IMG/VR virus record: IMGVR_UViG_3300042898_003677
Span: 86,076-150,075 of that record
DNA from: a virus
Length of the DNA: 64,000 nt
Direction: 5' to 3' (one strand)
Shown: positions 1-64,000 of the stretch, one piece after another
How the letters are laid out: each line of letters starts with the position of its first letter
How positions within the stretch are numbered: the first letter of the stretch is position 1
The notes under the pieces: model-generated
Told to the model about the DNA's origin: nothing
What the model saw: only the letters and a program-made list of their open reading frames with translations
Databases searched by the model: none
Translations under genes and position numbers: made by a program

Positions 1-27
1 TAAATTTAAAACATACCCTAATTTCTA

Positions 28-408
28 ATGAAATTATTGTCCACTTTTAAGGGATTGCTGAATGAGGTTGCGTCACTAGACTCAATCCAAAATGCAATTC
101 GCAATAAACAAAAAGTGGTAATTTACTACGATGGTGACGAACCAGGTGGTAAAGGTTTGAGGGTTATCGAACCCGTATGTTTAGGTAGGAGTAAAAGAAA
201 TAATTTAGTTTTAAGGGCTTGGGACGATGAAGGAGCTTCGCATAGAGGTTACTTAGGTACAAGACCTATGCCGGGATGGAGACTATTTAAAGTCGATAAA
301 ATCGTATCTTTCAAACCAACAGGAGAAAATTTTGAAACTGCAAGACCAAATTACAATCCAAATGGTGACAAAAGTATGATTTCGATTATTATTAATGCAA
401 TATTTTAA
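28..408 (+). CDS. WYL-like small domain protein
   Basis: A 126-residue protein. Residues 18-100 follow the pattern of a stand-alone WYL-type (Sm-like) domain: a helix with AIRNKQKVVIYY, then IEPVCLG, a strand with LVLRAW, and a closing WRLFKVDKIVSF. WYL domains usually bind nucleic acid or nucleotide ligands in regulators, but this one has no HTH, so a regulatory role is only inferred. It lies 2 nt before the next gene and is probably co-transcribed with it. A divergent WYL relative is the best guess; a virion role cannot be excluded. Confidence 0.55.
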   Translation: MKLLSTFKGLLNEVASLDSIQNAIRNKQKVVIYYDGDEPGGKGLRVIEPVCLGRSKRNNLVLRAWDDEGASHRGYLGTRPMPGWRLFKVDKIVSFKPTGENFETARPNYNPNGDKSMISIIINAIF

Positions 409-410
409 TT

Positions 411-980
411 ATGGACATAGAAAAGTTAATGATGGCAAAGGCCATTATGGATAGAACCAAACAAATGGACTCGGGAGAGGTTGCTAAACCACAACAAAGA
501 ATGCAACTAGAAAATTTTGATGCTCCACAAGCCAAATACAATTTACCAAGTGATTTAATGGAAGGTATTGGTCAACCACAAATGAACATACCTACCAAAC
601 AAAATAATGGTATGGGTTTTAGTAAACCATCGGTAGATGCAATTAAGAAATCTAAGTTACCAGATGAGATTAAAAGATTAATGATTGAACACCCAATCGA
701 CAATCCAAATACAATGTCGGGTCCAACATTATCTGATGACTTAATTGAAAAGGCATCAAGACTTATGGGCACTAAACCACAAGTTAACGAACAATCACAA
801 CCTCAAACCGTATCAAGTAATTCAGATATTAAAAAAATGGTAAAAGAAGCGGTACGTGAAATTTTGTCTGAAAGTGGTTTAATTACTGAATCTACAGAAA
901 AGTCGAATGATGTTTTTACATTTAGAGTTGGTAAACACCTTTTTGAAGGTAAGCTGACCAAAATTAAAAAAATGAGATAG
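411..980 (+). CDS. Hypothetical phage protein with C-terminal KEAVREIL helix
   Basis: A 189-residue, polar, Met/Gln-rich protein with no recognised enzyme motif. Residues 1-130 look disordered (many Pro, Asn, Gln). Residues 140-160 form an amphipathic helix, KKMVKEAVREILSESG, resembling the short helical tags seen at the ends of several other proteins in this window. The C-terminus is basic (KLTKIKKMR). This composition suits a virion-internal or scaffold-associated protein, which is an inference. About 50 nt of non-coding sequence follow before the glycosyltransferase gene. Confidence 0.5.
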   Translation: MDIEKLMMAKAIMDRTKQMDSGEVAKPQQRMQLENFDAPQAKYNLPSDLMEGIGQPQMNIPTKQNNGMGFSKPSVDAIKKSKLPDEIKRLMIEHPIDNPNTMSGPTLSDDLIEKASRLMGTKPQVNEQSQPQTVSSNSDIKKMVKEAVREILSESGLITESTEKSNDVFTFRVGKHLFEGKLTKIKKMR

Positions 981-1034
981 TCCTTTCTTATTATGATTTG
1001 AATTCGTATATTTTAGTTTAAAGTATACGATATT

Positions 1035-2252
1035 ATGTCAAAAATTAATGTTTTATGTGTCCCATCTGACCGTTCAGGTGTTGGCAAATTCAGGTCGTTA
1101 GACCCCCACATTTTTCTTCAAAATCAATATCCCGAGGATTTTTTTGTTGAGATTGATTACAATCCACCTATGAATGATTTGAATTTCTATAAGAAATTCC
1201 AAATTGTACATTTCCATAGAAGTATCACAGGAGACTTTGATGCATCTAAAAAGTTAGTTGAGGAACTAAATAAAATGGGTGTTATCACAATTTGTGATAT
1301 CGATGACTATTGGATGCCAAGCAAAGACCACCCAATTCACGATGTTATTATGTATAATAAAATCAATGAAAGAATTGTTGAAAGTCTTAAAGGGGCACAA
1401 TACGTAACAACAACCACCACTTTATTCGCAGATGAAATTAAAAAGATTAATAAAAATGTGTTTGTATTACCAAACGCAGTTAATCCCGAAGAACCACAAT
1501 TCAAAGAAGTAACACCCGAATCTGATAGACTCAGAATTGGTTGGTTAGGTGGTTCATCACATATGGGTGATTTGAAGTTGTTAGACAACTCATTTAATAA
1601 ATTACTCCAATTCAAAGATAAAGTTCAATATGTTCTTTGTGGGTTTGACACAAGAGGTACGATTACTGAAATTAACGGTCAAACAGGTGAACAGAAGAAA
1701 AGACAAATTCTTCCTCACGAAACTGTGTGGGCTAGATACGAAGAAATCTTTACACAAAACTATAAAGTTGTTTCAGAAGATTTTAAAAATCATTTGATGA
1801 AGTTTGAACAAGGTGAAAAACCTGAGTTTTTAGGGGAGGGTTACCGTCGTGTTTGGACACTTCCTGTTACATCATATGCTAAAAATTATTCTAAGATGGA
1901 CGTTTCATTGGCCCCAATCAAAAACCATATGTTTAACAGAATGAAGTCTCAACTTAAAGTTATTGAGGCGGGATTCTATAAAAAAGCTGTTGTGGCGTCT
2001 GATTTGGGTCCCTACACACTTGATTTGACACACTCATTAGACAAACACGGTAAGTTTACAGATGGTAACGCGCTACTAGTTAGTGAATACTCAAACGCTC
2101 ACGATTGGGCTAAATATTTGGAGAAATTAATCAAAAACCGTAATTTTGCTACTGACTTGGGTGAGAGATTGTATGAGTCTGTTAAAGACAAATATGATTT
2201 GAAAAATGTCACTAAAGACCGAGCAGAATTGTACAAAAGTTTAATTAAATAA
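1035..2252 (+). CDS. Glycosyltransferase, GT-B fold (GT4-like)
   Basis: A 405-residue protein with the layout of a GT-B glycosyltransferase. The N-terminal half starts with a nucleotide-fold strand (KINVLCVPSDRSGVGKFR) and has a HFHRS segment. The C-terminal half has LRIGWLGGSSHMGDLK and a donor-site region with MDVSLAPIK and KVIEAGFYKKAVVASD, where the conserved Glu of GT4 enzymes is expected. It should move a sugar from a nucleotide-sugar to an acceptor in the cytoplasm. It heads the operon of carbohydrate genes and is followed 1 nt later by the exonuclease gene. Donor and acceptor cannot be told from sequence. Confidence 0.75.
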   Translation: MSKINVLCVPSDRSGVGKFRSLDPHIFLQNQYPEDFFVEIDYNPPMNDLNFYKKFQIVHFHRSITGDFDASKKLVEELNKMGVITICDIDDYWMPSKDHPIHDVIMYNKINERIVESLKGAQYVTTTTTLFADEIKKINKNVFVLPNAVNPEEPQFKEVTPESDRLRIGWLGGSSHMGDLKLLDNSFNKLLQFKDKVQYVLCGFDTRGTITEINGQTGEQKKRQILPHETVWARYEEIFTQNYKVVSEDFKNHLMKFEQGEKPEFLGEGYRRVWTLPVTSYAKNYSKMDVSLAPIKNHMFNRMKSQLKVIEAGFYKKAVVASDLGPYTLDLTHSLDKHGKFTDGNALLVSEYSNAHDWAKYLEKLIKNRNFATDLGERLYESVKDKYDLKNVTKDRAELYKSLIK

Positions 2253-2253
2253 T

Positions 2254-2973
2254 ATGATTAAGATTCCATTACCTAAAATTCTTTTTCTTGACATTGAGAC
2301 TGTCGGACTAACAAAAGACTATGACCATTGCAAAAAGGAATACCCAAAAATTGCCGAACAATTTGATAAGTATTTTGATTGGTTTTTGAAAAGGTTCCCT
2401 GAAGACCAACTGATTGGTAAAAACGAAGATGAACAAAAAAATCTTGTGTTTTCTTCACGAGCAGCTTTGGTTCCTGAATTTGCAAAGATTGTTTGTATCA
2501 GTGTTGCGTTTGTTATGGAAAATGGTGATATTAAGAAACAAACATTCCACAACGATAATGAACAACACTTGTTGGTGGATTGTCAAAAGTTACTTGACCG
2601 TTGTGGTAGATTAGAATTTTGGTTGTGTGGACATAACCTTAAGAACTTTGATATTCCTATGATGGCAAAAAGAATGATTATCAACGGATTAATGCCACCA
2701 TCAATCTTACCGTCTTATGACACAAAACCTTGGGAGATTAGAGCGATTGACACCAAAGAAATTTGGCAATACGGTGCATACACAGCAATTGGTTCTTTGG
2801 ACCTTATGTGTACCTGTATGGACGTTCCATCTCCTAAAGAAGGTGAGGTTACAGGGGCTAAGGTTCACGACGCGTATTGGAATAAAGGTATGTTAAAAGA
2901 AATTGCCGAATATTGTGAAAGAGATGTTCAGGTATTAATTGATGTTGTTCAAAAATTAAAAGCACTTATATGA
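2254..2973 (+). CDS. DnaQ-like 3'-5' exonuclease (PolB-exo type)
   Basis: A 239-residue protein with the three acidic motifs of DEDD exonucleases: FLDIET near residue 11, GHNLKNFDIP around 127, and YCERDV near 222. This arrangement fits the family of stand-alone exonucleases related to the proofreading domain of B-family DNA polymerases. It should remove nucleotides from 3' ends using two metal ions, in replication or repair. Its stop overlaps the start of the dUTPase (ATGA), so the two are translationally coupled and form a small nucleic-acid pair inside a sugar operon. Confidence 0.82.
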   Translation: MIKIPLPKILFLDIETVGLTKDYDHCKKEYPKIAEQFDKYFDWFLKRFPEDQLIGKNEDEQKNLVFSSRAALVPEFAKIVCISVAFVMENGDIKKQTFHNDNEQHLLVDCQKLLDRCGRLEFWLCGHNLKNFDIPMMAKRMIINGLMPPSILPSYDTKPWEIRAIDTKEIWQYGAYTAIGSLDLMCTCMDVPSPKEGEVTGAKVHDAYWNKGMLKEIAEYCERDVQVLIDVVQKLKALI

Positions 2974-3578
2974 TTGATTTTGAATCAGACCCAGAATTAA
3001 ACGATGAGATTAAAAGACTCTTCGACGAAATTAAAAATTTTAAAGACGAGAATGATGATGAGGATTTGATGTCCGAAATTGAATCCCGTTTAGGTTTACC
3101 TTTTGACGAATTTGAAAAGTTATTAGGGGACGCCTTAACAAAAAAACCATTGTTCTATAAAAAACTACACGAAGATGCTGTAGACCCAAAGTACGCATAT
3201 GAAACCGATTCAGGTTTTGATTTACACAGTGTAGAAGAAATCCATTTCTTACCATTTGAACGTAAGTTAGTTCCAACAGGATTATCATTTGATATTCCTG
3301 AAGGTTTTGAAATTCAAGTAAGAACTAAAAGTGGGTTGGCAATTAAACAAGGACTTATGGTTTTGAATAGTCCTGGAACTGTAGACCAAGGATACACAGG
3401 TGAGGTCAAAGTTATTCTAATGAATATGAATAATATGGCGGTTACCGTTGAAAAAGGACAGAAGGTTGCTCAAGGCGTTTTATGTCCTGTAGAATCAGGT
3501 AAAAAAGTTTCTTTGGTGGAAGATGAATTTGAGGATAAAGAACGTGGTTCAAATGGATTTGGTTCAACAGGAATTTAA
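2970..3578 (+). CDS. dut: dUTP diphosphatase with acidic N-terminal extension
   Basis: A 202-residue trimeric-type dUTPase that hydrolyses dUTP to dUMP and pyrophosphate, keeping uracil out of phage DNA and supplying dUMP. The family motifs are visible in order: ETDSGFDLHS, RTKSGLAIKQG, NSPGTVDQGYTGEV, and the P-loop-like C-terminal ERGSNGFGSTGI. Residues 1-60 are an unusual acidic extension rich in Asp and Glu that is absent from the roughly 150-residue standard enzyme. The start is set by the ATGA overlap with the exonuclease gene. Confidence 0.93.
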   Translation: MIDFESDPELNDEIKRLFDEIKNFKDENDDEDLMSEIESRLGLPFDEFEKLLGDALTKKPLFYKKLHEDAVDPKYAYETDSGFDLHSVEEIHFLPFERKLVPTGLSFDIPEGFEIQVRTKSGLAIKQGLMVLNSPGTVDQGYTGEVKVILMNMNNMAVTVEKGQKVAQGVLCPVESGKKVSLVEDEFEDKERGSNGFGSTGI

Positions 3579-3588
3579 AAAATAAGAT

Positions 3589-5208
3589 ATGATTACTATT
3601 GGATATTCTACCCGAGAAAGTAAACCTGAGTTTATTGAATACTTAAAAACCTCATCAGGTTATGCCAAAAATGTTAGGGTTATTGAGAAAGTTAATAATG
3701 GTGAAAAATCACTATCACAAGTTTATAATGAAATTTTAAATGAAAGTGAAACTGATATTGTAATCTTTTGTCACGATGATATCTATTTTGATAGTACTGG
3801 ATGGTATCATAAAATACTAAAACATTTTGAAAAAACAGATTACGGAATTTTAGGTGTTGCTGGTACCAAATTTATGAGTGAAAATGGTACTTGGTGGTCC
3901 GACAGAAGAAAGATGTATGGTGTTGTTAATCACGAAAGTGGGGGTAAAAAATGGGAATCAAAATACTCCACATCATTAGGAAACGGTATCGATGATGTTG
4001 TTGTTCTTGACGGTGTTTTTTTAGTGGTTCATAAGAATAGAATTAATCATAACTTTGTCGAAGAATTTGAGGGATTTCACTTCTACGATATTCCATTTTG
4101 TTTTGAGAACTTTTTAAGTGGTGTAAAACTTGGTGTTATGTATAACGTAAGAATTACTCACAAATCAGTTGGTATGACTAACGAACAATGGGAGATAAAT
4201 CGAAAAAAATTCGAGGAAAAATACAATCAACATCTACCACAAAAATTGGCATTAGACCCTAAGACAAAATTAAAGATTTTGTTTACTTGTTTATCATTTA
4301 AAACATTGACAGGTTCTGAACTTTATGTATACCAATTAGCCAAGTCACTTAAGAAAATGGGACACGATGTTTCTGTTATGTCAGAAATTGGTGGTCCTTT
4401 AACTGATATGGCAAAAAAAGATGGTATCAAAGTTTATTCAATTAGAGAACCTTTGGGCTATAAATTAGGAGATGGAAAGTGGAGTTTTCAAAATGGTGAA
4501 ATTTCACAACCAAATGTCCTATACCCTGTTGGAGAATTGATGGTAGATTTAATTCACACTCAACACAAACCAATCACAGAACATATTTGTAGACTTTATC
4601 CAAACATACCAAAAATATCCACAATACATTCTGAAGTAATTGATTTGGAAATTCCATATGTTCACGAATCTATTAAAAAATACATTGCAATCAGACCTGA
4701 AATTAAAGATTATTTGATTACTGAACACTCAATCGACGAGGAAAAAATTAAAGTAATTTACAACCCAATTGATAATACAAAATTTAAATCATCGACAACA
4801 AGTGAGGATTATGTTCTGTTTGTCGGTACTTTAGATTATTTGAGAAAAAATACAATTTTTGATTTAGTTGAGAAAACTAAAGAAAGGGGTTTGAAATTAG
4901 TGGTTGTTGGTGAAGATAAATCAATTTATTTAAACGAATTAAAAAGTCACTCTCACGTAGAATATTATCCTGCGACTTGGTCGGTTGAGAAATATGTTTC
5001 AAAGTGTAAAGAAACTGCAGGTATTCAATTAGGGAGAACAACTATTGAAGGTTGGATTTCAGGTAAACCAGGTTGGATTTATAAAGTCGATGCTCAAGGG
5101 AATATAATGGATATTGAGTATCACGAACCCCCAACTGATGTGGATAAATACTATTCGGAAAATGTTACTAAACAAGTAATTGATGAATATCTTTATTCGG
5201 TAGTTTAA
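3589..5208 (+). CDS. Two-domain glycosyltransferase (GT2-like plus GT4-like)
   Basis: A 539-residue fusion. Residues 1-210 resemble the GT-A sugar-transferase family, with FCHDDIYF as the probable metal-binding acidic motif and LDGVFLVV further on. Residues 220-539 are a GT-B domain starting LKILFTCLSF, with TGSELYVYQLAKSLKKMGH typical of GT4 and a donor-site part with YVLFVGTLDYLRKN. The C-terminal domain lacks an obvious EPFG motif (TTIEGWISGKPG is in its place), so donor binding may be altered. The protein may add two sugars in sequence. It lies inside the glycan operon. Confidence 0.75.
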   Translation: MITIGYSTRESKPEFIEYLKTSSGYAKNVRVIEKVNNGEKSLSQVYNEILNESETDIVIFCHDDIYFDSTGWYHKILKHFEKTDYGILGVAGTKFMSENGTWWSDRRKMYGVVNHESGGKKWESKYSTSLGNGIDDVVVLDGVFLVVHKNRINHNFVEEFEGFHFYDIPFCFENFLSGVKLGVMYNVRITHKSVGMTNEQWEINRKKFEEKYNQHLPQKLALDPKTKLKILFTCLSFKTLTGSELYVYQLAKSLKKMGHDVSVMSEIGGPLTDMAKKDGIKVYSIREPLGYKLGDGKWSFQNGEISQPNVLYPVGELMVDLIHTQHKPITEHICRLYPNIPKISTIHSEVIDLEIPYVHESIKKYIAIRPEIKDYLITEHSIDEEKIKVIYNPIDNTKFKSSTTSEDYVLFVGTLDYLRKNTIFDLVEKTKERGLKLVVVGEDKSIYLNELKSHSHVEYYPATWSVEKYVSKCKETAGIQLGRTTIEGWISGKPGWIYKVDAQGNIMDIEYHEPPTDVDKYYSENVTKQVIDEYLYSVV

Positions 5209-5259
5209 AGTCCTTATTTATTTTTACTAAAAAATTATTATTTTAGTATAAAAATTAAT

Positions 5260-7236
5260 ATGATAGTTCTTACAACAACATATAATTGTGAAAATTTTGT
5301 AGAAAGGTCTTTACTGAGTATAATGAGTCAACGTTTTAAAAACTTTACTTGTTATATTACTGATGATATGTCTACCGACAATACAGTGTCAATAATCAAA
5401 GAGACTATTAAGGGTGACGATAGATTTGTATTGATTGAAAATACAAAAAAGATGTATCAACCAGGAAATTACGACCAAGTAATCAGAGGTTTAAACATAC
5501 CTGATGATGAGGTTTGTGTTGAAGTAGATGGTGATGATTGGTTACCTAATTCAAATGTATTAGGGTTTATTGACGATGTTTATAAAAACCCTGATATTTG
5601 GATGACAAGTGGTTCATTTAAGTATCACGATGGTAGACTTGGTTTTGCAAAAAAACCACATAATTTATTAGACATTAGAAAACAAACTTTTACCCTAACG
5701 CATTTAAGAACTTGGAAATCTTGGTTATGGAAAAAAATTGAGCAGTCTGATTTAATGGATTCTAATGGCGAATATTGGTCGGTTGCTGGGGATTTATCAT
5801 TTATGTTTCCAATGGTTGAGATGTCAGGCGAAAAACACTTTAAGTTCATACCTGAAATTTTATACGTCTATAACGAATCAAACCCGTTAAATGACCATAA
5901 AGTTAATATGTCAGTTGTGAATAATACAACGTCAATAATTAGGAATAAGAAACCATACAAAAGATTATCAGGTTCCGAATCAACAAACCCACACGATTTA
6001 ATTACAAATCAAAGATTTGATGTGATTGTTAAATATCTTTACGCACAATCTATAATTAAAAATTATCAGACAGATACGTACAAAAATTTATACAAAGAAC
6101 ATTTAATAAAATGGAATAATTGTTTTGAAATTTCAAACCCATCAAAAAATTCATTCGAGGTATTTGACAATACTTTTAAAGATATTATCACTAATATAAG
6201 TGAGAATGGATTTGACCCACAAATATCAAAAATCCCTGTGGTGAATGATAAATATATTGTTAATGGTGCTCACAGATTGGCCGCGAGTTTAGCTTTAAAT
6301 AAGAATGTTTTTACTGAAGAATCTACAAGTATTAAAGACGGTCAACTAATTTGTTCTTGGGAGGGTGAATTCAAAAAATTAAATTTAAGTGAAACTCTAT
6401 GTGATAGAGTTGCTCTTGAATACGCAAAATTAAAAAATAACACTTATATTGTTAGCGTTTTTCCATCAACAGGAGGGAATATCGAAGTACCTCTTTCTAT
6501 TCTAAAAAAATACGGTTCTGTATTTTATTACAAACAAATAAAATTAGAAAAGAACGGTCCTCTAAACTTTATGAGAGAGTTATATGCCGGTGAACAATGG
6601 GCTGGTAATCATCAAAACAATTACATTGGTTATAGACAGAAAGAAGGTTTGTGTTTTACACAAAACGCACCTGTAACAATCTTCTTAGTTGAATTTGATA
6701 GTGTTGAGCAGTCTGTAAGAGCTAAAGAAGAAATTAGGAATCGTTTTAATATAGGAAAACATTCTGTTCATATAAATGACACTCACGACCAAACTATCAG
6801 ACTTTCACAATGTGTATTTAATCAGAACTCAATAAAATTTATGTGTGATAGTACCCCATCAGATTACAGAAAATTTGATGGTTTATTAAATAGTTTTAAA
6901 AAATATATTGAGGATAATAATTTAGATATTGATGAATATGCGGTAACCGCAAGTTCAATACTATCAATCTATGGTCTTAGAGAAGGTAAAGACTTAGATT
7001 ATATCCACACAAAATCAGCACCGTTAATTAAAGTAAGTGATGATATACAATCTCATAATTCATATGGTATTGGTAGATATGAACTTAATTATGATGAAAT
7101 AATTCACAATCCAGTTAATCATTTCTATTCGAGAGGGGTCAAATTTGTTTCCCCAAAAATAATAAAAGATATGAAAGAAAAGAGGAACGAACCGAAAGAT
7201 ATTAACGATATAAACCTATTAAATAGTATATTGTAA
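5260..7236 (+). CDS. GT2 glycosyltransferase fused to ParB-like and NTase-like regions
   Basis: A 658-residue multidomain protein. Residues 1-230 form a GT2 domain: TTTYNCENFVERSLLSIMSQ, ITDDMSTDNT and VEVDGDDWL, the last being the metal-binding DXD motif. Residues 300-360 contain KIPVVNDKYIVNGAHRLAAS, matching the core of ParB/sulfiredoxin-type domains that bind and hydrolyse nucleotides. Residues 560-658 contain YAVTASSILSIYGLREGKDLDY and resemble nucleotidyltransferase-like regions found near polysaccharide genes. This combination is unusual. A 50-nt A+T-rich gap precedes the ATG, so it may have its own promoter. Confidence 0.65.
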   Translation: MIVLTTTYNCENFVERSLLSIMSQRFKNFTCYITDDMSTDNTVSIIKETIKGDDRFVLIENTKKMYQPGNYDQVIRGLNIPDDEVCVEVDGDDWLPNSNVLGFIDDVYKNPDIWMTSGSFKYHDGRLGFAKKPHNLLDIRKQTFTLTHLRTWKSWLWKKIEQSDLMDSNGEYWSVAGDLSFMFPMVEMSGEKHFKFIPEILYVYNESNPLNDHKVNMSVVNNTTSIIRNKKPYKRLSGSESTNPHDLITNQRFDVIVKYLYAQSIIKNYQTDTYKNLYKEHLIKWNNCFEISNPSKNSFEVFDNTFKDIITNISENGFDPQISKIPVVNDKYIVNGAHRLAASLALNKNVFTEESTSIKDGQLICSWEGEFKKLNLSETLCDRVALEYAKLKNNTYIVSVFPSTGGNIEVPLSILKKYGSVFYYKQIKLEKNGPLNFMRELYAGEQWAGNHQNNYIGYRQKEGLCFTQNAPVTIFLVEFDSVEQSVRAKEEIRNRFNIGKHSVHINDTHDQTIRLSQCVFNQNSIKFMCDSTPSDYRKFDGLLNSFKKYIEDNNLDIDEYAVTASSILSIYGLREGKDLDYIHTKSAPLIKVSDDIQSHNSYGIGRYELNYDEIIHNPVNHFYSRGVKFVSPKIIKDMKEKRNEPKDINDINLLNSIL

Positions 7237-7239
7237 AAT

Positions 7240-7839
7240 ATGCCAATATCAGATAACCTAAAAACAATTTTTGTCCATATACCAAAAAACGCTGGTACTG
7301 CAATTACTAATAGTAAAATTGCAAGATTTTATATGGGTGGTCACGATTCGGCAAAAGAAATTAAAAATAAAGAACCTAAAAAATGGGACGAATATTTCAA
7401 ATTTGCCGTCATTAGAAATCCTTGGGATAGGGTCGTTTCCAATTATGAGTATGCTCGTATGGAAAAAAGTTATTGGCACCACGTAAGTGACACGAATGTT
7501 GGCGCGGCTCATTTCGATTACCATACATTGAAAGATAAAACATTTGAGGAGTGTGTTAATATGTTGTATGAAGACAGGTCGTCTTTAAAACATCAAGGTT
7601 GGGCACCTCAATATGTGTGGATATCTGATAATGAAAAAAATATTTTAGTTGATAAAGTTTTTTATCACGAAACTTTAGAAACTGATGAGGAGTTTAATAA
7701 GTTAATTCCTGATTTAGAAAAGGTAAACTTTAGTGATAGAAAAAGCAACAATTACAAAGATTATTATACTGAAGATTTGATACGTAAGGTGTCAGAGATT
7801 TATGAATATGATATAAATTTATTTAAATTCAAATACTAA
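7240..7839 (+). CDS. Sulfotransferase family protein (PAPS-dependent)
   Basis: A 199-residue protein with the two signature parts of PAPS-dependent sulfotransferases. These are the 5'-phosphosulfate loop HIPKNAGT (residues 13-20) and the 3'-phosphate site RNPWDRVVSNY (59-69; Arg59 and Ser67 expected to bind PAPS). The family moves a sulfuryl group from PAPS to a hydroxyl or amine, often on a carbohydrate. It starts 3 nt after the GT gene and is followed 3 nt later by an APS-kinase-like gene that could supply PAPS. The acceptor is unknown; a phage-directed glycan is inferred from context. Confidence 0.82.
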   Translation: MPISDNLKTIFVHIPKNAGTAITNSKIARFYMGGHDSAKEIKNKEPKKWDEYFKFAVIRNPWDRVVSNYEYARMEKSYWHHVSDTNVGAAHFDYHTLKDKTFEECVNMLYEDRSSLKHQGWAPQYVWISDNEKNILVDKVFYHETLETDEEFNKLIPDLEKVNFSDRKSNNYKDYYTEDLIRKVSEIYEYDINLFKFKY

Positions 7840-7842
7840 ATT

Positions 7843-8292
7843 ATGATTTATTGGTTTACAGGCCAGCCAGGCCACGGAAAAACGGTTTTATCTAACCATT
7901 TAAAAGGTTATTTAGAATCAAATTACAAAAAAAATGTCATTCACATTGATGGTGATGACATTAGAGAAATCTTTCAGAATAAAGACTATTCAAGGGAAGG
8001 TAGAATTAAAAACATAACATTCGCACAAAACTTGGCACATTTTTGTAGTCACAAAGGATTTGACGTTGTTGTTAGTGTTGTTGCACCATATAAAGAAGTT
8101 CGAGATTCTTTTAAGGAAAGAATGGGTGAAAATATGGTAGAATTATATGTACACACAACTGAGGAAAGAGGACGTGAAAATTACCACGTCGCAGATTACG
8201 AAGCACCAACTGAAAATTATGTTGATGTTGATACAACAGATGAATCACCAGAAGGTTCATTGGTTTACATTATTAATGAATTAGATATATGA
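7843..8292 (+). CDS. cysC: Adenylylsulfate (APS) kinase-like P-loop kinase
   Basis: A 149-residue P-loop kinase close in plan to CysC, which phosphorylates APS to PAPS. Visible motifs are Walker A GQPGHGKT (7-14), the IDGDDIRE segment (35-42; LDGDNVR in CysC), NITFAQNLAHF, SVVAPYKEVRDSFKE (78-92) and the late YEAPTENYVDVDT. It is shorter than the usual roughly 200 residues. The position right after a sulfotransferase strongly supports PAPS supply. A nucleotide or polynucleotide kinase is the alternative. It ends in an ATGA overlap with the next gene. Confidence 0.72.
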   Translation: MIYWFTGQPGHGKTVLSNHLKGYLESNYKKNVIHIDGDDIREIFQNKDYSREGRIKNITFAQNLAHFCSHKGFDVVVSVVAPYKEVRDSFKERMGENMVELYVHTTEERGRENYHVADYEAPTENYVDVDTTDESPEGSLVYIINELDI

Positions 8293-8630
8293 AGAAATTT
8301 AACACCTATTTTTGTGACATAGATGGCACAATTTTTAAGTATAGAAAGTTTACTGATATACCAGTCACAAAACCTGAAGTAATAACATCAGTTGCTGAAA
8401 AATTAAATGAATGGTTTTATGAAGGTCATCATATTGTTTTAACTACCGCAAGACCTGAAAATTTGAGAAGCCACACTGAATTTGAATTAAAAGATAATAA
8501 TATAAAATACAATCAATTGGTTATGGGTATCGAAAGAGGTCCAAGATATCTAATAAATGATATGGACCCTGATAAAGAAGGTGAAAGAGCAATTGGTATA
8601 AACTTAAATAGAGATAAAGGATTTGAATAA
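8289..8630 (+). CDS. HAD-family phosphatase (capsule-biosynthesis type)
   Basis: A 113-residue single-domain HAD protein with the nucleophile motif FCDIDGTI (Asp9, Asp11), motif II LTTARPEN, and the C-terminal acidic motif YLINDMDPD. It probably dephosphorylates a small phosphorylated sugar or a related intermediate. Similar small HADs sit in capsule gene clusters, and here it lies between an APS kinase and a cytidylyltransferase-like gene. Substrate unknown. The start overlaps the stop of the kinase by 4 nt. Confidence 0.75.
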   Translation: MKKFNTYFCDIDGTIFKYRKFTDIPVTKPEVITSVAEKLNEWFYEGHHIVLTTARPENLRSHTEFELKDNNIKYNQLVMGIERGPRYLINDMDPDKEGERAIGINLNRDKGFE

Positions 8631-8631
8631 A

Positions 8632-9036
8632 ATGGAAAATTGGACTAAAAAAATTCACGTAGGGTCGTCCTTACCCGCTAAAGATGGACAATACGCAATG
8701 TTTGTTGGTAGATGGCAACCACTCCATCCTGGACACCAAGAACTTTTTAAACAAGCAATGGATGAAGGTAAGAATGTTTTAATTTGTATTAGAGACATTG
8801 CCCCTGACGAAAAAAATCCATTTGCTGCCGAAGAGGTTAGACAAAATATTATGGAACATTACTCAAATGAATGTGAGGAAGGAAAGGTAAAAGTTATGGT
8901 TATTCCAGATATCTGCTCAATAGAATTTGGAAGAGGAGTTGGTTACGATATTATTGAGCGTATACCACCACAGCAAATTGCAGATATTTCAGCAACTAAA
9001 ATTCGTGAACAAATGAAAAAAGAAGGTAAATTATGA
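8632..9036 (+). CDS. Cytidylyltransferase/NMN-adenylyltransferase-like protein
   Basis: A nucleotidylyltransferase with the HxGH signature in GRWQPLHPGHQEL and the C-terminal ISATKIREQ motif, both typical of the superfamily that contains NadM and TagD-like enzymes. It would transfer AMP or CMP from NTP to a phosphorylated substrate. The glycan context favours an activated-sugar or alditol reaction; NAD synthesis is the other possibility. An in-frame TTG exists at 8623, but ATG 8632, just after the upstream stop, is the more natural start (134 residues). Confidence 0.72.
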   Translation: MENWTKKIHVGSSLPAKDGQYAMFVGRWQPLHPGHQELFKQAMDEGKNVLICIRDIAPDEKNPFAAEEVRQNIMEHYSNECEEGKVKVMVIPDICSIEFGRGVGYDIIERIPPQQIADISATKIREQMKKEGKL

Positions 9037-9266
9037 TTGATGTAAAAATTAGATACAATACGGTTTGTGATGATAATCACATGTATTGGAGAATTTTAAT
9101 AAACGGTGTTGAACATACTTGTTCAAATATCTTAATAGAAACACCCATGCACACAACTATTGATACGGTGTATGACCCATCAAGAGAAAAAATGGTAACA
9201 AAACACCATATCTCTTGTATGGCATCTGAAGTTATTTGGAAGGGTGATGTTGTAATTGTTAAGTAA
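9033..9266 (+). CDS. Hypothetical protein
   Basis: A 77-residue soluble protein with alternating beta-like segments and no motif I recognise. It overlaps the upstream gene by 4 nt (ATGA) and the downstream DUF2061 gene by 1 nt, so it is clearly translated as part of the operon. Three cysteines are scattered and do not form a metal motif. Confidence 0.6.
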   Translation: MIDVKIRYNTVCDDNHMYWRILINGVEHTCSNILIETPMHTTIDTVYDPSREKMVTKHHISCMASEVIWKGDVVIVK

Positions 9267-9487
9267 TGGTAAACGTTAAAAGACATATTGGTAAAACTAT
9301 AAGTTACCGTTTGATTGGGACACTTACAACAGTGTTAGTAGCATATTCTTTTGGAGCGGATATAAAATTAGCTTCCTTAATGGGTGTTGGTGAATTATTA
9401 TTTAAACCAGTAATCTACTTTTTACACGAAAGAGTTTGGTACAAATACATAAAATTTGGGTTGATAGAAAAAAAAGATGGAAATTAA
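9266..9487 (+). CDS. DUF2061-type small membrane protein
   Basis: A 73-residue protein matching the DUF2061 pattern: KRHIGKTISYRLIGTLTTVLVAYSFG at the start, a second hydrophobic stretch (ASLMGVGELLFKPVIYFL), and HERVWYKYIKFG. Two membrane helices are predicted. Proteins of this type often occur beside sulfate-activation genes in bacteria (from memory, not checked), which would fit the PAPS kinase and sulfotransferase just upstream. Its molecular function is not known. It overlaps the methyltransferase gene by 11 nt. Confidence 0.78.
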   Translation: MVNVKRHIGKTISYRLIGTLTTVLVAYSFGADIKLASLMGVGELLFKPVIYFLHERVWYKYIKFGLIEKKDGN

Positions 9488-10037
9488 AGATATACAACAT
9501 TCTGAAAATTGGTTTAATTACCAAGAATTTTACAATGAAATTGCTAGTAAAAAATATGAAACTTTAGTTGAGTTAGGTACTTGGAAAGGTCACTCACTAT
9601 CTTATTTGGCAAAAAAATTATTAGAACAAACTTACAAATTTGAACTATACGGAGTTGATTTATTTGATGATTCGTACATTCACACCAAAGAAGGAAACGA
9701 ATATTTAACACCACAAATGAAATATATTTATGATGTTTATAATCAAAATTTAATTGATGCCGGTGTTAGAGATGTTGTTAAAGACATTAAAGGTAATACT
9801 TGGGACGCCGCAGCTCAATTTGAAGATGGTAGTGTGGATTTTGTGTTTATTGATGCAGACCATAATTATGAGTCAGTAAAAAAAGACATTCTTTCTTGGT
9901 TACCAAAAATGAGAGAAGGTGGAATTATGTCAGGTCACGATTATTGGAATCATACTTGTGGTGTTAAACAAGCAGTTGATGAACTTTTTCCTAATGTAAT
10001 CATCGGTACAAATAACATTTGGATGGTTAAATTTTAA
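9477..10037 (+). CDS. SAM-dependent methyltransferase (class I, type 24)
   Basis: A 186-residue Rossmann methyltransferase. The SAM-binding motif I is TLVELGTWKGHSLSYLA; LYGVDLF is motif II; VDFVFIDADHNYESVKKDI is the typical motif of the Methyltransf_24 group; and GGIMSGHDY follows. It probably methylates a sugar or small molecule in the glycan pathway. It overlaps the DUF2061 gene and is followed 2 nt later by a GDPD-like gene. Confidence 0.8.
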   Translation: MEIKDIQHSENWFNYQEFYNEIASKKYETLVELGTWKGHSLSYLAKKLLEQTYKFELYGVDLFDDSYIHTKEGNEYLTPQMKYIYDVYNQNLIDAGVRDVVKDIKGNTWDAAAQFEDGSVDFVFIDADHNYESVKKDILSWLPKMREGGIMSGHDYWNHTCGVKQAVDELFPNVIIGTNNIWMVKF

Positions 10038-10039
10038 TT

Positions 10040-10468
10040 ATGAAAAAAATTTCACATAGAGGTAATTTAAATGGTCGTATTCCTGAGAGAGAAAACTCAC
10101 CTGATTATATTGTTGAGTCTTTATCTCTTGGTTATAATTGTGAGATTGATGTTTGGGTGGTTAATGATGAATATTTTTTAGGTCACGACAAAGCTCAATA
10201 CAAAATTGAGGAGACATTTTTAGAAAGCAATTTATTATGGTGTCACGCTAAAAATATTCAAGCTCTCGAAAAGATGTTAAAGAATAAAAAAATACATTGT
10301 TTTTGGCATCAAAATGATGATGTTACTTTAACATCGAAAGGTTTTATTTGGACCTATCCAAATAAAGAATTAACAAAAAAATCAATCTGTGTTTTACCTG
10401 AACTAAATTCTTTTGATATGGGAGATTGTTATGGGGTCTGTTCAGATTATATTCAACAATACAAATGA
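10040..10468 (+). CDS. Glycerophosphodiester phosphodiesterase-like protein
   Basis: A 142-residue protein that looks like a reduced GDPD TIM-barrel. ISHRGN (residues 4-9) carries the first catalytic His and Arg, EIDVW (34-38) the metal-binding Glu and Asp, and GHD the second His. The usual enzyme is about 240 residues, so the barrel is short. It may hydrolyse a phosphodiester in a lipid or glycan substrate. It ends in an ATGA overlap with the next gene. Confidence 0.65.
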   Translation: MKKISHRGNLNGRIPERENSPDYIVESLSLGYNCEIDVWVVNDEYFLGHDKAQYKIEETFLESNLLWCHAKNIQALEKMLKNKKIHCFWHQNDDVTLTSKGFIWTYPNKELTKKSICVLPELNSFDMGDCYGVCSDYIQQYK

Positions 10469-11826
10469 TAAAGTTAATAATTTTTGATTTGGATGGTGTA
10501 TTAATAGATACAAAAAATATTCATTTTGAATCATTAAATGACGCAATCGTAAAATATCAACCTGAATGTGTAATTCCTTGGGAAGAACATTTGGGTAAAT
10601 TTGATGGGTTAAAAACAAATCAAAAGTTGGATATTTTAACTAAGGAAAAAAATCTTGATTCTAACCTGCATAATTTAATATGGTTAGAAAAACAAAAATT
10701 AACCATCGAGAAATTAACTGAAACGGTTCCATCAAAACATATTGTCGAGTTATTTAAAAACTTATCTAAAGATGGGTATAAAATCGCCTGTTGCAGTAAC
10801 TCAATTAGAAAGACGGTTTTAACTGTATTATCGAAACTTCAAATAATTGAGTTTTTCGATATTATCATATCAAATGAAGATGTGATTAATAGTAAACCAC
10901 ACCCTGAAATGTATTGGACTTGCATTTCGAAAATGAAATGCTTACCGGAACAAACATTAATTATTGAGGACTCTCCATACGGGTTATTAGCAGCATCAAG
11001 GTCCCATTCAAAAATTATGAGAGTGTCATCACCAGATGAAGTTAATACAAAAAATGTATACAATAAATTAAGTGAGATTAATCATATTACAATGAAAAGC
11101 CCAAAGTGGTCAGACAAAAAATTAAATGTTCTTATACCTATGGCGGGTGCCGGTTCTCGTTTTGAAAAGGCCGGATATAGTTTTCCAAAACCCCTAATAG
11201 ATGTTAAGGGTGAACCAATGATTAAGGTTGTAAGTGAAAACTTAAACCTTGATGCGAACTTTATTTACATAGTTCAAAAATCACACAGAGAAAAATACAA
11301 TTTAGACACATTATTAAATTTAATCAGTCCAAACTGTAAAATAGTTGAAGTTGACGGTGTTACGGAAGGTGCTGCGTGTACCACCCTTTTAGCCAAAGAA
11401 TTCATCAATAATGACGATTCGTTAATCCTTGCAAACTCAGACCAATTTATTGAGTGGGACTCTAACGAGTTTATGTATAAAATGAAAGAAACTGATGTTG
11501 ATGGAGGTATTGTAACATTCGAATCTACCCACCCAAAATGGTCTTTTGCAAAATTAAATGAATTTGGTTTTGTTAGTGAAGTTGCCGAAAAGAATCCAAT
11601 TTCTGACATAGCAACTGTAGGAATATATTACTGGAAGAAAGGTTCTGATTATGTAAAATATGCAGAACAAATGATTAGTAAGAACGTAAGAGTTAATAAT
11701 GAATTTTATGTGTGTCCTGTCTTTAATGAGGCAATACCTGACGGTAAAAAAGTGATAAATTACCGTATAGACAAAATGTGGGGTCTTGGGACACCGGAGG
11801 ATTTAGTAACATACTTGAACAAGTAA
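10465..11826 (+). CDS. HAD phosphatase fused to sugar-phosphate nucleotidyltransferase
   Basis: A 453-residue fusion. Residues 1-205 are a beta-phosphoglucomutase-like HAD domain (IIFDLDGVLIDT; CCSNSIRKTV; KPHPEMYW; IEDSPYGLLAA). Residues 220-453 are a GT-A nucleotidyltransferase with NVLIPMAGAGSRF, then SFPKPLIDVKGEPMI and LANSDQFIEW. The C-terminal domain should make an NDP-sugar from a sugar-1-phosphate; the HAD domain may make or trim the phosphosugar. ATG 10465 overlaps the upstream stop (ATGA) and is chosen over an earlier in-frame ATG at 10426, which would add a 13-residue leader inside the upstream gene. Confidence 0.82.
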   Translation: MIKLIIFDLDGVLIDTKNIHFESLNDAIVKYQPECVIPWEEHLGKFDGLKTNQKLDILTKEKNLDSNLHNLIWLEKQKLTIEKLTETVPSKHIVELFKNLSKDGYKIACCSNSIRKTVLTVLSKLQIIEFFDIIISNEDVINSKPHPEMYWTCISKMKCLPEQTLIIEDSPYGLLAASRSHSKIMRVSSPDEVNTKNVYNKLSEINHITMKSPKWSDKKLNVLIPMAGAGSRFEKAGYSFPKPLIDVKGEPMIKVVSENLNLDANFIYIVQKSHREKYNLDTLLNLISPNCKIVEVDGVTEGAACTTLLAKEFINNDDSLILANSDQFIEWDSNEFMYKMKETDVDGGIVTFESTHPKWSFAKLNEFGFVSEVAEKNPISDIATVGIYYWKKGSDYVKYAEQMISKNVRVNNEFYVCPVFNEAIPDGKKVINYRIDKMWGLGTPEDLVTYLNK

Positions 11827-11863
11827 TTCTTTTTTTTAAAATAAAACCTTTTATATTTTTAAA

Positions 11864-12706
11864 ATGAAAAAAATATATTTTGCAAATACTTCTTGGGGAG
11901 ACTCAGAATCATTAGTAAGAAACATTATTGACCAAACCCCAAATAGTTTAGGTGTTTGGGAAGATGTTACATACACATTAAATAAATCAGAGTCGGATTT
12001 TATTATCGTGCAAGATGGGACCCCTGAGGATGTTGATGACTCCAAAGTAATTTATTTTGGTAGAGAACCTAAACACGTAACAGTTGCGTATTATGAATGG
12101 AAAAGAAATTCATATGGGAACTATCATCACGAAGCAGGTAATTGTTGGTTACCATCGACTTGGTGGGTTAAACACCCATTTAATGAGTTGTTTGATTTAA
12201 ACCCAACAAAGACTAAAAAACTATCCGCAATAGATTCTGGTAGAATTATGACAGAATATCATCATTTTAGAAAAGAATTGGTTACAAAATTGATGACGAA
12301 TTATTCACAAGATGTTGATGTTTACGGACATATCAGACCAGGTCACGCCCTACCTCCTAGAGATAAAAAACAAGGTTTAATTGATTACAATTACAACTTA
12401 GTTATTGAAAACGGTAAAACTGATTTTTATTTCAGTGAAAAATTTGTTGACCCAATTTTATTACTTACAATGCCAATTTATTCAGGTTGTAAACAAATTA
12501 GTAAGTTTTTTCCAAAAGGTAGTTATATCGAATTTGATGATTCTAAAGGTATCGATTATGCAATTAGTCAAATACTTGAAATTGCAAATTCAAACTATAG
12601 AGAAGAAAATATTGAAAATCTAAAAGAAGCAAGACACTTAGTCCTAAACAAATATAATATTTGGCCAACAATAAAAATGGCGATTGACAATAAAAAAGTA
12701 TTATAA
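11864..12706 (+). CDS. GT10 family fucosyltransferase
   Basis: A 280-residue protein with the donor-binding core of alpha-1,3/1,4-fucosyltransferases. YNYNLVIENGKTDFYFSEKF (about residues 177-196) is followed by DPILLLTMPIYSGC and FPKGSYIEF. In GT10 enzymes the EN...EK region binds GDP-fucose. The N-terminal part (AYYEWKRNSYGN) is compatible with the acceptor domain. It would add fucose to an acceptor sugar. GDP-mannose 4,6-dehydratase, the first step to GDP-fucose, is encoded 1.5 kb downstream in the same operon. A 37-nt A+T-rich gap precedes it. Confidence 0.85.
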   Translation: MKKIYFANTSWGDSESLVRNIIDQTPNSLGVWEDVTYTLNKSESDFIIVQDGTPEDVDDSKVIYFGREPKHVTVAYYEWKRNSYGNYHHEAGNCWLPSTWWVKHPFNELFDLNPTKTKKLSAIDSGRIMTEYHHFRKELVTKLMTNYSQDVDVYGHIRPGHALPPRDKKQGLIDYNYNLVIENGKTDFYFSEKFVDPILLLTMPIYSGCKQISKFFPKGSYIEFDDSKGIDYAISQILEIANSNYREENIENLKEARHLVLNKYNIWPTIKMAIDNKKVL

Positions 12707-13119
12707 TGGAAAAAATATATTCAAAAGTAGACCCATCTAAACTTCTTCATTTAATTGTTAGAAAAGATGACATCACTCCAGGAAGACAAGATGTAATCTC
12801 TGAAGAAAACTTTATCCAATGTTCAATCTTGAATATGGAGGAAGGTAAAACATTTAAACCACATAAACACATTTGGAAAGAAAGAACTCGTAATGTAATC
12901 GCCCAAGAAAGTTGGATTGTAATCCAAGGCTCTGTAAAATGTATTTTTTATGATATTGATGACACTATAATTGCCGAACCAATATTAAATGTGGGTGATG
13001 CCAGTTTCACTTTAGAAGGTGGACATAATTACTATATTTTGGAAGACAACACTTTGGTTTATGAATATAAAACAGGTCCATATGAAGGTCAAAAATTAGA
13101 TAAAACATTTATTGAATAA
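12706..13119 (+). CDS. Cupin-like small protein
   Basis: A 137-residue beta-rich protein with cupin character: FKPHKHIWKERT gives two His residues, and SWIVIQGSVKCIFYD and LEGGHNYYIL give the second motif and another His. Cupins in sugar clusters are often epimerases, isomerases or binding proteins. This one is too diverged to assign. It starts at the A of the upstream stop codon and runs to just before the next methyltransferase gene. Confidence 0.6.
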   Translation: MEKIYSKVDPSKLLHLIVRKDDITPGRQDVISEENFIQCSILNMEEGKTFKPHKHIWKERTRNVIAQESWIVIQGSVKCIFYDIDDTIIAEPILNVGDASFTLEGGHNYYILEDNTLVYEYKTGPYEGQKLDKTFIE

Positions 13120-13120
13120 T

Positions 13121-13657
13121 ATGAAATTACATCTTGGTTGCGGTAAAAGAGATTTTGGTCCTGAATGGATTCACATCGATGGGGCGGACTTCCCACACAT
13201 TAAAAGTCACGATATTACAAAATTAGATTTTGAAGAAAATACAGTTGATTTAATTTATTCATCACACACTTTGGAATACTTTGATAGAATTGAAGTTATT
13301 GAGGTATTGAAAGAATGGTTAAGAGTTTTAAAACCAAATGGCGTTTTAAGATTGGCGGTTCCTGATTTTGAATCAATGGTTCATCTCTATATTGTTGGTG
13401 GTGAATTAGAATCATTTTTAGGCCCTCTATACGGTAGAATGGATATGGGTGACACCAAAATATATCATAGAACTTGTTATGACTTTAAATCATTAAAGAC
13501 TTTGTTAGAAAACAATGGTTTTACGGATGTATCAGTGTATGATTGGAGGGAGACTGAACATTCACACATTGATGACCATTCTCAAGCATATCTACCACAT
13601 ATGGATAAAGAACACGGAACTTTAATTAGTTTAAACGTAGAATGTAAAAAAAAGTAA
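13121..13657 (+). CDS. SAM-dependent methyltransferase (type 11)
   Basis: A 178-residue methyltransferase with the glycine-rich SAM motif KLHLGCGKRDFGPEWIHID at the very start, VDLIYSSHTLEYFD in the middle, and LRVLKPNGVLRLAVPDFE as the typical strand 5 motif. It probably methylates a glycan or small molecule. A TTG at 13112 is in frame, but ATG 13121 places the first beta strand correctly and follows the upstream stop directly. Confidence 0.8.
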   Translation: MKLHLGCGKRDFGPEWIHIDGADFPHIKSHDITKLDFEENTVDLIYSSHTLEYFDRIEVIEVLKEWLRVLKPNGVLRLAVPDFESMVHLYIVGGELESFLGPLYGRMDMGDTKIYHRTCYDFKSLKTLLENNGFTDVSVYDWRETEHSHIDDHSQAYLPHMDKEHGTLISLNVECKKK

Positions 13658-13658
13658 T

Positions 13659-14255
13659 ATGACACCAACATTTGAAATTGTTCAGGAATTTGAAAGTAAA
13701 GTTGCGGAGTTTTTTGGAGCACCGTTCGCAGTTGCTTTTGATAGTTGCACACACGGGATTGAAGTTGTTCTTAGATATTTGGAAACTAAAGAAATTTCAG
13801 TGCCAACAAGAACATACTTATCCATCCCATTTTTAGCTAATAAATTAAACATTGGTTTAGAATGGAGAATCGAAGCTTGGCAAGATTACTACTACATTAC
13901 AGACAGAGTAATTGATGCCGCTGTTTTATGGAAAAAAGATTCTTATATCCCAGATACATTTATGGGAATTAGTTTTCAATACCAAAAACACTTATCTTTA
14001 GGTAGAGGTGGGGTTATATTATTAGATAACGAACACGATAAAAATCAAATTAAAAAAATGTCATACGACGGTAGATTACCTATGATACCTTGGAGAGACC
14101 AAAACATCGACACTTTTGGTTATCACTATTATATGACGCCAGAAACCGCAAAATTGGGTTTATCAAAACTAGAGGACGCAATCAACACAGAACCAAAAAA
14201 ATGGGTGGTTACAGATTGGCCAGATTTAACAGAAATGGATATTTTTAAAAAATGA
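13659..14255 (+). CDS. Short DegT/DnrJ-type PLP aminotransferase-like protein
   Basis: A 198-residue protein that keeps pieces of the DegT/DnrJ/EryC1 sugar aminotransferase fold. FGAPFAVAFDSCTHGIEVVL is the PLP-phosphate region, VPTRTYLSIPF follows, and FQYQKHLSLGRGGVILL carries the expected Schiff-base Lys. The usual enzyme has 370-400 residues; here the C-terminal small domain is almost gone. It may be a minimal enzyme or a non-catalytic remnant, but the frame is open and it overlaps gmd by 4 nt, so it is expressed. Confidence 0.68.
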   Translation: MTPTFEIVQEFESKVAEFFGAPFAVAFDSCTHGIEVVLRYLETKEISVPTRTYLSIPFLANKLNIGLEWRIEAWQDYYYITDRVIDAAVLWKKDSYIPDTFMGISFQYQKHLSLGRGGVILLDNEHDKNQIKKMSYDGRLPMIPWRDQNIDTFGYHYYMTPETAKLGLSKLEDAINTEPKKWVVTDWPDLTEMDIFKK

Positions 14256-15232
14256 GTAAAGTAGCTTTTATAACAGGAATTAATGGTCAAGACGGTAGTT
14301 ACTTGGCGGAACACTTATTAACTATGGGTTATGAAGTTCACGGTATGGTTAGAAGAAATTCTATGTCCGAGAACCAAGATTCAAGAGTTTATCACTTAAC
14401 AGACCAAATAACAACACATTATGGAGACTTATTGGATGAAAGTTCTATTGATAGAATTTTAGAAAAAGTAAGACCTGATGAAATTTATAACATTGGTGCA
14501 CAAAGTCACGTAAGAATATCTTTTGATATGCCACAATTTACGGTTAAAACAAATGCTCTTGGTGTATTGAATGTTTTAGAGTCATACAGAAGAGTTGTAC
14601 CAAACGCTAAATTTTATCAAGCGTCATCTTCTGAAATGTTTGGTAATAGTGTTGATGAGGATGGGTTTCAAAGAGAAACCACCCCGATGCATCCAGTATC
14701 ACCTTATGGATGTTCAAAATTGTTTGGTTATTCTATCGTTAGAAACTATAGAAAGGCATACGGATTACACGCAACTAACGGAATATTATTTAATCACGAG
14801 TCACCAAGACGAGGTTCAAATTTTGTAACTAACAAAGTTGTTAAAACCGCAGTACAAATTAAACTTGGTCTTGAGAAAAAATTAGAATTAGGGAATTTAG
14901 ACTCATACAGAGATTGGGGTCACTCAAAAGATTATGTTAAAGCAATGCATTTAATTATGAATCACGAAACACCTGAAGACTTTGTTGTATCAACAATGCA
15001 AACCCACTCTGTAAGAGATATGACAAAATATGTTTTTGATAGTATGAATATGAACTATGAAGACTATGTAACACAAAATCCAATTTTCATCAGACCTGAA
15101 GAATTAAAATATCTTAAGGGAGATTCTACAAAGGCTAGAACAATACTTGGTTGGAAACCTGAATATACATTTGAGTCAATGTTAGATGAAATGGTTGAAT
15201 ATTGGTATAACCATTTTTCAAAACAACTATAA
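14252..15232 (+). CDS. gmd: GDP-mannose 4,6-dehydratase
   Basis: A 326-residue short-chain dehydrogenase. The NADP-binding motif FITGINGQDGSYLAEHLL is at residues 6-23; SSSEMFG (catalytic Glu128) and YGCSK (Tyr152, Lys156) follow; NHESPRRG and RDWGHSKDYV are signatures of GMD. It converts GDP-mannose to GDP-4-keto-6-deoxymannose, the precursor of GDP-fucose, GDP-rhamnose and related sugars. No clear GDP-fucose synthase is seen in the window, so the last step may come from the host or lie elsewhere. It is slightly shorter than cellular enzymes. Confidence 0.93.
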   Translation: MSKVAFITGINGQDGSYLAEHLLTMGYEVHGMVRRNSMSENQDSRVYHLTDQITTHYGDLLDESSIDRILEKVRPDEIYNIGAQSHVRISFDMPQFTVKTNALGVLNVLESYRRVVPNAKFYQASSSEMFGNSVDEDGFQRETTPMHPVSPYGCSKLFGYSIVRNYRKAYGLHATNGILFNHESPRRGSNFVTNKVVKTAVQIKLGLEKKLELGNLDSYRDWGHSKDYVKAMHLIMNHETPEDFVVSTMQTHSVRDMTKYVFDSMNMNYEDYVTQNPIFIRPEELKYLKGDSTKARTILGWKPEYTFESMLDEMVEYWYNHFSKQL

Positions 15233-15369
15233 TGTCAGAAAAAAAACCAAAAAAACCGGAAAAACAAACCGAGGACAAACCATACATTTATGAAAGTCCT
15301 GATAAAGGAAAAACTATCTACAAAAGAAAATTAGGTGAATACCCGATTGAACGAGAACGTATAAAATAA
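15232..15369 (+). CDS. Small basic hypothetical protein
   Basis: A 45-residue Lys/Glu-rich ORF placed exactly between gmd and phoH. Its ATG uses the last base of the gmd stop (TAATG) and its stop overlaps the PhoH start in the same way. That exact fit supports real translation. No motif is recognised. Confidence 0.6.
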   Translation: MSEKKPKKPEKQTEDKPYIYESPDKGKTIYKRKLGEYPIERERIK

Positions 15370-16103
15370 TGAGGATGAAGAAAAAAACAAACAACCCAAC
15401 ACCAACTCCTGAGTATGGTGGTTCACCAAGAACTAAAAAGGAACTGATTTCAACAATCATAAAAAGACAAACAAAAGAAAAATTTCTAAGTGAAAGTCAG
15501 AAGTTGTATTACGAAAAATTAAAAACATCTGAAATCACAATTTGTTCGGGTCCTGCAGGTGTGGGTAAAAGTTACATAGCAATGAAAGCGGCTATTGACC
15601 TATTAGCTGACCCTAGTACACCTTACGAAAAGATAATCATTGTTAGACCAGCGGTTGAAGCTGAAGAAAAACTGGGTTCTTTACCGGGTAATGTTGAAGA
15701 GAAACTTGACCCATATATCTTCCCAAGTTATTACCTTTTAAACAAAATTATCGGTAAAGACGCACGTGAAAAATTAAAAGATATTGAAGCGATTGAAGTA
15801 TTCGCATTGGCTTATATGAGAGGTATGAATATTGACAACTCAATTCTAATCTTTGAAGAAGCTCAGAACGCAACCCCCAATCAAATGAAATTGCTTTTGA
15901 CAAGAATTGGGTTTAACTCCAAATTCTTTATCTCAGGTGACTTAGAACAAACTGACCGATACAAAGATAAAACACACTCAGGTTTGTGGGACGCGATGAA
16001 AAGATTCTCAGATTTAGATAACATCGGAACTCACGAGTTCAAAGATACTGATGTTGTGAGAAATCCTTTGATTACCAAAATACTAAAAAGATACGAAGAT
16101 TAA
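15369..16103 (+). CDS. phoH: PhoH-like ATPase
   Basis: A 244-residue P-loop ATPase of the PhoH family. Walker A is GPAGVGKSYIA (61-71), followed by RPAVEAEEKLGSLPG, then Walker B ILIFEEAQNATPNQ and ISGDLEQTDR; these are the family hallmarks. Related proteins have ATPase and RNA-helicase-like activity and are common in phages of marine bacteria. The first 40 residues are a basic linker. It probably acts in RNA or phosphate-stress metabolism during infection. The start overlaps the upstream stop. Confidence 0.9.
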   Translation: MRMKKKTNNPTPTPEYGGSPRTKKELISTIIKRQTKEKFLSESQKLYYEKLKTSEITICSGPAGVGKSYIAMKAAIDLLADPSTPYEKIIIVRPAVEAEEKLGSLPGNVEEKLDPYIFPSYYLLNKIIGKDAREKLKDIEAIEVFALAYMRGMNIDNSILIFEEAQNATPNQMKLLLTRIGFNSKFFISGDLEQTDRYKDKTHSGLWDAMKRFSDLDNIGTHEFKDTDVVRNPLITKILKRYED

Positions 16104-16104
16104 A

Positions 16105-16695
16105 ATGAGAATCGCAATTGATGTTAACGGAGTTCTTAGAGACACTCTTTTAAGAATTGAACAGGTCTATACTAAGTTCTATGTTGATAATCCATTTATC
16201 ACTGATGAGGAAAAAGAACCTTATGAAGTGTTATCACCCGTAGAAACTTTAGATATTTCAAAACACCTGAAATTCAAAGATGAGGATGAGGTTTATGACT
16301 TCTTGTATAGAGAACATACTATGGAAATATTTGGTCACGCTCCGTCCGTAGAAATGACATCATTTAACGACTTCAACGAGTTTTATACTGACCACAGAGA
16401 TAATAACGAAATTATTATTGTATCTGATGAGATTGGTAAATCAAAACCCGCAACATTATTCTTCTTATCTAAGTTTGGATGTTTAGTAGAAAAGATAAAA
16501 TTCTACTCAGAAATCACCACTAATTCTATGTGGGATGAAATAGATGTTTTACTTACGGCTAATCCTAACTTATTATTAAATCACCCTACTGATAAAATTG
16601 TGATAAAATTCAACACTGTCTATAATACAGATATTGATATAACACACAATATTAATACTATTAAAGAACTTAAAGAAATTATAGAAAAATTATGA
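16105..16695 (+). CDS. HAD-like protein with altered nucleophile motif
   Basis: A 196-residue protein beginning RIAIDVNGVLRDT, a HAD motif I in which the second Asp is replaced by Asn (DVNG in place of DxDG). IIIVSDEIGKSKPATLFFL supplies motif II/III-like Ser and Lys. The Asn change often accompanies altered or lost phosphatase activity, so binding rather than catalysis is possible. It lies 1 nt after phoH and overlaps the next ORF by 4 nt. Confidence 0.65.
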   Translation: MRIAIDVNGVLRDTLLRIEQVYTKFYVDNPFITDEEKEPYEVLSPVETLDISKHLKFKDEDEVYDFLYREHTMEIFGHAPSVEMTSFNDFNEFYTDHRDNNEIIIVSDEIGKSKPATLFFLSKFGCLVEKIKFYSEITTNSMWDEIDVLLTANPNLLLNHPTDKIVIKFNTVYNTDIDITHNINTIKELKEIIEKL

Positions 16696-16967
16696 TAGAA
16701 GTATTTGGACAAAACTATTATGTGGATTTCGATAAAATCGAATCATACATTGATACTATCGGTGACGAAAGTTTAAATCTTTCAGGTGGGACGGAAATGA
16801 AAATTAATGTTGTAAAATACGAGCTAATTAAATTAATGTTAGATGTTATTTTTAGTGAAATGGATATGGGAGACAATAAATTAGGACTTAAAAGTTCAGA
16901 AATATCCATACCATTTAGATTAGCATTTAACTCATTATTAAACAAAAATATAATAAATCATTATTAA
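16692..16967 (+). CDS. Hypothetical protein
   Basis: A 91-residue acidic protein with no recognisable motif; helical stretches lie in the second half. It starts in an ATGA overlap with the HAD-like gene and ends 1 nt before the glycosyltransferase gene, so it belongs to the operon. Confidence 0.55.
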   Translation: MIEVFGQNYYVDFDKIESYIDTIGDESLNLSGGTEMKINVVKYELIKLMLDVIFSEMDMGDNKLGLKSSEISIPFRLAFNSLLNKNIINHY

Positions 16968-16968
16968 T

Positions 16969-18024
16969 ATGGACCAATTACAAATTGACAAGGTAAAACA
17001 ATCTATAGACAAACTTAGAGATAAGTCGTCTAAAATTTATTTCTTTGTGCACGACACAAAAGGAAATGCGAAAGCATCAATAAAATACATTTATGATATG
17101 GCGTTGACTCTTAAAAGAGGGGGTTACAACGCAATCATTCTTCACGAGAAGAAAGATTACACAGGAGTTTCAGGATGGTTGAATGAGGAGTATATGAATG
17201 AAATCCCTCATAAAGTTATTGAAGGTGAGAATATTGAAATTGCACCTGAAGACTTTTTGGTAATCCCTGAAATCTTTGGGTTTATGATGGACCAAGTTAA
17301 AAACTTACCTTGTGGTAAAATTGTATTAACTCAGGGTTATTCATATATGTTGGAAACATTACAACCAGGTCAAACTTGGAATCAGTTTGGTTTCTTAAAA
17401 TGTATCACCACAAGTGAAGTTCAAAAAGACTACATTCAAAAAGTTATGAGAGGTCAAACTTTTGATGTTATCGAACCATTTATTGAGGATTACTTCAAAA
17501 AGTCTGAAAGACTTCCGATGCCAATTATCGGTGTTCACTCAAGAGAACAAGAAGATACAATTAACCTAATCAAAACTTTCTATTTGAGATTCCCTCAGTT
17601 TAGATGGTTTACGTTTAGAGATTTACGTGGATTGAGTCAAGAACAATTCGCTAAGGCAATCTCAGAATGTTTCTTAACAGTTTGGATTGATAGAAACAGT
17701 GCTTACGGTACCTTCCCATTGGAGAGTATGAAATGTGGTGTTCCAACAATTGGTATCCAACCAAACTTGAAACCTGAGTGGATGAATGAAACTAATGGTG
17801 TGTGGATTAAGGACGAAACTTTACTACCTGAATTAATTGCCGATTGGTCTCAACATTGGTTAGAAGATGACATTTCAGAAGATGTCCTTAAAAATTTAGA
17901 TATAACAATCGAACCTTTACCAAATAAAGAGTCGTTTCAAAATAAAGTGATAGAAGTGTTCTCGGGATACCTTAATACCAGAGCAGAATCTATGGAAGAA
18001 CAAATCTCAAAATTCGCAGAATAA
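16969..18024 (+). CDS. Glycosyltransferase, GT-B fold
   Basis: A 351-residue GT-B-like protein. The N-terminal strand is SKIYFFVHDTKGNA, and KYIYDMALTLKRGGYNAIIL matches the acceptor-domain start of GT4 proteins. In the C-terminal half, SECFLTVWIDRNSAYGTFPLESMKCGVPTIG corresponds to the donor-site motif, with Glu in FPLES. It probably adds a sugar to a glycan made by this cluster. It is followed 1 nt later by another glycosyltransferase, suggesting paired action. Confidence 0.75.
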   Translation: MDQLQIDKVKQSIDKLRDKSSKIYFFVHDTKGNAKASIKYIYDMALTLKRGGYNAIILHEKKDYTGVSGWLNEEYMNEIPHKVIEGENIEIAPEDFLVIPEIFGFMMDQVKNLPCGKIVLTQGYSYMLETLQPGQTWNQFGFLKCITTSEVQKDYIQKVMRGQTFDVIEPFIEDYFKKSERLPMPIIGVHSREQEDTINLIKTFYLRFPQFRWFTFRDLRGLSQEQFAKAISECFLTVWIDRNSAYGTFPLESMKCGVPTIGIQPNLKPEWMNETNGVWIKDETLLPELIADWSQHWLEDDISEDVLKNLDITIEPLPNKESFQNKVIEVFSGYLNTRAESMEEQISKFAE

Positions 18025-18025
18025 T

Positions 18026-18832
18026 ATGGAAGAAAAATTAAATTTATCAGTAATCCTACCCATCAAATCATCATTAGCATTAAATTTTGATGAGTATTTT
18101 AATAAAGCAATTACTTCATTAAAAAACCAAATGGTTGGTTTTGAAGAATTAATCATTGTTAGTTCAAATGAAGAACAACTAAAGTCTTACTTAGAATCAT
18201 TTGATTTTGGTGACTTGAATGTTGTAAAATTAAATTACGATGGTGAACCAAATTATTCATCACAAATTAATTATGGTGTATCACAAGCCAAGGGTGAATG
18301 GATTTCATTTTTTGAATTTGATGACGAATACGCATCAATTTGGTTTAAAAATGTTTTAAAGTATTCAAAATCATATCCTGAAGTACAAGCTTTCTTACCT
18401 GTAGTTGTTGATGTTGATGATAAAGAAGTTTTTGCTGGTTTCACAAATGAAGCGGTATTTGCCGCAAACTTCTCACAAGAAATGGGATATTTGACAAATG
18501 ATATTCTACAAGATTATCAAAACTTCCAAAGCTCAGGTATGGTAATTAAAAAGAGCGTTGTCGAAGAGTTTGGTGGTTTTAAATCTTCAATCAAACTTAC
18601 ATTCGTATACGAATTTTTACTTAGAATGACATACAATTCGGTATCTATTATGACAATCCCAAGATTAGGATACAAACATACAAATATGAGAACAGGTTCA
18701 TTGTTTTGGAACTACAAGTTTAGTGATGAGAAAATGGTTGAGGATGAGGTTAAGTTTTGGGTCCAAACAGCTAAAAAAGAATATTTCTTCTCAAATGATA
18801 GAACCATAAAGTATGAGAGTCAAAATGGATAA
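18026..18832 (+). CDS. Glycosyltransferase, GT2-like
   Basis: A 268-residue GT-A protein. LSVILPIKSS is the opening strand, ELIIVSSNEEQ follows, NYGVSQAKGEWISFFEFDDEY contains the acidic metal-binding FDD motif, and SSGMVIKKSVVEEFGGF matches the acceptor-side region of GT2 enzymes. The product is unknown. It is the last sugar gene before the sigma factor, with its stop overlapping the sigma factor start. Confidence 0.75.
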   Translation: MEEKLNLSVILPIKSSLALNFDEYFNKAITSLKNQMVGFEELIIVSSNEEQLKSYLESFDFGDLNVVKLNYDGEPNYSSQINYGVSQAKGEWISFFEFDDEYASIWFKNVLKYSKSYPEVQAFLPVVVDVDDKEVFAGFTNEAVFAANFSQEMGYLTNDILQDYQNFQSSGMVIKKSVVEEFGGFKSSIKLTFVYEFLLRMTYNSVSIMTIPRLGYKHTNMRTGSLFWNYKFSDEKMVEDEVKFWVQTAKKEYFFSNDRTIKYESQNG

Positions 18833-19584
18833 TGCTAGAGGTTCTATCAGCTACAACAGAAGAGTCCACCGCAAAAAAACGCGGTAGGAAATCTACAGGT
18901 CAAACTACGAATTATTTTGACGTAAGGGAAGAAGAGGCTGTTAAAAGTTTTCTTTTAGCGGAAACGCAAGAAGAAAAAAATAGAATTTATAACGAATTTC
19001 TACGTATGCCATTGGATAAAATGATATCCTCAATTATACGTAGATACAAACTTTATAGAAAAGATATGGATTTCAGGGAAATCCATAACGATACTCATTC
19101 ATTCTTAATGACAAAAGTTGATAAGTTTAAGCCTTCTAAAAATAAGAAGGCTTATTCATATTTTGGGACTATTTGTAAGAATTATTTGATGGGTCAAATA
19201 ATTAAAGACCAAAAAGAAACTAATCGTAAAGTTTCTTATGAAGACATATCAACCTCATTAGAAGAAAGAGCTGATATGATATATCATATTGATACCGAAG
19301 TCGTTGAAACTGATTTTGTGATAAAAAAATATTTGGACGAACTTAGAGGATTTATTGAAGAAGATTCTTTAAGTCATAGTGAGGTTAAACTAGGTTACGC
19401 CCTTATTGATTTATTTGAAAACTATGAAGAGATATTTTCAGGTACAGACAATAATAAATTCAATAAAAACATTATTTTACTCTCTTTAAGAGAGATGACA
19501 AATCTTTCAACAAAAGAGATTAGAAACTCAATGAAAAAGTTTAAAAAACTTTATGTTGTGGTGCAAGGTAGAATAAAAACTTAA
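18832..19584 (+). CDS. gp55-like late-transcription sigma factor
   Basis: A 250-residue protein like T4 gp55, the sigma factor that directs host RNA polymerase to late promoters. The central part (about 75-135) resembles sigma region 2: MPLDKMISSIIRRYKLYR, then KPSKNKKAYSYFGTICKNYL. The last 60 residues look like a helical C-terminal recognition part, LREMTNLSTKEIRNSMKKF. It is encoded just before the virion genes that carry the TATTTATA box, its probable target. The N-terminal 30 residues are a basic linker. Confidence 0.75.
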   Translation: MLEVLSATTEESTAKKRGRKSTGQTTNYFDVREEEAVKSFLLAETQEEKNRIYNEFLRMPLDKMISSIIRRYKLYRKDMDFREIHNDTHSFLMTKVDKFKPSKNKKAYSYFGTICKNYLMGQIIKDQKETNRKVSYEDISTSLEERADMIYHIDTEVVETDFVIKKYLDELRGFIEEDSLSHSEVKLGYALIDLFENYEEIFSGTDNNKFNKNIILLSLREMTNLSTKEIRNSMKKFKKLYVVVQGRIKT

Positions 19585-19590
19585 GAAAAA

Positions 19591-19598
19591 TATTTATA
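19591..19598 (+). promoter_or_regulatory. TATTTATA box (candidate late promoter)
   Basis: An exact TATTTATA ends 3 nt before the ATG at 19602. The same octamer precedes many structural genes in this window. If it acts as a -10 element the transcript would start at or next to the ATG. Confidence 0.55.
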
Positions 19599-19601
19599 GG
19601 T

Positions 19602-19973
19602 ATGCCAAGACCACAAAAAAAAGAGATTAATCTTACAAAAGAGTCAATGTTGTCTCTTATGCAAGAAATTTATAACGAAATTGTTGAGCAACGTAACACA
19701 GCAATTAGGATACAAAATAAAATGTTATCAATGATGAAGGAAGCATCAGATATGCAAAAATTAGGTCCTGTCATTGAAAAACAACAAAAAATTATAAACG
19801 ACTGTGTAGAAAAAAAGTTAACACTTTCAAAACTACAAGCAGGAATTTGGGAGAAGTCGTCATCAAATCAAGAATCATTTTCTTTATCTGATATGGACGA
19901 TGAATTGATGCGTTCACTTATTGATAGAGATTCTGACATCGATGATGATGAACCCACATACAAAATGAAATAA
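19602..19973 (+). CDS. Hypothetical virion-region protein
   Basis: A 123-residue, mostly helical polar protein (Met, Gln and Lys rich, coiled-coil-like from residue 15 to 80) with an acidic tail. It starts the late virion operon right behind a TATTTATA box and stops 1 nt before a large structural gene. It may be a chaperone or a small baseplate part; no family is recognised. Confidence 0.55.
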   Translation: MPRPQKKEINLTKESMLSLMQEIYNEIVEQRNTAIRIQNKMLSMMKEASDMQKLGPVIEKQQKIINDCVEKKLTLSKLQAGIWEKSSSNQESFSLSDMDDELMRSLIDRDSDIDDDEPTYKMK

Positions 19974-19974
19974 T

Positions 19975-22113
19975 ATGCCGTATGACGTTTCAAATATATC
20001 ACCAGATTTAACTGATGGGTACAAAAGTATCCAATCACAAATAGGTGCTTTTGGGGCATATACACAAGCAACTACATCACAAAAAGAAGTTTCATCTACG
20101 AAAGGTAATTCAGATGCACAAGGGACTAATGCAATTGCACAACAACTCAATAGTGTCACTGAAGGACAGAAAGCGTTTCAAAGAAACGTACCAACAAGTT
20201 ACGACCAACTCTTAAAATTAATTAAAAGTTCGGCAAACGCAAATTCACAAGGTCAGGGTGGTCTTGAAACAACTAGAGCACTAAGAAAAATATTATTGGA
20301 TGCGGTATTCAAGATGGAACCGTATGTTGCAAAAGTTATTGCAGATGAAGCGTTTAAAGCTTTAGGTTGTGCACAACAACAAACTTACCCATCTATTTCA
20401 CAGACAGTATTAGATTCCTTACCAAGCTTATCTACATTACCGGCAAACGAATCAATTTATGTTAACTTAGAAGAAATTGATTTTTTTGGTAGTTTGAAGG
20501 TTAAACCAAATTCATTAGTTGGTCGAATATATTACGAAACAACAGGATTTACACAACTATCACCATACATAAACTATAGTGGAGCTAAAAAGTTCCCAAT
20601 GAATTTTGAGCTACAAAATAGAACTCAAAATTTAAATCAAACTTTTAAGTATGAATATGACTTACCTTATTACGGTAAATCAAATACAAATCTTTGGGAT
20701 TTTGAATACGTTAAACAAAATGATATTGGGGCAACTGGAGATTATCTTAGGATGTTTTTATTACAGAGACCTGATAAGAGTGGACAGTATGTTCCCCCTC
20801 CAACAACAGGAAGTACATTAAAATACTCGGCAAATACGATAGTTGATTCTTTGGGTGATTATTACCAATCTATCAAGGTATTTGATAGTAGGGTTTTTGC
20901 TGCAAACTTAATAAATTTATTAACGGGTTCTCTTTCCGTAGATTTAACATCAACTCAGGTTGAGGAGCAATCTAAATTTATATTAATTTTAAATAGGATT
21001 TTTGGTTTATGTGAGTCGGGTCCTAAAGAAATTGATGTTGCAGGAACATCAAAAATATCTGAATACGATAATATTGGTGATGAGTTTTTTGAATTTAATG
21101 AGGTAGATAATAACAATATTAATCAGTTTGTTAATGACGCCTTAAATGGTGTCGTGACATTCGTAGAATGTAATAATATCAATGTTCCTGTAAACAATCA
21201 GGTTATTTTAGAACAATTAACTCAAATAAATGATGACTTAAGTGTTAATGAACAAGTTGATTTACTTGAAGGTATTTTAGATTCAATTGTAGACAATTGG
21301 GAAAATACTTTTCCAGGAGTAGGGTTAAATGAGGCTTGGTTACAAAATATTTTACAGAAACTTCCTGTTGCGTTATTAGCGTCAATTTTTACACCAAAAG
21401 TTTTACTCCCTCTTTTTACATTTAAATCTGTACTAGAAAATCAAATTTTAGGGTTTGCAAATGAAATTATTCAATCAGGAAACAGTATTGTAATTTCAGG
21501 AAACTCATCAATCGCGTCTGCAAATACAATCAATGATATTGTAAGTTCACAAGTTGCAAGTGGTGTTGATTTTGCAAGAAAATTTAAAAAATTTGTGTTC
21601 GGAGTTGTTGCCGCAGTTGCCGAAAAATTCTTAGAAATATTATTTGAGGAACTAAAAAAGAATCTACTTAGAATAGTTAAGTTAATACTCAAAGACATAT
21701 ATCGAACAACTAAAGATAAAAGAGTTTTGATTATTCAATCATTGTTAGAAGCGGGCGAATTTATTGTTCAAACAGTTGTTAATTACCGAGAATGTAAATC
21801 ATTAGTTGGTGCGATTCAAAAAATATTAAAACTGATTAATAAAAAGTTACCAGGTACAGGAATTAATAAAGCACTTCTAGCTTTTGCGGATGCGTTACCA
21901 GGTTTCTCACCTGAAAGGGCGGCAATAAATGCTATAGAATCTATGCAGGGATATGGATTACGAACAGGACCAACACCAGATGGTCAACCAAATAAAATGA
22001 CATTTTACCAAATTGCAACACAAAAAGGTTTAAGCGTTGAGGACGCTAAAAATGGTGTTGTTGATATTGGTATTAGTGTAATAACAGGACTACCAATTGG
22101 AAAATCTCGATGA
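19975..22113 (+). CDS. Large virion structural protein (baseplate region)
   Basis: A 712-residue protein of unknown family. The first 140 residues are Ser/Gln/Asn-rich; the middle has beta-rich segments; residues 480-610 form a long helical, partly hydrophobic region (VASGVDFARKFKKFVFGVVA and the following Leu-rich helices). The C-terminal part is again soluble. Size, place before the OB-fold baseplate gene and late promoter control suggest a baseplate or tail protein. The hydrophobic helices could hint at a tape-measure or membrane-contact role. Confidence 0.55.
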   Translation: MPYDVSNISPDLTDGYKSIQSQIGAFGAYTQATTSQKEVSSTKGNSDAQGTNAIAQQLNSVTEGQKAFQRNVPTSYDQLLKLIKSSANANSQGQGGLETTRALRKILLDAVFKMEPYVAKVIADEAFKALGCAQQQTYPSISQTVLDSLPSLSTLPANESIYVNLEEIDFFGSLKVKPNSLVGRIYYETTGFTQLSPYINYSGAKKFPMNFELQNRTQNLNQTFKYEYDLPYYGKSNTNLWDFEYVKQNDIGATGDYLRMFLLQRPDKSGQYVPPPTTGSTLKYSANTIVDSLGDYYQSIKVFDSRVFAANLINLLTGSLSVDLTSTQVEEQSKFILILNRIFGLCESGPKEIDVAGTSKISEYDNIGDEFFEFNEVDNNNINQFVNDALNGVVTFVECNNINVPVNNQVILEQLTQINDDLSVNEQVDLLEGILDSIVDNWENTFPGVGLNEAWLQNILQKLPVALLASIFTPKVLLPLFTFKSVLENQILGFANEIIQSGNSIVISGNSSIASANTINDIVSSQVASGVDFARKFKKFVFGVVAAVAEKFLEILFEELKKNLLRIVKLILKDIYRTTKDKRVLIIQSLLEAGEFIVQTVVNYRECKSLVGAIQKILKLINKKLPGTGINKALLAFADALPGFSPERAAINAIESMQGYGLRTGPTPDGQPNKMTFYQIATQKGLSVEDAKNGVVDIGISVITGLPIGKSR

Positions 22114-22316
22114 CAGAAGAAGAATTTAAAATTATGATTGAAAGTTCTAAAGACGTTGATAAATTATCCAATAAGTCTTTAGAAACTAATATGGACAAAC
22201 TTGCAACAGAGTTTGAAGATACTAAAAAAAACATTATTAATATGACATACTACTTAGATAGAGTTGAGCAACTTTATGACGTTATGTTAAAAGAACACAA
22301 GAAAAGAAACGGATAA
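22110..22316 (+). CDS. Small coiled-coil protein
   Basis: A 68-residue, highly charged helical protein overlapping both neighbours (ATGA upstream, TAATG downstream). It resembles a small assembly factor or chaperone encoded between two tail proteins; the family is not recognised. Confidence 0.55.
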   Translation: MTEEEFKIMIESSKDVDKLSNKSLETNMDKLATEFEDTKKNIINMTYYLDRVEQLYDVMLKEHKKRNG

Positions 22317-23821
22317 TGGCAAGGTTATGGTATTACGCTAAAGTTGTTGACAATCAAGACCCTTTAAATCTTGGTCGTGTACGTGCACAAATTTTAACAG
22401 ATGATACGGAAGCGATTAGACAATCTGTAGAAGATTTTAATGTTGTAACGGATGCTTGGTCAGAAAAAGACCCATTTGTTTTTAACAGTTTATTACCAAT
22501 ATACATTTGGTCCGTTCCAAAAGTAGATGAACTTCTACAAATTTACTACCACGATACTGATGACTCTCAGTTTTTAAACGCGTACTACATACAAGGTCCT
22601 TTCTCAAGAATTCAAAATATTGTTTTAGAAAATTACGCTCAATCTGAAAGATATGGAGATATTAGAGGTATCAGATTAAATGGGTCAAAGTTTATTAGAA
22701 ACACGGATGGTAGTTTTAAGAATCCTGACCCAAATGGAGTATTCCCCGACCCAGGAGATGTTGCAGTTATGGGTAGAGGGTCAACAGATTTAGTTTTAAA
22801 AGAAAACGAATTATTACTTAGAGCCGGGAAATACAAAGGAGAATTAGTTGGTGATAAAGACCCTGTCGGTAATAAAAACAGAGCCTTTTTACAACTATCA
22901 AAATTTGACACATCAAAGATTAAAGAGGCTCAAAAAACATTCTTCGAGATTAAGGAATCTAACCCCCAAGTTAAGTATCTTATTGAGTATATTATTAATA
23001 ACCCCGAAAACTCATTACCAAACCCGATTTATAATGGTGTTTGTCGACTTTACAAATTAGTCCCTTCAGAAAGAACGTTAGCAAAGGCATTAAAGGTTGA
23101 TTCAAATATTGAGGATTTAAAGGTTCTTGTTGCCCAAGAAAAGTTTACCAATTTAGAAGGAACACAACAAGTGATTGATTTTATTAACTTATTCATTCAA
23201 ACTTGTAACTCTAAAAGAAAAACCGCAAGTGGTGTTGAATTGTTTGGTGTTTTAGAACAAAGATTTCCAATCTACTTTAGACCCGCACCATTTTTCTATA
23301 CTCAAATGAGTGCCGGTAATTTTCAGACTCAAAGAACTTTATCAACCATATATCAAAAGATTAAGTTGAATCAAAACAACTCAGTTGGTGGTTATGGTTT
23401 AATATACGAACAGTCTAAAGTTGGTGTTCCTATTAAATTAATCAAAAATGTTGTTGAAGGTTTTAAAACTACAGGATTACCATCAACATTCGCGGCATTA
23501 GGGGGGAACAAAATTTATCTATTGTCTCAAACCTCTCAAATACCGGGTAAAAAGAAAATCAATTTTGATAATAGTCTCTATGGTATTGATGAAACTAAGT
23601 TTGTTACTGAGATTGACCCAAATACCTCAAGTTTAGTTAGGGGTGAAGAGTTATTAGAGTTTTTGAATCAAATTGTTAGGTTCTTAATTTCACATACTCA
23701 CGCTTATCCTGGTGAACCACCTTGTGTTGTTACAGAAGACGGTTCTACTGTTTCTGCAGTTCTTACAGCAAATAATGAAGCTCCATCCAAAGTTCTTAAC
23801 CAGAATATTCGACTGAATTGA
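22316..23821 (+). CDS. Baseplate hub/spike protein with gp5-type OB fold
   Basis: A 501-residue protein. The N-terminus, LWYYAKVVDNQDPLNLGRVRAQI, is the hallmark of the gp5/VgrG-type OB fold that plugs the tail tube, with IWSVPKVDELLQIYY completing it. Further on GDVAVMGRGSTDLVLKENELLLRAG is typical of spike-stem or hub segments, and LNQIVRFLISHTHAYPGEPP near the end recalls the spike-proximal part of gp5-like proteins. No lysozyme domain is evident. It belongs to the central baseplate. Confidence 0.75.
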   Translation: MARLWYYAKVVDNQDPLNLGRVRAQILTDDTEAIRQSVEDFNVVTDAWSEKDPFVFNSLLPIYIWSVPKVDELLQIYYHDTDDSQFLNAYYIQGPFSRIQNIVLENYAQSERYGDIRGIRLNGSKFIRNTDGSFKNPDPNGVFPDPGDVAVMGRGSTDLVLKENELLLRAGKYKGELVGDKDPVGNKNRAFLQLSKFDTSKIKEAQKTFFEIKESNPQVKYLIEYIINNPENSLPNPIYNGVCRLYKLVPSERTLAKALKVDSNIEDLKVLVAQEKFTNLEGTQQVIDFINLFIQTCNSKRKTASGVELFGVLEQRFPIYFRPAPFFYTQMSAGNFQTQRTLSTIYQKIKLNQNNSVGGYGLIYEQSKVGVPIKLIKNVVEGFKTTGLPSTFAALGGNKIYLLSQTSQIPGKKKINFDNSLYGIDETKFVTEIDPNTSSLVRGEELLEFLNQIVRFLISHTHAYPGEPPCVVTEDGSTVSAVLTANNEAPSKVLNQNIRLN

Positions 23822-23829
23822 TATTTATA
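23822..23829 (+). promoter_or_regulatory. TATTTATA box (candidate late promoter)
   Basis: An exact TATTTATA ends 17 nt before the ATG at 23847, in the short gap after the baseplate gene. It is the same octamer as upstream of other virion genes. Confidence 0.5.
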
Positions 23830-23846
23830 ATAAAATACTTATTTAA

Positions 23847-25355
23847 ATGTCTATCTTAAGGTCATATTTCTCAAAGAACGATACTATAATATCAAATCTT
23901 TATACCAATACTGCTCGTAACCCAGTTGCTGAATTAAACTTTGGTGCTTCGGATTTAATTGTACCCAACTTTGGTTTTACACGTTTTTTATTTGACCTTG
24001 ATTTAACTTATCTTGAAGAACAAATTGCTTCAGGTGTTATATCAACAGGTTGTACCACAGGTATGACTCACGTTTTAAATATGGTTAATACTTCATCGTT
24101 TGAAGATGACTTGATTAATACCAATATGACAAATGGTAGAAAAAGAGCAACATCATTTGATTTAATTCTTTTTAGAATACCAAAATACTCAGGAAGTACA
24201 GGTGAACCTCAAGTATGGGATGAAGGTGTTGGGTTTGATTATAATGATTACGCATTAACTAAGAATGGTGTTAGTGGTCAATTATCTGTCATCCAACAAA
24301 ACAATAACTCAGCCTTTTCAACAAGACCAACAAACTGGTATCAAAGAAGTACACTTAAGAATTGGTCAGTACCTGGTTTATATGACAATAGAAACACTTT
24401 AACAAGTTTGACGGGGTGTAACTACTCTGCGTTAACAATCGTTGACGTACAACACTTTGAATTGGGTAATGAAGATGCAAGTTTTGATATGACTAATGAA
24501 ATCAACAGTATTTTAAATGGTACGTTGACAGGTGTCACAGGATGGGGAATTGCTTATGTCCCTGATATTGAGAATATTACAGGTTTAACTGAGAGTTATA
24601 GTGTTGCGTTCTTTTCAAAATACACACAAACATTCTACCAACCATATCTTCAAACAACCTATAATGATTTGATTAAGGATGATAGAAATTTATTCTTACA
24701 AAATCAGACAAATAAGTTATACTTATATGTTTATCAAAACGGTGATTTTGTAAACTTAGATAATTTACCAACAGTATCTATTGAGGACTCTGCAGGAGAT
24801 TTAGTTGTTACAGGATTGTCAACTTGTTTGATTACAAAGGGTATTTATGAAGTCACGGTTCCTAACGCCTTTTCAGCATACACAACACCTTGTATGTTCT
24901 ATGATGTGTGGTCTAACTTAACAATTAATGGACAACCCATTCCAAACATAACCAATGAATTTGTTTTAAGACCTTATACGTCAGGAATTCAGATAGGAAC
25001 CCTATCCAAAGAACCTGAAAAATTTGGGTTTAGTTATTATGGTATTTTACAAAATGAAAAAATACTTAATACTGAAATTAGAAAAATTGGTGTAATCGCC
25101 AAAAAACTTTGGTCGTCACAGACTTTATTGATGGACATTGATGTTTACTATAGAGTTTACGTAAAAGAAGGTACCACTGAGGTTATCGTCCAAGATTGGA
25201 CTCCTGTAAATAGAACCCCTAACGAATATTATTTCATCTTTGATATGAGAGACAAAATACCAAATGAATATTTTGTGGACATAAGGGTAAACACAAGTGG
25301 TGAGAAAGATATTTATAAAGACACATTACAATTCCAAATAGTAAACAAAAAATGA
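23847..25355 (+). CDS. Virion structural protein, beta-rich
   Basis: A 502-residue, Asn/Thr/Tyr-rich, beta-dominated protein without enzyme motifs. Its pattern (many aromatic residues, ITNEFVLRPYTSG, a C-terminal Ig-like VDVYYRVYVKEGTTEVIVQDW) suits a baseplate or tail attachment protein. It is preceded by a TATTTATA box and overlaps the next gene by 4 nt. The T4 counterpart cannot be named from sequence alone. Confidence 0.6.
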   Translation: MSILRSYFSKNDTIISNLYTNTARNPVAELNFGASDLIVPNFGFTRFLFDLDLTYLEEQIASGVISTGCTTGMTHVLNMVNTSSFEDDLINTNMTNGRKRATSFDLILFRIPKYSGSTGEPQVWDEGVGFDYNDYALTKNGVSGQLSVIQQNNNSAFSTRPTNWYQRSTLKNWSVPGLYDNRNTLTSLTGCNYSALTIVDVQHFELGNEDASFDMTNEINSILNGTLTGVTGWGIAYVPDIENITGLTESYSVAFFSKYTQTFYQPYLQTTYNDLIKDDRNLFLQNQTNKLYLYVYQNGDFVNLDNLPTVSIEDSAGDLVVTGLSTCLITKGIYEVTVPNAFSAYTTPCMFYDVWSNLTINGQPIPNITNEFVLRPYTSGIQIGTLSKEPEKFGFSYYGILQNEKILNTEIRKIGVIAKKLWSSQTLLMDIDVYYRVYVKEGTTEVIVQDWTPVNRTPNEYYFIFDMRDKIPNEYFVDIRVNTSGEKDIYKDTLQFQIVNKK

Positions 25356-25831
25356 AAACAGTAAGACTTTCAGAAACAGAACTAACTAACCTAATAAAAA
25401 AAGTTTTAGGTGAAGATAAGGATATGAGAAGTAACAGATATATGTTCTTTTCTAATTTAGAACAAATGAAAAGACAATGTGAGCTTCTTTTGGAGCTAGA
25501 CGAAGACACTATCACAGAAATTCTTAACAATGGACACGACTGGGCTGATGACCATATAACAGAATCCAAAAACAATTTAGACCAAGTTTTTGATTTTATG
25601 ATGAATGAAATCAATGGTGAGGGGGAAGATATGGAATACGACGAGTATGAATATGTTAACGAAGGTCGTAAAAAGACAGGGACTAAGTTATGTGCTCGTG
25701 GTAAAGCTGCTGCCAAATCAAAATTTGATGTTTACCCTTCAGCATACGCTAATGGATACGCGGTCCAAGTCTGTAAGGGAAAACAACCTGGACTTGACGG
25801 TAAAAAAAGATGTTCAGGAACCTACTGTTAA
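25352..25831 (+). CDS. Tagged small protein with basic Cys-containing C-terminus
   Basis: A 159-residue protein in three parts. An N-terminal helix, KTVRLSETELTNLIKKVLGED (residues 2-22), is of the kind that recurs on other proteins here. An acidic middle (residues 40-105) follows. The basic C-terminal module contains GTKLCARGKAAAKSKFDVYP, then AYANGYAVQVCKG and a final CSGTYC. Similar C-terminal modules are frequent in phages of marine bacteria (impression from memory). It may be a DNA-associated or capsid-internal protein. Confidence 0.6.
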   Translation: MKTVRLSETELTNLIKKVLGEDKDMRSNRYMFFSNLEQMKRQCELLLELDEDTITEILNNGHDWADDHITESKNNLDQVFDFMMNEINGEGEDMEYDEYEYVNEGRKKTGTKLCARGKAAAKSKFDVYPSAYANGYAVQVCKGKQPGLDGKKRCSGTYC

Positions 25832-25854
25832 TTTTTTTATTCAAAAACTTTCAT

Positions 25855-25862
25855 TATATTTG
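25855..25862 (+). promoter_or_regulatory. Bacteroidota -7 box TATATTTG
   Basis: TATATTTG fits the TAnnTTTG -7 consensus of Bacteroidota housekeeping promoters and lies 18 nt before ATG 25881. No TTG is seen at the expected -33 distance, so it is a weak call. Confidence 0.4.
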
Positions 25863-25880
25863 TAGTCAATAAACGAGACT

Positions 25881-26285
25881 ATGAGTACATTACTACACAA
25901 ACTAAAACGTTTCATCCAAAAGAGTGCAATTAAAGCAATTCGGGTTTCTACACCACCACAAGAGAAATCTGAATATGAGAGAGATGCTATTAATATTTGT
26001 AAAAGACTAATAGCAAAACCTGAAAGTTTGTTATTACTAACCCCAATATCGTCTAAAAGATATATTAAAAACGATGCCTCAGGTATCTTTGTAATTTTAG
26101 AAGGTCGAAGTATCAAAGTAATAAATCACGTATACTCTTACGTAGTATTTTTAGAAGACAAATCTTGGAATCAGTTAACTTCATTGTTTGATAATGAAGT
26201 TGAAAGCCGTAGAGAGGAATTTGAAAAGGAGATAACTGCAAATATTCGTCATTCACTCCAAACAATTTATAAGAATATAAAATGA
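25881..26285 (+). CDS. Hypothetical protein
   Basis: A 134-residue basic protein of unknown family. The central part (LLLLTPISSKRYIKNDASGIFVILEG then KVINHVYSYVVFL) looks alpha/beta and the C-terminus is helical. It starts after a possible -7 box and overlaps the following membrane-protein gene by 4 nt. Confidence 0.55.
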   Translation: MSTLLHKLKRFIQKSAIKAIRVSTPPQEKSEYERDAINICKRLIAKPESLLLLTPISSKRYIKNDASGIFVILEGRSIKVINHVYSYVVFLEDKSWNQLTSLFDNEVESRREEFEKEITANIRHSLQTIYKNIK

Positions 26286-26602
26286 AACAGTTTAAAAGTT
26301 TATTTGTATATGGTTTGATTGGATATCTATTTATCTCATCAATAGTTATTCTACTTACGTATAACGTATTACTTTATTTTGGTAAAGGTGGTAGAAAACC
26401 TATCACTAAAACTATTGAGGAAAAACCTTATGTTTTTGATGATGAATCTAAAAAACCATTAAAAAATGATAGTAATAATACTGTCAAAATTCAAAAACAA
26501 ACACCTAAAGTTATTCCGCAAGTTGTCCCACAAGTCAAAGATTCCTTTAAAGAAAGTAATGATAGTATTGTTAACCCTGTCGATTCTTTAAAGACTCCTT
26601 AA
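26282..26602 (+). CDS. Single-pass membrane protein with Pro/Lys-rich tail
   Basis: A 106-residue protein with one N-terminal membrane helix (LFVYGLIGYLFISSIVILLT, about residues 7-26) followed by a polar tail rich in Lys, Pro, Val and Asp that should face the periplasm. This layout resembles inner-membrane spanins or small envelope proteins, but there is no second spanin gene beside it, so the role is open. Its 3' end overlaps the convergent gene by 32 nt. Confidence 0.55.
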   Translation: MKQFKSLFVYGLIGYLFISSIVILLTYNVLLYFGKGGRKPITKTIEEKPYVFDDESKKPLKNDSNNTVKIQKQTPKVIPQVVPQVKDSFKESNDSIVNPVDSLKTP

Positions 26603-26975
26603 GAACATTTAAAATAGTATTTCTAAGACTTTCATTTTTTTTAGTCTTATAGGACACCATAGTTGGTTTATTACCCTTACCAACTTTTGGGTCCTTTTTT
26701 TCCGCACGTCTTTTTTGTGCACAGGCAGCTTTTTTCTGTGCATCTGTCATTTTAGACGCTACTCCCGCCGCACGACATTTTGGATATCCTTTAGGGTCAG
26801 CATCAGGTCTACCACAAGGTGGATGACCTCCACCTTCTTTTTTTCTACAAATATTAACCCAAGGACCTTTAGGTTGCTTAGAACCTTTTGGTTTTTTCTT
26901 AGTACCAAACCAAACCGCTAAATCTTCGTTTAACATTTTTTCGTAATTAGAATCTCTTCCCGCTTGTAATTTCAT
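26571..26975 (-). CDS. Basic Cys-containing protein with C-terminal helix tag
   Basis: A 134-residue, strongly basic protein. The centre has GPWVNICRKKEGGGHPPCGR, a further Cys in YPKCRAAGVASKMTDAQKKA and AACAQKRRAEKK, suggesting a small zinc or nucleic-acid binding module. The C-terminus SLRNTILNVLKESLKNRQG is an amphipathic helix like those on other proteins in this phage. A TATTTATA box on the minus strand precedes it, so it is likely late and may be packaged in the head. The 3' end overlaps the opposite gene. Confidence 0.6.
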   Translation of the reverse strand: MKLQAGRDSNYEKMLNEDLAVWFGTKKKPKGSKQPKGPWVNICRKKEGGGHPPCGRPDADPKGYPKCRAAGVASKMTDAQKKAACAQKRRAEKKDPKVGKGNKPTMVSYKTKKNESLRNTILNVLKESLKNRQG

Positions 26976-26992
26976 AAAAAATATCTTATTAT

Positions 26993-27000
26993 TATAAATA
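26993..27000 (-). promoter_or_regulatory. TATTTATA box on minus strand
   Basis: The plus strand reads TATAAATA, so the minus strand reads TATTTATA 17 nt before the start of the gene at 26975. It is the same candidate late promoter as elsewhere. Confidence 0.5.
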
Positions 27001-27005
27001 TCACT

Positions 27006-27230
27006 ATGGAAGATAATTTCGAAAATACAGAACCTATTGGGGAATTGTTTGGTAATGTTTTATACAGAACCAATGAACAATTAAATGATTTAATTGATAA
27101 TTTGGATGAAGAGCAGGCATACATTATGATGAAGTTTGCCTGTGAAAAGGCGTTATACGCGGGTATCTTTACATTACCCGAAACCGAAATACTACTTAAA
27201 TCTTTACGGAAAACACATAAGTTAGGATAA
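27006..27230 (+). CDS. Hypothetical protein
   Basis: A 74-residue acidic helical protein with no known motif. It stands alone on the plus strand between a divergent gene and a bidirectional terminator; start codon ATG 27006. Confidence 0.5.
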   Translation: MEDNFENTEPIGELFGNVLYRTNEQLNDLIDNLDEEQAYIMMKFACEKALYAGIFTLPETEILLKSLRKTHKLG

Positions 27231-27260
27231 AAAAAAAAGGGGACCATTGGTCCCCTTTCT
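27230..27260. terminator. Bidirectional intrinsic terminator
   Basis: A perfect stem GGGGACC/GGTCCCC with a 3-nt loop (27239-27255), flanked by an A run on one side and T-rich sequence on the other. It separates the convergent small gene and the capsid gene. Confidence 0.8.
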
Positions 27261-27277
27261 GTTAGATTTGAGTTTGA

Positions 27278-29083
27278 TTATCTCAATTCTCTCAAGTCGA
27301 ATGTTCTAACACCATCAACTGTGATTCTACCATAGAATCTGTTGTTCACCATTTTCTTAGCGTATCTTGTCATAATACCTTTGATTGGTGTGAAGTTGAA
27401 TGGGTTATACATTGTTGGTGTTAATTGTAGAGGTACATACGGTGCGTAAATGTAACCTGTGTCAAGTAACGATGTTCCTTTATGTCCTAACAACACTTGG
27501 TTTGCTGGGAAGTAAGGGTCACGGTAAACTTGATATCTACCAGCCAATGTACCAACTCTCTCAATACCCATATTGTATTGGTCTTGCTCAGGAGCCGCAT
27601 TTGATACGTGGAAGTATTCCAAGTCATCAAAGATAGCAGATACCTCAGAAGATACTACAATCCAGTTAGCTCCACCTCTTAAAGTAGATTTGTGGATTTG
27701 AGCTGAGATTTGGTTGATTGCTGTGATAAGAGTTTGGTTCCAGTCCTTTTGTGTGTAAGGAACTGCACTTGAACCTAATCTCTTCCATCCGTTGTAGTCC
27801 CAACGTAAGTTCCAAGCCGCACCTTTTCTAAGGTCTCTTAAGATTTCACGGTCGATTTCAGCCGCAACTTGCTCAGACAATAAAGCTGTTAATTCAGCTT
27901 CAGCGTCGATGTTGTGGAATGCCGCTACGTCTTGAGCCATTTCAGGTGACCATTGTGCTCTTAATTTTCTTTCTGTAACCGATACAGTCACTGACTGAAG
28001 GTCGAAAGAAACTTCACCGATTCTATCTTCAAATTCAAGATTCTTGTAGATTCTATAAGTTGTAGAGAATGCTTGTGAAGCTGCTGACAATGAAGAGTAG
28101 AATGTTGAACCTGTGTAACCATCGATTGAGTTAGCATCTCCACAAGAGATACAAACAGGAACCTGAAGGTCAACTTCCAAGTAGATTTTACCTTCTGCGT
28201 CACATACGTTGTAATATGTACCACCGTCAGTTCTAGAGTTAGGGAACTCAAGAGTTACGTCTGAACCGTACTCAACAATACCTTTACCATATCTTTGAGT
28301 AACAACTCTGAATAAGTAGTTATTGTTTACGTTAGCAGCTGTTGTGTAGTTACCAGCCTTACCTCTAATAGTCAAGTCAGATAAGAATTCTTCAGTATCC
28401 ATTGGTTGACCGTTAGGTCCGATTAATTGACCAGCACCTGCTGAAGCAAATCCTGTCATAACCAAAAGAACTTTTCTGTAGTTATCTAAACCATAACCTG
28501 AAGCAACTAACTCATCACCAACCCATACTACAGTAGAGTTACCAGCTGTGATTGACGAGAAGCTACCTTTTGAGTAGTCGTAAAGACCTGGAGGGTCAAG
28601 AGCTGGTTCGTTACCTTCGTAGAATCTATCGTAAAGGTCTTTAGTTGCGTTGTAATCATAACCACTATTTGGTTGTTGGTTAGCAGCCGCGTTAGGTGAA
28701 CCATAAGGTGCCCAGTGTTCACCAAATGTTGATGTTTCAGTTTCGTAAGACTGAATGTTAGGTACGAAGTAGAACAATTTACCGATAGGAAGGTTCATAG
28801 CTTGTACTGAAACGATGTCGTTAGCCAAAAGTTTAGAGAAAACTCTTCTTACGATTGGGAAAACAACTGTTTCAAATGAACCTGAGTCAGCAGTTGATGC
28901 AGCTTCGTTAATGAGATATGATGCTTGGTTTTCATATAACTGAGCAACGTTCTCTTTTAGGTGGCCTTTAAGACCTTCAAGGAACCCTAATTTGTCCCAT
29001 TTGTTGATTGTATCTTCTTTGATAACTTTAAGGTGCTTAAGACCAATGTTACCAACAAGACCTGATTCTAATAATGCTCCCAT
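27278..29083 (-). CDS. Major capsid protein (gp23-like)
   Basis: A 601-residue T4-type capsid protein. The N-terminal 60 residues are a helical leader ending YLINE, and SFETVVFPIVRRVFSKLLAND is the typical start of the mature gp23 core. Further family-like parts are VVSSEVSAIFDDLEYF and a C-terminus with PFNFTPIKGIMTRYAKKMVNNRFYG. The sequence LINE-AAST around Glu60 fits the gp21 cleavage rule (Leu/Ile-x-Glu, then a small residue), so the leader should be removed on maturation. The codons are richer in G+C than neighbouring genes, as expected for a very highly expressed gene. Confidence 0.92.
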   Translation of the reverse strand: MGALLESGLVGNIGLKHLKVIKEDTINKWDKLGFLEGLKGHLKENVAQLYENQASYLINEAASTADSGSFETVVFPIVRRVFSKLLANDIVSVQAMNLPIGKLFYFVPNIQSYETETSTFGEHWAPYGSPNAAANQQPNSGYDYNATKDLYDRFYEGNEPALDPPGLYDYSKGSFSSITAGNSTVVWVGDELVASGYGLDNYRKVLLVMTGFASAGAGQLIGPNGQPMDTEEFLSDLTIRGKAGNYTTAANVNNNYLFRVVTQRYGKGIVEYGSDVTLEFPNSRTDGGTYYNVCDAEGKIYLEVDLQVPVCISCGDANSIDGYTGSTFYSSLSAASQAFSTTYRIYKNLEFEDRIGEVSFDLQSVTVSVTERKLRAQWSPEMAQDVAAFHNIDAEAELTALLSEQVAAEIDREILRDLRKGAAWNLRWDYNGWKRLGSSAVPYTQKDWNQTLITAINQISAQIHKSTLRGGANWIVVSSEVSAIFDDLEYFHVSNAAPEQDQYNMGIERVGTLAGRYQVYRDPYFPANQVLLGHKGTSLLDTGYIYAPYVPLQLTPTMYNPFNFTPIKGIMTRYAKKMVNNRFYGRITVDGVRTFDLRELR

Positions 29084-29121
29084 TTTAGTATTTGGATTTT
29101 GTTTTTAGTTTATTTTTATTT

Positions 29122-30630
29122 TTACATCTTCGCCATCAAATCTTTAATTCTTAAGAATTGTGGATTTTCGTATGTCTTAGATTCAATTAGACTTGTTGAA
29201 GAGCCTGAGCTCATTTGGTTGTTAAGTTTAGTTTCAACACTTTCGTTGATACTCTTACCCTCAACTTTACTCAATTCATCTTTAACAGTCTTGTAGAGTT
29301 GTTTTGATTCTTTTAGTGATTCAACAGAATCAAATCTTCTCAAGATATTTATTTTTTCTTTCTTGGTAGTAGAATGTTCCGTGAACAATCTTGTAGCGTA
29401 AGCTAGGTTAGAATTAAAAACCGCAACTTCATTAAGTTTTTCTCTGAAAACATTCAATGCTTTTCTATACTCTTCGTTTTTCTCTCTAAGTACATTCATT
29501 TCAGTTTCAACAGATTCATAAGTATAGTTACGATTGTTTGTAATTCCTTTTCTTAAACCTCTACCTTCTTTTGAACCCATACCATAAGTTCTAGCAGCTT
29601 CTTTGGTTTCTTCTTTTTTCTTACGAGTTTCGAAGTGAGCATCATCTCTACGAGACTTAGTTGACTTAAGGTCTTTCTTAGCAATTTTACCGTGCTTCAT
29701 ACCTTCTCTTTCGTCTTCCTTGTCATCGTATCCTTGACCCTCTTTAAACTCAAATTTTGCTTTACCAGTACCCATAGTTTTAGGTCCTTCTTTCTTGTCG
29801 TCAGAGAATCCTTTTTTAGGTAATGAACTACCGTATTTAAATTTAGGATTTCCCATTCCAACGCCTTTAGGTTTAACAGTCATTTTAGCTTCCTCAAGGT
29901 TGTAACCTTCATTGTCTTCATCTTCTTCATACATTTCAGACATATCCATATCGTCCATTTCAGACATATCCATATCTTCTTCATCCATAACAATTTCATA
30001 GACTACTTCATCTTCTTCATCTACTTCTTCTTGTTCGTTATAAAGTGCGTCTAAAACTGCATCCAAATCAGAATCTTCAACATCCTGTTCCATCATTTCA
30101 TCTTCTTCACCAATTCCGTCAAATCCGAAATAATCTTCTTCTTCATCGTATTGTTCGTCAAGTTCTTCGTCTTCTTCTTGTTCATTCATTTTAACAAGAT
30201 ACTCAACGTCATCACCGCTGTCTTTGATTGAGATTTCATCACCGTCTTTTTGAACAATGATTCCATCCTCATCAGACATACGTTTAAAGATTGTTAAGAT
30301 GTCTTCTGCTGAAGCGTTAGTAAGGTCAATAGTTTCTTCGTCATCTTCAAACTCCATTTCGTCTTCGTCACCGAATTCCATTTCGTCTTCAGATTCTTCA
30401 GAATCCATATCCTCAAGGTTATCAGCTTCATCTTCCACTTCATCAGTGTCAAACTCCGCATCTAATTCAATCTCCTCATCTTCTTGCTCGTTGAGAGATT
30501 CTTTTACTAACTGACTGATTTCTTCCTTCATAGTTGAAGCAAGTATTCCTTTTGCGTTTTCGGCTATAACGTCTTCGACGTTTTTCATTTGAATTAAAGC
30601 CTCTTGAACCAAATTTTTATTTTCGGACAT
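29122..30630 (-). CDS. Acidic prohead core/scaffold protein (gp22-like)
   Basis: A 502-residue protein directly upstream of the capsid gene, in the place of T4 gp22. The N-terminus (MSENKNLVQEALIQMKNVED) is helical. Residues 50-250 are extremely Asp/Glu-rich; 250-370 are Lys/Gly-rich; and 385-500 form coiled coils. This layout suits an internal core that is degraded by the prohead protease; several Leu-x-Glu sites are present. A minus-strand TATTTATA box lies 12 nt before the ATG. Confidence 0.75.
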   Translation of the reverse strand: MSENKNLVQEALIQMKNVEDVIAENAKGILASTMKEEISQLVKESLNEQEDEEIELDAEFDTDEVEDEADNLEDMDSEESEDEMEFGDEDEMEFEDDEETIDLTNASAEDILTIFKRMSDEDGIIVQKDGDEISIKDSGDDVEYLVKMNEQEEDEELDEQYDEEEDYFGFDGIGEEDEMMEQDVEDSDLDAVLDALYNEQEEVDEEDEVVYEIVMDEEDMDMSEMDDMDMSEMYEEDEDNEGYNLEEAKMTVKPKGVGMGNPKFKYGSSLPKKGFSDDKKEGPKTMGTGKAKFEFKEGQGYDDKEDEREGMKHGKIAKKDLKSTKSRRDDAHFETRKKKEETKEAARTYGMGSKEGRGLRKGITNNRNYTYESVETEMNVLREKNEEYRKALNVFREKLNEVAVFNSNLAYATRLFTEHSTTKKEKINILRRFDSVESLKESKQLYKTVKDELSKVEGKSINESVETKLNNQMSSGSSTSLIESKTYENPQFLRIKDLMAKM

Positions 30631-30642
30631 ATATTTTTTTAC

Positions 30643-30650
30643 TATAAATA
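30643..30650 (-). promoter_or_regulatory. TATTTATA box on minus strand
   Basis: Exact octamer (TATAAATA on the plus strand) ending 12 nt upstream of the core-protein ATG at 30630. Confidence 0.55.
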
Positions 30651-30700
30651 CTGCAATAAAACAAAAAATTTAATTTTTGTCCCATTAAAGAATTTAAAGC

Positions 30701-30740
30701 AAAAAAAAAGTGGTCGATTTGACCACTTTATTTTTTTTTG
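30701..30740. terminator. Intrinsic terminator
   Basis: Stem AGTGGTC/GACCACT (30709-30727) with a 5-nt loop, an A run on one side and a long T run on the other. It lies after the small DUF4494-like gene on the minus strand. Confidence 0.75.
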
Positions 30741-30743
30741 TTT

Positions 30744-30953
30744 TTAATCTATTACTTCGTCTATTTTACTTTCAGATACTGAAACGATTCTCCAATCGTG
30801 TTGAAAGCCTTGGTATTTCCCTGTTACTTTAGCTTCGACATCTGTAACTGAAAATCCCCTCACTAATTTCTCTTCTCTAATTTTTTTAATTCTTCCTGAG
30901 TTTTCATCGGGGAGTTCATAAACGATTTTTGCAACAAAATATTTTTCATCCAT
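30744..30953 (-). CDS. DUF4494-like small protein
   Basis: A 69-residue protein with YFVAKIVYELPDENSGRIKK, then EEKLVRGFSVTDVEAKV and DWRIVSVSESKIDEVI. This resembles DUF4494, a small family typical of Bacteroidota and their phages (assignment from memory). Function unknown. It lies between the protease and core genes and is followed by a terminator. Confidence 0.65.
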   Translation of the reverse strand: MDEKYFVAKIVYELPDENSGRIKKIREEKLVRGFSVTDVEAKVTGKYQGFQHDWRIVSVSESKIDEVID

Positions 30954-30966
30954 AATTGTAAGTTTT

Positions 30967-31680
30967 TTATCTTGTTAAATAATCGTTTAATTTTTTCATT
31001 AAGTCAACAGACTTACCCAAAGAATCTGAGTCTTTCATCTTTCTTTCTTCTTCTAAGTTTTCTTCGTAGTTATTTCTATCTTCAGGATTACTGAATAAGT
31101 AAGCACCTGGTGTAGATGGTGAAGATACCAAGTCAAAACAAATTAATTCAAAATCGTCTTGAACTTCATTTTGTTCACCAACTTTTTTAAGAGAGCCGAC
31201 ACCACGAGATGAAACACCCATAGTAACACCTTGTCTCATTAGATTGGCAGCAATATCTCCTTTTGTAGATACGATACCTCTTTCGTGGAAACCTGGTGAT
31301 GTCAATAATTTTAGCTTACCCATCAAAATATTATTGTCCCACCATATATCAGTAATAATATGCGCAACTCTATCTAAATCGATAAGTGATGATTCAGGGT
31401 GATTTAATTCAGATGTTGATAAACCTTTCTTAATTGCTGTCTTATATCTCTCAGCTTCTCTTTTTAAAATCCTTTCAGGATAAACTCTACCATTTCTATT
31501 TGGTACACCATATTTTTGTAAAACGGCGTAAAACTCAAAAGGATTTCTATAATCAAGTTCTTTTTGTTCCCTCATTATAGCTTCATTGAGACGGTCAGTT
31601 GGGGAGATATATCCCGCATCCATTTCAATAAGAATTCCTTTTCCTGTTTGGCCTGCTCCAAGTACTGAATAATTTTTCAT
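30967..31680 (-). CDS. Prohead core protease (gp21-like)
   Basis: A 237-residue serine protease of the T4 gp21 type. ELNHPESSLIDLDRVAHII carries the catalytic His94, and GVTMGVSSRGVGSL carries the nucleophilic Ser157 or Ser158. NRNGRVYPERIL and DLVSSPSTPGAYLF are also typical. It should cleave capsid, core and tagged internal proteins during head maturation. Its place between portal and core genes matches T4. The C-terminal 40 residues are polar and probably removed. Confidence 0.9.
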   Translation of the reverse strand: MKNYSVLGAGQTGKGILIEMDAGYISPTDRLNEAIMREQKELDYRNPFEFYAVLQKYGVPNRNGRVYPERILKREAERYKTAIKKGLSTSELNHPESSLIDLDRVAHIITDIWWDNNILMGKLKLLTSPGFHERGIVSTKGDIAANLMRQGVTMGVSSRGVGSLKKVGEQNEVQDDFELICFDLVSSPSTPGAYLFSNPEDRNNYEENLEEERKMKDSDSLGKSVDLMKKLNDYLTR

Positions 31681-31705
31681 CTATTCTTTTTCAAATAAAT
31701 ATACA

Positions 31706-32158
31706 TTAATAGATTGTTTGGAGTAAATCTGAGTTTTTGGTGGAGGAAAAGTTAAAATGATTGTTGTTTAAAATGTTATCCTTATAGACTCTTTTAAGGA
31801 TTTTTTTGACTGAATCTTTAATTTCATTACATTTGAAATCACCGTCTTGTTTGGTGAAAAGATTTATTTCAAGATTCATAAATGATTTTTTATTGTATCT
31901 AATACCACTTGTTCGTAAGTCTAAATCTACAATAAAATGTTGTTTGAATAATTCTGTGTTTATTGAATGTAAAACTGAATGTTTTACCTCTCTTGACATA
32001 ATGGACACTATCCTATTCCAATTATCATCTTCATTTATTGGGGTTACCCAAGTTTGAATATTCAAATAAATTGATTTTAGTTCTTTAGCGTCAACTGTCC
32101 CGTAAAAGCTTTTAATACTGTCGTATTGATTTAGAGTAATTGTTTTGCCCTTCTTCAT
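31706..32158 (-). CDS. Hypothetical head-region protein
   Basis: A 150-residue protein of mixed alpha/beta character with no motif I know. It lies between the portal side and the protease gene, where T4 has the small core genes 67 and 68, but it does not look like them. ATG 32158 is preferred over an in-frame TTG three codons upstream. Confidence 0.55.
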   Translation of the reverse strand: MKKGKTITLNQYDSIKSFYGTVDAKELKSIYLNIQTWVTPINEDDNWNRIVSIMSREVKHSVLHSINTELFKQHFIVDLDLRTSGIRYNKKSFMNLEINLFTKQDGDFKCNEIKDSVKKILKRVYKDNILNNNHFNFSSTKNSDLLQTIY

Positions 32159-32239
32159 TAAGGTCAACTATTATTGTCTCGTTTATTTTTTTAAAATATA
32201 CTAAAAAATTATCAACAAAACAAATATATTTAATATTGT

Positions 32240-32425
32240 ATGTTAATAGTAAAAGTAGACTCAAATATTGAAAAGGCACTAAAGACTTTGAAATCCAAAG
32301 TTATTAGAACAAAACAAATGCAAAGATTAGTTGAATTGAAAGAATTTAAAAAGAAATCTGTAGTTAAGAGAAGTCAGAAAGAATCTGCAAAACACAAACA
32401 ATATCTTAGGACTCTTGGTGAATAG
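32240..32425 (+). CDS. rpsU: Ribosomal protein bS21
   Basis: A 61-residue, very basic protein with the bS21 pattern. MLIVKVDSNIEKALKTLKSK is the N-terminal strand and helix, VIRTKQMQRLVELKEFKKKS is the second helix, and a Lys/Arg/His-rich tail follows. Bacterial bS21 sits on the 30S platform near the anti-Shine-Dalgarno; in Bacteroidota it helps hide that sequence. A phage copy could change which mRNAs are chosen. It is encoded on the opposite strand inside the head module, behind a TATTTAAT box 5 nt before the ATG, and overlaps the facing gene by 20 nt. Confidence 0.85.
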   Translation: MLIVKVDSNIEKALKTLKSKVIRTKQMQRLVELKEFKKKSVVKRSQKESAKHKQYLRTLGE

Positions 32426-33113
32426 AATCCTTTAATTGTTTTAATCTGATATAATTCATTAAATCAAAATTTTCAGATTTAATCTTTTCAATAGTTTCAT
32501 TTAACTTAGTCTTCATATCTTTTTCAGATTCTTTTTCTGAAATGACAACTAGTCTCTCTATTGTAGATTCTTTAATTGTTTGGAATTCTTTTTCTAAATC
32601 ATCTTTAGATGTTGCCATTAAATGAAAGACTTCTACTTTTGTAGATTCGTCTAATGTTTCCAAATATGATTGAACTGTTTGATTGGCAATATTGACCATA
32701 GACTTTAATGGAATTTTTACAGTTTCACTCACGTTAGTTTTGTTCTTCATTAAAGTTTCTATGATACGTTTTTTGGACAATACTCTTTCAGATAGATTTA
32801 CGTTTTTGAAATAAACTAAATTATCCAAATCTGAATATACGTTTTCAGATACCCCAACCCCATTTGGTAACTGAGTTTTGGTAACCAAATGTCTAACAAT
32901 CTCAATACCTTCATTTAAGAATAACTCAGCATCTTCTTTAGATAATCCTTGTGGTTTATAAAGGTCATCGTAGATAGAATATAATTTTGAAAATGATTTA
33001 TTTTCAAGAATATTGTGTTTGAATTCTCTTAAAGTTTTTTTAAAGTCTGATTGGTTCTTGTAGGATTCTACAAGACTCTTTTCAATTGCCGATTTTATTT
33101 GTCCAAATGTCAT
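32406..33113 (-). CDS. Hypothetical helical head-region protein
   Basis: A 235-residue protein, nearly all helical, with Lys/Glu-rich heptad-like segments after residue 170. The first residues, MTFGQIKSAIEKSLVESYKN, form a short amphipathic helix. It follows the portal gene on the minus strand and has a TATTTATA box 15 nt upstream, so it is late. A core or scaffold role is plausible. Its 3' end overlaps the bS21 gene. Confidence 0.55.
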   Translation of the reverse strand: MTFGQIKSAIEKSLVESYKNQSDFKKTLREFKHNILENKSFSKLYSIYDDLYKPQGLSKEDAELFLNEGIEIVRHLVTKTQLPNGVGVSENVYSDLDNLVYFKNVNLSERVLSKKRIIETLMKNKTNVSETVKIPLKSMVNIANQTVQSYLETLDESTKVEVFHLMATSKDDLEKEFQTIKESTIERLVVISEKESEKDMKTKLNETIEKIKSENFDLMNYIRLKQLKDSIHQES

Positions 33114-33128
33114 TTTTAGGGGTTTTCA

Positions 33129-33136
33129 TATAAATA
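33129..33136 (-). promoter_or_regulatory. TATTTATA box on minus strand
   Basis: Exact octamer filling the gap between the portal stop and the next gene, ending 15 nt before the ATG at 33113. Confidence 0.55.
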
Positions 33137-34999
33137 TTACGAATTCAGCAACTTATCAAGTTCTTCACCCATTTTTCCTAAACTTTGTTGTCCAACACCT
33201 AAATCTAAAAATTTGTTACCATACATATCACTCTCTAAAAGGATATTCATATCTCTATCCATTTTGGATTCTGGCGCTAACTCTGGCGCGCCAGCTTCAG
33301 GTGCCGGTGGTGGAGGAACCTCTCCACCCGCTTCTGGCGCGGTCTCAAAACCACCGCCTCCACCTGCGAATATATCTTCACCTGGAGGTGGCGTTGTAGT
33401 CTCGCCTGCGGGTTCTTGACCTGTTGCTGGTAGATTACCTTGTTTGTTACCATAAAGTTTATCAATTGTATCAAAGATACCTGTTTTAGAAATAACTGTT
33501 GGTGTATTTTTAAGCTCTTCACCCACAGCCTTTTCAAGTCTTTGTTGTAGTAGGTCAACTCTAATTTCTTCATCAGACCATTGGAATATATGTTTTTTGG
33601 CCCAAGTTGATGAGGTTGGTTGAATACCATTTCCTGGGTCAGTAACCATATCTTTATACAATAACATTTTTTCTTTCCAAATGTCAATCTTAAGAAGGTC
33701 TGCTTGTGTTGATGGGTTTGTTAATCCCAATTCAAAATTAGATATCTCTTCTTCAAAACCTAAAAGGAACAAGTGAATAATTGCAATTTTATTCATTTCT
33801 TGAACCATAGATTTTTGAATTCTATTAATGGTTCTTGCAAATCTGATATCCATCAGTGCCAAGCTTTTACCATCACCTACGGTTTCTTCAAATCCTAAAA
33901 ATGCTTTTGGTATACGAAGTGCTGTAACAAGTTTCTTTTGAATATATTCAATATCTGCAATTTCAGATAAGTTCTGTGCACCAGGTAATGTGTCAATTGG
34001 ACTTGGCGCTGCAGGGTCTCTTACAGGAATAAAATAATCTTGGTCAACCGCCATTTGGTTAAATCTCATATCTACGTTACCTGTTTTAGAATCAACAATT
34101 TGTTCTCTTTTAAACTTGTTGGCAACACGTTGTACGTAAGCCTCAACATCATCGTCGTTCATATTTCCGACATATACTTTGAAGACCCTACGTTCAGGGG
34201 CTCTTGAAGTACGGTATATCAACATCGCGTCCTCCGATAATAGAAGTTGTTTCCAAATTCTACGGGACTTTTCCAACATAGATGTACCATACGGCAATTT
34301 ACGGTCATCACCCAATAATCTAAAGTGAGCAATTTCCCAAGGTTGGAATTCCATATTCTTTTCTTTCCAATAGAATTTCAATCCTTTATTTTTAGTGTAA
34401 TCGTTACCTATGTTTGGAGATACTGAACCATCCATAAGTCCACTTTCAACCCTTTCAACTTCAATGTTTGGTAACTGAACACAACCAACAACACCCTTTT
34501 CAGGGTCCAATCTTAGATAAACAAAATTGTCACCATACTTACAAGTGTTTCTAGTCCACATAGGTAAGTTAGTGTTAATATCTAAGTTATTATTGAATAA
34601 ATCCGCTAATACAGATTTAATCCTTTTTGATTCTGAATAAATCTGTAATACAAAACCATCTTCATTAGGTGTTGTAGATTCTTCAGCGTAAATGTCTAAG
34701 GCTGCAGAAATTTCTGGAGTATACTCCATAGACTCATAGTCATAATAAGATGATAATCTATTTGGTTGGTAGTATACTGCTTGAGTGTATAAATTATTCT
34801 CTACCTTAGCAAATTGTCCTGCCAAGTAAGCGGTTTGTCTTGCTTGGAGTTTTTCCTTTTCATATTCGGCTTTATCGGTAGTTCTTAAAAGTTCTTTTTT
34901 ATCAAACTTAAATACAGGAAAATCCTGATTCATTAACGCGTCAGGACCTAAGGCTCTACCTAATCTTTGCCAAACTGTAAATTGCTTATTTTCTGCCAT
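33137..34999 (-). CDS. Portal protein (gp20-like)
   Basis: A 620-residue T4-type portal protein, forming the dodecameric ring at the head vertex. Typical parts are YYDYESMEYTPEISAALDIY, NTCKYGDNFVYLRLDP, EIAHFRLLGDDRKLPYGTSM and VTALRIPKAFLGFEETVGDG. The C-terminal 90 residues are a Pro/Gly/Glu-rich linker with a final helix, which is unusual compared with the T4 protein (about 520 residues). Its gene follows the terminase gene directly; the tail sheath and tube genes that lie between them in T4 are not here. Confidence 0.93.
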   Translation of the reverse strand: MAENKQFTVWQRLGRALGPDALMNQDFPVFKFDKKELLRTTDKAEYEKEKLQARQTAYLAGQFAKVENNLYTQAVYYQPNRLSSYYDYESMEYTPEISAALDIYAEESTTPNEDGFVLQIYSESKRIKSVLADLFNNNLDINTNLPMWTRNTCKYGDNFVYLRLDPEKGVVGCVQLPNIEVERVESGLMDGSVSPNIGNDYTKNKGLKFYWKEKNMEFQPWEIAHFRLLGDDRKLPYGTSMLEKSRRIWKQLLLSEDAMLIYRTSRAPERRVFKVYVGNMNDDDVEAYVQRVANKFKREQIVDSKTGNVDMRFNQMAVDQDYFIPVRDPAAPSPIDTLPGAQNLSEIADIEYIQKKLVTALRIPKAFLGFEETVGDGKSLALMDIRFARTINRIQKSMVQEMNKIAIIHLFLLGFEEEISNFELGLTNPSTQADLLKIDIWKEKMLLYKDMVTDPGNGIQPTSSTWAKKHIFQWSDEEIRVDLLQQRLEKAVGEELKNTPTVISKTGIFDTIDKLYGNKQGNLPATGQEPAGETTTPPPGEDIFAGGGGGFETAPEAGGEVPPPPAPEAGAPELAPESKMDRDMNILLESDMYGNKFLDLGVGQQSLGKMGEELDKLLNS

Positions 35000-35029
35000 A
35001 CTCTATAAAATTATTCAAACTAGTCTGAA

Positions 35030-35037
35030 TATAAATA
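35030..35037 (-). promoter_or_regulatory. TATTTATA box on minus strand
   Basis: Exact octamer just after the terminase stop, 30 nt upstream of the portal ATG (34999). It would give the portal gene its own late start. Confidence 0.5.
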
Positions 35038-36804
35038 CTATCGAGAACCAAACAGCCATTTATATTTCTCATAATCATTTTTAGAGGGTTCATAATTCCT
35101 ACTATGTTGTTGTTGATTCGGAAATTGTGGTATTGACGGATTAAAATATTGTGAACTATCTTTATGTTCATTTACAGTTGTGGACCAAGAATCAATCATT
35201 GCTTTAGTGTGATTAACCACCTTAGTCAATGAAGGGAACGCCGCTTCAGCAGCATACAACGCCATTGAAATTGACATAATACAATCATCGTGATGTCCTC
35301 TTTGGTGGTCAGGTCTACCATTTATGTATACAAATGTTCCCATTTCACCTAATAATCTACTTGACCTGACTTTAAAGTCGTGTCTAATTGCCTCCTCAAA
35401 TGATGCAATGATTTGAACTCTTTTTGAATTAAAATTAATACCAGGTATTTTTTCATTTTGTTTAGGGTCATATTTCCATTTGTTGGTTAAGTCAACACCA
35501 TCATAATAGAAATTTTTATACCCTAATTCTTGTAATCTTCTTGATGTCGCAACACCCATACCCCCCGTTAAGTCAACAATACATAAAGCATTATACATTG
35601 TTCCCCACTTGTACGCAATCTCTGCTAATACATCGGGTGGTATTTTACCAACAAATTCTAAAACCTGTTCTCTTGAGTCAAAATCAATGATTTCAATACA
35701 CGAGAAGTCTTCTGAATCTCCCCTTGATACATCAACACCCATCACATATTTGTGATTATTTTCAGGTTCTTTCCATATCCAAAGTTGGTTACCCATTAAT
35801 TTGGCTGTTGGTTCTTTTACATCATTCTCAGAAATTTTTTGGGTTAATAAAGAATCAAATACGTTATCACCTGAACCCAAGAAATTACATTCCAATTCCT
35901 GAGCAACTTTTCGTTTGTCGTACTTGAGTTTTTTAACCATACTCTCAAACCAACTTGAACAAGGTTTATATCCTTGTTCCATATATGTTTGAATTAGTTC
36001 AATATCTCTGTCGTATGGATTTTCATCGGGTAATTGTCTTACAACGTCTTTGGGGTATTCTTCCTTATTTAACAAATAATGAACAATATCCTCACATTTA
36101 ACCATATACAAATCTTTGGTATAACGAGGGTCACGGAACCAATACATTGGCGTGATTTTGAAGTCGTTCATACCTCTTTGTGCTTGGTCGTAAATTTCGT
36201 AGTAAATCGGGTCGTATCCGTTAGGTGTTGATATTACAACAACTTTACCACCCGTAGATAGTGAGGCCATACAAGCCGCCCAGAAATCACTGTCAGCTTC
36301 AATAAACGCCGCCTCGTCAAATATTAATATCGTGGGGGTATAACCACGTAAGGCATCTTTAGATGTGGCAACCGCCTTAACTTCACATCCATTAGTTAAT
36401 TTAAAGTGTCTGGCAGAGTTTTTTTCACCTGAGAACCCAATACCAACCCAGTTCGGCCATTGTTCCGTAAAAGCTCTAATTTTATTAGCAAATTCTACAG
36501 ATGTTTCTAATTTATTGGCAATAATAAGAATCTTTTCAGGTTTTTCTTTTCGAGCAAACGCTAATCGTTTACTTGCCCAACCTGCAGTAACCGTAGATAC
36601 ACCCGCCTGACGATACTTCAATGCAATGTTTTCATTATACATTTCGTAATCGTTAACAAGTGTTACTTGGTCTTTAAATAATTCTAAGGGAACATACTTT
36701 GATACTGTGTTATCGTATGTTTGTAGATATGTTTTAAGAGCATAAGGAGTGCTTTTCATACACTTCTTATACTCTATTAAAACTTGTTCTTTTGTTAAAC
36801 TCAT
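35038..36804 (-). CDS. Terminase large subunit (gp17-like)
   Basis: A 588-residue packaging motor. The ATPase domain has Walker A RQAGVST (65-71) and Walker B with catalytic Glu in ILIFDEAA (159-166), then VVISTPNG as the coupling motif. The nuclease domain starts with MGVDVSRGDSEDFS (Asp358 metal ligand) and ends near RPDHQRGHHDDCIMS, which supplies further acidic ligands. It cuts concatemers and pumps DNA through the portal. The last 70 residues are a polar tail. Confidence 0.93.
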   Translation of the reverse strand: MSLTKEQVLIEYKKCMKSTPYALKTYLQTYDNTVSKYVPLELFKDQVTLVNDYEMYNENIALKYRQAGVSTVTAGWASKRLAFARKEKPEKILIIANKLETSVEFANKIRAFTEQWPNWVGIGFSGEKNSARHFKLTNGCEVKAVATSKDALRGYTPTILIFDEAAFIEADSDFWAACMASLSTGGKVVVISTPNGYDPIYYEIYDQAQRGMNDFKITPMYWFRDPRYTKDLYMVKCEDIVHYLLNKEEYPKDVVRQLPDENPYDRDIELIQTYMEQGYKPCSSWFESMVKKLKYDKRKVAQELECNFLGSGDNVFDSLLTQKISENDVKEPTAKLMGNQLWIWKEPENNHKYVMGVDVSRGDSEDFSCIEIIDFDSREQVLEFVGKIPPDVLAEIAYKWGTMYNALCIVDLTGGMGVATSRRLQELGYKNFYYDGVDLTNKWKYDPKQNEKIPGINFNSKRVQIIASFEEAIRHDFKVRSSRLLGEMGTFVYINGRPDHQRGHHDDCIMSISMALYAAEAAFPSLTKVVNHTKAMIDSWSTTVNEHKDSSQYFNPSIPQFPNQQQHSRNYEPSKNDYEKYKWLFGSR

Positions 36805-38108
36805 TATTTAGGACGGCTTAAGCCAAGTCCTGCTAAGAAATCATCAAAATCATCATCGTCATTGTCATCTGAACCACCATCTTCATTTTCATCGTAACTT
36901 TCGTATTCTTCTTTTACTTTGAAGGCAGTGTTCATCAAATCACGGAATTTATCAGTGGCTTTCTTATTTCTGTCTTTATCCTCTGAAATTACATCTCCAA
37001 TAAGTCTAAGGAATTCGTCAGCAGGAAGTTTGTAAAGTTCCATTTGGAACCAGTTTATGATACCTTTATTCTCCTCCTCAAATACTTCATCAGGGAGTGA
37101 AAATCTTATCTTTTCAATAACTTGAGGACCAATTCTTAATGACCACGCCTCCATAGGAAGTGTATCAGTTTGACCCAAAACTTTTTCTCTCATAACAGGG
37201 TCTTGTGGTAATCCATAACGACCTTTAGCTTCTTCAAGACCTTTTAAAATTTCGTGACAAAGGATTGGGAATAACATACCCCAAGCCGAGATTGTAGTAT
37301 CAGGTTTTTCTTCACCACCTTCATCTCCACCACCATCATCATCACTATTATCTTGTAATTCAACTTTTCCACCAACACCTTGTCCTGTTTGACTCATCAT
37401 TTCGATAGCTCTTTCATCTGTAAAGTAGTTAAAGTCATTTACAGACATAATTAACAAATATGCATCGTATAGTTGTGGGTTGATAGCGTTAAGTGCTCTT
37501 CTTACAGATGGTTTTTGGAAAATATAGTGACCTTTTTTAGCCGCCCCTTGAATAACAGCATTGATGATGTTTCTTTTGTGAGTTTCAAGTTCAAGTAATT
37601 CTTCATCAGTCATTACATCTGCATCGAAAGAAGACATTTCTAATTTTTGCTCAATTTCTTCTTCAACCTCATCATCAATTTCTTCGGCCTCCATACGGAA
37701 GTTATTCACATTGATTTGTTCACCTAAGTGTAAATCGAAGTTAAACCAATCCATTGGCATTTCAGACTCCTCAAGACACGCTTGTAGGGCTAAGTTTTTT
37801 AACTCATCAATATGTTGTTGTTCTATTCTCCAAACTTGAGGAACCATTCTAAATGACTCTGCTTGTAACATTTGAAATAAGTTACGTGGAGTTACCAAAG
37901 TATCTTTACCTGTAACTGTACGTAATTTATCAACAACTTGTTTAAAACGGTTAGTAACGAGTTTTTGAACGTCTTTTTCAGAACGTCTTAATGCAGGATT
38001 TTTTGCATATGGACTTTCAGGGTCACCAAGTTTTCTTTCAAGACTTGGGTCCATTCTTTCAGGGTAATTCCCATAATCAATCTGTTCTTTAATTCTCTTA
38101 TTTGCCAT
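36804..38108 (-). CDS. Hypothetical virion/packaging-region protein
   Basis: A 434-residue acidic protein without known motifs. Residues 40-110 are helical and basic; 130-170 are Glu-rich; 245-270 form a Gly/Asp/Glu linker; the tail ends in an Asp-rich stretch (residues 410-425). The gene overlaps the terminase start by 1 nt and is co-transcribed with it. It may be a head-completion or terminase-associated protein; this is context only. Confidence 0.5.
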   Translation of the reverse strand: MANKRIKEQIDYGNYPERMDPSLERKLGDPESPYAKNPALRRSEKDVQKLVTNRFKQVVDKLRTVTGKDTLVTPRNLFQMLQAESFRMVPQVWRIEQQHIDELKNLALQACLEESEMPMDWFNFDLHLGEQINVNNFRMEAEEIDDEVEEEIEQKLEMSSFDADVMTDEELLELETHKRNIINAVIQGAAKKGHYIFQKPSVRRALNAINPQLYDAYLLIMSVNDFNYFTDERAIEMMSQTGQGVGGKVELQDNSDDDGGGDEGGEEKPDTTISAWGMLFPILCHEILKGLEEAKGRYGLPQDPVMREKVLGQTDTLPMEAWSLRIGPQVIEKIRFSLPDEVFEEENKGIINWFQMELYKLPADEFLRLIGDVISEDKDRNKKATDKFRDLMNTAFKVKEEYESYDENEDGGSDDNDDDDFDDFLAGLGLSRPK

Positions 38109-38895
38109 TTTTCAAAAGTTTCATAATTACTTGGATAACATCCTCTTTAGCTTTCTCTTTGTCAGATGCTTTAGGTGCAGGATTTTCACCCGGATTAGGG
38201 TTTTTTCCTGGGTGAGCAGGTCTTGTTCTTGGTTTTGTACCAGGTTTAACACCAGGTTTAACATCCGGTTTTGTAGGTGCGGTTGTTGGTTGTTCAGATA
38301 ACATTTTCATAAAATCTCCTTTTGTCATTTTTGGTTGTAGATTTCTCTCCACCAAAGATACAATTTCTTTTTCAATTAAAGAAATGTAAGGGTCTTTTCC
38401 TTCTTTCAAAGATTGTTTTACATCTTTAACACACCTTTCATACTTGTTCTTTTGTTTTGCACTCCACTCACTTCTTTCAGTTGTTTTAAATTGTTTCCCT
38501 AATTGTGATGTACAAATAGCCCAAGCGTTATCTTTTGTTTTTTTATTTCCTTCAGTCATTTGACTTTCGGTTGGCATTCCGTCGCCATAATCATTATATC
38601 CGTCATCGGTAGATGGCCCTACTTGATGTGGGTCTTGAGTCCTTGCACCTTTTTCAAAATCCATAGGGTCCTCTTCGTCTTCAGTCATTTCAGTTTCAAC
38701 TTTAACATTGATTCCTTGCGAGGTCATCTTTTTGATTTCTGTAGGGTCAGTACCCTTTTTAACAACAACAAGTCCCTGTTCAGATAACCCGAATTTTTTA
38801 AATAATGTAGTAATTTCAGATTCTTGTAAATTAAGAACTGTTTTAGGACTAAGTCCCATTTCAATTAACTTGAGAGCTTTTTTATTAGTTTTCAT
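38098..38895 (-). CDS. Hypothetical protein with N-terminal helix tag
   Basis: A 265-residue protein. Near the start TVLNLQESEITTLFKKFGLSE matches the tag-like helix pattern seen on other proteins here. The middle has DNAWAICTSQLGKQFKTTER and KNKYERCVKDVKQSLKEG, a module resembling small phage DNA-associated domains. A Pro/Lys-rich linker precedes the final helix. ATG 38895 is preferred to an earlier in-frame ATG (38919) lying deeper inside the upstream gene. Confidence 0.55.
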   Translation of the reverse strand: MKTNKKALKLIEMGLSPKTVLNLQESEITTLFKKFGLSEQGLVVVKKGTDPTEIKKMTSQGINVKVETEMTEDEEDPMDFEKGARTQDPHQVGPSTDDGYNDYGDGMPTESQMTEGNKKTKDNAWAICTSQLGKQFKTTERSEWSAKQKNKYERCVKDVKQSLKEGKDPYISLIEKEIVSLVERNLQPKMTKGDFMKMLSEQPTTAPTKPDVKPGVKPGTKPRTRPAHPGKNPNPGENPAPKASDKEKAKEDVIQVIMKLLKNGK

Positions 38896-39277
38896 AAACA
38901 AATTCTTTTTCAAATGCAAGAATTAAATCTTTTTCATAAAGTTTATCTTTTACTGAAGTCTCTTCTTCACCAAAAGAAAAAACTAATCTTGTATCACCCA
39001 AATAATCTACTTCCCAAGCCAATGCAATTACTCCGTCAACTGAATCGTGCATTGAGAAATAATCTGAGTTTTGGATTAGTTCAAATTTTGTATCAGTACC
39101 TTTAAGAACACCTACTTTTTTGATAAACTCTAAGTTTGGTGGAGAGGGATAACCATTTGCTGGTGAACTATCCCAAGAATCTCCCTCAACGTTTAAAGTA
39201 TCAGAAAAAATAAACTCGTATAAATTATCACCTTTATAGTCAGGACCAAGTCCATTCACATAAATTAGATAACTCAT
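38885..39277 (-). CDS. Hypothetical protein
   Basis: A 130-residue acidic, aromatic-rich protein with several beta-like segments (MSYLIYVNGLGPDYKG; GVIALAWEVDYLGDTRLVFSF). It overlaps the upstream acidic-protein gene by 4 nt and the downstream gene by 11 nt, so it is part of the same operon. No family is recognised; a virion accessory role is possible. Confidence 0.55.
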   Translation of the reverse strand: MSYLIYVNGLGPDYKGDNLYEFIFSDTLNVEGDSWDSSPANGYPSPPNLEFIKKVGVLKGTDTKFELIQNSDYFSMHDSVDGVIALAWEVDYLGDTRLVFSFGEEETSVKDKLYEKDLILAFEKEFVYEN

Positions 39278-40464
39278 AACAATAGACCTTCTTCAGATAT
39301 TCTAACTTGTTTATTTTTATATTCAAACACCAAGTTATTCTTGTTTGTTTTTCCTATAAAATTATAAAAATTATTTTCTTCTAAAAATTTCTTAGCTGAA
39401 AGTTCTTGTTCGATAGTTTCAGACAATCTTTCGATTTGAGTAACACTTTTTTTGGCGTTAGTCTTAACCTCATTCTTTCTTGACTCATACATCAATTTAG
39501 ATTGTTTAACTTCAGAGTCAGAAACTTCAAAATACTTACTTAAAACTTTGTCAATTTTAGATTCAGACATCGCATTTTCAAATGAATATGATTCTGTAGG
39601 TTCTTCAATTTCTACCTCACCTTCCATATCATCCCCCATTGCAGGTTCTTCAACATCAATTTCATCTTCCATACCCATATCAGCACCTTCTTCTTCGGCA
39701 CCCTCAAGTTTGGACATAATGTCTTCCAAGTCTTCTTCACTTAGTTCTGTTAAATCAACTGCAGATAAAACCATATTGATAACGTATTTGATGTCTTCAG
39801 AAGTCATACCTTCAGCGTTATCAAAAGTTCTCATTTTTTGAGTTAACTTACCAGTTAATTTTTGGATTGTCTTGAATGTAACCTCCTCGTCGTCAGCAGG
39901 CTCTTCAACATCCATCTCAGCGTCAACCTCCATTTCATCATCCATTGGTGGTAAATCTTCTCCCGCCATATCATCTGCGGGCATATCATCCATTGGAACA
40001 TCGTCAGCAGGTGCTGCTGGTAAAGCTGGTTCAGGAACCATAGGTGGTTCAGCAGGAACTGAAGGAGCTGCCGGTACATCTACCTCAGCCTTTTTAGTTT
40101 TGAAAACAAACTTTTTTTGTTCACCAAACAATTCAGTACCTTCATCATTACCATTTAAAGTGTTAACTTCTTTGATAACTAAGTTTAGTCTTTTCAAAGC
40201 TTGTGAATATGAAGAATAATATTTTCTATTCTTCATTGGCTCAATATAATCAGACGTAGACTCAGTTAGTCCTTTTTTAATAATATAACCTTGTTTTTCT
40301 TTAACAATGTGATAAGTCATTCCATCAACTAAGTTAATAGAATAATCTTGTGTTGATTCAGTCAAGGTACTGTTAGGAGTATTGTATTTAGCAATCTCCA
40401 TAATTCTTTTTATTTTATCAGTTCCTTGTAACTTTTCACTACCGATAGGTTTTAGTTTTGACAT
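39274..40464 (-). CDS. Acidic core-like protein
   Basis: A 396-residue protein whose composition mirrors the gp22-like protein. Residues 125-195 are Pro/Ala/Asp/Met-rich (repeated PADD, DDMP units), 245-285 are Glu/Asp/Met-rich, and 300-360 are helical and basic. The N-terminal part has two TEST motifs, TLTESTQDYSIN and GLTESTSDYIEP. It may be a second internal core protein degraded during maturation. No enzyme motif is present. Confidence 0.5.
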   Translation of the reverse strand: MSKLKPIGSEKLQGTDKIKRIMEIAKYNTPNSTLTESTQDYSINLVDGMTYHIVKEKQGYIIKKGLTESTSDYIEPMKNRKYYSSYSQALKRLNLVIKEVNTLNGNDEGTELFGEQKKFVFKTKKAEVDVPAAPSVPAEPPMVPEPALPAAPADDVPMDDMPADDMAGEDLPPMDDEMEVDAEMDVEEPADDEEVTFKTIQKLTGKLTQKMRTFDNAEGMTSEDIKYVINMVLSAVDLTELSEEDLEDIMSKLEGAEEEGADMGMEDEIDVEEPAMGDDMEGEVEIEEPTESYSFENAMSESKIDKVLSKYFEVSDSEVKQSKLMYESRKNEVKTNAKKSVTQIERLSETIEQELSAKKFLEENNFYNFIGKTNKNNLVFEYKNKQVRISEEGLLL

Positions 40465-40489
40465 AGTTTTATTTATTTAATTTTCATTT

Positions 40490-42163
40490 TTAGCTGTTAA
40501 TTCCATCGAATCCTCCGATTCTAATAGCACTTAAATCTATAACAACACCCTTTTTATTTTGTGGGTTCCAATCAACTGGGTGAGGAGGTTGGTCGGGGAA
40601 TGGCGGTGACTCCCAAGTACCACCACTAAAGCTTCCTAAAATATCCGCAGTATACGCATATTGGTCGTTAACATCTAAACCAAAACCAAATGGAGTTGGA
40701 GTTGGTGTTGGAGTTGCGGTGTTTGTTGTTGTTGGTGACGGTGTTACGTCAGCAGTTGTTGATGGTGTGGGTGTGTTACTATTTGTAACAGTTGGTGTAG
40801 GTGTGTTAGATGCTGTAATTGATGGTGTTGGTGTTGGTGTTTTAGTAGGTGTGTTAGTTGGAGTTTTTGTTGGAGTTGGTGTTGAAGTTTGTGCCGGTGT
40901 TGTTGATGGTGTATTTGAAGGTGTTACTGTTTGAGTTGCGGTCTGTGTTGGTGTTTTAGTTGGAGTTGGAGTTGTTGTTGTAGTGTTAGACGGTGTAGGT
41001 GTAGGAGTTTTGGTATTTGTTGGTGTAGGTGTTGGAGTGGCATTTGTTAAACACTCGATACAATTTTGCCAAGGACCTGTTACAACTGTTGCCAAGTTAT
41101 AAAGACTTGATGATGAACCACCAATAATTGTTAAACATAATTCACCTGAACCTACAACATTTAGTTTATAAATTTTTCCTGTCGCTAAACTTGAGTCGTT
41201 TAATGCTAATGTATACGTACTAGATGACGTACATTCCTGTACAAAATATTTCACTAAAGCTTCAGGACTTTCACTTGGTGTAATTGAAGGTGTAATTGAA
41301 GGTGTTGGTGTATTTGTAACCGTAGGAGTATTTGTTGAAGTTATTGTTGGTGTATTAGTTGGTGTGACCGCTGGTGTTCCTGTCGGTGTATTTGTTGCGG
41401 TAGTAGTTGGTGTGTTAGTTGATGTGACAGTCGGAGTATTAGTTGATGTTATGGTAGGTGTGTTAGTTGGAGTTACTGTTGCAGTATTAGTTGGAGTTAC
41501 TGTCGCAGTATTAGTTGGAGTTACTGTCGCAGTATTTGTAGGAGTGTTAGTCTGTGTTGCTGTATTTGTAGGTGTATTAGTTGGGGTTGATGTTGGAGTT
41601 GCGGTCGTACCTGTATATGGGTCAGTAGATGTTGGAGTTGGTGTTGTTGTAGAAGTATTTGTTGGTGTTTGTGTTGGTGTTGCAGTAGGTGTTGGGGTTG
41701 GCAAAGGCCCAACTTGTACAGTAATTGAATCTGCGGTTGGTCCTGAACCCCAAGTCCAAGTATATGAACCAGTATTTATTCCCAAAGTTGCAAAACTTTT
41801 ATTAGTAAAAGTTGCAATTGTTGGTCCTATTTCATTTCCAGAAACATATGATTCATCAAGATATAAGGTTGCTGTTCTTGGCGTACAACATTCACCAACA
41901 CCAAAACTAAGACCACTACCTGACCTATTAAATGAATTTGTAAAACTACCAGCACCCATATCATAGTTTTGTAACGCCAAACCAGTCCACGCTCTTACTT
42001 GGGTAATACCGGTGCTTAATAAAGAAACCCTGTCCTCAGATGGGTAAATTGTTGACCCTAAAGTTAAAGTAACACCTGATGTTAATGATGAAGTGTTAGC
42101 AGTACCTCCACCAGACATTACAACGTCGGCTCCAACTTCAAGTATAGTAATTAATATTGACAT
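40490..42163 (-). CDS. Fibre-like protein with Thr-Pro-Asn repeats
   Basis: A 557-residue surface protein. Residues 1-155 form a globular N-terminal region. Residues 155-300 and 375-515 are repeats of the form TPTxTxT/TNTPT, separated by a compact domain (about 305-372) with NLATVVTGPWQNCIECL. The last 45 residues are a small terminal domain. The repeats make a stiff, extended, hydroxyl-rich stalk like those of the fibre genes at 59-64 kb, but encoded on the other strand. It may be an adhesion fibre or head decoration. Confidence 0.65.
   Translation of the reverse strand: MSILITILEVGADVVMSGGGTANTSSLTSGVTLTLGSTIYPSEDRVSLLSTGITQVRAWTGLALQNYDMGAGSFTNSFNRSGSGLSFGVGECCTPRTATLYLDESYVSGNEIGPTIATFTNKSFATLGINTGSYTWTWGSGPTADSITVQVGPLPTPTPTATPTQTPTNTSTTTPTPTSTDPYTGTTATPTSTPTNTPTNTATQTNTPTNTATVTPTNTATVTPTNTATVTPTNTPTITSTNTPTVTSTNTPTTTATNTPTGTPAVTPTNTPTITSTNTPTVTNTPTPSITPSITPSESPEALVKYFVQECTSSSTYTLALNDSSLATGKIYKLNVVGSGELCLTIIGGSSSSLYNLATVVTGPWQNCIECLTNATPTPTPTNTKTPTPTPSNTTTTTPTPTKTPTQTATQTVTPSNTPSTTPAQTSTPTPTKTPTNTPTKTPTPTPSITASNTPTPTVTNSNTPTPSTTADVTPSPTTTNTATPTPTPTPFGFGLDVNDQYAYTADILGSFSGGTWESPPFPDQPPHPVDWNPQNKKGVVIDLSAIRIGGFDGINS
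40700..41700. repeat. Degenerate Thr-Pro coding repeat tracts
   Basis: Two tracts (about 40700-41040 and 41280-41700) of short degenerate repeats, reading GTNGGNGTN-type units on the plus strand, which encode the TPT-rich stalk on the minus strand. They are related in sequence to the opposite-strand tracts at 59.8 and 62.6 kb. Confidence 0.8.
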
Positions 42164-42228
42164 TTAATTTTTCTTAATAAATATACATTTGGGTAGAATA
42201 ATTTTCTAAATACTTGGACCTGCAATAA

Positions 42229-42981
42229 TTAGTCGATATTTTTTACTTCAACGGAAAGTTCTTTATCCATTTGATTGTTGATAGTATCATACAATTTTTC
42301 AATAAGACCTGACCTTCTTAGATATTTGAAAACCAAATTCTCATACGAGTATTCACCTTCTTTCTCCAAACCTGAAGTTCTATATTCTTTCAATTTATCC
42401 TTAAGAGCCAAAATTTTAGATTCAGTTTTTTCAACACCATCCTTTTTAATTTGGAGAATCAAATTTTGAAGTTTCTGTTTCCAAGAAAGAATTTTTGTTT
42501 CCAATAAATCTCTATCTATTTTTGAATTTTCTCTTTCGGGAACATTTAACCATTTATCATCTGAAATTGAATAAACACCTGAAGAATAATGAGCTTCTTT
42601 GGCATCTTGGGCGTACAACTCAACCTCGTAACCAAAAATTACGATGTCGTGTTTTTCATTAAAAAGTTGTTTTTTAAGGTTAAACAATTCTTTGTGTAAA
42701 TCTTCTTGTTTTTTGAATTGTGAGAAATCAATTACAACGTGTAAATCAAAGTCTGAAAATTTTGACCAGTTATAATTTGCCAACGAACCTGTTAATATAA
42801 TATCTTCAACTTTAATATCATCACCAAGACTATCGATAAAAGCATCCGCAATTTTTAATAAAGCCCTTTTTACTTTTGACTTCATTTTTGCATCTTTAGC
42901 TTCCTCAGGATTTTCCCAAACTTTAGGGTTTAAGGTTTCTCTAAGTGAAAAACTATCAATAATGTCGTTAACTTTCTCCAT
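42229..42981 (-). CDS. MNT-type nucleotidyltransferase domain protein
   Basis: A 250-residue protein with a pol-beta-like nucleotidyltransferase core: IILTGSLANYNWSKFSDFDLHVVID (from residue 61), where GS and the DxD pair (Asp77, Asp79) are the catalytic signature. The rest is helical. Such domains add nucleotides to proteins, RNA or antibiotics, and occur in toxin-antitoxin and defence systems. Its role in the phage is unknown. A TATTTATT box lies in the short gap upstream. Confidence 0.75.
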   Translation of the reverse strand: MEKVNDIIDSFSLRETLNPKVWENPEEAKDAKMKSKVKRALLKIADAFIDSLGDDIKVEDIILTGSLANYNWSKFSDFDLHVVIDFSQFKKQEDLHKELFNLKKQLFNEKHDIVIFGYEVELYAQDAKEAHYSSGVYSISDDKWLNVPERENSKIDRDLLETKILSWKQKLQNLILQIKKDGVEKTESKILALKDKLKEYRTSGLEKEGEYSYENLVFKYLRRSGLIEKLYDTINNQMDKELSVEVKNID

Positions 42982-42998
42982 TATTAATAAATAGATAG

Positions 42999-43244
42999 TT
43001 ATTCTACTTTCTTATACTTGAATTTTTTTGATATCTCAGAATTGAAGAATTTACCCTGTGATTCGGACATTCTGAATTTTGTGTATGTTGCGTGTGGTAC
43101 ATCTTCATATTCGTATCTCACGCCATTTTTGAACTCTGCAATCATTTTTTTGGTTGCAGTATCATATTCTGTTCTTGTAATATTACTTGACTCAATCTCG
43201 TTGAGTATTTTTGTTCCGTCTATAATTTCTCTTTTAATTGCCAT
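42999..43244 (-). CDS. KTSC domain protein
   Basis: An 81-residue protein with the KTSC pattern: SSNITRTEYDTATKKMIAEF, GVRYEYEDVPHATYTKFR and QGKFFNSEISKKFKY. KTSC domains are small and often fused to nucleic-acid processing or Lys-tRNA synthetase-like proteins; their exact role is unknown. It overlaps the gene upstream by 11 nt. Confidence 0.8.
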   Translation of the reverse strand: MAIKREIIDGTKILNEIESSNITRTEYDTATKKMIAEFKNGVRYEYEDVPHATYTKFRMSESQGKFFNSEISKKFKYKKVE

Positions 43245-43533
43245 CGTTTAAAGGGAATAACTCATTTATCTTCTCCAATCTTTTGTGGATAATTAAATTT
43301 AAATCATTTTCTTCCAAATTAAACATATCAGACAATTCCTTCTTTAACATATGTAAATAATAATTAAACTCATCGTGAGCTTTAAATAATTCTACGGTCA
43401 TATTCGAAACCTTAGCCGCGGTTTCCTCTGTATAACCAAGTCTTTTTAATTCTTTTCTAATTCTAATATAGGCATCAAAAAGTGATGAATAGTTAAAAGA
43501 ACCATCAAGATATTTGTTCACTATCTTTTCCAT
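43234..43533 (-). CDS. Hypothetical helical protein
   Basis: A 99-residue, entirely helical, charged protein with no motif known to me. It overlaps the KTSC gene and is separated from the UVR-domain gene upstream by a terminator. A TATTTATC sequence lies just before its ATG. Confidence 0.5.
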   Translation of the reverse strand: MEKIVNKYLDGSFNYSSLFDAYIRIRKELKRLGYTEETAAKVSNMTVELFKAHDEFNYYLHMLKKELSDMFNLEENDLNLIIHKRLEKINELFPLNDGN

Positions 43534-43544
43534 ATAAGATAAAT

Positions 43545-43572
43545 ATAAAAAACCCCCAACTTAGTCGGGGGT
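43545..43572 (-). terminator. Intrinsic terminator after the UVR protein gene
   Basis: Stem ACCCCC/GGGGGT (43552-43572) with a 9-nt loop; on the minus strand it is followed by TTTTTTA. It ends the transcript of the UVR-motif gene. Confidence 0.75.
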
Positions 43573-43579
43573 CTTCAAA

Positions 43580-44026
43580 TTATTCATATTTTCTCAACTC
43601 GTTTCGTATCTCAATCGCTGATTCAAAATCTTGTGTTTCGATTGCCGATTTCAATTTAGACTGTAGTTCTTCTACCTTGTCTTTATTCTCTTCAATTGAT
43701 TTAATCATATCACGAAGTTTAATTGCCAATAAGAAATCTTCAGTCTCAACCGCTCTTTCGAGTTCTGCTTTTAGTCTTTCAACTTTATTCTCAGATTGTT
43801 TTGGTTTTCTCAATTTAGATTTAAGACCATCTTTGTCACTTCCAAAGTAGGACTTATAAATTACGGTTGATTTCCAAGTACCATCTGGTGATGTGTAACT
43901 TTCACTGGTCCATTCACCTTCTTCATCTTTACCCGTTTTAAAATCTTTTTTAAAGTCTTTAAAAGGGTCTCCACCGAACATTGATTCAAACATTTCGTTT
44001 AGGTCGTCAAAATTAAATCTTCTCAT
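43580..44026 (-). CDS. UVR-motif protein (McsA-like ClpC adaptor candidate)
   Basis: A 148-residue protein. Residues 1-75 are unique, rich in Phe, Asp and Lys (FDDLNEMFESMFGGDPFKDF). Residues 83-111 and 118-147 are two tandem UVR-type helical hairpins, each with the pattern L-x8-D/E-F-x3-I-x-(L/I)-R (VETEDFLLAIKLRDMIK and IETQDFESAIEIRNELR). UVR motifs mediate protein contacts in UvrB/C, McsA and ClpC. The gene is divergent from a ClpC-like gene that itself carries a UVR motif, with shared operator-like sites between them. An adaptor role is inferred; there are no McsA-type zinc Cys pairs. Confidence 0.7.
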   Translation of the reverse strand: MRRFNFDDLNEMFESMFGGDPFKDFKKDFKTGKDEEGEWTSESYTSPDGTWKSTVIYKSYFGSDKDGLKSKLRKPKQSENKVERLKAELERAVETEDFLLAIKLRDMIKSIEENKDKVEELQSKLKSAIETQDFESAIEIRNELRKYE

Positions 44027-44100
44027 AGTATTTTTTTTATTAAATATAAATGTTTATTTTTGTAGAGACAATAGTCAATTTGAATGCCAAATGGAAATAT

Positions 44101-44115
44101 ATGACATTTTGTCAG
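44101..44115. promoter_or_regulatory. Palindromic operator-like site 1
   Basis: ATGACATTTTGTCAG, an inverted repeat with TGACA/TGTCA arms, in the divergent intergenic region of the UVR and clpC-like genes. It is 12/15 identical to the site 32 bp downstream. Confidence 0.55.
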
Positions 44116-44132
44116 TATCACAAAAAACTTAA

Positions 44133-44147
44133 CTGACAATTTTTCAG
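44133..44147. promoter_or_regulatory. Palindromic operator-like site 2
   Basis: CTGACAATTTTTCAG, a second copy of the palindrome, ending 4 nt before the -33 TTG of the clpC-like promoter. The 32-bp spacing of the two sites (about three helical turns) puts them on the same face of DNA. The regulator is unknown. Confidence 0.55.
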
Positions 44148-44151
44148 TTGT

Positions 44152-44182
44152 TTGGATTTGTATGAAAATTGTTATACCTTTG
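44152..44182 (+). promoter_or_regulatory. Bacteroidota-type promoter of the clpC-like gene
   Basis: TTG (44152-44154), a 20-nt spacer and TACCTTTG (44175-44182) match the TTG-N17-23-TAnnTTTG consensus. The ATG follows 17 nt after the -7 box, giving a leader of about 10-12 nt. This is a housekeeping-type, so probably early or middle, promoter. Confidence 0.8.
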
Positions 44183-44199
44183 TAAAAAAATAGAAAACT

Positions 44200-46200
44200 A
44201 TGAATGGATTAATGGATGATGACGAAAAACCTCTAAGCCAACGTAAATCTTCTGATTCTTCAACACCTGTGTTGGACAATTTCAGTAGAGACCTTATTAA
44301 GTTAGCTGAAGATGGTAAACTTGACCCTGTTGTTGGTCGTGAACAAGAGATTCTACGAATTGCACAAGTTTTATCACGTAGGAAGAAAAACAACCCAATT
44401 ATCTTGGGGGAACCTGGTTGTGGTAAAACCGCGATTGTCGAAGGATTGGCAATGTTGATTCACAAAGGTGAGTGTCCAAAGAATTTGTTGGATAAACGAA
44501 TTGTTACTTTGGATTTGACATCTGTGGTTGCAGGAACCAAGTATCGTGGTCAGTTTGAAGAACGACTAAAGGTTATCTTGGAAGAACTTCAAAACAACCC
44601 GAATATCATCGTGTTCATTGATGAGATTCATACGTTGATTGGTTCAGGTAACTCATCAGGTTCTCTTGATGGTTCCAACATCTTTAAACCAGCTCTTGCT
44701 CGTGGAGAACTCCAATGTATCGGAGCGACTACTTTGGATGAGTATCGTAAGTCGTTTGAGAAAGATGGGGCGTTGGAACGTCGTTTTCAAAAAATTATGG
44801 TTGACGCATCAACACCTGCAGAAACTGTAATTATCCTTAACAATGTCAAGGATAAGTATGAGTCTTACCATAAGGTAACCTATTCAGATGAGGTAATTGA
44901 ATTGTGTGTAAAGTTGGCTGACCGTTACATCACAGACCGTCAATTCCCTGACAAAGCCTTTGATATTCTGGATGAGGTTGGGGCTCGTGCTCAAACTGAG
45001 GTTAAAATACCTGAAGCAATTGAGGACCTGAAACGTAAAGCGGCTGAAATCAAACAACAAAAACTTGATGTTGTAAAACGTCAAAACTTTGAACAAGCAG
45101 CCGAATTACGTGACAAGGAACGTAAAATCTTGGCAAAACTTGAATCTGAAAAGAAAAAGTTTGAAGAGGAGTCATCAACCAATCGTACCTCGATTACTGT
45201 TGATAATGTTTATGATGTGGTTTCGTCTATGACAAAAATTCCTGTAAACAAAATGACAATCGATGACACTAACGCACTTATCAATATGGATAGTGTTATT
45301 AAGTCTAAGGTAATCGGTCAGGATGAGGCGGTAGAAAAGATTGTTAAATCAATCCGTAGAAACCGAATTGGTATCAAAGACCCTAATCGTCCAATTGGTT
45401 CATTTATTTTCTTGGGTTCTACTGGTGTTGGTAAAACTCACTTGGCTAAACAAATCGCCAAAGAAATGTTTGGTTCAGAAGATTCGATGATTCGTGTGGA
45501 TATGTCCGAGTATCAAGAAAAACACACGGTATCTCGATTGGTCGGAGCACCTCCAGGATACGTTGGTTATGATGAAGGTGGTATGTTGACAGAACAAGTC
45601 AAAAACAAACCATACTCAGTAATCCTATTTGATGAGGTTGAAAAGGCTCACCGAGACATCTTCTCAATCCTACTTCAAATCCTTGATGATGGTCACGTTA
45701 CTGATTCATTGGGTCGTAAGATTAACTTCAAGAATACCTTGATTATTATGACCACAAACTTGGGTGTTAAAAAATTGTCTGATTTTGGTTCAGGTATTGG
45801 TTTCTCATCAAACAAATACTCAAACGAAGAAGCCAAAAAACAGATGTTGATGAAAGAACTCAAAACTTTCTTCTCACCTGAGTTTTTGAACCGTGTAGAT
45901 GACACCATCGTGTTCCAAACTTTATCGAAAGAAAATATCGATAAAATCACCAAACTTGAATTGGATAAATTGGTGACTCGTTTGACTGATATGAATTATC
46001 AAATTACATATAGTCCTTCGTTGATTGAATTTATCTCAAAAGTTGGGTTTGATGAAATATATGGAGCACGTCCTATCAAAAGGGCTATTCAAGATAAGGT
46101 CGAAGATTTTATCTCTGAGATGGTCCTGACAGGTAAAATCAAGGAAGGTAAAAAAATCAATCTTACCGTCCAAGATGAGACAGTAAAAATTGGTAAGTAA
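44200..46200 (+). CDS. clpC: ClpC/ClpA-like AAA+ unfoldase lacking the N domain
   Basis: A 666-residue two-ring AAA+ protein. AAA1 has Walker A GEPGCGKT (70-77), pore loop KYRG (114-117) and Walker B VFIDEIH (138-144). A UVR motif lies at 284-309 ([20 protein letters not shown]). AAA2 has Walker A GSTGVGKT (406-413), pore loop GYVG (453-456) and Walker [12 protein letters not shown] (474-484). GIGF (532-535) matches the ClpP-docking loop, and the long ClpB middle domain is missing, so this is a degradation-type unfoldase. The usual N domain of about 140 residues is replaced by a leader of about 24, so substrate choice must rely on an adaptor. ClpP is not seen and is presumably the host's. Confidence 0.9.
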
Positions 46201-46230
46201 CAAAAGGGGGGATGAAAGTCCTCCCTTTTA
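46201..46230 (+). terminator. Intrinsic terminator of the clpC-like gene
   Basis: AAGGGGGGA/TCCTCCCTT (46204-46227) forms a 9-bp stem with one G-U pair and a 6-nt loop, followed by a T-rich stretch, directly after the stop codon. Confidence 0.8.
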
Positions 46231-46238
46231 TATTTATA
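46231..46238 (+). promoter_or_regulatory. TATTTATA box (candidate late promoter)
   Basis: Exact octamer right behind the clpC terminator and ending 4 nt before ATG 46243; a transcript from it would be leaderless. Confidence 0.6.
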
Positions 46239-46242
46239 TTAT

Positions 46243-46869
46243 ATGCGTGATAGAATTAAACAAATTTTACAAGAACAAATCGACCTTAAAAAAATAGGTA
46301 TTGAAGTTGAACCTTCAGATAGAGTTGTACGTAGTATTTGTGATGCTAAGAAATTTTGTGATGCTCAAGGACCTATAACATTTGGTCAATTAAGAACTAT
46401 TATCGAATCGGCAATAAAGGAACGATTGGGTAAACATATTGGCGAGGGTGGGTTTAAAGCAACATTAAGATTATTACCTTGGTTTTTACCACAATTAGCG
46501 GTTGCGGGATTTGGTGCTGCAATTATGAGAGCTGCAAATAAAATTATTAAACCTTCATTAACTGAAACCCAAAATTACAAGACTTGGTGGGGTAAAACAA
46601 TTTTAAGACTTATGGATGCAGTTGAGGGTGACCTTCCTCTTTCAGACCCATTTAGTAAAATATTTTTTATATCAGATGGTTTAATGAGCTTAATGGACGA
46701 TGAGAGTAAAGTTAAATTTGCTCGTCATATTGCAGAAATTGCTAACAGAATGCCAGACGATGAACCAGTGCCAGAGTTTTTTGTAGAAAACGAATTAAGA
46801 AATTGGGTTAATAAAAGATTTTTATTAGACCCACCACTTGAACCAAAGGGAATAAAAAAAGAGGACTAA
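46243..46869 (+). CDS. Hypothetical protein with N-terminal helix tag
   Basis: A 208-residue protein. The first residues, MRDRIKQILQEQIDLKKIG, are the short amphipathic helix type seen at the ends of other proteins here. A Cys-containing region (ICDAKKFCDAQG) and a hydrophobic helix (LPWFLPQLAVAGFGAAIM, about 78-95) follow. The TATTTATA box suggests late expression, and together with the tag-like helix suggests an internal head protein. No enzymatic motif is seen. Confidence 0.55.
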   Translation: MRDRIKQILQEQIDLKKIGIEVEPSDRVVRSICDAKKFCDAQGPITFGQLRTIIESAIKERLGKHIGEGGFKATLRLLPWFLPQLAVAGFGAAIMRAANKIIKPSLTETQNYKTWWGKTILRLMDAVEGDLPLSDPFSKIFFISDGLMSLMDDESKVKFARHIAEIANRMPDDEPVPEFFVENELRNWVNKRFLLDPPLEPKGIKKED

Positions 46870-46884
46870 TGTCCTCTTTTTTGT
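46856..46884. terminator. Bidirectional intrinsic terminator
   Basis: GAGGAC/GTCCTC (46861-46876) with a 4-nt loop, flanked by A and T runs. It contains the stop codon of the upstream gene and separates it from the convergent peptidase gene. Confidence 0.8.
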
Positions 46885-46885
46885 T

Positions 46886-47716
46886 TTAGAAAAGTAAAAA
46901 CTGATGTGAGTTTTTATCTACTCTGTTAGTGTGGTGATAATTGTTACCAATTGATTCGATAATTTTTTTACCAATGTTAATACCGTTCTCGACATCTTCA
47001 ATTACAACATATTCATATTTTGAGTGGTAGTCATAATAACCAATTGATAGGTTAATACAAGAGAAATCAAATTTCTTTCTCAAAGCGTATACATCAGTAA
47101 ATGGGTGTCGTTGGTACTTCATATCGTCTGTCATAGACTCTTTCAATACAACATCACAAGACTTGAAGAAATCAGAGTTTCGGTCAAACAATCTTTCACC
47201 AAAACAATATTCTGTAACCATCCAGTTCTCAGGTGCATCAAACTGAATCGCATATCCGACATTTTTGAAGAACTCAGGGTCAGCGTGAGATGAACCAATA
47301 CAACCAATTTCCTCACTAACAAAAAACGCAACTTTCAAGTCAGGTAGTTCTTCCAATAAAGTCAAACAGGCAAAAACACCCGCCTTGTCATCACCACCAA
47401 TACCTGTTGGATTTCCGTGGTCGTCATAAGCTTTCAAGGAAAGTTTCATTTCACCTTGAGCATTTTCTTTCATTTCTTCACGAACATTAATATTTGTCAA
47501 TGAGTGGACCGTGTCCGTATGAGCAACAACACAAGGAAAATATTCAACAACTTCAGAAGTCTGTTTTGTAACATAAACGTTCATATGTTCATCAACCTGA
47601 AAGTTGTAACCTTTGTTGGTTAGGTAGTTTGTGAGGTATTCTACCATAATACCTTCGTGTCTTGATACTGTGGGAACTGATAGAACTTCCTTAAGTAGGT
47701 TTGTGTTGATTGTCAT
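46886..47716 (-). CDS. M20/M28-type zinc aminopeptidase
   Basis: A 276-residue metallopeptidase with the co-catalytic zinc signature of peptidase T-like and related enzymes: HTDTVH (His66, Asp68), GIGGDDKAG (bridging Asp near 109-110) and VSEEIGCIGS (Glu135 base, Glu136 ligand); a later FDAP supplies an Asp. It should trim short peptides in the cytoplasm. It is shorter than most M20 enzymes because the dimerisation domain is reduced. Its closeness to the unfoldase and tmRNA suggests final peptide recycling, which is an inference. It has its own housekeeping-type promoter. Confidence 0.82.
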   Translation of the reverse strand: MTINTNLLKEVLSVPTVSRHEGIMVEYLTNYLTNKGYNFQVDEHMNVYVTKQTSEVVEYFPCVVAHTDTVHSLTNINVREEMKENAQGEMKLSLKAYDDHGNPTGIGGDDKAGVFACLTLLEELPDLKVAFFVSEEIGCIGSSHADPEFFKNVGYAIQFDAPENWMVTEYCFGERLFDRNSDFFKSCDVVLKESMTDDMKYQRHPFTDVYALRKKFDFSCINLSIGYYDYHSKYEYVVIEDVENGINIGKKIIESIGNNYHHTNRVDKNSHQFLLF

Positions 47717-47733
47717 TGTATATTATTTGTATA

Positions 47734-47764
47734 CAAATATACTAAAAACCTAACAGATTTTCAA
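47734..47764 (-). promoter_or_regulatory. Bacteroidota-type promoter of the peptidase gene
   Basis: On the minus strand: TTG (47764-47762), a 20-nt spacer, then TATATTTG (47741-47734), 17 nt before ATG 47716. It lies partly inside the 3' end of the upstream gene. Confidence 0.75.
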
Positions 47765-49109
47765 AGTTAAATAACTTTTTATTGTAAATAAAATCATTAA
47801 ATTTTTCATAGTCCATTGAAAAATTTCTCTGTTGTAATCCTTTTTGGACTTTAAACTCAACTTTTAAAGTTTCAGGGTTGACACTATCAACAACCAATCT
47901 TAAATCAGGGTAATTTGGGAACGGAAGACTATACCCCTGTTTAAACTTACTAAAAATTTCTTTGGATATTCTGGACCATTCTTCAATTTGATAATCTTCC
48001 TCAAACTTCTCAAGTATCTTATCAAGGTTTCGTCCCAAATCAACATTAAAACCGTGACTATCAAAATCTCCTTGGTAGTTCCAATACTCTTCGTACCAAC
48101 CTCCATTTATACCACCAACTTCATTAAAAATCCCTTCCAATAATTGTTTTGGTGTTGCAGATTCCATATTAAGTTGGACTGCCCAAGTATAAAGAACGGC
48201 AACTGTTGCGGTTAATTCGTTATCTCTCGAGTCCCAACTAAAACCATTTTTTGAGAAAACATTGTTTAACTCTTTATAAACACTTTCTCTAACACCATCT
48301 CTTACTTCCTCATTGGCATAATAATTGGCACTATCCATCATATCACCCAAAATACCCGGAACAAGTTTATTGAAGTCTCTATACAGTTTTGCCAAAACTT
48401 CTTCGTTACTAGAGTTATCAATACTGATATCTTCCTCATTCCAATCAGGATGCAACAAAGAAAATATTTTCTTCATTTTTTCTTTGTTTTCATCATTATA
48501 TTGACTTTGATACCAATATCCCTCTGAAAAATTTTCTCGTGTACTCCATTCATCAACAAACTGAAAACCATCATAACCACCATAACTTGATGTAACAGCA
48601 TTAATAATATAAATGTCATCCTCAACCAAGTTAAACATATTTTCATAATCATTCTCGCTTAATTTGAAGACAATTTTTGTTTCACCCTTTCTACTACCTC
48701 TTTCTATTACTTCAGAAACTTTTGGAAATCTATCTAAATAATCAGCATCGACTCTACCATAGATGTATTTTCTTAACGCAATTGGGAAGAATGGACCTGG
48801 TTTTGTAAGAGTCTCAATAAAGTCTTCCAATGTACCATTTGTTGTGAAATTTTTCAAATTAACCTCTGAAGATTTAGAATCAACAATTTTGTAGTCACTC
48901 TCAGTACGAGTTAATAAATAATACTTCCCACTTTCATTGATAACATAAGCACCTCCAAGGGAAAAAGATTTTTCCAAATCTTCTACAGTTTCATCGTTCT
49001 GACACCAATTTGTGTTATCTTGGAAGTTATTACATAGTGCTTCCATATTGTAATATAGAACGATTGTATCGTTAAAAGATTCAAATATTTTCTTGTCAAA
49101 CTTTGGCAT
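47742..49109 (-). CDS. Hypothetical protein with TNWC motif
   Basis: A 455-residue acidic protein of unknown family. Near residue 30-65, DNTNWCQNDETVEDLEK followed by GAYVINESGKYYLLT resembles the T-x-W-C plus Tyr-Ile-Ile segment of the protein at 58245-59285. The rest is helical and aromatic-rich, with no catalytic motif seen. It has a TATTTATT box before the ATG and sits back-to-back with the tmRNA gene. Confidence 0.5.
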   Translation of the reverse strand: MPKFDKKIFESFNDTIVLYYNMEALCNNFQDNTNWCQNDETVEDLEKSFSLGGAYVINESGKYYLLTRTESDYKIVDSKSSEVNLKNFTTNGTLEDFIETLTKPGPFFPIALRKYIYGRVDADYLDRFPKVSEVIERGSRKGETKIVFKLSENDYENMFNLVEDDIYIINAVTSSYGGYDGFQFVDEWSTRENFSEGYWYQSQYNDENKEKMKKIFSLLHPDWNEEDISIDNSSNEEVLAKLYRDFNKLVPGILGDMMDSANYYANEEVRDGVRESVYKELNNVFSKNGFSWDSRDNELTATVAVLYTWAVQLNMESATPKQLLEGIFNEVGGINGGWYEEYWNYQGDFDSHGFNVDLGRNLDKILEKFEEDYQIEEWSRISKEIFSKFKQGYSLPFPNYPDLRLVVDSVNPETLKVEFKVQKGLQQRNFSMDYEKFNDFIYNKKLFNFENLLGF

Positions 49110-49132
49110 ATACTAATAAATACTTATATTTG
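49103..49132 (+). promoter_or_regulatory. Promoter of the tmRNA gene
   Basis: TTG (49103-49105), a 19-nt spacer and TATATTTG (49125-49132) match the Bacteroidota consensus exactly. The mature tmRNA starts 18 nt after the box, leaving a short leader for RNase P removal. Confidence 0.82.
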
Positions 49133-49150
49133 TATTGTTCTTTGAAATAT

Positions 49151-49546
49151 GGGGGTGCCTTGGTATTGATTGGCGTTGCTGGGCATCGGGGGCACGTAGT
49201 GAGAAGTTTCCTATCACTATAATCTACGGAGGCGATTTTTAACTGGCAATACTTTTGCTAAACTTTCTGCTCTCGGTCTTATGAGAGAAGAAAAAGTTGC
49301 TGTAGCCTAAGAGGTATACACAACACGGGGTCGATGGACATTAACCTAGCAACAGAAGTCCTTTAAGGTGTGGTTTCTATCCAAAAAGGAACAAAACGGG
49401 TATGGTTCCCCGTAAGAACTGTCACCGTCGCTGAGCGGTGTGAGAACTCAGATATTTCGGAAGGTATGAAAAACCTTGACCTAAACGTGTAGTCCCTAAT
49501 GGTTAGGGCGAGCAAGACGGGGGTTCGACTCCCCCCACCTCCACCA
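49151..49546 (+). ncRNA. ssrA: tmRNA (ssrA)
   Basis: A 396-nt one-piece tmRNA, the ribosome-rescue RNA acting as tRNA and mRNA. The 5' end GGGGGTG pairs with 3' CACCTCC; pair 3-70 is G-U, the identity mark for alanyl-tRNA synthetase. The T arm GGGGGTTCGACTCCCCC and an encoded ACCA end are intact, and CACGTAGTG near the 5' end matches AAACGTGTAG near the 3' end. The tag frame runs 49245-49310 from GGC to TAA and reads GNTFAKLSALG followed by LMREEKVAVA: 21 residues, longer than the usual 8-15 and ending AVA in place of LAA. It has its own promoter and terminator, so it is probably expressed early. Confidence 0.93.
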
Positions 49547-49551
49547 AGTTA

Positions 49552-49591
49552 GATGTGGGAGTTTTAGTTGACTCCCATATCTCTTTTTTTT
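49552..49591 (+). terminator. Intrinsic terminator of the tmRNA
   Basis: GATGTGGGAGT (49552-49562) pairs with ACTCCCATATC (49571-49581), 11 bp with one G-U, followed by a long T run. It starts 5 nt after the CCA end. Confidence 0.88.
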
Positions 49592-49602
49592 ATATTTTAC
49601 CT

Positions 49603-50004
49603 GTGGGTAATCATTGTCAAGTTTGTAGTTTTAAATGTTGGGGTCGAGATGACCATCACGCCAGTTGTTGTTCTTTGGAAGATAGGAACTACATTATGGG
49701 TCCAATAGAAGACTATCAAACATTTCTAAAAAACCTTTCTAAAAAACTTGGTCGTGAAGTAAAGTTTGATGAGGTTTTTTATAACTATGAAACGGGGTCT
49801 AAGGTATTTCCTGATAGACCTGTTTGGCAAGATTTCCGTAGTTATCCAGCATTTAAAGTAGATTTCTCAACAGAAAACAAATATTGTATCAACTATAATA
49901 GACACTTAAGAAGTTGTATGGTGTATGACATTAGACCTGAAACTTGTGTAAATTATTTTTGTGATTATTTAGAAAGAGAACTATTGATGAATGGTGAAGT
50001 ATAA
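49603..50004 (+). CDS. YkgJ-like Cys-cluster (zinc/iron-chelating) protein
   Basis: A 133-residue protein with the cysteine pattern of the YkgJ/UPF0153 group: HCQVCSFKCWGRDDHHASCC at the start and CINYNRHLRSCMVYDIRPE, TCVNYFC later. These Cys residues probably hold Fe-S or zinc; function in the family is not settled. The first in-frame ATG (49555) lies inside the tmRNA terminator hairpin and gives a poor leader, so GTG 49603, directly before the first Cys motif, is the likely start. It is followed by tRNA-Ser. Confidence 0.7.
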   Translation: MGNHCQVCSFKCWGRDDHHASCCSLEDRNYIMGPIEDYQTFLKNLSKKLGREVKFDEVFYNYETGSKVFPDRPVWQDFRSYPAFKVDFSTENKYCINYNRHLRSCMVYDIRPETCVNYFCDYLERELLMNGEV

Positions 50005-50024
50005 TTATATTAGTAATCATAATC

Positions 50025-50111
50025 GGAGGTTTGGCAGAGCGGTCGAATGCGGCAGTCTTGAAAACTGCTTTACGGGAAACTGTAACCGGGGTTCGAATCC
50101 CTGAGCCTCCG
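50025..50111 (+). tRNA. tRNA-Ser(TGA)
   Basis: An 87-nt class II tRNA with 7-bp acceptor GGAGGTT/AGCCTCC, anticodon loop CTTGAAA (anticodon TGA), a long variable arm and T loop TTCGAAT. CCA is not encoded. Confidence 0.95.
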
Positions 50112-50116
50112 CTAAG

Positions 50117-50150
50117 AAATCTTGGGACATCATCCCAAGATTTTTTTTTT
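50117..50150 (+). terminator. Intrinsic terminator after tRNA-Ser
   Basis: An 11-bp perfect stem AAATCTTGGGA/TCCCAAGATTT with a 5-nt loop and ten following T residues. Confidence 0.9.
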
Positions 50151-50152
50151 GT

Positions 50153-50183
50153 TTGACAAATCCATTTTAAATCTTTAACTTTG
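50153..50183 (+). promoter_or_regulatory. Bacteroidota-type promoter of the probable lysis cassette
   Basis: TTG (50153-50155), a 20-nt spacer and TAACTTTG (50176-50183). The ATG at 50188 follows only 4 nt after the box, so the transcript is expected to start at or near the start codon. Confidence 0.78.
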
Positions 50184-50187
50184 AACT

Positions 50188-50517
50188 ATGGAACTATTAA
50201 AAGAATTTTGGACAAAAGTGAAAAGTGGTCTTAGAATCGTTGTTAACTACTTTTTCATTATCCTGGGTATGGTGGGATGCTTTACCATTGGATACTATTA
50301 CAACGCATTACGTGATTTCAACAAGATTGGTAAACCTAAAATTTATAAGGCAATTGACCACACGTTGGCAATCGACGAAAACAATAATGGCATCATTATT
50401 GAAAATCGTAGAGGTACCTACATTGTATTGGACGCTGAATTGGTGACCAAGTTCTTTGATATCAAAGCACGAAATATGTGGGGACAACACCAAACACCAA
50501 AACCTGTAGAGAAATGA
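50188..50517 (+). CDS. Single-pass membrane protein
   Basis: A 109-residue protein with one membrane helix (NYFFIILGMVGCFTIGYYY, residues 19-38) preceded by a basic cytoplasmic stretch, and a soluble C-terminal part with NNGIIIENRRGTYIVLDAE. It opens a small operon that leads to a transglycosylase, so a role in lysis (spanin or holin partner) is plausible but unproven. It overlaps a 24-codon membrane peptide ORF by 4 nt. Confidence 0.6.
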   Translation: MELLKEFWTKVKSGLRIVVNYFFIILGMVGCFTIGYYYNALRDFNKIGKPKIYKAIDHTLAIDENNNGIIIENRRGTYIVLDAELVTKFFDIKARNMWGQHQTPKPVEK

Positions 50518-50588
50518 TGAGTGTTTGGTATAACCGAATTCTCCACCTGTTAGCAGGTATTGCGGTGGGGTATTTAATCTTTGTTTAA
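50514..50588 (+). CDS. 24-residue membrane peptide
   Basis: A tiny ORF (MMSVWYNRILHLLAGIAVGY then LIFV) that starts in an ATGATG overlap with the upstream stop and ends 10 nt before the transglycosylase start. It would form one membrane helix. The fit between both neighbours supports translation; single-helix lysis peptides of this size are known in other phages, but the function here is a guess. Confidence 0.4.
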   Translation: MMSVWYNRILHLLAGIAVGYLIFV

Positions 50589-50598
50589 AAAAAATGTT

Positions 50599-51162
50599 AT
50601 GACAGTAAAAAGGACCATTACAACAGTTTATCTCCTAATCACCATTATGGTGTTAACAGTAGGATACCAATTAGCCAAGAATAAATTCGTTTATCAACCT
50701 AATGGTATTGAAGAAATGGGGTATGAGTCCACTTTGCCAACGTCATTGTATATGTATAATCTACTTGAGGACAAGTCCGAAGAATACGGTATCCCCAAAC
50801 ATATCTTATACAATGTCGCTTATTTGGAGACACGTTATTGTGGTCCTTTTCACGTCAACTACAACCCACATCAAAGGTCTTATGCCGGAGCAGTGGGACC
50901 GATGCAAATCATTACAAGATACTCGCATTCATATGCGGGTAGACGAGTTAAAGAGACCGAATTAAAAAATAATCTGAAACTTAATATCGACATTTCTTGT
51001 AAGATGCTCAAAAAATTACACGGTATGTATGGGCGATGGGATTTGGCTCTTGGATATTACAATACAGGTTATCCACAAGTTAATGGTTACGCACGATACG
51101 CATCATCCACAATTGATTACAAACAAAAATGGGTGAAACCAAAAACTCAAACAACTCTATGA
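50599..51162 (+). CDS. Lytic transglycosylase (SLT fold) with N-terminal anchor
   Basis: A 187-residue murein hydrolase. An N-terminal hydrophobic helix (TTVYLLITIMVLTVGYQLA) acts as signal or anchor. The SLT domain has PKHILYNVAYLETRYCG with the catalytic Glu, AGAVGPMQI, and GRWDLALGYYNTGYPQVNGYARY, all typical. It cleaves the glycan strand between MurNAc and GlcNAc. The secretion signal suggests an exported endolysin. ATG 50599 is preferred over an in-frame TTG at 50581. Confidence 0.82.
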   Translation: MTVKRTITTVYLLITIMVLTVGYQLAKNKFVYQPNGIEEMGYESTLPTSLYMYNLLEDKSEEYGIPKHILYNVAYLETRYCGPFHVNYNPHQRSYAGAVGPMQIITRYSHSYAGRRVKETELKNNLKLNIDISCKMLKKLHGMYGRWDLALGYYNTGYPQVNGYARYASSTIDYKQKWVKPKTQTTL

Positions 51163-51509
51163 CGAAACTACAAGACGCTATCTTTATATTCTTTGTTTAT
51201 TTAATTTCTCAAATATTCGTATTCTACCAACTCCAAGGTCATCTTTGGAACAAATGGATTAAAGACCACCCATTTCTTATGGCACTCTTTGGACTACCAC
51301 TTGGATATTTGGTTATATTAGGGTCTCGTAAGATGGTTGCACTGTGTGACGGTCAAACTTGGCCAAATCGAATTTTAGGTTTTACTCTTGGAGTAATAGT
51401 ATTTACTATTATGGCTTGGGTTTACCTTAAAGAACCCTTATCATTAAAAACAGGTGTATTACTTTTTTTATGTTTCTTAATAATTTGCATTCAATTGTTT
51501 TGGAAATAA
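51159..51509 (+). CDS. Multi-pass membrane protein (holin candidate)
   Basis: A 116-residue protein with three to four membrane helices (AIFIFFVYLISQIFVFYQ; FLMALFGLPLGYLVILG; ILGFTLGVIVFTIMAW; TGVLLFLCFLIICIQLFW). It starts in an ATGA overlap with the transglycosylase stop, which favours ATG 51159 over an earlier ATG at 51129. Position next to an exported murein hydrolase makes a holin or lysis-control protein the best guess; no holin family is recognised. Confidence 0.6.
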   Translation: MTKLQDAIFIFFVYLISQIFVFYQLQGHLWNKWIKDHPFLMALFGLPLGYLVILGSRKMVALCDGQTWPNRILGFTLGVIVFTIMAWVYLKEPLSLKTGVLLFLCFLIICIQLFWK

Positions 51510-51529
51510 GAAAATCAGTCGTATATTTG
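51500..51529 (+). promoter_or_regulatory. Promoter of the tRNA-Arg transcript
   Basis: TTG (51500-51502), a 19-nt spacer and TATATTTG (51522-51529), 19 nt before the tRNA 5' end; the same architecture as the tmRNA promoter. Confidence 0.78.
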
Positions 51530-51547
51530 TAGAGTTAAAAACAATAT

Positions 51548-51621
<74 letters not shown>

Positions 51622-51625
51622 CAAA

Positions 51626-51817
51626 ATGACAGACTTGTATTTAGATTCAAAAGAAATCCGAAAGAAACGATACCAAGGGGTAAATCCCGAAGGTTTTGTT
51701 CTTGTATCAGAAGAAGCTTTGGATAAGCTACGTGACTTTGAAATATGGAAAAAATGGAAGAATAATGAAATCGATTTAATTGATTTGGAATTCGAAGAAA
51801 ATCATTTGACAGAATAA
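51626..51817 (+). CDS. Small acidic hypothetical protein
   Basis: A 63-residue protein between two tRNA genes, starting 4 nt after tRNA-Arg. It is charged and mostly helical (EALDKLRDFEIWKKWKNNE). The start at 51626 avoids an upstream in-frame ATG that lies inside the tRNA. Function unknown. Confidence 0.55.
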   Translation: MTDLYLDSKEIRKKRYQGVNPEGFVLVSEEALDKLRDFEIWKKWKNNEIDLIDLEFEENHLTE

Positions 51818-51818
51818 T

Positions 51819-51826
51819 TATCTTTG
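51819..51826 (+). promoter_or_regulatory. Possible -7 box before tRNA-Thr
   Basis: TATCTTTG overlaps the stop region of the small gene, 19 nt before tRNA-Thr, as at the tmRNA and tRNA-Arg promoters. No TTG is found at 17-23 nt upstream, so it is a partial match. Confidence 0.4.
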
Positions 51827-51845
51827 TTATATTTCTGTAACACAA

Positions 51846-51919
51846 GCCTCTATAGCTTTAATCGGTAGAGCACCTGACTTGTAATCAGGGGGTTGGCGGT
51901 TCGAGTCCGTCTGGAGGCT
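51846..51919 (+). tRNA. tRNA-Thr(TGT)
   Basis: A 74-nt cloverleaf; acceptor GCCTCTA/TGGAGGC, anticodon loop CTTGTAA (TGT), T loop TTCGAGT. CCA is not encoded. Confidence 0.94.
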
Positions 51920-51935
51920 CAAAAAAAAAATCATT

Positions 51936-52115
51936 ATGACAAACAAGAATCCAAAAACAACTGATAAAAAGGTGAAAACCACTGAAAACGATTTTCGTAT
52001 TGTTGCTGAGGGTAAACTAAAAGGTCGTAAAGATATATCTAAAGATGAAAATAAAGATAATCCGTGGAAATGTGAATGGGATAATGTCCACGGTGATGTA
52101 ATTCACTTTAGATAA
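51936..52115 (+). CDS. Small basic hypothetical protein
   Basis: A 59-residue ORF between tRNA-Thr and tRNA-Gly, 16 nt after one and 4 nt before the other. The N-terminus is Lys/Thr-rich, and a short motif NPWKCEWDNVHGDVIHF closes the protein. The tight fit supports a gene; function unknown. Confidence 0.5.
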   Translation: MTNKNPKTTDKKVKTTENDFRIVAEGKLKGRKDISKDENKDNPWKCEWDNVHGDVIHFR

Positions 52116-52119
52116 AAAA

Positions 52120-52195
52120 GCGGGAGTAGCTCAGTTGGTAGAGCTTCAGCCTTCCAAGCTGAAAGTCGCGAGTTCGAGTCTCGTCTCCCGCTCCA
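52120..52195 (+). tRNA. tRNA-Gly(TCC)
   Basis: A 76-nt tRNA including an encoded CCA; acceptor GCGGGAG/CTCCCGC, anticodon loop CTTCCAA (TCC), T loop TTCGAGT. Confidence 0.95.
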
Positions 52196-52196
52196 T

Positions 52197-52296
52197 AAGG
52201 GAATCCGGCTTTATGGTGAAGGACACGCTGGCGGATGACATTCAGAGATTGTCTTTAAAGAACTCGAAACCATAAGTCTTGTGATGGAGGTCCCTT
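52197..52296 (+). ncRNA. Unassigned structured RNA between two tRNA-Gly genes
   Basis: A 100-nt segment with three nested helices. The closing stem is AAGGGA (52197-52202) with TCCCTT (52291-52296). The second is GGC-TTATGGT (52208-52217, one bulged T) with ACCATAA-GTC (52269-52278). The third is AAGGACA (52219-52225) with TGTCTTT (52250-52256). It is followed by CCACCA. No cloverleaf, T loop or ORF is present. It recalls the stable non-tRNA species encoded in the T4 tRNA cluster, but its identity is unknown. Confidence 0.5.
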
Positions 52297-52307
52297 CCAC
52301 CACACAA

Positions 52308-52380
52308 GCGAGAGTAGCTCAGTTGGTAGAGCACAACCTTGCCAAGGTTGGGGTCGCGAGTTCGAATCTCGTCTCTCGCT
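52308..52380 (+). tRNA. tRNA-Gly(GCC)
   Basis: A 73-nt tRNA; acceptor GCGAGAG/CTCTCGC, anticodon loop TTGCCAA (GCC), T loop TTCGAAT. It is similar in sequence to the tRNA-Gly(TCC) 190 bp upstream, which suggests duplication of one gene. Confidence 0.95.
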
Positions 52381-52424
52381 CAATCTGAATTAAAACACAG
52401 AGTAAACCAAATTTAAAAACCAAA

Positions 52425-52595
52425 ATGAAAAAAGTAGTATTTTTATTGTTTTCTTTAGTTCTTTTGGCTTCTTGTGGTAACGAGGCGACTCCTGCCGTTG
52501 AACCATCTTCAGTTGACACAACTGAAGTTGTTGTTGACAGCACTGTAGTTGATTCAACAGTTACTCCTGAAGTTGAAGTTGCACCTGCTAAGTAA
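52425..52595 (+). CDS. Small lipoprotein
   Basis: A 56-residue protein with a lipoprotein signal (MKKVVFLLFSLVLLASCGNE; lipobox LASC, Cys17). The mature part is 40 residues of Val/Thr/Ser/Pro/Asp and probably extended. Phage lipoproteins can block superinfection or alter the envelope. It ends the tRNA block and is followed by a terminator. Confidence 0.72.
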   Translation: MKKVVFLLFSLVLLASCGNEATPAVEPSSVDTTEVVVDSTVVDSTVTPEVEVAPAK

Positions 52596-52616
52596 TTACA
52601 GAGGTAACACGGACTT

Positions 52617-52642
52617 AAAAGGGACCTCGTGTCCCTTTTTTT
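52617..52642 (+). terminator. Intrinsic terminator after the lipoprotein gene
   Basis: GGGAC/GTCCC (52621-52635) with a 5-nt loop, extended by an A run before and a T run after. Confidence 0.75.
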
Positions 52643-52653
52643 ATGCTTTAAAC

Positions 52654-52661
52654 TATTTATA
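52654..52661 (+). promoter_or_regulatory. TATTTATA box (candidate late promoter)
   Basis: Exact octamer ending 5 nt before ATG 52667, implying a leaderless or nearly leaderless transcript. Confidence 0.6.
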
Positions 52662-52666
52662 ACAAT

Positions 52667-53989
52667 ATGAAACGAGTTTTAAGAGAAGAAATAAATTCAA
52701 TGAAATCATTAATGAAAATTAATGAAGACTTTGTTACTGTTTCTTCAGTTGGATTTGATAACATCACAACAGATAATGATTCAACAAAGTCTGATAAAAT
52801 AAATCGTGCGCTTCTTAAAGATATTAGTAGAGCAGCTAAAAAGGCTGGTGTAAAAGTAACTATCACAACTGCTAATTCAGGTCACAATATGAGAACTAAA
52901 TCCGGCACCTTAAGTAGACATAATACTAATCAAGCCGTCGATATTGCGATGATTGATGGTGTTGGTTCAGGTGGAGCGACTAATGCAACTAATGGTAACC
53001 CTAAATTTAAATCAGGTGGAGATAAATTAGTCGCCGCTCTTGAAAGTATGGGTTATACGAGAAATGCTGAAGGACCCCAAAACCCAAAGGCAGTTTTTTG
53101 GCAAACTAATTCAGGTGGTAATCATTTTAATCACGTACACGTTTCAAACACAACTGGCGAATCATCTAAAGAAAGTGACGATAATTTTGAAATTACACCT
53201 GAAAGAGAGGAAGAATTGAAAAAAATTGCACAGGGTGTTTCCAATCAGGAGAAAAAAACTGGTGATTTTGAAGCAATATTTAAAATGGCTGACACACTTA
53301 AATCTACTCTTAATAGAGCATCGGTAAATGCAGGTATAAAAGAGCAGTTTGATGATAGTGAAAGAGTTTCTGGTGTAGGTTTGGTTAAATCTAAACATCA
53401 GGGAAAAATAGTTCCTAACACACTTATAAAGAAAAACTGTGATGATTCATTAGTAATCAGGTTTAGGATGAATAATAGTACATACTATGTAGAATACTGT
53501 AATTTAGAAAAAACTTATAAATCTACAGGTGAAAATGTATACGTTGGCGATAAATTAGGTGAATCCTCAGATACTGTTTATTTAAGTTATTTTAACTATA
53601 AAGGTGACAAAATTAATAAAGACATTATTAGCTCACCTAAAACTGAGCCTGAAGAAATAGACGATGAAAAACCTACAGATTCTGTAAAATCAAAAGGATT
53701 AAAAATATTTCAAGATGATTCTGGAAGTACAGGTGAAACGTTTGCAGACTCTTTTTATAACCTATTTCAAAATTTAAACCCTTTAACCAGTAGATACGCT
53801 ATAGACTCAGAAACAGGCAAACCTGTTAAAGTACATCAGGGTGGTCTTGCAACAACACGTAGTAAAGATTCTAAACCAAAAATGGATTATTTAAAAAGAA
53901 TAGGATACGCATCAACTAAATCAGGTGCAAAAACCAGAGGTAAAAGTCTTAAAGAAGAAATGGAAATAATGAAAAAATTAATGAAATAA
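52667..53989 (+). CDS. M15-like murein peptidase with helix tags at both ends
   Basis: A 440-residue protein. The N-terminus MKRVLREEINSMKSLMKINE and the C-terminus KSLKEEMEIMKKLMK are near-mirror amphipathic helices. Residues 45-160 form a zinc peptidase domain of the M15/VanY type: SRHNTNQAVD (His85, Asp92) and NHFNHVHVS (His156 and His158). It should cut peptide cross-links of murein. The remaining part (170-420) is of unknown fold. The TATTTATA box and tags suggest a virion-associated lysin, perhaps for entry. Confidence 0.75.
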   Translation: MKRVLREEINSMKSLMKINEDFVTVSSVGFDNITTDNDSTKSDKINRALLKDISRAAKKAGVKVTITTANSGHNMRTKSGTLSRHNTNQAVDIAMIDGVGSGGATNATNGNPKFKSGGDKLVAALESMGYTRNAEGPQNPKAVFWQTNSGGNHFNHVHVSNTTGESSKESDDNFEITPEREEELKKIAQGVSNQEKKTGDFEAIFKMADTLKSTLNRASVNAGIKEQFDDSERVSGVGLVKSKHQGKIVPNTLIKKNCDDSLVIRFRMNNSTYYVEYCNLEKTYKSTGENVYVGDKLGESSDTVYLSYFNYKGDKINKDIISSPKTEPEEIDDEKPTDSVKSKGLKIFQDDSGSTGETFADSFYNLFQNLNPLTSRYAIDSETGKPVKVHQGGLATTRSKDSKPKMDYLKRIGYASTKSGAKTRGKSLKEEMEIMKKLMK

Positions 53990-54017
53990 AAAAAAGGGAC
54001 TTAGGTCCCTTTTTTTA
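53988..54017. terminator. Bidirectional intrinsic terminator
   Basis: GGGAC/GTCCC (53996-54009) with a TTAG loop between an A run and a T run; it separates the peptidase gene from the minus-strand tRNA-Ser. Confidence 0.8.
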
Positions 54018-54019
54018 TG

Positions 54020-54107
54020 CGGTGGGTGAGGGGCTCGAACCCTCGCGCCGGTTACCCGACCTATCAGTTTAGCAAACTGACCCCTTCACCAACTTGGGTA
54101 ACCCACC
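54020..54107 (-). tRNA. tRNA-Ser(GCT)
   Basis: An 88-nt class II tRNA on the minus strand; acceptor GGTGGGT/ACCCACC, anticodon loop TTGCTAA (GCT), long variable arm, T loop TTCGAGC. Confidence 0.95.
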
Positions 54108-54112
54108 AAAGA

Positions 54113-54757
54113 TTACTCTTCATCATCATAAACACCTGACTCCAAATCGTCAAGAGTAAATAGATGAATTTCTAATGATTTACCAGTAAACCATTCATCC
54201 TCAAAGTCTTTTTCAAGTTCTTGGTTCTTGTAAAACATTTTATCCATAACCTCATAATCAAAAATTGGTGATTCTAAACTCTGAGCAGTAAAGCCAAAGT
54301 CTTCAAATTTAGGTACCTCATCAGACTCAATATGATAATTACAAATTGTCCCTTTAACATCCTCAATCAAACAAAGAATGTTTTCGTGACCTTCGTGAGG
54401 GTATGCGTCGATAACCTGACCAACTTCTTCTAAATTTGGTATTTCACCATATTTGTCTTGTAAATCGTATATGTCTGTGAGTTCTTCCCACCCTTTTTCC
54501 CATATAACATTTCCATTTTCGTCAATCAAAACAAACATAAGTCTATCGTTAACATATGGTCGAGATGCCACCCACCAGTTAGTATCATAGTGGTCATAAT
54601 TCTCAATTAAGTCAGGTATCATTGAATACATCTCACTGAGTTCTTCGTGATTACCTTCTTCTTTAGCATTAAGAATAATTTCAACTTCTTCAGAAGTTAG
54701 GTTATGGGCAGATGCCTCCATACCAAAACCATTAACCAATAATTTATATTTAGCCAT
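54113..54757 (-). CDS. Hypothetical acidic protein
   Basis: A 214-residue, very acidic protein (many Asp, Glu, Tyr) without known motifs. Its first part, KYKLLVNGFGMEASAHNLTSEE, is a beta-helix start, and GNVIWEKGWEELTDIYDL is a second recognisable segment. It is co-oriented with the small ORFs upstream and reads into tRNA-Ser(GCT). Function unknown. Confidence 0.55.
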   Translation of the reverse strand: MAKYKLLVNGFGMEASAHNLTSEEVEIILNAKEEGNHEELSEMYSMIPDLIENYDHYDTNWWVASRPYVNDRLMFVLIDENGNVIWEKGWEELTDIYDLQDKYGEIPNLEEVGQVIDAYPHEGHENILCLIEDVKGTICNYHIESDEVPKFEDFGFTAQSLESPIFDYEVMDKMFYKNQELEKDFEDEWFTGKSLEIHLFTLDDLESGVYDDEE

Positions 54758-54758
54758 T

Positions 54759-54923
54759 TTATTTAAAATTAGAATTGTTTAACCAAATTGTATCACCCTT
54801 TTTATATTCACCTTTAGAGTATACAACGCCTTTTAAACCCTCATCTGTTTTACACATATATGAGTTATATTCTTTTCCCACAGAAACCAATGAGATAACA
54901 ATCAAAAACGCAATTGTTTTCAT
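54759..54923 (-). CDS. Small secreted or membrane-anchored protein
   Basis: A 54-residue ORF with an N-terminal hydrophobic helix (MKTIAFLIVISLVSVGKEY) and a short polar tail ending GDTIWLNNSNFK. Its ATG overlaps the stop of the upstream ORF (54920-54923) and it ends 1 nt before the next gene, so it is an operon member. A small envelope protein is likely. Confidence 0.5.
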   Translation of the reverse strand: MKTIAFLIVISLVSVGKEYNSYMCKTDEGLKGVVYSKGEYKKGDTIWLNNSNFK

Positions 54924-55072
54924 TCTTCTTCCTCCTTATCATTTTGATTTGTTGGTAATGCTCCGACAAATAAAGACATTAAAATCCACCAAGGACTTTG
55001 TGTTAAATAAACAACATATCCGACAAGTGCGAGATATGCCAAGGCAACTAAAGTGTAAGAAACGTATTTCAT
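54920..55072 (-). CDS. Small membrane protein
   Basis: A 50-residue ORF with one or two membrane helices (LVALAYLALVGYVVYLTQ, then WWILMSLFVGALP) and a Glu/Asp tail. It starts right at the end of the HAD gene (overlap at 55072) and overlaps the next small ORF by 4 nt. Function unknown. Confidence 0.5.
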   Translation of the reverse strand: MKYVSYTLVALAYLALVGYVVYLTQSPWWILMSLFVGALPTNQNDKEEEE

Positions 55073-55665
55073 TATTGTAAGAATTTTAAAACTTTCTCTT
55101 TTACTCCTGATTGTTTAATACCCTCGTATTGTTGTGGTGTATGTACGAAATTAGTTAAACCAGGTTTTTCGTCAAGACCATCTTTATGTGTAAAATGATT
55201 TGATAAAAAATCTACAGACATATCCAAATCATCAATTGACACCCAATGAGTAATTTCAGGATGAGTTTCTAAATAATGTTGGATTTCAATTGAACGTTCC
55301 AATTCTAAATCGGCACGGAATCGTAGTATGTTCCATTTTTCAGGTGCGATATCTTCAGTTCTTGGTGTTGTTGCAATTGGAGCTTTTAGGATACCTTGAG
55401 ATAGGTAGTATTCACCAAGTTCCTCCAACGTGGCGTGAAATCTCCAATCTGAAGATACAACTATTTCAGCACCAGTCTCTTCTAAAATAGAATTTAGGAC
55501 TTTAATTGCTTTATCATCAAAATCGTCAAATCGATATTGAATAGGAATTTCTCTATTGGTCATAGACATTTTTCTACCACCCCATTTTTTTTGTTTCTTC
55601 ATCCTACCACCCCAATTGTTTGCAAGACAAATTACACCATCGTTATCTAGGAATATTACTTTCAT
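55072..55665 (-). CDS. HAD phosphatase-like protein, RNA-repair (SAK) type
   Basis: A 197-residue protein starting MKVIFLDNDGVICL, a HAD motif I (Asp7, Asp9). It has ETGAEIVVSSDWRFHATLEE as motif II and ITHWVSIDDLDMSVD as the acidic motif. This set matches the HAD group associated with Swiss-Army-Knife RNA repair proteins (family assignment from memory). It may remove terminal phosphates from RNA or nucleotides. A longer reading frame exists upstream, but a minus-strand TATCTTTG box (55670-55677) ends 4 nt before ATG 55665, supporting this start. Confidence 0.68.
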   Translation of the reverse strand: MKVIFLDNDGVICLANNWGGRMKKQKKWGGRKMSMTNREIPIQYRFDDFDDKAIKVLNSILEETGAEIVVSSDWRFHATLEELGEYYLSQGILKAPIATTPRTEDIAPEKWNILRFRADLELERSIEIQHYLETHPEITHWVSIDDLDMSVDFLSNHFTHKDGLDEKPGLTNFVHTPQQYEGIKQSGVKEKVLKFLQ

Positions 55666-55669
55666 AGAA

Positions 55670-55677
55670 CAAAGATA
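55670..55677 (-). promoter_or_regulatory. -7 box TATCTTTG on the minus strand
   Basis: It matches TAnnTTTG and lies 4 nt upstream of ATG 55665. No TTG is found at the ideal distance. It supports the short start of the HAD gene and a leaderless mRNA. Confidence 0.4.
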
Positions 55678-55697
55678 ATACAATCTTGTAGTAATTC

Positions 55698-56933
55698 CTA
55701 TTTTTTCTTGTAAATAATTTCTTTGTGGATTTTGAATGGTCCGTATTTTTTCTCCATCAATAAACGGTGAAGTTCCCAATTGATAATGGATTCGTTTGTT
55801 TGTCCATCATCTTTCGCCATATCATAAAGTTTGGCAATTTTTCTAATCATTTTATCGGCAATCATATTAAACTTTTTGATTTCGTATTTAAAAAATTTGA
55901 TTGGGTTGTTTTCAAATCTAAGAACAAATTTTTGAAAGTTTTCTTTGATTTTATCAAGTTCCTCAGAATCCCCTAAAGATTGTCCAAGCATTGATGCTAA
56001 CATAGATAATAGAGGGTCTGAACCCATTGGTCCATCTACGTATCTGTTAAACTTTTCAAGTTTTCTATTTGATAAGTTTATAAAGAATAAACGTAAAACT
56101 TTTTCAACTTTTTCATCATCAGTCATTGTGGTAGGGTCCTCTTCCATAATTTCAGATATAAAAAAATCAACTCTTTCCATATTATCTTTAATCCCTGAGA
56201 CTAAATCTTCATACGTGAAATTTTTAATTTCCTGTAATTTTTGGAATGTCTTATCCTTTTTCAAAAAGTCTAAAAACTGTGATTTTGTAATATTTTTCGT
56301 TCTTATGTTAGATGCGACTTCACTAGGTCTAACCAAATTTTCAGCAACGGTAGTAAAATATAAAAAGTGTATAAATTTTTCGTCAAGTACATCAATCCTA
56401 AATGGTGGCATATCACCGATAGCATTATATTCAGCATCGTGCCCAATTAAACCCTTTCGACTAACTTGTTTATCGTATTTGTGTTTTAATTCGTGAGCAA
56501 TTGACCCGATATATTCATCTCTATCAGATTCAAACTCTTGGGCTAATTGTTGCGGTTCCCATTCAGAGTTTACAATATAAGTTAAAGTAAATGTTGCTTT
56601 TGATGATGGTTTAATAGTTTTTAACTTAATGTCTCTATCAAATCTAAAAGTTTGTGACATACCCATAGAGGCGATTTTCGGGTCCTCTTTGAATTCATCA
56701 ATCTCGTTAACCTCAACGATGAGTTTATAACTATCAAGATATATTTTTTGTTTATAACCTAATGTTATATCAATGTCACCATAAAATTCGTATTCATCTT
56801 TTTTTTGACGAATACTTTTTAAGTCGTTTAAAATCATTCCATAAACTTCTTCGGCGGCTTCCAAAATAGATTCAGGAACCCCTAAAGCTTCATTAATTAA
56901 GTTGTACTGACTTTCGGTGATAATATACTTCAT
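55698..56933 (-). CDS. HELKH zincin-like protein with N-terminal helix tag
   Basis: A 411-residue protein. The N-terminus MKYIITESQYNLINEALG is of the tag-like type seen on other proteins of this phage. Residues 147-151 are HELKH in YIGSIAHELKHKYD, the zinc-binding HExxH motif of metallopeptidases, with an AEYNAIGD segment downstream that could supply the third ligand. The C-terminal 200 residues are helical. It may be a protease carried in the virion or acting on host proteins. A TATTTAAT box lies just upstream. Confidence 0.62.
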   Translation of the reverse strand: MKYIITESQYNLINEALGVPESILEAAEEVYGMILNDLKSIRQKKDEYEFYGDIDITLGYKQKIYLDSYKLIVEVNEIDEFKEDPKIASMGMSQTFRFDRDIKLKTIKPSSKATFTLTYIVNSEWEPQQLAQEFESDRDEYIGSIAHELKHKYDKQVSRKGLIGHDAEYNAIGDMPPFRIDVLDEKFIHFLYFTTVAENLVRPSEVASNIRTKNITKSQFLDFLKKDKTFQKLQEIKNFTYEDLVSGIKDNMERVDFFISEIMEEDPTTMTDDEKVEKVLRLFFINLSNRKLEKFNRYVDGPMGSDPLLSMLASMLGQSLGDSEELDKIKENFQKFVLRFENNPIKFFKYEIKKFNMIADKMIRKIAKLYDMAKDDGQTNESIINWELHRLLMEKKYGPFKIHKEIIYKKK

Positions 56934-56947
56934 ACTATTAAATAGTA

Positions 56948-57112
56948 TTATTGGTCTCTTTCATCTAATATTTGAAGGTACAATGATTCTGTCATAAGAT
57001 GGCCACTTTGTTTGCCTACTAAATCACAAAAAAGACCTTTTTGTAAAATAGAATAGTCCTTGGGGTCAATAATCACCCAAGGACCTTCGTTTCTAATGTC
57101 GTTACGTTTCAT
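56948..57112 (-). CDS. Small hypothetical protein
   Basis: A 54-residue ORF (GPWVIIDPKDYSILQKGLFC in the middle) whose start overlaps the stop of the ORF upstream at 57112. It is soluble and of unknown function. Confidence 0.45.
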   Translation of the reverse strand: MKRNDIRNEGPWVIIDPKDYSILQKGLFCDLVGKQSGHLMTESLYLQILDERDQ

Positions 57113-57249
57113 TATGGTTGTGTTAATACCAAAAATACGGCAACAATTCCAATCACCAATAGTCCCAAAAAAGCCATTGCTAGACTAAATTCAACTTGGT
57201 CTTTTGTTTTACCTTGCCAATCTTCAGGGTTCCATTCTTCTTTTTTCAT
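57112..57249 (-). CDS. Small membrane protein
   Basis: A 45-residue ORF with a polar start (MKKEEWNPEDWQGKTKD) and one membrane helix (LAMAFLGLLVIGIVAVFLVL). It overlaps the cREC gene by 4 nt at its start and the next ORF at its end. Unknown function. Confidence 0.5.
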   Translation of the reverse strand: MKKEEWNPEDWQGKTKDQVEFSLAMAFLGLLVIGIVAVFLVLTQP

Positions 57250-57680
57250 ACTGTATGTTCCCATTGAACTCTCACACAATTTTGTGGGAGACGGTTTAGA
57301 TGTCTATAATTATTAATGTACCCCATCATATTTGCCGAACCAACAGCATTTGCCGAGTGAACAACCACATCAACAACAGGTTTTCCGTCCAACCATTGGT
57401 TAACCAACCACTTTGTACAATCCATACCAGTTTTTTCAGTGATATTGTCGTAATTGATTGCGTAGTTTTTTGTTACACCATATAACCACTCACTCATTGC
57501 ACTATCACCTAAATCGTGGTCCAAAGAAATAAGTTCGATGTTTTCTAAACCAATTTTGTTAATTGTTTGGACAAACTCATCATAAGAACGAACAACAGTC
57601 CATTCAGGGATTCCATTAACCCACTCATTATTCGGACTCACAGGAGTTCTAACATCATCAAGATAGATACGGTGTTTCAT
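57246..57680 (-). CDS. Cyclic-phosphate processing receiver (cREC) domain protein
   Basis: A 144-residue protein with the cREC pattern: RIYLDDVRTPVSPNNEWV (Asp8, Asp9), TVVRSYDEFVQTI, and ELISLDHDLGDS (Asp54, His55, Asp56), then KTGMDCTKWLVNQWL. Related domains are predicted to process 2',3'-cyclic or terminal phosphates in RNA repair and conflict systems (assignment from memory). The gene lies directly downstream of a tRNA array on the same strand and 1.6 kb from the HAD gene of the same theme, which supports RNA-end processing. Not a two-component regulator. Confidence 0.72.
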   Translation of the reverse strand: MKHRIYLDDVRTPVSPNNEWVNGIPEWTVVRSYDEFVQTINKIGLENIELISLDHDLGDSAMSEWLYGVTKNYAINYDNITEKTGMDCTKWLVNQWLDGKPVVDVVVHSANAVGSANMMGYINNYRHLNRLPQNCVRVQWEHTV

Positions 57681-57704
57681 ATTTGTAGTTTTTAATAATC
57701 ACAT

Positions 57705-57771
57705 CGTACAGGCATTCTACTCCCAGCTCCGAGGAATTGTATCTAACTTAGCCCTTCTCCACCGCTGTACG
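57705..57771 (-). ncRNA. Unassigned structured RNA near tRNA-Glu
   Basis: A 67-nt segment closed by CGTACAG/CTGTACG (7 bp, perfect). It contains an inner CTC/GAG hairpin but no T-loop sequence or anticodon arm. It lies between the cREC gene and tRNA-Glu on the tRNA transcript. It may be a small stable RNA or a processing signal. Confidence 0.42.
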
Positions 57772-57792
57772 GGTACCTGAAGATATGATTTG

Positions 57793-57864
57793 TAGCCCGA
57801 CGGGGAATCGAACCCCGCTCTCGTCCGTGAAAGGGACGTGTCCTGACCGATAGACGACCGGGCC
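57793..57864 (-). tRNA. tRNA-Glu(TTC)
   Basis: A 72-nt cloverleaf on the minus strand; acceptor GGCCCGG/TCGGGCT with two G-U pairs, anticodon loop CTTTCAC (TTC), T loop TTCGATT. Confidence 0.95.
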
Positions 57865-57880
57865 AAATTAAGATAAGTTG

Positions 57881-57954
57881 TGGACCGTGGGAGACTCGAA
57901 CTCCCGACCCCCTGCGTGCAAGGCAGGTGCTCTAGCCAACTGAGCTAACAGCCC
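57881..57954 (-). tRNA. tRNA-Ala(TGC)
   Basis: A 74-nt cloverleaf; acceptor GGGCTGT/ACGGTCC with the G3-U70 pair that marks alanine tRNAs, anticodon loop CTTGCAC (TGC), T loop TTCGAGT. Confidence 0.95.
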
Positions 57955-57962
57955 GAAAAGAG

Positions 57963-58011
57963 AACCCGGGCCCAGCGTGCCAATCTTTCAGGAAGGGCCC
58001 TTTTCAAGGTT
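57963..58011 (-). ncRNA. Unassigned structured RNA between tRNA-Ala and tRNA-Met
   Basis: Forty-nine nt with AACC (RNA 5' end, 58011-58008) pairing with GGTT (57966-57963), and GGGCCC (58000-57995) pairing with GGGCCC (57973-57968). The inner loop is 21 nt. A 7-nt side loop lies on the 5' strand and one base on the 3' strand. It is the only strongly G+C-rich non-tRNA segment nearby. Confidence 0.42.
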
Positions 58012-58017
58012 CTTTGT

Positions 58018-58090
58018 TGCGGGGGTGGGATTCGAACCCACGTGATTCAGCTTATGAGACTGAGCTGGAACCTTCTCCAGTCCACCCCGC
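58018..58090 (-). tRNA. tRNA with CAT anticodon (Met or Ile2)
   Basis: A 73-nt cloverleaf; acceptor GCGGGGT/CCCCCGC with a mismatch at pair 7, anticodon loop CTCATAA (CAT), D arm CTGG/CCAG, T loop TTCGAAT. It lacks the three G-C pairs of initiator tRNA. It could be elongator Met or a lysidine-modified Ile(CAU); sequence alone does not decide. Confidence 0.9.
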
Positions 58091-58097
58091 TATGTTG

Positions 58098-58169
58098 CGG
58101 TCCCACGGGGAATCGAACCCCGAACTCAGCCGTGACAGGGCTGCATTATAGCCGTTTAACTATGAGACC
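58098..58169 (-). tRNA. tRNA-Asp(GTC)
   Basis: A 72-nt cloverleaf; acceptor GGTCTCA/TGGGACC, anticodon loop CTGTCAC (GTC), T loop TTCGATT. It is the first gene of the minus-strand tRNA array. Confidence 0.95.
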
Positions 58170-58181
58170 TAAATGACTTTA

Positions 58182-58211
58182 CAAAGATAATACATATTTT
58201 GTAAAAATCAA
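58182..58211 (-). promoter_or_regulatory. Promoter of the minus-strand tRNA array
   Basis: On the minus strand: TTG (58211-58209), a 19-nt spacer, then TATCTTTG (58189-58182), 12 nt before tRNA-Asp. It matches the Bacteroidota consensus and should drive tRNA-Asp, -Met, -Ala, -Glu, the structured RNAs and perhaps the cREC operon. Confidence 0.82.
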
Positions 58212-58244
58212 AAAAACTTTTTTTTTTATTAAAAAAACGTGTTT

Positions 58245-59285
58245 TTACTGTTCTTCATATGGAGCATACTCAATTTCTTCAGGTAAAGCTTCATTGTTCC
58301 AGGCAGCGTCGGGAATTACCATTTCATCGGTGTTTCTCAAACCCCTTACTCTTTCAAGAATATTTTCCATTGAGATTTCAGGGATATCACGTAAATCCAC
58401 ATTAACCATTGGTACTTCCTCCATTATTTCTCCCTCATATGGTTGTTTCTCAATTTTTACTATTCGATTAAACCCTTCATTGAAGACTTCAGAATTAGAT
58501 TCTAAATTGGTGATAATTTGATTGTTATCAATCTTACTTTTTATCCACATAAAAATATCCAAATCTAACTGAGTGTCGGTAAAATCAACTCTATTATCTG
58601 CTGAGTTCCAAAATGATGAAATCACCTCACCTCTATCTCTAACGTCTTTATCATAAAACCAAGCAACTTTGTATCCTGTGTTTTTATTGATAATATAAAG
58701 TAATGAACCTTTTTTACCATATCTGTAAAAATGTTCAGCTTCTGAAGATGCTGCGGTACACCATTTGGTTGATGCTCCATACTTACAAGATGACTCCCAA
58801 GTTAAAGGTCTAATTACCAACCAAGTGTCATTTTCAAATTCTCGAACAATTTGTTTCTCAAACTCTTTTTTTTCATCTTTCAATGAAAGTAATGACAGAT
58901 ATGAATTGAGCTCCTCAATATCAGTGATGTGTGTGGTGTCCAATCCTTTTGGATTATATCTTTCACATTGCTCCATAAAATCAACAACCATTCTTACATC
59001 AGCGTGTGAAAATAAATCCAGAAATCTCCAATATAATACGACTGCAATATCAGATAAATTATTTATTTGTTCAGGTTTGACAATTTTCCTTCCAATTAAT
59101 AACTCTTCTCGGATTTCTTTAATCTCATTTTTACCGTAATTTTTGGTCATCATTTTCCCAAAAACATTAATCATCATTGGGACATACTTTTTGGTTTTGG
59201 TGTTATCCATATTTGTTATGAAGTCTAACAAACTCATATTTAACCAATCAGGTCCGTTCTCTTTAAAATCTTTAATTCTAGCCAT
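58245..59285 (-). CDS. Phage protein with TKWC motif domain
   Basis: A 346-residue protein. The central motif WLVIRPLTWESSCKYGASTK, then WCTAASSEAEHFYRYGKKGS and LLYIINKNTGYKVAWFYD, is a pattern I know from many phage proteins of unknown function. N- and C-terminal parts are helical and acidic. A related but weaker TNWC version occurs in the protein at 47742-49109. ATG 59285 (MARIKDF) is preferred to an in-frame TTG at 59306. Confidence 0.6.
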   Translation of the reverse strand: MARIKDFKENGPDWLNMSLLDFITNMDNTKTKKYVPMMINVFGKMMTKNYGKNEIKEIREELLIGRKIVKPEQINNLSDIAVVLYWRFLDLFSHADVRMVVDFMEQCERYNPKGLDTTHITDIEELNSYLSLLSLKDEKKEFEKQIVREFENDTWLVIRPLTWESSCKYGASTKWCTAASSEAEHFYRYGKKGSLLYIINKNTGYKVAWFYDKDVRDRGEVISSFWNSADNRVDFTDTQLDLDIFMWIKSKIDNNQIITNLESNSEVFNEGFNRIVKIEKQPYEGEIMEEVPMVNVDLRDIPEISMENILERVRGLRNTDEMVIPDAAWNNEALPEEIEYAPYEEQ

Positions 59286-59366
59286 CGTATGAAGTATTTT
59301 TTTCAAACATACATAAAATTAAAGTTTTGGTCAAATAAAATCTCAAACAACATTATTCACAAGGAC

Positions 59367-59374
59367 TATTTATA
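59367..59374 (+). promoter_or_regulatory. TATTTATA box (candidate late promoter)
   Basis: Exact octamer ending 11 nt before ATG 59386 of the first fibre gene. Confidence 0.6.
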
Positions 59375-59385
59375 CTTAAAAACGT

Positions 59386-60963
59386 ATGCCGACTACAAGA
59401 CCTTTTGCATATAATACAGGCTCAACAATATCAGGGACAGAACAAATTGGTAATTTATCCATTGCTCAAAATGATAGAGATTTTTCACAAAACTATGGTG
59501 GTGTAAGATGGTGGATGGGACCTGATGAAGATTTGGGTTATGTAATTGCTACGGATAATCCTGCAAATGACCAACCAACTGAACCAGGTATTAATCCCCC
59601 ATTTGGTGACGTTACTTTTTGGAGAACGGATGTTTTTACAGATTTAGCGTTTATTCAATTATCACAAGTAATCTCAAGAGAAAATGGTACACCTCAAACA
59701 TTTGCCACGACAGATGACGCAAAAACTTGGTTAAATAGTAACGGTTATTGGACATCATATGTTTTACCGTTATCAACACCTACTCCAACACCAACTCAAA
59801 CTTCCACACCTACTTCCACACCAACGCAAACACCAACTAATACCGTAACAAACACGCCAACTAATACAGCAACAAACACACCAACTAATACCGCAACTAA
59901 TACGCCAACTCAAACACCAACCAATACCGCAACTAACACACCATCATCAACAGAAACTCCAACACCAACGCCAACCAATACCGCAACTAATACGCCAACT
60001 CAAACACCAACTAATACAATAACAAATACACCTACAGTAACACCAACTAATACTGAAACAGGAACACCAACTCCTACACCAACCATTACATTAACTCCAA
60101 CAAATACTAACACACCAACACCATCTACAACACCAAGTATTGTAACTTCAGGTTTGGTTATTCAACTTGACGCATATGAAAGCTCAAGTTATCCAGGAAC
60201 AGGAACAACTGTTTTTGATATTACAGGTGGATATGACCACACATTAATTGGTGCAACATACACAGTTCTTAATGGTATAAAATGTTTTGATTGTACAACA
60301 GGAAATAATAGAGTTGATTACAACTTAACAGGACCTTTATTACCAAATTCAGGATACACATATATTACTTGGGCAAGATTGATACCTAGTAATGCTGGGT
60401 TTAGAACAGTACTTTATACAAAGGGTCCTCCTAAAATCACACCAATTACTATACCTAATGGAACAAACACATTAGGATATTGGGCAACAGGATTTGTAAG
60501 TTCAGGATATGATGTTTCATCTTCGGCAGGTGTTTGGGTTCAGTTTGCCGTAGTCGGGACTAACTCATCTCAAAAATTCTACATAAATGGTTCACAGGTG
60601 GGAAGTACAATCAATGAGGGTGCTGGTGGAACTAGACACTGGGGATGGGGTAATAATGATATCGTTGTACAACCTTGGGGTCATGTTGCCAACATGTATT
60701 TCTATAACAGACAATTAAATCTTACTGAAATAACACAACAATACAATTATTTAGCGCCAAGATTTGCGGAAATAACCCCAACACCAACTAATACATCAAC
60801 CCCTACAGTAACACCAACAACAACGAGCACACCAACTGTGACACCAACTAATACTTTAACTCCAACTCCAACACCAACGCCAACCGAACCATTCTTTATT
60901 TTAATTCAAAGTGGTGACATATTAACCGCTCAAGATGGTAGTGGAATAGAATATCAACATTAA
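59386..60963 (+). CDS. Tail-fibre protein with Thr-Pro stalk and LamG-like domain
   Basis: A 525-residue fibre. The N-terminal module (1-125) ends [17 protein letters not shown] and is shared with the fibre gene at 61561. Residues 128-250 are a TPTQT/TNTPT repeat stalk. Residues 255-460 form a concanavalin/LamG-like domain ([63 protein letters not shown]), expected to bind glycan. A second short repeat and a 20-residue tip follow. It is probably a receptor-binding fibre. A TATTTATA box controls it. Confidence 0.78.
59770..60145 (+). repeat. Thr-Pro coding repeat tract
   Basis: Tandem, imperfect units such as CCAACTAATACCGCAACTAA and variants coding for TPTNTATN; nearly the same words occur at 62600-63015. 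It is likely to be a recombination hot spot between the fibre genes. Confidence 0.85.
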
Positions 60964-60969
60964 AACTAA

Positions 60970-60977
60970 TATTTATA
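60970..60977 (+). promoter_or_regulatory. TATTTATA box (candidate late promoter)
   Basis: Exact octamer in the 17-nt gap between two fibre-region genes, ending 3 nt before ATG 60981. Confidence 0.6.
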
Positions 60978-60980
60978 GAA

Positions 60981-61487
60981 ATGGCAAACGTACAAATAGC
61001 AAATTTACCGACATACACAGGAAACACAAATGGTGCTTTTCTTGTTATGAACAATAGTGGGAACACAGAATCATTTAAAGTAACCAAAGAAACATTATTT
61101 AACGGGTATTCGCAAAATGCGATATCACCCGTAATAGGAAGTTGGACCTTATCTGCAGGTACAAATACTGTTAGTTTTACAGTTCCTCAGGGTCAATCAT
61201 ATGTTATGTGGGTGAATGGAAATATTCCAAGCGGTATTGTTAATTGGAATGCAACAGTAACACTATCAAACAATAATGTACCTGTAATAGGTGTTCAGTA
61301 TGGTTGGTATTATCTTGATGGAAATGCTTTGGTTTTAACATCAATACCAAGTCAGATAGTCGGAACTGCGGGAAGTATTAGTACCTCATCTCCAGCGGTT
61401 TCAAATACAAATACCTTTACATTTGGTATAACCAATAACAGTGGTACACCACAAATAGTTGATTACGGATATGTTAAAGTAAGTTAA
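60981..61487 (+). CDS. Fibre-associated virion protein
   Basis: A 168-residue beta-rich protein. The N-terminus MANVQIANLPTYTGNTNGAF resembles the short head-binding segment of many phage fibre or appendage proteins, and the rest is a Ser/Thr/Asn-rich sandwich-like domain (TNTVSFTVPQGQSYVMWVNG). It probably forms a small knob or decoration in the fibre module. No repeat stalk is present. Confidence 0.6.
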   Translation: MANVQIANLPTYTGNTNGAFLVMNNSGNTESFKVTKETLFNGYSQNAISPVIGSWTLSAGTNTVSFTVPQGQSYVMWVNGNIPSGIVNWNATVTLSNNNVPVIGVQYGWYYLDGNALVLTSIPSQIVGTAGSISTSSPAVSNTNTFTFGITNNSGTPQIVDYGYVKVS

Positions 61488-61560
61488 TTGGGACAAGATT
61501 AAATTGTATCACAACCAATTATTAGTGTATAAAATATTTAATAAAAAACAATCGCAAGTA

Positions 61561-64000
61561 TGCCAACTATAATACCAATAGCTTACAATAACTCAGGTAT
61601 ACCAATACCTGGAACTACTCAAATCGGAGATTTATCAATTGCAGATACTGCACAAGACTACGGAGCATATCCTGATGGTTATACATTTTGGGCAACACCT
61701 GACTTAGATTTACATTATGCTGTGGCTTATCCGGTACCCGCAGGAAATCATCCAAACCCATTGAGTATTCCTTGTTATGTTGGATTTTTCAAATCACCAA
61801 TTAAATCTGAAAGTTCATTTCTTGAGTTGGCAAATTATATCGCAAACAAAGACAATGACCCACAAAACTTTACAAATGGTAATGACGCGAAAACTTGGTT
61901 AAATAATAATGGATATTGGACATCTTATGCGAGCACTCTACTTATAAGTCTTGATTCAGGTAATCCAAGTTCATATTCAGGAACAGGGTCAACTTGGTAT
62001 GATATAAGTGGTTATGGTAACAACGCTACATTAGTAAATTCACCAACATATTCATCAAGTTATGATGGTGTATTACAGTTTGACGATGTGTCATTAGAAT
62101 ATGGAACATTTAATGATTTAGGTAACTTAAGTCAATTTACAGTTGAGGCTTGGTTTAGACTAACAAGTTCTTTAACAGGAAAAGTATCTTCGATTGTTTC
62201 CAACCAATATAACTCAAGTACTGCAGTTAATTTTAGTATAGGTACCAATAACTCACCTAACGATTATAATCTTTCCGTAGGTTTCTATGATAACATTTGG
62301 TATAATACAACAGGATTTGTACCTCAGACAAACGTTTGGTATCAAGTCGTTGGGACTTATGATGGAACATCACTTCGTCAATACATTAATGGTCAAGCAT
62401 CAGGAGGAACTATTAACATCTCAGCAAACCCAATTTCAGGTGGTAATAACAGATTAATGAGAAGATGGGATGAAACTCTATCATCAGGAAACTTAATTGA
62501 TGGTGATTTAGCGATTGTAAAAATTTATAGTGAAGCATTGTCATCATCTGATATTTTAGATAGTTATAACTCAACGTATACAAGATTTTTGGATGTAACT
62601 CCTACTCCAACACCAACTCAAACTCAAACTTCCACACCTACTTCCACACCAACTAATACAGCAACAAACACACCAACAAACACACCAACCAATACCGCAA
62701 CTAACACTCCAACTCAAACGCCAACCAATACCGCAACTAATACGCCAACTCAAACACCAACTAATACTGCAACAAACACACCATCATCAACAGAAACTCC
62801 AACACCAACGCCAACCAATACCGCAACTAATACGCCAACTCAAACACCAACCAATACCGCAACTAATACGCCAACTCAAACACCAACTAATACAATAACA
62901 AATACACCTACAGTAACACCAACCAATACTGCAACAAATACACCTACAGTAACACCAACCAATACCGCAACTAATACGCCAACTCAAACACCAACTAATA
63001 CGCCAACACCTTCAGTAACACCTGAACCTGTAACAGGATATTCATTTAATTTAATTGTATTACCTTACAACTTCCCAGCTACAGGTAATACAATTATGAA
63101 CCAAGGTGCAGTCCAAACAGGAACTACCAACCCTAATGAATTGACTATAAGTGGTAGAGGAATATACTTCAATTCTATTGATTCTAACGGTATAGATAGG
63201 GAAAGTTACTTCTCTCAATTTACTGGACAAAGTATTACTATTACAATGACTCAAACAGGAAGTACCGCGATTTACTCTGGTGATACAAATGCATTCAAAT
63301 ATTGGTCAGCAACTACAGGAACACCTCCAGGTGTTGCAGGTGATGGATTTGTGTTTGGTACTCAAGTAGGAGTTCCTCCTTTGGGCACTCCGTCAGGAAA
63401 TGCAATATTAATCCAATCAGCAACTACAAATTGGACCGTAGGATTACCTGTTTATATCAGTGTAGAAATTAATGCAGGAGTTACCCCAACACCTACACCA
63501 ACTAACACAACAACTCCAACTAATACTACAACACCTGAACCTACAACAACTCCAACTCCAACACAGACAGTTACACCAACACCTACAAATACAATAACAC
63601 CAACAGTTACTCCATCAAATACACCAACACCGAGTAGCACACCTGCAGGATTTAGTGTGACAATTGTTGAGTCGGGTGGTAATGTTGTAATGTCGGCATC
63701 AGGTTCACTTAACATAAATGACTTAACACTTGTTAATCCAAGTGCAGGACCTTTTGGTTTTGGTGGACTAGGAGTTAGTACCGCAACATTCTTAATGGGT
63801 ACAAATGGAATAAATGCCGCTCAATATAGCGGATTTACAACAACACCACCTAATTTTGGACCAGGTGGAGTAGGAGGGTCTCAAACATCAGTAAGTGGTA
63901 ATATATTTGGGGTTATTAAACAAGGACCAACCGCACCATATTCATTATTAGTCCCTGTTGGTTATACAACAGGAACCGCAATTTCAAGTAGTCAAACATT
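61561..64000 (+). CDS. Large fibre protein with LamG-like domain and Thr-Pro stalks (partial)
   Basis: The frame is open from ATG 61561 to the window end (813 codons so far). Residues 1-122 are paralogous to the fibre at 59386 ([18 protein letters not shown]). Residues 123-345 are a LamG-like domain ([56 protein letters not shown]). A TPT-type stalk (about 346-485), a beta domain and a second short TPT stretch (about 642-698) follow, then further beta sequence ([19 protein letters not shown]). That last part resembles the start of the minus-strand fibre at 42163. It was easily missed because it lacks a stop inside the window. Confidence 0.8.
62600..63015 (+). repeat. Thr-Pro coding repeat tract
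   Basis: Tandem degenerate repeats (CCAACTCAAACACCAACTAA and relatives) coding for the stalk of the partial fibre, matching the tract at 59770-60145 over long stretches. Confidence 0.85.

Follow-up and report, generated by a model that had tools for sequence, protein, structure and literature searches.

A window of 64,000 nt (the whole stretch of DNA analysed, itself a portion of a 150,075-base virus record) carries a tmRNA gene that belongs to a widespread family of phage tmRNAs whose long tag is under selection. Judged by comparison with its relatives, this phage tmRNA is real and looks functional, and the family is a variant of the phage tmRNAs already known (PMC4131195), which were found in 402 of 18,146 phages in a 2021 set (PMC9004378). 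The gene is nearly always located near a phage unfoldase, which suggests a virus-specific destruction route for tagged proteins. Phage tmRNAs have usually been reported singly and their tags left uncompared; in the present case, peptide-level selection maintains a single long tag across a large clade of uncultivated phages, beside the clade's own unfoldase. This raises the testable question of whether phages divert the products of ribosome rescue to a protease of their own, and points to a possible source of an orthogonal degron-protease pair.

The original prediction of a complete tmRNA with its own promoter and terminator, a G3-U70 pair and an encoded CCA was confirmed. The match to RF00023 is complete and in one piece (89 bits versus a cut-off of 47, E 3e-33, model positions 1-374), and ARAGORN placed the ends of the RNA identically. 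The gene and its flanking signals are as follows.

49102..49132, plus strand: putative Bacteroidota-type promoter, with TTTG at 49102-49105, a spacing of 19 nt and TATATTTG at 49125-49132 (consensus match)
49137..49147, plus strand: leader GTTCTTTGAAA, boxA-like, immediately 5' of the mature tmRNA end (conserved; putative function)
49151..49546, plus strand: one-piece tmRNA (ssrA) with encoded CCA (RF00023, ARAGORN)
49151..49157, plus strand: 5' strand of the acceptor stem, pairing with 49536-49542 and containing the G3-U70 alanine identity pair (compensatory changes in relatives)
49241, plus strand: A at -4 relative to the resume codon, the counterpart of E. coli A86 (kept in relatives)
49245..49310, plus strand: tag frame GNTFAKLSALGLMREEKVAVA followed by TAA, with the core G.[TV][FLI].K[LM]...GL (ARAGORN, relatives, codon evolution)
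49519..49535, plus strand: T stem-loop GGGGG-TTCGACT-CCCCC (RF00023 match)
49551..49582, plus strand: intrinsic terminator, a predicted hairpin followed by a T run

The acceptor stem GGGGGUG/CACCUCC contains the pairs G1-C72, G2-C71 and G3-U70. The last of these was found in 42 of 42 distinct relatives, and compensatory changes were observed at acceptor pairs 4-7. The RNA thus has the tRNA-like domain with T arm and alanyl identity that defines a tmRNA. The promoter arrangement (TTTG, 19 nt, TATATTTG-type) also lies upstream of the tmRNA in 36 of the 42 relatives. A leader of the GTTCTTTGAAA / GTTCTTTAACA type occurs in 36/42 as well and resembles the boxA antitermination elements of rRNA. The folding energy of the whole tmRNA was uninformative (z -1.3). 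We rejected the idea that the gene is a prophage attachment remnant of a host tmRNA, as it is complete, internal to the genome and equipped with its own promoter. A search of 84,980 bacterial and archaeal genomes gave two exact matches to a tag pattern of the GNTFAK type, and neither is an ARAGORN tmRNA.

The tag frame runs from GGC at 49245 to TAA at 49308-49310 and encodes the 21 residues GNTFAKLSALGLMREEKVAVA. Two independent routes were used to find relatives, via the ClpC-like protein encoded 3 kb upstream and via the codons of the tag. The protein search yielded 80 viral contigs, with a tmRNA above the cut-off in 52 and just below it in one. In all 53 tmRNAs extracted in this way the tag has 21 or 22 residues, belongs to one family and is read in a GG(C/A) frame at the same place, and further tmRNAs located via Clp but missed by Rfam (L016, L026, L030 and L368) have a 21-22-residue tag of this family as well. 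When all viral contigs were searched with two degenerate tag-codon patterns, the tag was present in 232 of the 239 stretches among the matches listed. More than 230 viral contigs, a minimum given by the matches listed, therefore carry a homologous tag in the same RNA context. Between near-identical tags, differences at codon positions 3, 1 and 2 numbered 480, 243 and 94, and 56% of the changed codons in near-identical pairs were synonymous in the tag frame, compared with 27% and 6% in the other two frames. Recurrence in more than 230 contigs together with codon evolution favouring the same frame excludes chance, and these codon patterns indicate that the tag is under purifying selection at the peptide level.

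A different frame would make the true tag short, for instance AILLLNFLLSVL read from GCA, or one of the short tags called by ARAGORN such as AEEATVVA. The stop codon of the GCA frame does sit in a predicted hairpin loop, and ARAGORN starts the tag later in several relatives. However, the adenine at -4, the base that sets the tmRNA reading frame in E. coli (A86; PMC2481249), is invariant for the GGC frame only and was present in 270 of 270 relatives among the matches listed. In the relatives, the other frames range from 3 to about 50 residues and show few synonymous changes. The GCA frame was rejected because neither its length nor its sequence is conserved, and what ARAGORN calls as short tags are the C-terminal portions of these 21-mers. 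The -4 adenine, the codon-position pattern, the synonymous excess and the erratic alternative frames all favour the 21-mer over a short tag, and we consider a wrong frame extremely improbable. The outcome that had been named in advance as fatal to the long tag, another resume codon with a short tag, was thus examined, and the comparative evidence favours the frame from 49245 to 49310.

Late ARAGORN starts were seen in many relatives (L019, L024, L061, L267 and others), giving AEEATVVA or, far too late, EKEQTVSFRVLP. Together with the tmRNAs missed by Rfam, this means that published lists of phage tags may contain wrong tags.

The sample found via Clp rather than via the tag pattern contains 24 distinct tags. 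All of these have G1, K6, G11 and L12, with hydrophobic residues at positions 4, 7 and 10; V predominates at position 18, and 22 of the tags have A at position 21. In the wider sample, position 6 is rarely N or T and position 1 rarely D. Five relatives were missed by the regular expression for the tag motif (GNVINKLSVAGLIRTEEVAVA, GDVIENLQAVGLVRTEEVYAA, GNLLNKMETLGLLRGSEVTVA, GETFATLEALGLIQAEEVTVA and DNTLSKMATLGLTREAVVVAA), so that G1 and K6 are nearly but not fully invariant. The C-terminal ends in the clade (VAVA, VTVA, VVAA, VYAA, VVTI, VTVS and VVGA) consist mostly of hydrophobic residues followed by A. Because the end varies, the family is recognised by the N-terminal half of the tag (core G.[TV][FLI].K[LM]...GL) and not by AVA. 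The ending AVA, originally singled out as a special feature, has lost that status, since VVAA, VTVA, VVTI and VTVS are all tolerated within the clade, and ends of the LVA type are known from variants of the E. coli tag. The unusual length attributed to the tag holds in that it has 21 residues while the commonest tmRNA tag length is 10 (PMC11915505), but long tags have a precedent in Mycoplasma. Reading the tag as an amphipathic helix was rejected, its hydrophobic moment being no higher than that of shuffled sequences. A tblastn search for the exact tag in INPHARED phages, for which a 21-aa query is weak, returned no match.

A phage ClpC-like unfoldase had been proposed to lie about 3 kb from the tmRNA, and was located 2.95 kb away. 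It is accompanied by three further genes of interest.

43580..44026, minus strand: small McsA-like protein with tandem UVR, encoded divergently from Clp; adaptor candidate (PF02151, 6e-15)
44200..46200, plus strand: ClpC-like double-AAA unfoldase without Clp N-domain, with UVR-type middle domain and an IGF ClpP-docking loop at residue 533 (domain and structure comparison)
46886..47716, minus strand: PepT-like peptidase (M20/M42), located between the Clp and tmRNA genes (53/53 loci)
47742..49109, minus strand: fast-evolving 455-aa protein, divergent from the tmRNA (homologue in 52/53 loci)

Both AAA modules of the unfoldase have intact Walker and pore motifs. The ClpP-docking loop is of the [IVL]G[FL] type, and G[IV]GF was found in 80 of 80 Clp relatives. 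The best solved relative is ClpC (PDB 6em8). Like the ClpC of Firmicutes (6em8, 3j3s), the phage protein has both AAA modules, a UVR-type middle domain and the ClpP loop at the same position, but it differs in being without the N-domain: it starts at the equivalent of ClpC residue ~153, and no Pfam match to Clp_N, the N-terminal domain looked for, was found. The N-domain of ClpC is the binding site of adaptors and phospho-arginine. No match to a ClpP or SmpB gene was found within the phage record, and host partners would therefore be required. Of the 53 loci, 24 have a homologue of the tandem-UVR protein beside Clp. The 455-aa protein lies between the peptidase and the tmRNA; it was modelled well by AF2 (pLDDT 84.7), yet the model had no match in the PDB, and it was set aside as an adaptor candidate.

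Within the clade, the tmRNA sits 1-7 kb downstream of the unfoldase gene. Clp was present on the same strand, at a median of 2.8 kb, in all 73 tag loci, among the matches listed, whose upstream sequence spans 6.5 kb or more, and conversely the tag was present in 45 of 45 Clp loci having at least 7 kb downstream. In a second, wider Clp sample that partly overlaps the first, the tag was present in 42 of 50 loci; the Clps of the remaining eight all have ≤63% identity to that of the window. More distant phages have Clp without tmRNA, and tag type tracks Clp similarity in only 44 of 54 cases. As the terminase (TerL), the portal and other genes of the block extending from terminase to tmRNA are also conserved, linkage of Clp and tmRNA is to be expected from synteny and is weak evidence of function; we dismissed it as proof. 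Clp without tmRNA in distant phages, together with a long tag without Clp in Cellulophaga phages, shows that the pair is usual in the clade and not obligate.

Considering what is known of tmRNA biology, host AlaRS would charge the phage tmRNA and host SmpB would bring it to ribosomes that, during infection, have stalled on mRNA that is cut or damaged. Such a ribosome would then switch to the phage tag, the stalled chain would be released with GNTFAKLSALGLMREEKVAVA at its end, and the ribosome would be recycled. Less certain is the fate of the tagged chain. The tag may be a bipartite degron, with the conserved N-terminal half for docking and the short hydrophobic V-x-A end for the pore, following the logic of the E. 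coli tag with its adaptor-binding part and C-terminal unfoldase-binding part (PMC8138137). Its main reader would most likely be the N-domain-less ClpC ATPase of the phage, docked on host ClpP and perhaps assisted by the UVR protein, and amino acids from the degraded chains would be returned to the phage. We judge this reading, a functional tmRNA with a bipartite degron handled mainly by phage ClpC, to have an even chance of being correct. The stricter form, a phage-private tagging-proteolysis module in which the N-terminal half of the 21-22-residue degron is read only by the phage ClpC on host ClpP, we put forward tentatively. If true, stalled chains in the infected cell would pass from the quality control of the host to a protease under phage control. 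Given the syntenic block, the Clps without tmRNA and the Cellulophaga tag without Clp, such a private route is plausible only.

The main rival is plain degradation by the host: the tmRNA would act normally, host ClpXP or another host protease would degrade tagged chains via V-x-A, and the phage ClpC would serve otherwise, possibly as an assembly chaperone, as a disaggregase or in the degradation of other targets. The tag ends speak against reading by phage ClpC in that they are near forms accepted by E. coli ClpXP; clade tags mostly end in hydrophobic residues and A, and LVA, AAV and similar E. coli tag variants are used as ClpXP degrons (PMC9382460). The occurrence of Clp without tmRNA and of a long tag without Clp, and the conservation of the block that Clp shares with terminase and portal, fit this explanation too. 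Yet it leaves unexplained why the N-terminal half is the most conserved part of the tag, as well as the endings VVTI and VTVS, and we regard it as rather unlikely. Still less probable, in our view, is that ribosome recycling is the main benefit and that the conserved half binds an adaptor or host factor or marks chains non-proteolytically. Many phenotypes of tmRNA loss are due to failed trans-translation and not to failed degradation of its products (reviewed in PMC3985003), the conserved half is distinct from the C-terminus, and the UVR protein beside Clp is a candidate adaptor. Against this, the V-x-A pattern is typical of degrons, and no adaptor is present at all loci save the peptidase and the 455-aa protein (52/53).

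The host is probably a member of the Bacteroidota, as indicated by the promoter type, the GGN resume codon and the terminase match. The best match of the terminase to a named, cultured phage was Flavobacterium phage immuto, at only 27%. A GGN resume codon is typical of Bacteroidota, whose own tags are short and of the type GE(N/T)NYALAA. With cellular tmRNA (RF00023) the phage RNA shares the G3-U70 tRNA-like domain, T arm, -4 A, stop-ended tag frame and terminator; it differs in being phage-borne and in its tag of 21-22 residues with a conserved N-terminal half.

A functional parallel is the extended tag of Mycoplasma and Mesoplasma, for which Lon is the protease (Gur and Sauer 2008; Ge and Karzai 2009, as relayed in PMC3985003 and PMC9382460). 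According to these accounts, that tag is likewise long, has a non-LAA end and is thought to be suited to a different AAA protease, but it is cellular, ends in AFA and reflects a switch to Lon after ClpXP loss, whereas a phage-borne ClpC-like ATPase is concerned here. The Cellulophaga phages Calle and phi38:1 (Pervagoviridae) resemble the family in their GGA resume codon, -4 A and long tag GNNTNAVNAQIEANMEAVNAILNLEVAVGV (30 residues when read from GGA; ARAGORN starts later) and differ in being podophages. No match to Clp was found in either phage, and the similarity of their tag to the window's family is weak, eight of 300 shuffles scoring equally well, and at most suggestive. In phi38:1 (NC_021796; L338:26803-27164) the tmRNA is absent from the record's annotation, and its tag is the same as in Calle. 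Other phage-borne tmRNAs, for example those of mycobacteriophages such as Bxz1, Bacillus phage G (AKLNITNNELQVA) and methylophage Melnitz, have unrelated tags, and in the literature searched no ClpC link is reported for them. The Melnitz tmRNA is in two pieces and under a glutamine riboswitch (PMC9004378), in contrast to the one-piece tmRNA of the window. Neither the tag family nor a tmRNA-ClpC phage module is described in the literature searched, a scope that leaves out most subscription journals.

In a subset of relatives, a nearly invariant structured leader of ~80 nt (AAATCACGGGTGGCTCCC...GGGGGCGAAAGTGATTT) lies between the promoter and the tmRNA, directly upstream of the tmRNA leader (L039:15425-15505, L070:15000-15080 and about 34 others); it does not occur in the window. 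A 7-bp stem closes this structure, which also contains an inner hairpin whose sequence varies while pairing is kept, and no match in Rfam was found. By analogy with the riboswitch-controlled Melnitz tmRNA (PMC9004378), this leader may be a riboswitch. The 484-kb uncultured phage LR756508.1 encodes a full tmRNA (L330:1501-1947), in which the frame after the -4 A would give a 36-residue tag, GVNNADYESAGFTAEDFAQMDGESLYHGSERKPAAV. It also encodes a 112-nt tmRNA-like RNA consisting of the tRNA-like part only (L333:1501-1612, 58 bits), like that of mycobacteriophage DS6A. Downstream of the tmRNA, the window carries ten tRNA genes (50025-58169), and a Ser-Arg-Thr-Gly order recurs in several relatives.
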